NCBI GenBank assembly: GCA_030840415.1
Contig: JAVEEO010000338.1
Location: 1-12,223 of the forward strand
Length of the DNA: 12,223 nt
Direction: 5' to 3'
Origin: Pseudonocardiales bacterium
GTDB lineage: Bacteria > Actinomycetota > Actinomycetes > Mycobacteriales > Jatrophihabitantaceae
The position numbers and the translations under genes were made by a program. The notes under the pieces were generated by a model, which saw nothing but the letters and a program-made list of their open reading frames with translations, was not told where the DNA came from and ran no database searches. The number at the start of each line of letters is the position of its first letter. Position 1 is the stretch's first letter. Shown here one piece after another: positions 1 through 12,223 of this stretch.

Positions 1-1
1 C

Positions 2-634
2 GCGGTGCGCACCGAGGGGGCCGAGAACGTCGACCAGGCCATGGCCGCCGGTCACGGCGCGGTCTTCGCACTGCCGCACAGCGGCAACTGGGACATCGCC
101 GGGCTGTGGCTGGTGCGGCGCGGCTACCCGTTCAGCACGGTCGCCGAGCGGCTGAAGCCCGAGTCGTTGTACGACCGGTTCGTGGCCTACCGGGAGTCGC
201 TCGGCATGCGGGTGCTGCCGCTGACCGGCGGCCCGCGCCCGCCGATGCAGGTGCTGGCCGAGCGGCTACGGGCCGGCGAGGCGGTGTGCCTGGTCGCCGA
301 CCGGGACCTGTCCCGCAACGGGGTGGACGTCGAGTTCTTCGGCGAGCCGACCCGGATGCCGCCCGGTCCCGCGCTGCTGGCCGCCACCACCGGGGCGGCG
401 CTGATGCCGGTGCACCTGTACTTCGACGGGGCCGGCTGGGGGCAGTGGATCGGGCCGCCGATCGACCTGGGCGACGGGCCGTTGCGGGTCCGGGTGCAGC
501 GTGGCACCCAGGCGCTGGCCAGCACCTTCGCCGACCGGATCGCCCGGCACCCCGAGGACTGGCACATGCTGCAGCGGCTCTGGCTCGCCGACCTGGACCC
601 GGCCCGGCTGCCGGTGGGCCAGCCGTCAGAATGA
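2..634 (+). CDS. patA: Phosphatidylinositol mannoside acyltransferase, PatA-like (5' partial)
   Basis: Likely transfers a fatty acyl chain from acyl-CoA to the mannose of PIM1/PIM2 at the cytoplasmic face of the membrane. The reading frame enters from the left edge; about 211 residues are visible, so roughly the first 100 of a usual ~300-320 are missing. The lysophospholipid-acyltransferase HX4D motif is seen as HSGNWD (H25 and D30, counting from the GTG at position 5), followed by the family-typical stretch AERLKPESLY and the block FFGEPTRMPPGP. The acidic residue 74 positions after the motif His, a Glu (E200) in M. smegmatis PatA as I recall it, is Asp here (ADRDL, D99). pimA follows 24 nt downstream, as in mycobacteria. 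The GTG at 5 is only the first start inside the window, not the true start. HtrB/MsbB-type lipid A acyltransferases share the fold, but the context decides for PatA. Confidence 0.9.
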   Translation, partial: AVRTEGAENVDQAMAAGHGAVFALPHSGNWDIAGLWLVRRGYPFSTVAERLKPESLYDRFVAYRESLGMRVLPLTGGPRPPMQVLAERLRAGEAVCLVADRDLSRNGVDVEFFGEPTRMPPGPALLAATTGAALMPVHLYFDGAGWGQWIGPPIDLGDGPLRVRVQRGTQALASTFADRIARHPEDWHMLQRLWLADLDPARLPVGQPSE

Positions 635-662
635 GCCCGTGATGAGAACCGGTCGAGCATGA
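631..662 (+). other. patA-pimA junction: chain of two overlapping mini-ORFs
   Basis: The patA stop (TGA 632-634) overlaps an ATG at 631. That ATG opens a 3-codon ORF ending at TGA 640-642, which overlaps an ATG at 642. The second ATG opens a 6-codon ORF ending at TGA 660-662, which overlaps the pimA ATG at 659. pimA has no convincing Shine-Dalgarno sequence, so stepwise termination-reinitiation is a possible way to reach its start. This is seen directly in the sequence; function is inference. Confidence 0.4.
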
Positions 663-1849
663 GGATCGGCATCGTCTGCCCCTACCTGTGGGACATCCCC
701 GGTGGCGTCCAGGCGCACGTGCGGGACCTGGCCGAGACCCTGATCGGCCTCGGTCACCAGGTGTCGGTGCTGGCGCCGGGGGAGGAGGACTCGCCCAGCC
801 TGCCCGGCTACGTGGTGGCGGCCGGCCGGACGGTGCCCATTCCCTACAACGGCTCGGTGGCCCGGCTGCAGTTCGGGCTGGTGTCGGCCACCCGGGTCCG
901 GCGCTGGCTGCGCCAGGGTGACTTCGACGTGGTGCACGTGCACGAGCCGGCACCGCCGAGCCTGTCGTTGCTGACGGTGCTGCTGGCCGACGTGCCGCTG
1001 GTGGCCACCTTCCACGCCGCCTCCACCCGGTCGCGGTTCCTGACCATGTTCGACAGCGCCGTGCAGGCGGTGCTGGAGCGGCTGTCCGGGCGGATCGCGG
1101 TGTCGCCGTCGGCACGGAAGATGATCGTCGAGCACCTCGGCGGCGATGCGGTGGTGATCCCGAACGGCGTGTCGGTGGCCGCCTACGCCGGGGCCGAGCC
1201 GCTGCCGGGCTACCCGCGCGATCCGGCACTGGGCGGCACGATCGGGTTCATCGGCCGCTACGACGAGTCGCGCAAGGGCATGGCGGTGCTGCTGGGGGCG
1301 ATGACGGAACTGGTCGCCAGCCGTCCGGGCGTTCGGTTGCTGGTGGCCGGTCGCGGCCAGCAGCAGGACTTCCTCGACAAGCTGCCCGAGTCGCTGGCCG
1401 GGTCGGTGGTGATGCTGGGGATGGTGAGCGAGCGGGACAAGGCGTCACTGCTGCGAAGCGTGGACGTCTACGTCGCGCCGAACACCGGCGGCGAGAGCTT
1501 CGGCATCATCCTGCTGGAGGCGCTGGCGGCCCGGACGCCCATCGTGGCCAGCGACCTGCCGGCCTTCCGCCGGGTGCTCGACCCCACCGACCGGCCGTCG
1601 ACCGAGGACGGGTCCGGTGCTGCCCGGCCCCGGGCCGGATGGCAGCAGGTCCGGGCCGGCTTGATCTTTCACAACAAGGACTCCAGCGCGCTGGCCGAGG
1701 CACTGGAGCGGGTGCTGGCCGACCGGCCGCTGCGCGAGCAGCTCGCCGCTGCCGGCGCCGAGGTGGTGCGGCCCTACGACTGGCAATTGGTGGCCGCCCA
1801 GATCGTCCGGGTGTACGAGATCGCGATCGCCGCCACCGTCCGGATCTGA
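659..1849 (+). CDS. pimA: Phosphatidyl-myo-inositol mannosyltransferase PimA (GT4 family)
   Basis: Transfers mannose from GDP-mannose to the 2-position of phosphatidylinositol, the first committed step of PIM/lipomannan synthesis, at the inner face of the plasma membrane. The product has 396 residues (M. tuberculosis PimA is about 378). The N-terminal Rossmann domain begins MRIGIVCPYLWDIPGGVQAHV with the acceptor-side GGVQ loop. H119 (TFHAAS), R200 and K206 (GRYDESRKG) and the EX7E pair E279/E287 (GESFGIILLE) match the positions of catalytic and donor-binding residues known in mycobacterial PimA, offset by a few residues. The excess length falls largely in one insertion-like stretch, about residues 308-332, rich in Asp, Arg, Gly and Pro. 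The ATG at 659 is the only start after the in-frame stop at 632-634. It lies 24 nt after patA with a weak ribosome site, so translational coupling is likely. Confidence 0.93.
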   Translation: MRIGIVCPYLWDIPGGVQAHVRDLAETLIGLGHQVSVLAPGEEDSPSLPGYVVAAGRTVPIPYNGSVARLQFGLVSATRVRRWLRQGDFDVVHVHEPAPPSLSLLTVLLADVPLVATFHAASTRSRFLTMFDSAVQAVLERLSGRIAVSPSARKMIVEHLGGDAVVIPNGVSVAAYAGAEPLPGYPRDPALGGTIGFIGRYDESRKGMAVLLGAMTELVASRPGVRLLVAGRGQQQDFLDKLPESLAGSVVMLGMVSERDKASLLRSVDVYVAPNTGGESFGIILLEALAARTPIVASDLPAFRRVLDPTDRPSTEDGSGAARPRAGWQQVRAGLIFHNKDSSALAEALERVLADRPLREQLAAAGAEVVRPYDWQLVAAQIVRVYEIAIAATVRI

Positions 1850-1855
1850 CCAGGG

Positions 1856-1874
1856 CGTTAACCCGCTGTTAGCG
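1856..1874 (+). terminator. Hairpin just after pimA, possible weak terminator
   Basis: Arms CGTTAAC (1856-1862) and GTTAGCG (1868-1874) can pair over 7 bp including one G-U, with loop CCGCT. The hairpin begins 6 nt after the pimA stop. There is no U tract, so any termination would be partial; it could equally be an operator for the promoter just downstream. Confidence 0.35.
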
Positions 1875-1904
1875 AGCCTCCCGGGAACGGTGGGCGGAAC
1901 TTTG

Positions 1905-1910
1905 TAACCT
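1905..1910 (+). promoter_or_regulatory. -10 element (TAACCT) placed for a leaderless GTG start
   Basis: TAACCT fits the actinobacterial TANNNT -10 consensus and is separated from the GTG at 1917 by exactly 6 nt, putting the expected transcript start on the G of the start codon. No Shine-Dalgarno lies at a usable distance and no clear -35 is visible. The geometry is the same as at pdxS. Confidence 0.45.
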
Positions 1911-1916
1911 GGCTTG

Positions 1917-2477
1917 GTGCTATCGGCGGGTTGGCTGATCGCGGCGGTGTGCGTCGCGGTCCTGCTGACCCTGTGGATCACCCTCACGCTGACCCGGCTG
2001 GACCGGCTGCACGCCCGGGTCGATGCCGCGCAGTCCGCGCTGGACGCCCAGCTGGTCCGCCGGGCCGCGGCGCTGCTGCAGCTGGCCGAGCGCTCCGATC
2101 CCCGGCTGCCCGTCGAACGGATCATCGATCTGACCAGCACCGCCCGGGCCGCGCTGGCCCTGCGGCAGTGGCAGGATCCCGAGCGACAGGCCGTGGAGAA
2201 CCAGGTCGGGCGGGCCATCGCCGGCTTGCAGGCCGACCGGGCGCGGCTGCCCGCCGACGCGGTGACCGAACTGGTCGAGTCGGCAACCCGGGTGATGATT
2301 GCCCGGCGATTCTTCAACGATGCCGTGCACGACACTCGTACGCTTCGGGCGCGCAGAATGCCCCGGTTGTTGCACCTTGCCGGTCACCGCGAGTTGCCCT
2401 CGTTCTTCGACATCGACGACACCAGCACCTTCGCCGACTCCCCGCCGCCCGACCAGCACCCCGGCCCGCCGGCCTGA
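1917..2477 (+). CDS. LemA-like single-pass membrane protein of the pimA locus
   Basis: Function unknown. The 186-residue product has one N-terminal membrane helix (about residues 3-25, LSAGWLIAAVCVAVLLTLWI) followed by a helical, probably coiled-coil segment (LDRLHARVDAAQSALDAQLVRRAAAL). That segment and the C-terminal pattern ARRFFNDAVHDTRTLR...LPSFFDIDD follow the layout of LemA proteins. A membrane gene sits at this place after pimA in mycobacteria (Rv2609c); as I recall that protein is about twice as long and carries a C-terminal NUDIX domain, which is absent here. GTG 1917 is preferred over the adjacent in-frame TTG 1914 because it lies 6 nt after a TANNNT element. Position suggests a role in or near cell-envelope lipid metabolism, but this is inference only. 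Confidence 0.75.
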   Translation: MLSAGWLIAAVCVAVLLTLWITLTLTRLDRLHARVDAAQSALDAQLVRRAAALLQLAERSDPRLPVERIIDLTSTARAALALRQWQDPERQAVENQVGRAIAGLQADRARLPADAVTELVESATRVMIARRFFNDAVHDTRTLRARRMPRLLHLAGHRELPSFFDIDDTSTFADSPPPDQHPGPPA

Positions 2478-2478
2478 T

Positions 2479-2526
2479 CCCATCGCCCGCCTCACCCCAT
2501 CGCCGGCTTGCCGGCCTCACCCATCG
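2479..2526 (+). repeat. Short imperfect direct repeats with GCCGGC inverted pair
   Basis: The 107-bp gap after the LemA-like gene holds three copies of CCCATCG (starting at 2479, 2496 and 2520). The last two are preceded by GCCTCAC. An inverted pair GCCGGC-TT-GCCGGC lies at 2502-2515. No U tract follows; it may act as a weak transcription barrier or be a degenerate intergenic repeat. Confidence 0.4.
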
Positions 2527-2572
2527 TCCACGCCGACTTCGCACCACGGCTGGGAAGCCAGCCTCGAAATGC

Positions 2573-2578
2573 AGGGAG
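2573..2578 (+). promoter_or_regulatory. Ribosome binding site deciding the DUF3048 start
   Basis: AGGGAG ends 6 nt before the ATG at 2585. It selects this start even though the frame stays open for about 218 codons further upstream. Confidence 0.7.
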
Positions 2579-2584
2579 TACGAC

Positions 2585-3667
2585 ATGATCGCCGGACTGT
2601 CCAAGACCCAGGCCCTGATCGCCGGCGTGGTCGCCGCGGTCCTGGTGGTCGCGGGGGTGCTGCTGGTGGTCCTGCGCGGCGACGGCAAGAGCACTACCGC
2701 CGCACCGGTCAGCCGGTCCTCGACCATCAGCTCGGCGACGCCGCCGGCTACCCCGACGCCGAGCCCCACCCCGACTGTCAAGCCGCCGGCCCCGCCGTCG
2801 GTCAATCCGCTGACCGGCGTCGGCAAGCCGCCGTCCGGTCCGGTGCTGGCGGTCAAGATCGACGACACCGCCAACGGCCGCCCGTCCCGGGGCCTGGACC
2901 AGGCCGACGTGGTCTACATCGAGCAGGCCGAAGGCGGCCTGACCCGGCTGCTCGCGGTGTTCGGCACCCACAAGCCGGTGGTCGAGCCGGTTCGCAGCGT
3001 TCGGGCCAGCGACGCCGAGCTGCTCAGCCAGTACGGCGCCATCGCGCTGGTCGCCTCCGGCGGCGGTGGCGACTCGCTGTTGGTGCTGGACCGCTCACGG
3101 GTCCGGGGCGTGATCTACGCCCGGGGCGGCCCGGGCTTCTCCCGCGACGCCAACCGGTTCGCGCCCTACAACCTGCAGGCCGACCTCGGCCGGATCTCGG
3201 CCTCGGTGCACACCGCCGGCTCCCGCAACGTCGGCTTCGGTTGGGCCGCGTCCGGTCCGCGGGTCAAGGCCGCACCGGCCACCGCCGGGGTGCGCACCGT
3301 GGTCGGCAGCACCCCGGTCACCTTCGACTGGGAGCCGACCATCGGCAAGTACGCCCGGACGATCGGCGGCGCGCACCTGCACGGAGCGGATGGATCCCTG
3401 ATGGCCACCCCCAACGTGCTGGTCCAGCTCTGCGACGTCTCGGTCAACCCGGCCGATGTCGACGTGATGGGCAACCCGTCGCAGTACACCCACTCGGTGG
3501 GCTCTGGACGGGTGGTGCTGTTCCGCAACGGCCACCGGATCGAGGGCAAGTGGTCCCGGGCCTCGGCCGGGGCGCCGACCACCTTCACCGACCTCAAGGG
3601 CAAGCCGCTGCTGCTGGCCCCGGGCGGTGCCTACGTGGTGCTGGCGGCGAAGTCCGCGCCCGTCTAG
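2585..3667 (+). CDS. Membrane-anchored DUF3048 protein (YerB-like)
   Basis: Function not established for the family. The 360-residue product has a short cytoplasmic N-terminus and one membrane helix (about residues 10-30). There is no lipobox Cys, so it is probably an uncleaved anchor rather than a lipoprotein. A Pro/Thr/Ser-rich linker follows (about 36-72, with TPTPSPTPT), then the extracytoplasmic domain. The DUF3048 N-terminal hallmark is seen at 74-125 (NPLTGVGKPPSGPVLAVKIDD, then DQADVVYIEQAEGGLTRLLAVF with conserved acids at 93, 94 and 113). The C-terminal DUF3048 domain ends with GKWSR and LAPGGAYVVL. Size and layout are normal for B. subtilis YerB-type proteins. It lies between the PIM genes and pdxS, with 107 bp before and 113 bp after, and a good ribosome site, so it is probably its own transcription unit or the end of the PIM unit. 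Confidence 0.85.
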   Translation: MIAGLSKTQALIAGVVAAVLVVAGVLLVVLRGDGKSTTAAPVSRSSTISSATPPATPTPSPTPTVKPPAPPSVNPLTGVGKPPSGPVLAVKIDDTANGRPSRGLDQADVVYIEQAEGGLTRLLAVFGTHKPVVEPVRSVRASDAELLSQYGAIALVASGGGGDSLLVLDRSRVRGVIYARGGPGFSRDANRFAPYNLQADLGRISASVHTAGSRNVGFGWAASGPRVKAAPATAGVRTVVGSTPVTFDWEPTIGKYARTIGGAHLHGADGSLMATPNVLVQLCDVSVNPADVDVMGNPSQYTHSVGSGRVVLFRNGHRIEGKWSRASAGAPTTFTDLKGKPLLLAPGGAYVVLAAKSAPV

Positions 3668-3768
3668 GCCGGCCGGCTCGGACGGGGGCGACTCGTGCCC
3701 GGGTCGAGGCGGCCCGCCGGCGGCAGTGATGTTGGCCCGGGGGTGGCCGGCAGCGTCCGGTCCGGCCG

Positions 3769-3774
3769 TAGAAT
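3769..3774 (+). promoter_or_regulatory. -10 element (TAGAAT) for leaderless pdxS
   Basis: TAGAAT matches TANNNT and five of six positions of TATAAT. Six bases separate it from the ATG at 3781, so the predicted first transcribed base is the A of the start codon. There is no Shine-Dalgarno upstream of pdxS, which agrees with leaderless translation. No good -35 is seen at 17±1 bp. Confidence 0.55.
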
Positions 3775-3780
3775 GCAGCC

Positions 3781-4719
3781 ATGACCTCTCAGCCCGCCAG
3801 CACTGACAGCACGCCGTCCTCGCCCACCCCCGCGGGCAGCACCGTGGGTACCGCCCGCGTCAAGCGCGGCATGGCGGAGATGCTCAAGGGCGGCGTCATC
3901 ATGGACGTGGTGACCGCCGAGCAGGCCAAGATCGCCGAGGACGCCGGAGCGGTGGCGGTGATGGCCCTGGAGCGGGTGCCGGCCGACATCCGCGCCCAGG
4001 GCGGGGTGTCGCGGATGAGCGACCCGGACATGATCGACTCCATCATCAGCGCGGTCTCGATCCCGGTGATGGCCAAGGCCCGGATCGGCCACTTCGTCGA
4101 GGCGCAGGTGCTGCAGGCGCTCGGCGTGGACTACATCGACGAGTCCGAGGTGCTGACCCCGGCCGACTACGCCAACCACATCGACAAGTGGCAGTTCACC
4201 GTGCCGTTCGTGTGCGGTGCCACCAACCTGGGTGAGGCGCTGCGCCGGATCACCGAGGGCGCGGCGATGATCCGGTCCAAGGGAGAGGCCGGCACCGGCG
4301 ACGTCTCCAACGCGACCACTCACATGCGCAAGATCGGCGGTGAGCTCCGCCGGCTGACCTCGCTGTCGCCCGATGAGCTGTTCGTGGCTGCCAAGGAGCT
4401 GCAGGCCCCGTACGAGCTGGTCGCCGAGGTGGCCAAGAACGGCAAGCTGCCGGTGGTGCTGTTCACCGCGGGCGGCATCGCCACCCCGGCCGACGCGGCC
4501 ATGATGATGCAGCTCGGCGCCGAGGGCGTGTTCGTCGGCTCGGGCATCTTCAAGTCCGGCAACCCCGCCCAGCGCGCCGAGGCGATCGTCAAGGCCACCA
4601 CCTTCTTCGACGACCCGGACGTGCTGGCCAAGGTCTCGCGTGGTCTGGGCGAGGCCATGGTGGGTATCAACGTCGAAGAGATCCCGCAGCCGCACCGGCT
4701 CGCCGAGCGTGGCTGGTAG
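3781..4719 (+). CDS. pdxS: Pyridoxal 5'-phosphate synthase subunit PdxS
   Basis: Synthase subunit of the DXP-independent PLP pathway: condenses ribose 5-phosphate, glyceraldehyde 3-phosphate and ammonia to PLP, assembling as a cytosolic dodecamer of TIM barrels with PdxT glutaminases. The product has 312 residues. Catalytic residues are in place: D42 (IMDVVT), K99 (MAKARIGH, which binds the sugar phosphate) and K167 ([10 protein letters not shown]). The K99-K167 distance of 68 equals that of K81/K149 in B. subtilis PdxS. The conserved core starts near residue 22 ([16 protein letters not shown]) after a Ser/Pro/Thr-rich N-terminal extension of about 20 residues that the family does not usually need. 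The start is supported by the -10 element 6 nt upstream. The partner pdxT lies downstream, separated by the DUF2277 gene. Confidence 0.98.
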
Positions 4720-4765
4720 CACCGCTCCTCACCCAGTACAGCGCCCGCATAGACCAACCCCGGCG

Positions 4766-4781
4766 TCGGATTCGTATCCGA
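4766..4781. promoter_or_regulatory. Inverted repeat TCGGAT-TCGT-ATCCGA, possible operator
   Basis: A perfect 6-bp inverted repeat with a 4-base loop lies in the 122-bp gap between pdxS and the DUF2277 gene. It overlaps a direct repeat of GATTCG (4769-4774 and 4780-4785) and adjoins the palindrome TTCGAA (4782-4787). It could be a protein-binding site or an RNA hairpin. I cannot assign a regulator; it does not fit a LexA box. Confidence 0.4.
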
Positions 4782-4830
4782 TTCGAACGTCTGGCGCGCG
4801 GATCGGAAACGAAACCTTCGTCGAGCCCCT

Positions 4831-4836
4831 AGGAGG
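4831..4836 (+). promoter_or_regulatory. Perfect Shine-Dalgarno AGGAGG of the DUF2277 gene
   Basis: AGGAGG lies 5 nt before the ATG at 4842. It is the strongest ribosome site in the window. pdxT, which has no well-spaced site of its own, follows by stop-start overlap, so this site probably feeds translation of both genes. Confidence 0.8.
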
Positions 4837-4841
4837 CCACA

Positions 4842-5156
4842 ATGTGCCGCAGCATCCAGACGTTGCGTCCGCCGTACGTCGAGCACGTCACCTCCGACGA
4901 CATGCACGCTGCTGCGCTGCAATACGTCCGCAAGATCTCGGGGATGCGCGCGCCGTCGAAGGCGAACATCGAGGCTTTCGAATCCGCGGTCGCGGCGGTC
5001 ACCGAGGCCACCCAGCAACTGCTGGACCAGCTCGTGGTGAAGCCGTCGACGTCCAAGAACGGCAAGGAGTTCGCCAACCACACCGCGCACGCCCGGGCCC
5101 GTGCCGAGCGCGATCACGAGAAGGCGCACGCTGAGGGACGGGCGCACAGCCACTGA
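4842..5156 (+). CDS. DUF2277 family small protein
   Basis: Function unknown. The 104-residue soluble protein shows the DUF2277 signature: N-terminal [12 protein letters not shown] with Cys at position 2, then [28 protein letters not shown] and a helix [10 protein letters not shown]. Met before Cys is normally removed, so Cys may be the N-terminal residue. The tail from about residue 72 is charged and carries six His residues ([25 protein letters not shown]), which could bind metal; that is inference. The stop overlaps the pdxT ATG by one base (TGATG), so the two are very probably translated together. A link to PLP synthesis or PLP handling is suggested only by this position between pdxS and pdxT. 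Confidence 0.85.
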
Positions 5157-5794
5157 TGAAGATTGGCGTCCTGGCGCTGCAGGGTGACGTCCGCGAGCAC
5201 CTGGCCGCGCTGCGCGAGGTGGGTGCCGAGGCGCTGCCGGTCCGGCGGCTGTCCGAACTCGAGGCGGTGGACGGCCTGGTGATACCGGGTGGCGAGTCGA
5301 CCACCATCGTCAAACTCGCCCGGTCCTTCGAGCTGTTCGAACCGCTGCACAAGCGGATCGCCGAGGGAATGCCGACCTACGGCTCGTGTGCCGGGATGAT
5401 CCTGCTGGCCGATCGGATCCTGGGCGGTACCGCCGATCAGGAGACCTTCGGCGGCATCGACATGACGGTCCGGCGCAACGCCTTCGGCCGCCAGGTGGAG
5501 TCCTTCGAGGAGCCGGTGCCGATCGAGGGCGTGCCGGGCGGCCCGGTGACCGCGGTGTTCATCCGGGCGCCCTGGGTGGAGGAGGTCGGCCCGGCCGCGC
5601 AGGTGCTCGCCCGGGTGGAGTCCGGACCCGCGACCGGTAGGATCGTCGGGATTCGCCAGCAGCACCTGCTGGCCACGTCGTTCCACCCCGAGCTCACCGG
5701 TGACGCGCGCGTGCACGGGTACTTTCTGAACATGGTGCGCGAGGCATTGAGCGACGACGGGCTCTCGCGCGCGAAGAGCGAAGGTGATCAGTGA
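5156..5794 (+). CDS. pdxT: Pyridoxal 5'-phosphate synthase glutaminase subunit PdxT
   Basis: Class-I glutamine amidotransferase that hydrolyses glutamine and channels ammonia to PdxS. The product has 212 residues. Features in order: [16 protein letters not shown]; the oxyanion-side PGGESTT (44-50); nucleophile C78 in [12 protein letters not shown]; and catalytic H177 and E179 in FHPELTGD. These match the C79/H170/E172 triad of the B. subtilis enzyme. The family core ends near NMVREAL; the following tail ([14 protein letters not shown]) is extra, and its last part is encoded by one copy of a 20-bp direct repeat shared with the yebC leader. The start codon overlaps the DUF2277 stop (TGATG). The nearest purine-rich site (GAGGGA, 5133-5138) is 17 nt away, so initiation is probably coupled. 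Confidence 0.97.
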
Positions 5795-5870
5795 GCGAGC
5801 ATCGCAGGCGCCCCGCGCCGAGGAGCGCAGCGAAGCGGGCGATGAGCGCTCGCGCGAAGAGCGAAGGTGA
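5768..5870 (+). repeat. MIRU-like bridge element bounded by a 20-bp direct repeat
   Basis: CGCGCGAAGAGCGAAGGTGA occurs exactly at 5768-5787, inside the end of pdxT, and again at 5851-5870, as the ribosome site region of yebC; the period is 83 bp. Both copies are followed by near-identical sequence (TGAGCG after 4 bases). The spacer contains a hairpin GGCGC-CCC-GCGCC (5807-5819), a pair CGCTC/GAGCG (5847-5851 and 5859-5863), and purine-rich GAGCGCAGCGAAGCGG words. The copies differ in frame by one base, yet both encode the peptide RAKSEGD just before a TGA. This looks like insertion or duplication of a short intergenic element between two operon genes. Confidence 0.7.
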
Positions 5871-5877
5871 CAGATGA
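5791..5877 (+). CDS. 28-codon bridging mini-ORF between pdxT and yebC
   Basis: GTG at 5791 overlaps the pdxT stop (GTGA). The frame runs 28 codons, with an Arg/Ala-rich product ([18 protein letters not shown]..), and ends at TGA 5875-5877, which overlaps the yebC ATG at 5874 (ATGA). The exact fit of both ends suggests a translational relay rather than a functional peptide. No homologue is recognised, and it may not accumulate as a protein. Confidence 0.3.
5863..5870 (+). promoter_or_regulatory. Ribosome binding site of yebC within the repeat
   Basis: GAAGGTGA, whose AAGG core ends 6 nt before the ATG at 5874, is part of the second repeat copy. The 5' neighbouring pair CGCTC (5847-5851) and GAGCG (5859-5863) could form a small hairpin abutting it. 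Confidence 0.55.
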
Positions 5878-6623
5878 GCGGCCATTCCAAGTGGGCTACC
5901 ACGAAGCACAAGAAGGCTGTCGTAGACGCCAAGCGCGGCAAGATGTTCGCCAAGCTGATCAAGAACATCGAGGTCGCGGCCCGCACCGGCGGCGGTGACC
6001 CGAACGGCAACCCGACGCTGTACGACGCCATCCAGAAGGCCCGCAAGACCTCGGTGCCACTGGACAACATCGAGCGGGCGGTCAAGCGCGGCTCGGGCGC
6101 CGAAGCCGGCGGGGCCGACTGGCAGACCATCATGTACGAGGGCTACGGCCCGTCCGGGGTGGCGGTGCTGATCGAGTGCCTGACCGACAACCGCAACCGG
6201 GCGGCCGGCGAGGTGCGGATCGCGATGACCCGCAACGGCGGCAACATGGCCGACCCGGGCTCGGTGGCCTACCTGTTCAGCCGCAAGGGCGTGGTGATCG
6301 TGCCGAAGAAGGACGTCACCGAGGACGACGTGCTGGCCGCGGTGCTGGAGGCCGGCGCCGAGGAGGTCAACGACCTGGGCGACGAGTTCGAGGTGATCAG
6401 CGAGGCGACCGATCTGGTGGCGGTGCGGACCGCTCTGCAGGATGCCGGCATCGACTACGACTCGGCCGACTCGTCCTTCCTGCCCAGCGTCCAGGTGCAA
6501 TTGGACGAGGAGGGCGCGCGCAAGGTCTTTAAGCTGATCGACGCCCTCGAGGACTCCGACGACGTGCAGAACGTCTACGCGAACTTCGACGTCTCCGACG
6601 ACGTGCTGGCAGCCGTCGGCTAG
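5874..6623 (+). CDS. yebC: YebC/TACO1/PmpR family protein
   Basis: Long annotated as a transcriptional regulator. More recent work, as I recall it, links members of the family to translation, including relief of stalling at proline-rich stretches, so the role should be left open. The 249-residue product starts with the hallmark [65 protein letters not shown] (47-73), [22 protein letters not shown] (88-109) and the acidic C-terminal domain follow. Length is normal. The conserved yebC-ruvC neighbourhood is interrupted here by two minus-strand genes. It is the last gene of the pdx unit and is closed by a strong terminator. Confidence 0.97.
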
Positions 6624-6660
6624 GGCTGCCGGGTGCGGCAGTCGAGCGCCGCGCCTCAGC

Positions 6661-6703
6661 GGTCCCCGGCGCGGGCTGCCGCGGGCCGCCCGCGCCGGGG
6701 ACC
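6661..6703. terminator. Bidirectional terminator between convergent yebC and the MMPL gene
   Basis: A perfect 16-bp inverted repeat: arm 6661-6676 (GGTCCCCGGCGCGGGC) and arm 6688-6703, with an 11-base loop. It starts 38 bp after the yebC stop and 7 bp beyond the MMPL stop, in the only convergent junction of the window. There is no U tract, as is common for actinobacterial terminators. Confidence 0.8.
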
Positions 6704-6709
6704 AGGCCG

Positions 6710-8950
6710 CTAGACGCCGGCCAGTTCTCGGTTGCCGTCCGGCCCGGCCGGGCCCTGATCGGCGGAGTCGGGGGGCTCGATCGAGACCTGCGGGGTGATC
6801 CGGTCCAGCCAGCGGGGGAAGTACCAGTTGGCGTTGCCGAGCAGGTGCATCAGCGACGGCACCAGGACGGTTCGCACCACGAAGGCGTCCAGGAAGACCG
6901 CCGAGGCCAACCCGATACCGAACAGCTTGATCACCCGGGCATCGCCCAGGATGAAGCCACCGAAGACGGCGATCATGATGATCGCGGCCGCGGTGATGAT
7001 CCCGCCGGTCTCGCCCTGGCCGACGGTGATCGAGCGCCGGTTGTCGCGGGTGTGCAGCCACTCCTCGTGCATCCGGCTGACCAGGAACACCTGGTAGTCC
7101 ATCGACAGCCCGAACAGGATCGCGAAGAACATCACCGGGATGAAGGCCTCGATCGGGCCGCCGCCGCCGATGCCGAGCGCCTCGGACAGCCAGCCCCACT
7201 GGAAGATCGCCACGATCACGCCGAACGACGCCCCCGCCGCGAGCAGGTTCATCACTGCCGCGGTCAGCGGGATCACCACGCTGCGGAAGGCGACCAGCAG
7301 CAGCAGGAACGACAGCCCGATCACCGCGATGAAGAACACCGGCATCTTGGCCGAGAGCACCTTGGCGAAGTCGACGAAGATCGCGGTGACGCCGTAGACG
7401 TAGATGTGGTTGTCGGTACCGGCGTACAGCGGCGGCAGCACGGTGCTGCGCAGGTTCTTCACCAGGTCGGTGGTCTTGGCATCCTGCGGCGAAGTGCTCG
7501 ACTTGAAGGTGACCAGGGCGATGCTCTTGCCGACCGGGAAGGCCCGCACGCTGGCCGGCGCGACGTCGGCGACGCCGCGCAGCCGCTCGCTGACCTGGCC
7601 CAGATACTGCTGGTCGGTGGCTTGCGGGCCGCTGATCACCAGTTGCAGCCCCGAGTTATAGCCGGGGCCGAAGCCCTGCGCGATCAGGTCGTAACCCTTG
7701 CGGGTGGTGGAGGCCTGCGGATCGTTGCCCTGGTCGGAGGAGCCGAGCCGGATCGAGAAGAACGGCACCGCCAGCACAGCCAGCAGGGCCAGCGCCGCGG
7801 CGCCCACGGCCAGCTTGCGCCGCTCCACCAGGTGCGACCAGCGGTACCAGAAGTCCCGGTGTTCGCTCAGGTCGAAGGTGCCGGCCCGGACCTCACGGCG
7901 CTGCCGCCGGGGCAGCACCTTCAGACCCAGGAAGCTGAGCAGCGCGGGCAGCAGGGTGAGCGAGGCCAGCATGGTCAGCCCGACGCCGATGGCGGTGCCG
8001 AGCGACACCCCGTACAGGAAGCTGACACCCAGCGCCCACAGGCCCAGCAGGGCGATGCACACGGTGATGCCGGCGAACAGCACGGCACGTCCGGAGGTGT
8101 TGAGCGCCACCACGATCGAGTCCTCGACGCCCATGCCGCGCATCAGGTTGCGCCGGTGCCGGGTGACGATGAACAGCGCATAGTCCACGCCGACGCCGAG
8201 GATCATCAGCAACGCCAACTGGTTGGCGAAGGTGGCCACCGACATCAGGTGCGACAGCAGGCCGATCAGGGCCAGCCCGCTGCCCATCGCGGCGATCGCG
8301 CTGACCAGCGGCAGCACTGTCGCCCCCACGGTGCGAAACACCAGGAACAGGATGATCAGGGCGGCCAGGAAACCGATCACCTCCGGCGGGACGCCCCCGC
8401 TCGGCTCCGACAAGACCTGAAAGGCGTTGCCGGTGAACTCGACCTGCAGCTGGTCGGAGTTCAATGGCTTGAGGGCATCGTGCACGCCGGTGATCTGGGC
8501 GATGGTGGGCTGCTGCTCGGCCCAGTTCAGGTCCACCACGGCGATGGTCTTGTCCTTGCTCACCTGGGCGGCCGCGGCGGCCGGATCACCGCCGCCCTGG
8601 GCGGCTGCGCCGCAGGAGATCGGGCCGTACGGCGAGGTGGCCGTGGCGAGCCCGAAGCCGCCGGTGCACAGCTTCTGCAGGGCCGGCTGCACCTGCCCGG
8701 CGTAGTCGGCGATCCCGCCGCTCAGGGCATGCAGCACCACGGTGCCGCTGGCGCCGTTCTGGCTGTCCAGGCCCGCGTTGGACAGCAGTTGGGCCACCGT
8801 CTGGGTCTCGGTGTGCGGCAGTTTGAAGTCGTCGCGGTAGTCCGAGCCGCCGAGGCCGCCGAGCAGCGCCTGCAGCGCCACGATGAACAGGATCCAGCCC
8901 GCCACCACCAACCAACGTCGGCGTACCGCGAACCGAGCGAGTGCCTGCAT
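6710..8950 (-). CDS. MMPL/RND family transporter
   Basis: Proton-driven RND-type membrane transporter, probably exporting lipids or small hydrophobic compounds; the substrate cannot be told from sequence. The 746-residue product has the standard 12-helix layout. TM1 is at about 12-32, then a periplasmic domain (33-188), five TMs (190-345), a cytoplasmic linker (346-378), TM7 (380-400), a second periplasmic domain, and TMs 535-700. The proton-relay motifs are seen twice: GVGVDY (D256-Y257, TM4) and GLSMDY (D618-Y619, TM10). It is shorter than MmpL3 and lacks a long C-terminal domain; the tail is Pro/Asp/Gly-rich. The ATG is preceded by a run of seven G as ribosome site. It lies minus-strand downstream of the M50 gene with a 216-bp gap, so the two may be separate units. 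Confidence 0.92.
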   Translation of the reverse strand: MQALARFAVRRRWLVVAGWILFIVALQALLGGLGGSDYRDDFKLPHTETQTVAQLLSNAGLDSQNGASGTVVLHALSGGIADYAGQVQPALQKLCTGGFGLATATSPYGPISCGAAAQGGGDPAAAAAQVSKDKTIAVVDLNWAEQQPTIAQITGVHDALKPLNSDQLQVEFTGNAFQVLSEPSGGVPPEVIGFLAALIILFLVFRTVGATVLPLVSAIAAMGSGLALIGLLSHLMSVATFANQLALLMILGVGVDYALFIVTRHRRNLMRGMGVEDSIVVALNTSGRAVLFAGITVCIALLGLWALGVSFLYGVSLGTAIGVGLTMLASLTLLPALLSFLGLKVLPRRQRREVRAGTFDLSEHRDFWYRWSHLVERRKLAVGAAALALLAVLAVPFFSIRLGSSDQGNDPQASTTRKGYDLIAQGFGPGYNSGLQLVISGPQATDQQYLGQVSERLRGVADVAPASVRAFPVGKSIALVTFKSSTSPQDAKTTDLVKNLRSTVLPPLYAGTDNHIYVYGVTAIFVDFAKVLSAKMPVFFIAVIGLSFLLLLVAFRSVVIPLTAAVMNLLAAGASFGVIVAIFQWGWLSEALGIGGGGPIEAFIPVMFFAILFGLSMDYQVFLVSRMHEEWLHTRDNRRSITVGQGETGGIITAAAIIMIAVFGGFILGDARVIKLFGIGLASAVFLDAFVVRTVLVPSLMHLLGNANWYFPRWLDRITPQVSIEPPDSADQGPAGPDGNRELAGV

Positions 8951-8955
8951 GGATG

Positions 8956-8962
8956 CCCCCCC
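8956..8962 (-). promoter_or_regulatory. G7 tract acting as ribosome binding site of the MMPL gene
   Basis: On the minus strand seven G precede the ATG (complement 8948-8950) by 5 nt. It is the only Shine-Dalgarno-like sequence there. Homopolymer tracts can vary in length by slippage, which would alter spacing. Confidence 0.5.
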
Positions 8963-9166
8963 GTACTTTCGAACCTGTGCTGACGTGCTGGTGGAACCGG
9001 ATCGTCGTTAGCTTGCCCGGTGGGTGTGACAGAACCGTGTCGCTCTCAGGACGTCTACAGCAACGCGTCCCACCGACCGCCGGCCAGCACCTGGCGCTAC
9101 CCGCCGCACCTTACTGACTACCGGTGTCAGGAGCGGGCTGCCACCTGCCCAGATACCCGGCTGTGA
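8963..9166. other. Intergenic region between the M50 gene and the MMPL gene
   Basis: No supported gene. On the minus strand a small stem CTGAC/GTCAG (9114-9118 and 9126-9130, loop TACCGGT) lies 36 bp after the M50 stop and might weakly terminate. A TTCGAA palindrome (8968-8973) lies just upstream of the MMPL ribosome site. No convincing promoter pair was found, although TAAGGT (complement of 9108-9113) fits a -10. Confidence 0.4.
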
Positions 9167-9955
9167 TCAGGCGCTCTGCCAGAACCGCAGCAGTTCCAGG
9201 CCGACCTGCCCGACCAGGCTGGGCAGTCCGGACAGCTCGAACAGCCAGTAGATGGCCCGGAAGAATGCCTGGTTGATCGAGGAGATCTGCAGCAGCGCGA
9301 AGATCGCCAGCATGCCGAACGGCTTGAACTGCTCGGCCGACTGCCGGAACTGCGGGTCCAGGTAGGGCTCGATCGCGCCGTAGCCGTCCAGGCCGGGGAC
9401 CGGCAGCAGGTTCAGCACCGAGGCCATCACCTGCAGCAGCGCCAGCCCCGCCACCGCGTACCAGAAGATGCCGTGCGCGCTGTGCAGCCCGACCCTGCGC
9501 ACCAGGACCAGCAGCACCACCGCGAACCCGATGTTGACCGCCGGGCCCGACAGCGACACCAGCGCCCGCTGGGCATTGGTGCGGAACCGGTGCGGATGCA
9601 GGTACACCGCACCGCCGGGCAGCCCGATGCCGCCGATCGCGATGAACAGCACCGGCAGCAGGATCGACAGCACCGGATGGCTGTACTTCAGCGGGTTCAG
9701 GCTCAGGTAGCCGCGGGCCTCGACCTCGTGGTCGCCGAACCGCCAGGCCAGGAAGGCATGGGCGAACTCGTGCACGCAGACGGTCACCACCCAGCCGGCG
9801 AGGATGAAGACGAAGACGCCCACCCGGGCGGTCCGGGTGGCTTCGGTGGCCTGCCACGCCAGGTAGCCACCGGCCACGGCCAGCGCGAGCACCGCGAGGA
9901 AGATCGGGCTCGGCCGGACTCCGGCACGCGGTGATCGGCGAAAAGGCAGGGTCAT
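9167..9955 (-). CDS. Site-2 protease family (M50) membrane metalloprotease
   Basis: Intramembrane zinc protease; members cleave membrane-bound substrates such as anti-sigma factors, but the substrate here is unknown. The product has 262 residues. The N-terminal TM is at about 17-35 and the second at 44-66, carrying the zinc-binding VHEFAH motif (H62, E63, H66). Further hydrophobic segments lie at 93-115 and 137-155. The third-ligand motif NLLPVPGLDG has D190, and one more segment spans 213-232. There is no PDZ or CBS domain. The ATG at 9955 (minus strand) is chosen over an upstream in-frame start at 10027 because the family-like hydrophobic sequence begins right after it and a -10 element lies 8 nt upstream. 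It is divergent from ruvC, sharing a 140-bp promoter region. Confidence 0.9.
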   Translation of the reverse strand: MTLPFRRSPRAGVRPSPIFLAVLALAVAGGYLAWQATEATRTARVGVFVFILAGWVVTVCVHEFAHAFLAWRFGDHEVEARGYLSLNPLKYSHPVLSILLPVLFIAIGGIGLPGGAVYLHPHRFRTNAQRALVSLSGPAVNIGFAVVLLVLVRRVGLHSAHGIFWYAVAGLALLQVMASVLNLLPVPGLDGYGAIEPYLDPQFRQSAEQFKPFGMLAIFALLQISSINQAFFRAIYWLFELSGLPSLVGQVGLELLRFWQSA

Positions 9956-9963
9956 GGTGCGGC

Positions 9964-9969
9964 AGTCTA
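9964..9969 (-). promoter_or_regulatory. -10 element (TAGACT) of the M50 gene
   Basis: On the minus strand TAGACT (TANNNT type) ends 8 nt before the ATG at 9955, and no Shine-Dalgarno is present, so the mRNA is probably leaderless or nearly so. No clear -35 is visible. Confidence 0.45.
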
Positions 9970-10016
9970 GGCAGTCGGCCCGTGCACCGGCGCCTGCCGC
10001 GTGTCTGGGGCGGCCC

Positions 10017-10038
10017 TGTCGGTCCACGCCGGTAAGGT
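10017..10038 (+). promoter_or_regulatory. PafBC/RecA-NDp-type DNA damage promoter of ruvC
   Basis: TGTCGGT (10017-10023), one further base, 8 nt, then TAAGGT (10033-10038) fits the known actinobacterial damage promoter TTGTCRGTG-N8-TANNNT with exact spacing. Mismatches are at the first T and the last G of the upstream block. The predicted transcript start, near 10045, would fall inside the LexA box. Confidence 0.6.
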
Positions 10039-10039
10039 G

Positions 10040-10055
10040 TCGAACGCTCGTTCGA
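10040..10055 (+). promoter_or_regulatory. LexA (SOS) box upstream of ruvC
   Basis: TCGAAC-GCTC-GTTCGA is a perfect match to the mycobacterial LexA consensus TCGAAC-N4-GTTCGA. It lies 40 bp before the ruvC ATG. A further GTTCGA half-site in direct orientation occurs at 10059-10064. LexA bound here would cover the predicted start of transcription. Confidence 0.9.
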
Positions 10056-10083
10056 TTGGTTCGAGCGACGAGACAGTTCTGGG

Positions 10084-10089
10084 GTGAGG
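10084..10089 (+). promoter_or_regulatory. Ribosome binding site deciding the ruvC start
   Basis: GTGAGG ends 6 nt before the ATG at 10096. The GTG at 10084 is in frame but is part of this site; starting at 10096 places MRVLGVDPG exactly as in known RuvC proteins. Confidence 0.7.
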
Positions 10090-10095
10090 CCGCTT

Positions 10096-10689
10096 ATGCG
10101 GGTGCTCGGTGTGGATCCGGGCCTGACCAGGTGCGGCATCGGAGTGGTGCAGGGCAGCGCCGGCCGAGCGCTGTCGCTGGTGCACGTCGAGGTGGTCCGG
10201 ACGCCGGCCGAGGATCCGCTGGCGGCCCGGTTGCTGAGCCTGGCCGATGCGCTGGCCGCCGTGGTCGGCGCCTACCGTCCCGATGTGGTGGTCGTCGAGC
10301 GGGTGTTCGCCCAGCACAACGTCCGGACGGTGACCGGCACCGCGCAGGCGGCCGGCCTGGCGATGGTGGCAGCCGCCCGGCACGGCATCGCGGTGCATCT
10401 GCACACCCCGTCCGAGGTCAAGGCCGCGATCACCGGCTCGGGCACCGCGGACAAGGCCCAGGTCACCGCGATGGTCACCCGGATCCTCAAACTGGACGCC
10501 GCCCCCCGGCCGGCCGACGCCGCCGACGCGCTGGCGCTGGCGATCTGCCACCTCTGGCGCGGCGCCGCCCAGGCCCGGCTGGAGGACGCCCTGGCCCGGA
10601 GCCGGGCCGCCCGCCCCGCCGCAGCCCCCCGATCGACCGTCGCCACCCGGACCCCGGCCGGCCGAGCACCGTTGGGAGTACGCCGATGA
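10096..10689 (+). CDS. ruvC: Crossover junction endodeoxyribonuclease RuvC
   Basis: Resolves Holliday junctions by paired nicks in the RuvABC complex during recombinational repair. The product has 197 residues. The four metal-binding acids are present: D7 ([10 protein letters not shown]), E68 (VVVVERVF), D141 and D144 ([12 protein letters not shown]), matching D7/E66/D138/D141 of E. coli. F71, after the second acid, corresponds to the base-contacting Phe. The basic block [21 protein letters not shown] is intact. The C-terminal tail after about residue 160 is Ala/Arg/Pro-rich, as in other actinobacteria. The stop overlaps the ruvA start (ATGA). Expression is probably DNA-damage inducible through the LexA box and PafBC-type promoter upstream. 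Confidence 0.97.
10674..10678 (+). promoter_or_regulatory. Ribosome binding site of ruvA
   Basis: GGGAG lies 7 nt before the ATG at 10686, inside the end of ruvC. It picks this start within a frame that stays open upstream to 9954. Confidence 0.65.
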
Positions 10690-11294
10690 TCGCCAGCGTG
10701 CACGGCCGGGTCGCGGCCCTCGGTCCGGACGGCGCGGTCGTCGAAGTCGGCGGCGTGGGCATCGCGGTCTCCTGCTCACCGGCCACGCTGGCCCGGCTGC
10801 GGGTCGGCGAGAGCGCCCGGCTGGCCACCAGCCTGGTGGTGCGCGAGGACTCGCTGACCCTGTACGGCTTCGCCGACGACGACGAGCGCGGCCTGTTCGA
10901 GCTGCTGCAGACCGCCAACGGCGTGGGACCCAAGCTGGCCCAGACCATCCTCGGGGTGCACCCCCCGCGCGAGGTGCGCCGGGCGATCGCCACCAGCGAC
11001 TTCGCCACCCTGGTGAAAGTGCCCGGCATCGGCCGCAAGGGCGCGGAGAAGATCGTCATCGAACTGCGGGACCGGATCGGGTCCATCAGCGGCCCGGACG
11101 GCGCCGGCGAGCTGGCCGGTGTCACCGCGATCGCGCCGTGGAAGGATCAGGTGCTGCATGCCCTGGCCGGCCTCGGCTTCACCGGCAAGGAGGCCGCCGA
11201 GGCGGTGGACCTGGTAGCCGCCGAGTCCTCCGACAACCCCGAGGTGGCGATCATCCTGCGCCGCGCCATCCAGCTGCTCGGCCGGACCCGATGA
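10686..11294 (+). CDS. ruvA: Holliday junction DNA helicase subunit RuvA
   Basis: Tetrameric junction-binding protein that loads RuvB and holds the crossover open. The product has 202 residues, the usual length. Domain I (1-63, OB fold) starts [13 protein letters not shown] and has the acidic pin residues E54/D55 ([10 protein letters not shown]). Domain II (about 64-135) holds two helix-hairpin-helix motifs: [19 protein letters not shown] (73-91) and [19 protein letters not shown] (109-127). A flexible Gly-rich linker (132-145) leads to domain III (about 152-202, [17 protein letters not shown]), which contacts RuvB. It overlaps ruvC by four bases (ATGA), and its own stop overlaps the start of a 17-codon bridge to ruvB. 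Confidence 0.98.
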
Positions 11295-11325
11295 GCCGGT
11301 CCGATGAGCCGGTCCCGATGAGCGG
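11288..11325 (+). repeat. 13-bp tandem repeat at the ruvA-ruvB junction
   Basis: CCGATGAGCCGGT occurs at 11288-11300 and 11301-11313 in perfect tandem, followed after one base by a shortened third copy CCGATGAGCGG (11315-11325). Each copy supplies an ATGA; the first ATGA holds the ruvA stop. Confidence 0.85.
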
Positions 11326-11344
11326 CGAGAGAATGCGGCGATGA
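11291..11344 (+). CDS. 17-codon bridging mini-ORF between ruvA and ruvB
   Basis: ATG 11291 overlaps the ruvA stop (ATGA). The frame encodes [17 protein letters not shown] and ends at TGA 11342-11344, overlapping the ruvB ATG at 11341 (ATGA). Both ends fit exactly, suggesting a reinitiation relay; a peptide function is not implied. It contains the tandem repeat. Confidence 0.3.
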
Positions 11345-12223
11345 GCAGCCCCGTGGAGCGCGACGTGGTCTCGCCGTTCCCCGCGGTCGACGAGACCGAG
11401 CTGGAGGCCAGCCTGCGGCCCCGCAAGCTCGCCGAGTTCGTCGGCCAGCCCAAGGTGCGCGAGCAGTTGCAGGTGGTGCTGGAGGGCGCGCTGCGACGCA
11501 ACCGGACGCCCGACCACGTGCTGCTGTCCGGGCCGCCCGGGCTGGGCAAGACCAGCCTGGCCATGATCATCGCCGCCGAACTGGGCGCGCCGTTCCGGCT
11601 GACCTCCGGGCCGGCCATCGAGCGGGCCGGCGACCTGGCCGCGCTGCTGACCAGCCTGGGCGAGGGCGAGGTGCTGTTCATCGACGAGATCCACCGGATC
11701 GCCCGGCCCGCCGAGGAACTGCTCTACATGGCGATGGAGGACTTCCGGGTCGACGTGATGGTCGGCAAGGGCCCCGGCGCGACCGCCATCCCGCTGGAAC
11801 TGGCCCCGTTCACCCTGGTCGGGGCCACCACCCGGGCCGGCCTGCTCACCGGCCCGCTGCGCGACCGGTTCGGCTTCACCGGGCATATGGACTTCTACGA
11901 GGTGTCCGAACTCGAGCAGGTGCTGGTGCGGTCCGCCCAGCTGCTGGATGTCCGGCTGACCCCGCCGGGTGCCACCGAGATCGCCGGCCGGTCGCGGGGG
12001 ACGCCGCGGATCGCCAACCGGCAGCTGCGCCGGGTCCGGGACTTCGCCGAGGTGCGCGCCGACGGGGTGATCACCCGCGACGTCGCCAAGTCCGCTCTGG
12101 AGGTCTACGACGTCGACGAACTCGGGCTCGACCGGCTGGACCGGGCGGTGCTGTTGGCGCTGACCCGCAGCTTCGGTGGCGGCCCGGTCGGGGTTTCGAC
12201 GCTCGCGGTGGCGGTCGGGGAGG
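11341..12223 (+). CDS. ruvB: Holliday junction branch migration ATPase RuvB (3' partial)
   Basis: Hexameric AAA+ motor that drives branch migration with RuvA. About 294 of the usual ~345-350 residues lie in the window; the frame runs off the right edge. Seen in order: the N-terminal [16 protein letters not shown] stretch; Walker A GPPGLGKT (64-71); Walker B VLFIDEIH (111-118); sensor 1 GATTRAG (161-167); and the arginine finger R174 in GPLRDRFGF. Sensor 2 is near [17 protein letters not shown], and the start of the winged-helix domain follows ([20 protein letters not shown]). The ATG at 11341 has only a weak purine-rich site (GAGAGA, 11327-11332) and is reached by overlap with the bridging mini-ORF. 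Expected to be damage-induced with ruvC and ruvA. Confidence 0.97.

Follow-up and report, generated by a model that had tools for sequence, protein, structure and literature searches.

A MIRU-like, probably mobile element at gene stop/start overlaps of an actinobacterial family, as seen from the pdxT–yebC junction

What kind of DNA lies between pdxT and yebC in the Pseudonocardiales bacterium represented by assembly GCA_030840415.1, and how did a repeated part of it come to encode the end of PdxT? The window, i.e., the whole stretch of DNA analysed (12,223 nucleotides, contig JAVEEO010000338.1, C400 in our numbering), belongs to a MAG of 4.14 Mb, 85.6% complete and split into 569 contigs. A sequence-only reading of it had noted a 20-bp direct repeat bounding an 83-bp unit, together with a 28-codon ORF leading from the pdxT stop (GTGA) into the yebC start. 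The coordinates agree with this ORF: its GTG (5791–5793) overlaps the pdxT stop TGA (5792–5794), 28 sense codons lead to a TGA at 5875–5877, and the latter overlaps the yebC ATG (5874–5876). The repeat and its spacing hold as well (a 35-nt pair at 5768–5802 and 5851–5885, 83% identical, the first 20 nt exact, spacing 83), but 83 bp is not the unit; it is the repeat distance in an array of two copies, the first of which is 5′-truncated. The 20-nt repeats are the shared right ends of the two copies, one truncated in the pdxT tail and the other full. As initially stated, each encodes RAKSEGD before a stop; the first copy is read in the pdxT frame and the second in that of the mini-ORF (83 is 2 mod 3). 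The element proper is about 71 nt long and is accompanied by a spacer of about 11 nt, which we take to be target-derived (Table 1).

Table 1. Features of the pdxT–yebC junction, numbered by position in the window
Feature	Position	Strand	Basis
pdxT (glutaminase subunit of PLP synthase)	5156..5794	+	PF01174 match 5168–5740
Truncated first copy, right-module remnant coding part of the PdxT tail (..SRAKSEGDQ)	5761..5779 (left limit approximate)	+	Exact 20-nt repeat of the right end of the full copy
Left copy of target-type segment, ends GTGA	5780..5794	+	Comparison with 5863–5877; target-duplication statistics
Full element, 71 nt	5792..5862	+	Covariance model R1 match 5792–5861; 79.3 bits
Left (hairpin) module	5792..5836 (right limit approximate)	+	Covarying stem; module in other families
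Right module, internal ATGA 5842–5845	5841..5862	+	21-nt pattern at 5841–5861
Mini-ORF, 28 codons, GTG in pdxT stop, TGA in yebC start	5791..5877	+	Sequence; family phase statistics
Right copy of target-type segment with yebC start/stop overlap	5863..5877	+	Sequence; target-duplication statistics
yebC	5874..6623	+	ORF list; SGHSK start motif used for locating the junction

The segment is dispersed in the genome of the host and beyond it. A search of the host genome, which the earlier reading had proposed as a check, revealed 26 matches to the 83-bp unit at E ≤ 1e-3 (40 at E ≤ 1), while a 118-bp query found 27 places at E ≤ 1e-3, the window's own being included in either case. The unit is thus neither single-copy, which would have spoken against the earlier reading, nor a chance likeness. 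All nine genomes searched from the genus, that of the host among them, contained it (1 to 33 matches each). A covariance model built from 23 copies (R1) matched, at E ≤ 1e-4, 23 of the 24 family genomes and 11 of the 12 genera, again with the host. A profile HMM scan of 102 loci found units in 99 (L026, L031, and L153 were without one at the threshold); the context statistics below exclude five further element places (G004:C311, G007:C238, G007:C394, G007:C265, and G006:C85). In tandem arrays, 26 of the 30 start-to-start distances between neighbouring units were 75–98 nt, and these distances were 2 mod 3 in 16 cases, 0 in 13, and 1 in one. Hence, a unit in the range of 40–100 bp, dispersed in many copies and also arranged in tandem, as in the mycobacterial interspersed repetitive units (MIRUs), for which Supply et al. 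(1997) is reportedly the source, is found here.

The position of the element relative to genes was assessed using coding frames called by a codon model trained on seven segments of the window, at least one of them out of frame (3 stops in 2304 codons). Among the 99 clusters, the upstream gene was confidently called in 76 and was co-directional in 73 of them; the downstream gene was called in 86 and was co-directional in 85. Where the left end was complete and the upstream gene was confidently co-directional, the upstream TGA coincided exactly with the first base of the element in 31 of 49 clusters and lay off it in the other 18. DTGA was found left of the last unit in 46 of the 57 scored clusters, 44 of these having DTGA also at the downstream start; this scoring preferred a DTGA start among the in-frame options, and four clusters with no start codon near the element remained unscored. 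One locus (L002) carries the element in a spacer, outside any overlap. Overall, the element sits in the direction of transcription, mostly at DTGA stop/start overlaps of operon genes, and the comparison with the insertion style of MIRUs, drawn earlier from one junction, extends to the family.

The same applies, at the level of sequence, to the bridging mini-ORF. Measured from the left TGA of the last unit, the downstream frame lay at 2 mod 3 in 43 of the 57 scored clusters and at 0 or 1 in 7 each (p 1e-10, uncorrected for common descent); with a distance of 2 mod 3, an ORF that opens in the upstream stop terminates in the downstream start. Common descent inflates these counts, and 14 of the 57 units are out of this phase, but the preference was retained in 9 of 11 units after dropping copies more than 80% identical (p 0.0014) and in 17 of 31 after dropping the two commonest lengths (p 0.011). 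Among the 47 clusters with a start codon at the left end, the mini-ORF stops exactly in the downstream start in 36, overlapping both neighbour genes as in MIRUs; the remaining mini-ORFs stop 3 to 32 nt short (eight), fuse in frame with the downstream gene (two), or overrun its start (one). Of the 40 units in the right phase, 4 are interrupted by a stop in the mini-ORF frame; for the two alternative frames, the figures are 36 and 33. According to a review on the subject (PMC12548453), start codons are the insertion sites of MIRUs, whose internal ORF is coupled at −4.

Junctions without the element are informative of how it settles. Among 25 orthologue sets counted by profile in the genomes G000, G002, and G003, 19 junctions had at least one relative without any profile match, and at the other six the relatives carried full copies, remnants, or weak matches only; two sets were compared on the downstream side only (L098, with an unmatched upstream flank, and L020, with a flank missing from the host contig). 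Thus counted, with one genome per species compared, the presence of the element at a junction differs between species. Clean DTGA overlaps without the element were seen at at least four junctions (L212 vs. L115, L206/L207 vs. L105, L211 vs. L109, and L176 vs. L003), and several relatives have remnants of the element instead of clean empty sites. Comparison of the left flank with the right spacer in 40 clusters gave a summed suffix match of 103 vs. 53 (sd 6.3) in permutations (p 2e-4), the excess falling mainly at offsets 2–6 and 8 before the TGA. Judging by these alignments, the insertion appears to duplicate about 8 bp of the target plus the DTGA overlap, i.e., a target-site duplication as known for MITEs.

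Two junctions of these genomes show repeats of their own. At L203 (G000:C317:6665-7290), a junction without the element, CAATCATGAGC is duplicated with 6 nt in between, which looks like the footprint of a target duplication after element loss. At L188 (G002:C13:12325-12955), an unrelated short tandem repeat (GAGACCCACCCCGAGGCTCA-like) occupies the place where G000 and G003 carry the element.

At pdxT–yebC itself, the PdxT proteins of relatives share a common sequence to about MVRE, and their tails differ beyond this point. The tail in the window (15 residues) includes the truncated element copy, and in another congener (G004) the tail SECERSDERLREEREKP stems from an analogous truncated copy located ahead of a full one (R1 match of 40.5 bits), so the earlier suggestion that the C-terminal end of PdxT derives from the element finds a second case. 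Nor are tail and spacer common to all relatives, the point on which a comparison of this junction had been advised: the element is absent and the genes overlap by 4 nt (−4) in the congeners G003, G005, and G007; in G002 and G004 they are separated by related units; short spacers are found in G001 and G008 and an element remnant in G006. The G003 junction may be a deletion scar, as inferred from its GAGCATC. In a survey which obtained both genes at 73 of 90 junctions (leaving aside another 8 genomes in which PdxT was matched, in three cases weakly), the 4-nt overlap was present in 30 of the 73 genomes; a search for the element covering 88 of the 90 loci found such elements there in two families (f1 and f5), and in G027 of family f5 the junction carries two right-module units of the 32–33 nt type. 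The pdxT–yebC junction may be a recurrent target of such elements. In G014, which belongs to another genus of the host family, the junction (L044) contains two tandem 80-bp variant units with a flipped hairpin pair (GGATC/GGACC).

A location between two operon genes and a conserved hairpin in the family would also fit a leader or attenuator dedicated to regulating the pdxT–yebC operon. Such a specific leader was rejected since the same element occurs at many unrelated junctions; given also its absence from this junction in the three congeners and the lack of any Rfam match up to E 1 in positions 5700–5950 of the window, this explanation is highly improbable.

The left half of the element contains a stem with compensatory changes, one pair being C–G in 76 units, G–C in 13, and G–T in one (13 unparsed units are left out of this count). 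Of the cells of a 15-pair structure, 86.9% were paired vs. 13.9–53.9% in slid controls; the structure was drawn from the same alignment, which favours it, and it is the covarying pairs that can be relied on. The covariation score was 0.231 vs. 0.083 in shuffles, none of 500 shuffles reaching the former. Since a single-sequence RNA fold of the window copy is no better than shuffles (z −0.98), the hairpin is argued from covariation only. The predicted stems are internal, and no clear terminal inverted repeats were found at the element ends.

These traits place the element between known types of small repeats. MITEs are small non-autonomous elements with target duplication; the element is alike in its small, non-autonomous form and duplicates about 8 bp plus DTGA, but it lacks clear terminal inverted repeats, its inverted pairing lies inside the left half, and its orientation and site preference are strict. 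REP/BIME sequences associated with RAYT are tiny dispersed hairpin elements without enzyme-coding capacity, sometimes clustered, and the element resembles them in being a tiny, non-coding, dispersed, and sometimes clustered hairpin. That it is a palindrome of the REP/BIME kind and depends on a RAYT (Y1) transposase for its movement is an unlikely option, which would accommodate the covarying hairpin, the small size with no space for an enzyme gene, the intergenic location, and the tandem arrays. This option is at odds with the indicated target duplication: single-strand Y1 transposition is not known to produce one. The element also differs from REP/BIME in residing at stop/start overlaps inside operons and in its phase-kept ORF.

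As far as can be judged from its occurrence in other genomes, the element is a composite of a hairpin module of about 45 nt and a module of 21 nt. In a sample of the order, R1 matched 73 of 298 genomes at E ≤ 1e-6, 20 from the host family and 53 from nine other families. Among the matching loci, examined for at least one locus from each of these nine families, the left hairpin module was found in eight, two of which (f3 and f13) have it fused with the right module, and the f5 locus had the right module only; by eye, these loci often lie at stops or starts. The hairpin module thus occurs in nine families of the order and the 21-nt module in five. As an exact pattern (GATGAGCGCTYGCGCGAAGAG), the latter was present in 49 of 397 order genomes from the families f1, f3, f5, f7, and f12, and the reversed pattern gave 0 among the genomes listed. 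In a phylum-wide sample, R1 matched one of 296 genomes at E ≤ 1e-6, namely the host itself; this control covers the full element and the hairpin only, since genomes that possess just the right module escape R1 at this threshold (as do G029 and G054). In genus g18, the right module forms arrays of 32–33 nt units at ATGA; 10 of 21 such loci were scored, and the upstream stop was exactly at the module in eight. The tandem arrays of three to five right-module copies at ATGA in two genomes (L356, L357, L358, and L361 in G137 and G182) are candidate variable-number repeat loci.

A strong GAGCG composition bias and the fragmented state of the host MAG (569 contigs) could raise the suspicion of a low-complexity GC-rich repeat or an assembly artefact. 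This is scarcely conceivable: the element is also present in one-contig genomes (G005, G017, and G022), with site preference, phase, and covariation, and both the reversed-pattern and the phylum controls speak against it.

The relation to MIRUs proper is less straightforward. The published MIRU unit lengths, 53 and 77 bp, leave a remainder of 2 on division by 3, as do those of most units of the host-family element. The MIRU292 unit (53 bp, as given in PMC7977185), used as a dimer query, matched 165 of the 297 g18 genomes at E ≤ 1e-5; since the canonical dimer is found there, g18 is most likely Mycobacterium. According to PMC4213456, the MIRUs of the senX3–regX3 interval are confined to M. leprae and the tuberculosis complex; the MIRU looks more widespread in g18 than this statement suggests. 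With a similar script, 19 of 30 canonical MIRU loci were scored, and confident calls were co-directional upstream in 14 of 14 and downstream in 15 of 15, the upstream stop being exactly at DTGA in eight.

The likeness in behaviour is not matched by likeness in sequence. When MIRU292, the one unit tested, was aligned to the host-family element and to the left element of g18, the scores were reached by 284 and 268 of 2000 dinucleotide shuffles, respectively, so that no homology to the MIRU unit was found and the impression of unrelated-looking sequence holds with respect to this canonical unit; a weak hint came from the right-module tandem, where 40 of 2000 shuffles reached the score. The left element of g18 and the host-family element, by comparison, align far above shuffles (0 of 2000). 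The element accordingly operates in the manner of a MIRU, and its membership among MIRUs proper is conjectural. The parallel in a different actinobacterium, as it was put at the outset, stands, although not its confinement to such an organism: both modules are also found in g18, which bears true MIRUs.

A true canonical MIRU diverged in sequence would share the insertion style, the unit size class, the tandem arrays, and the orientation, both kinds co-occur in g18, and MIRU292 beats most shuffles against the right-module tandem. Still, MIRU292 otherwise scores no better than shuffles often do, in contrast to the 0 of 2000 between the g18 and host-family elements, albeit with a single MIRU unit tested; this assignment is rather unlikely. 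Other distinctions from MIRUs are the composite architecture, in which a covarying hairpin is present and the two modules can be separated, and the R1 matches in ten families of the order, besides an alignment which, the weak right-module hint excepted, does not rise above chance with that unit.

The feature in the window is best explained, with a probability of about 0.85, as one insertion of a MIRU-like element, dispersed and non-autonomous, that enters operons at DTGA overlaps and is accompanied here by a truncated partner. The element would enter the 4-nt overlap in the direction of the operon, and its insertion would duplicate this overlap along with about 8 bp on its upstream side. Due to this duplication, the upstream gene would retain its coding sequence and stop; the downstream gene would retain its own start codon and the bases just ahead of it. 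The element would bring in a mini-ORF of roughly 20–30 codons that spans the stretch from one DTGA copy to the other. Since the start of the mini-ORF overlaps the upstream stop and its stop overlaps the downstream start, a terminating ribosome, if the mini-ORF is translated, could pass on by termination–reinitiation, and near-neutrality of the insertion may be the reason for its persistence. Copies would expand in tandem or lose one side, presumably via recombination at short GAGCG/ATGAGC homologies, and the C-terminal tail of PdxT would have arisen from a truncated copy. Mobilisation may take place in trans, by a putative enzyme recognising the hairpin.

A broader proposal, tentative and somewhat short of even odds, is that of a previously undescribed superfamily of modular minimal mobile elements, in which the 21-nt module and the hairpin module of about 45 nt occur alone, in tandem, or fused and target the DTGA coupling site in at least 10 of the 16 sampled families of the MIRU-bearing order. 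Canonical MIRUs would then represent either a specialised lineage or a parallel invention. Under this proposal, the insertion would be translationally silent, and the elements would persist, because of the phase-kept mini-ORF and the target duplication over the start region. Such a superfamily is apparently unreported so far: in the open-licence literature (subscription papers being mostly outside the scope), no repeat strings of the host-family element and no description of MIRU-like repeats in other actinobacteria were found, and only the MIRU292 unit was matched.

For protein annotation, this suggests that odd C-terminal tails and N-termini, e.g., the tail of PdxT, may be fossil element ends and not protein features. 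MIRUs serve mainly as typing markers for mycobacteria; to our knowledge, how they move and why they favour stop/start overlaps are open questions. Given an element family with filled and empty junctions, a target duplication, a hairpin, and a frame constraint in several genera, both of these questions would be testable outside pathogens.
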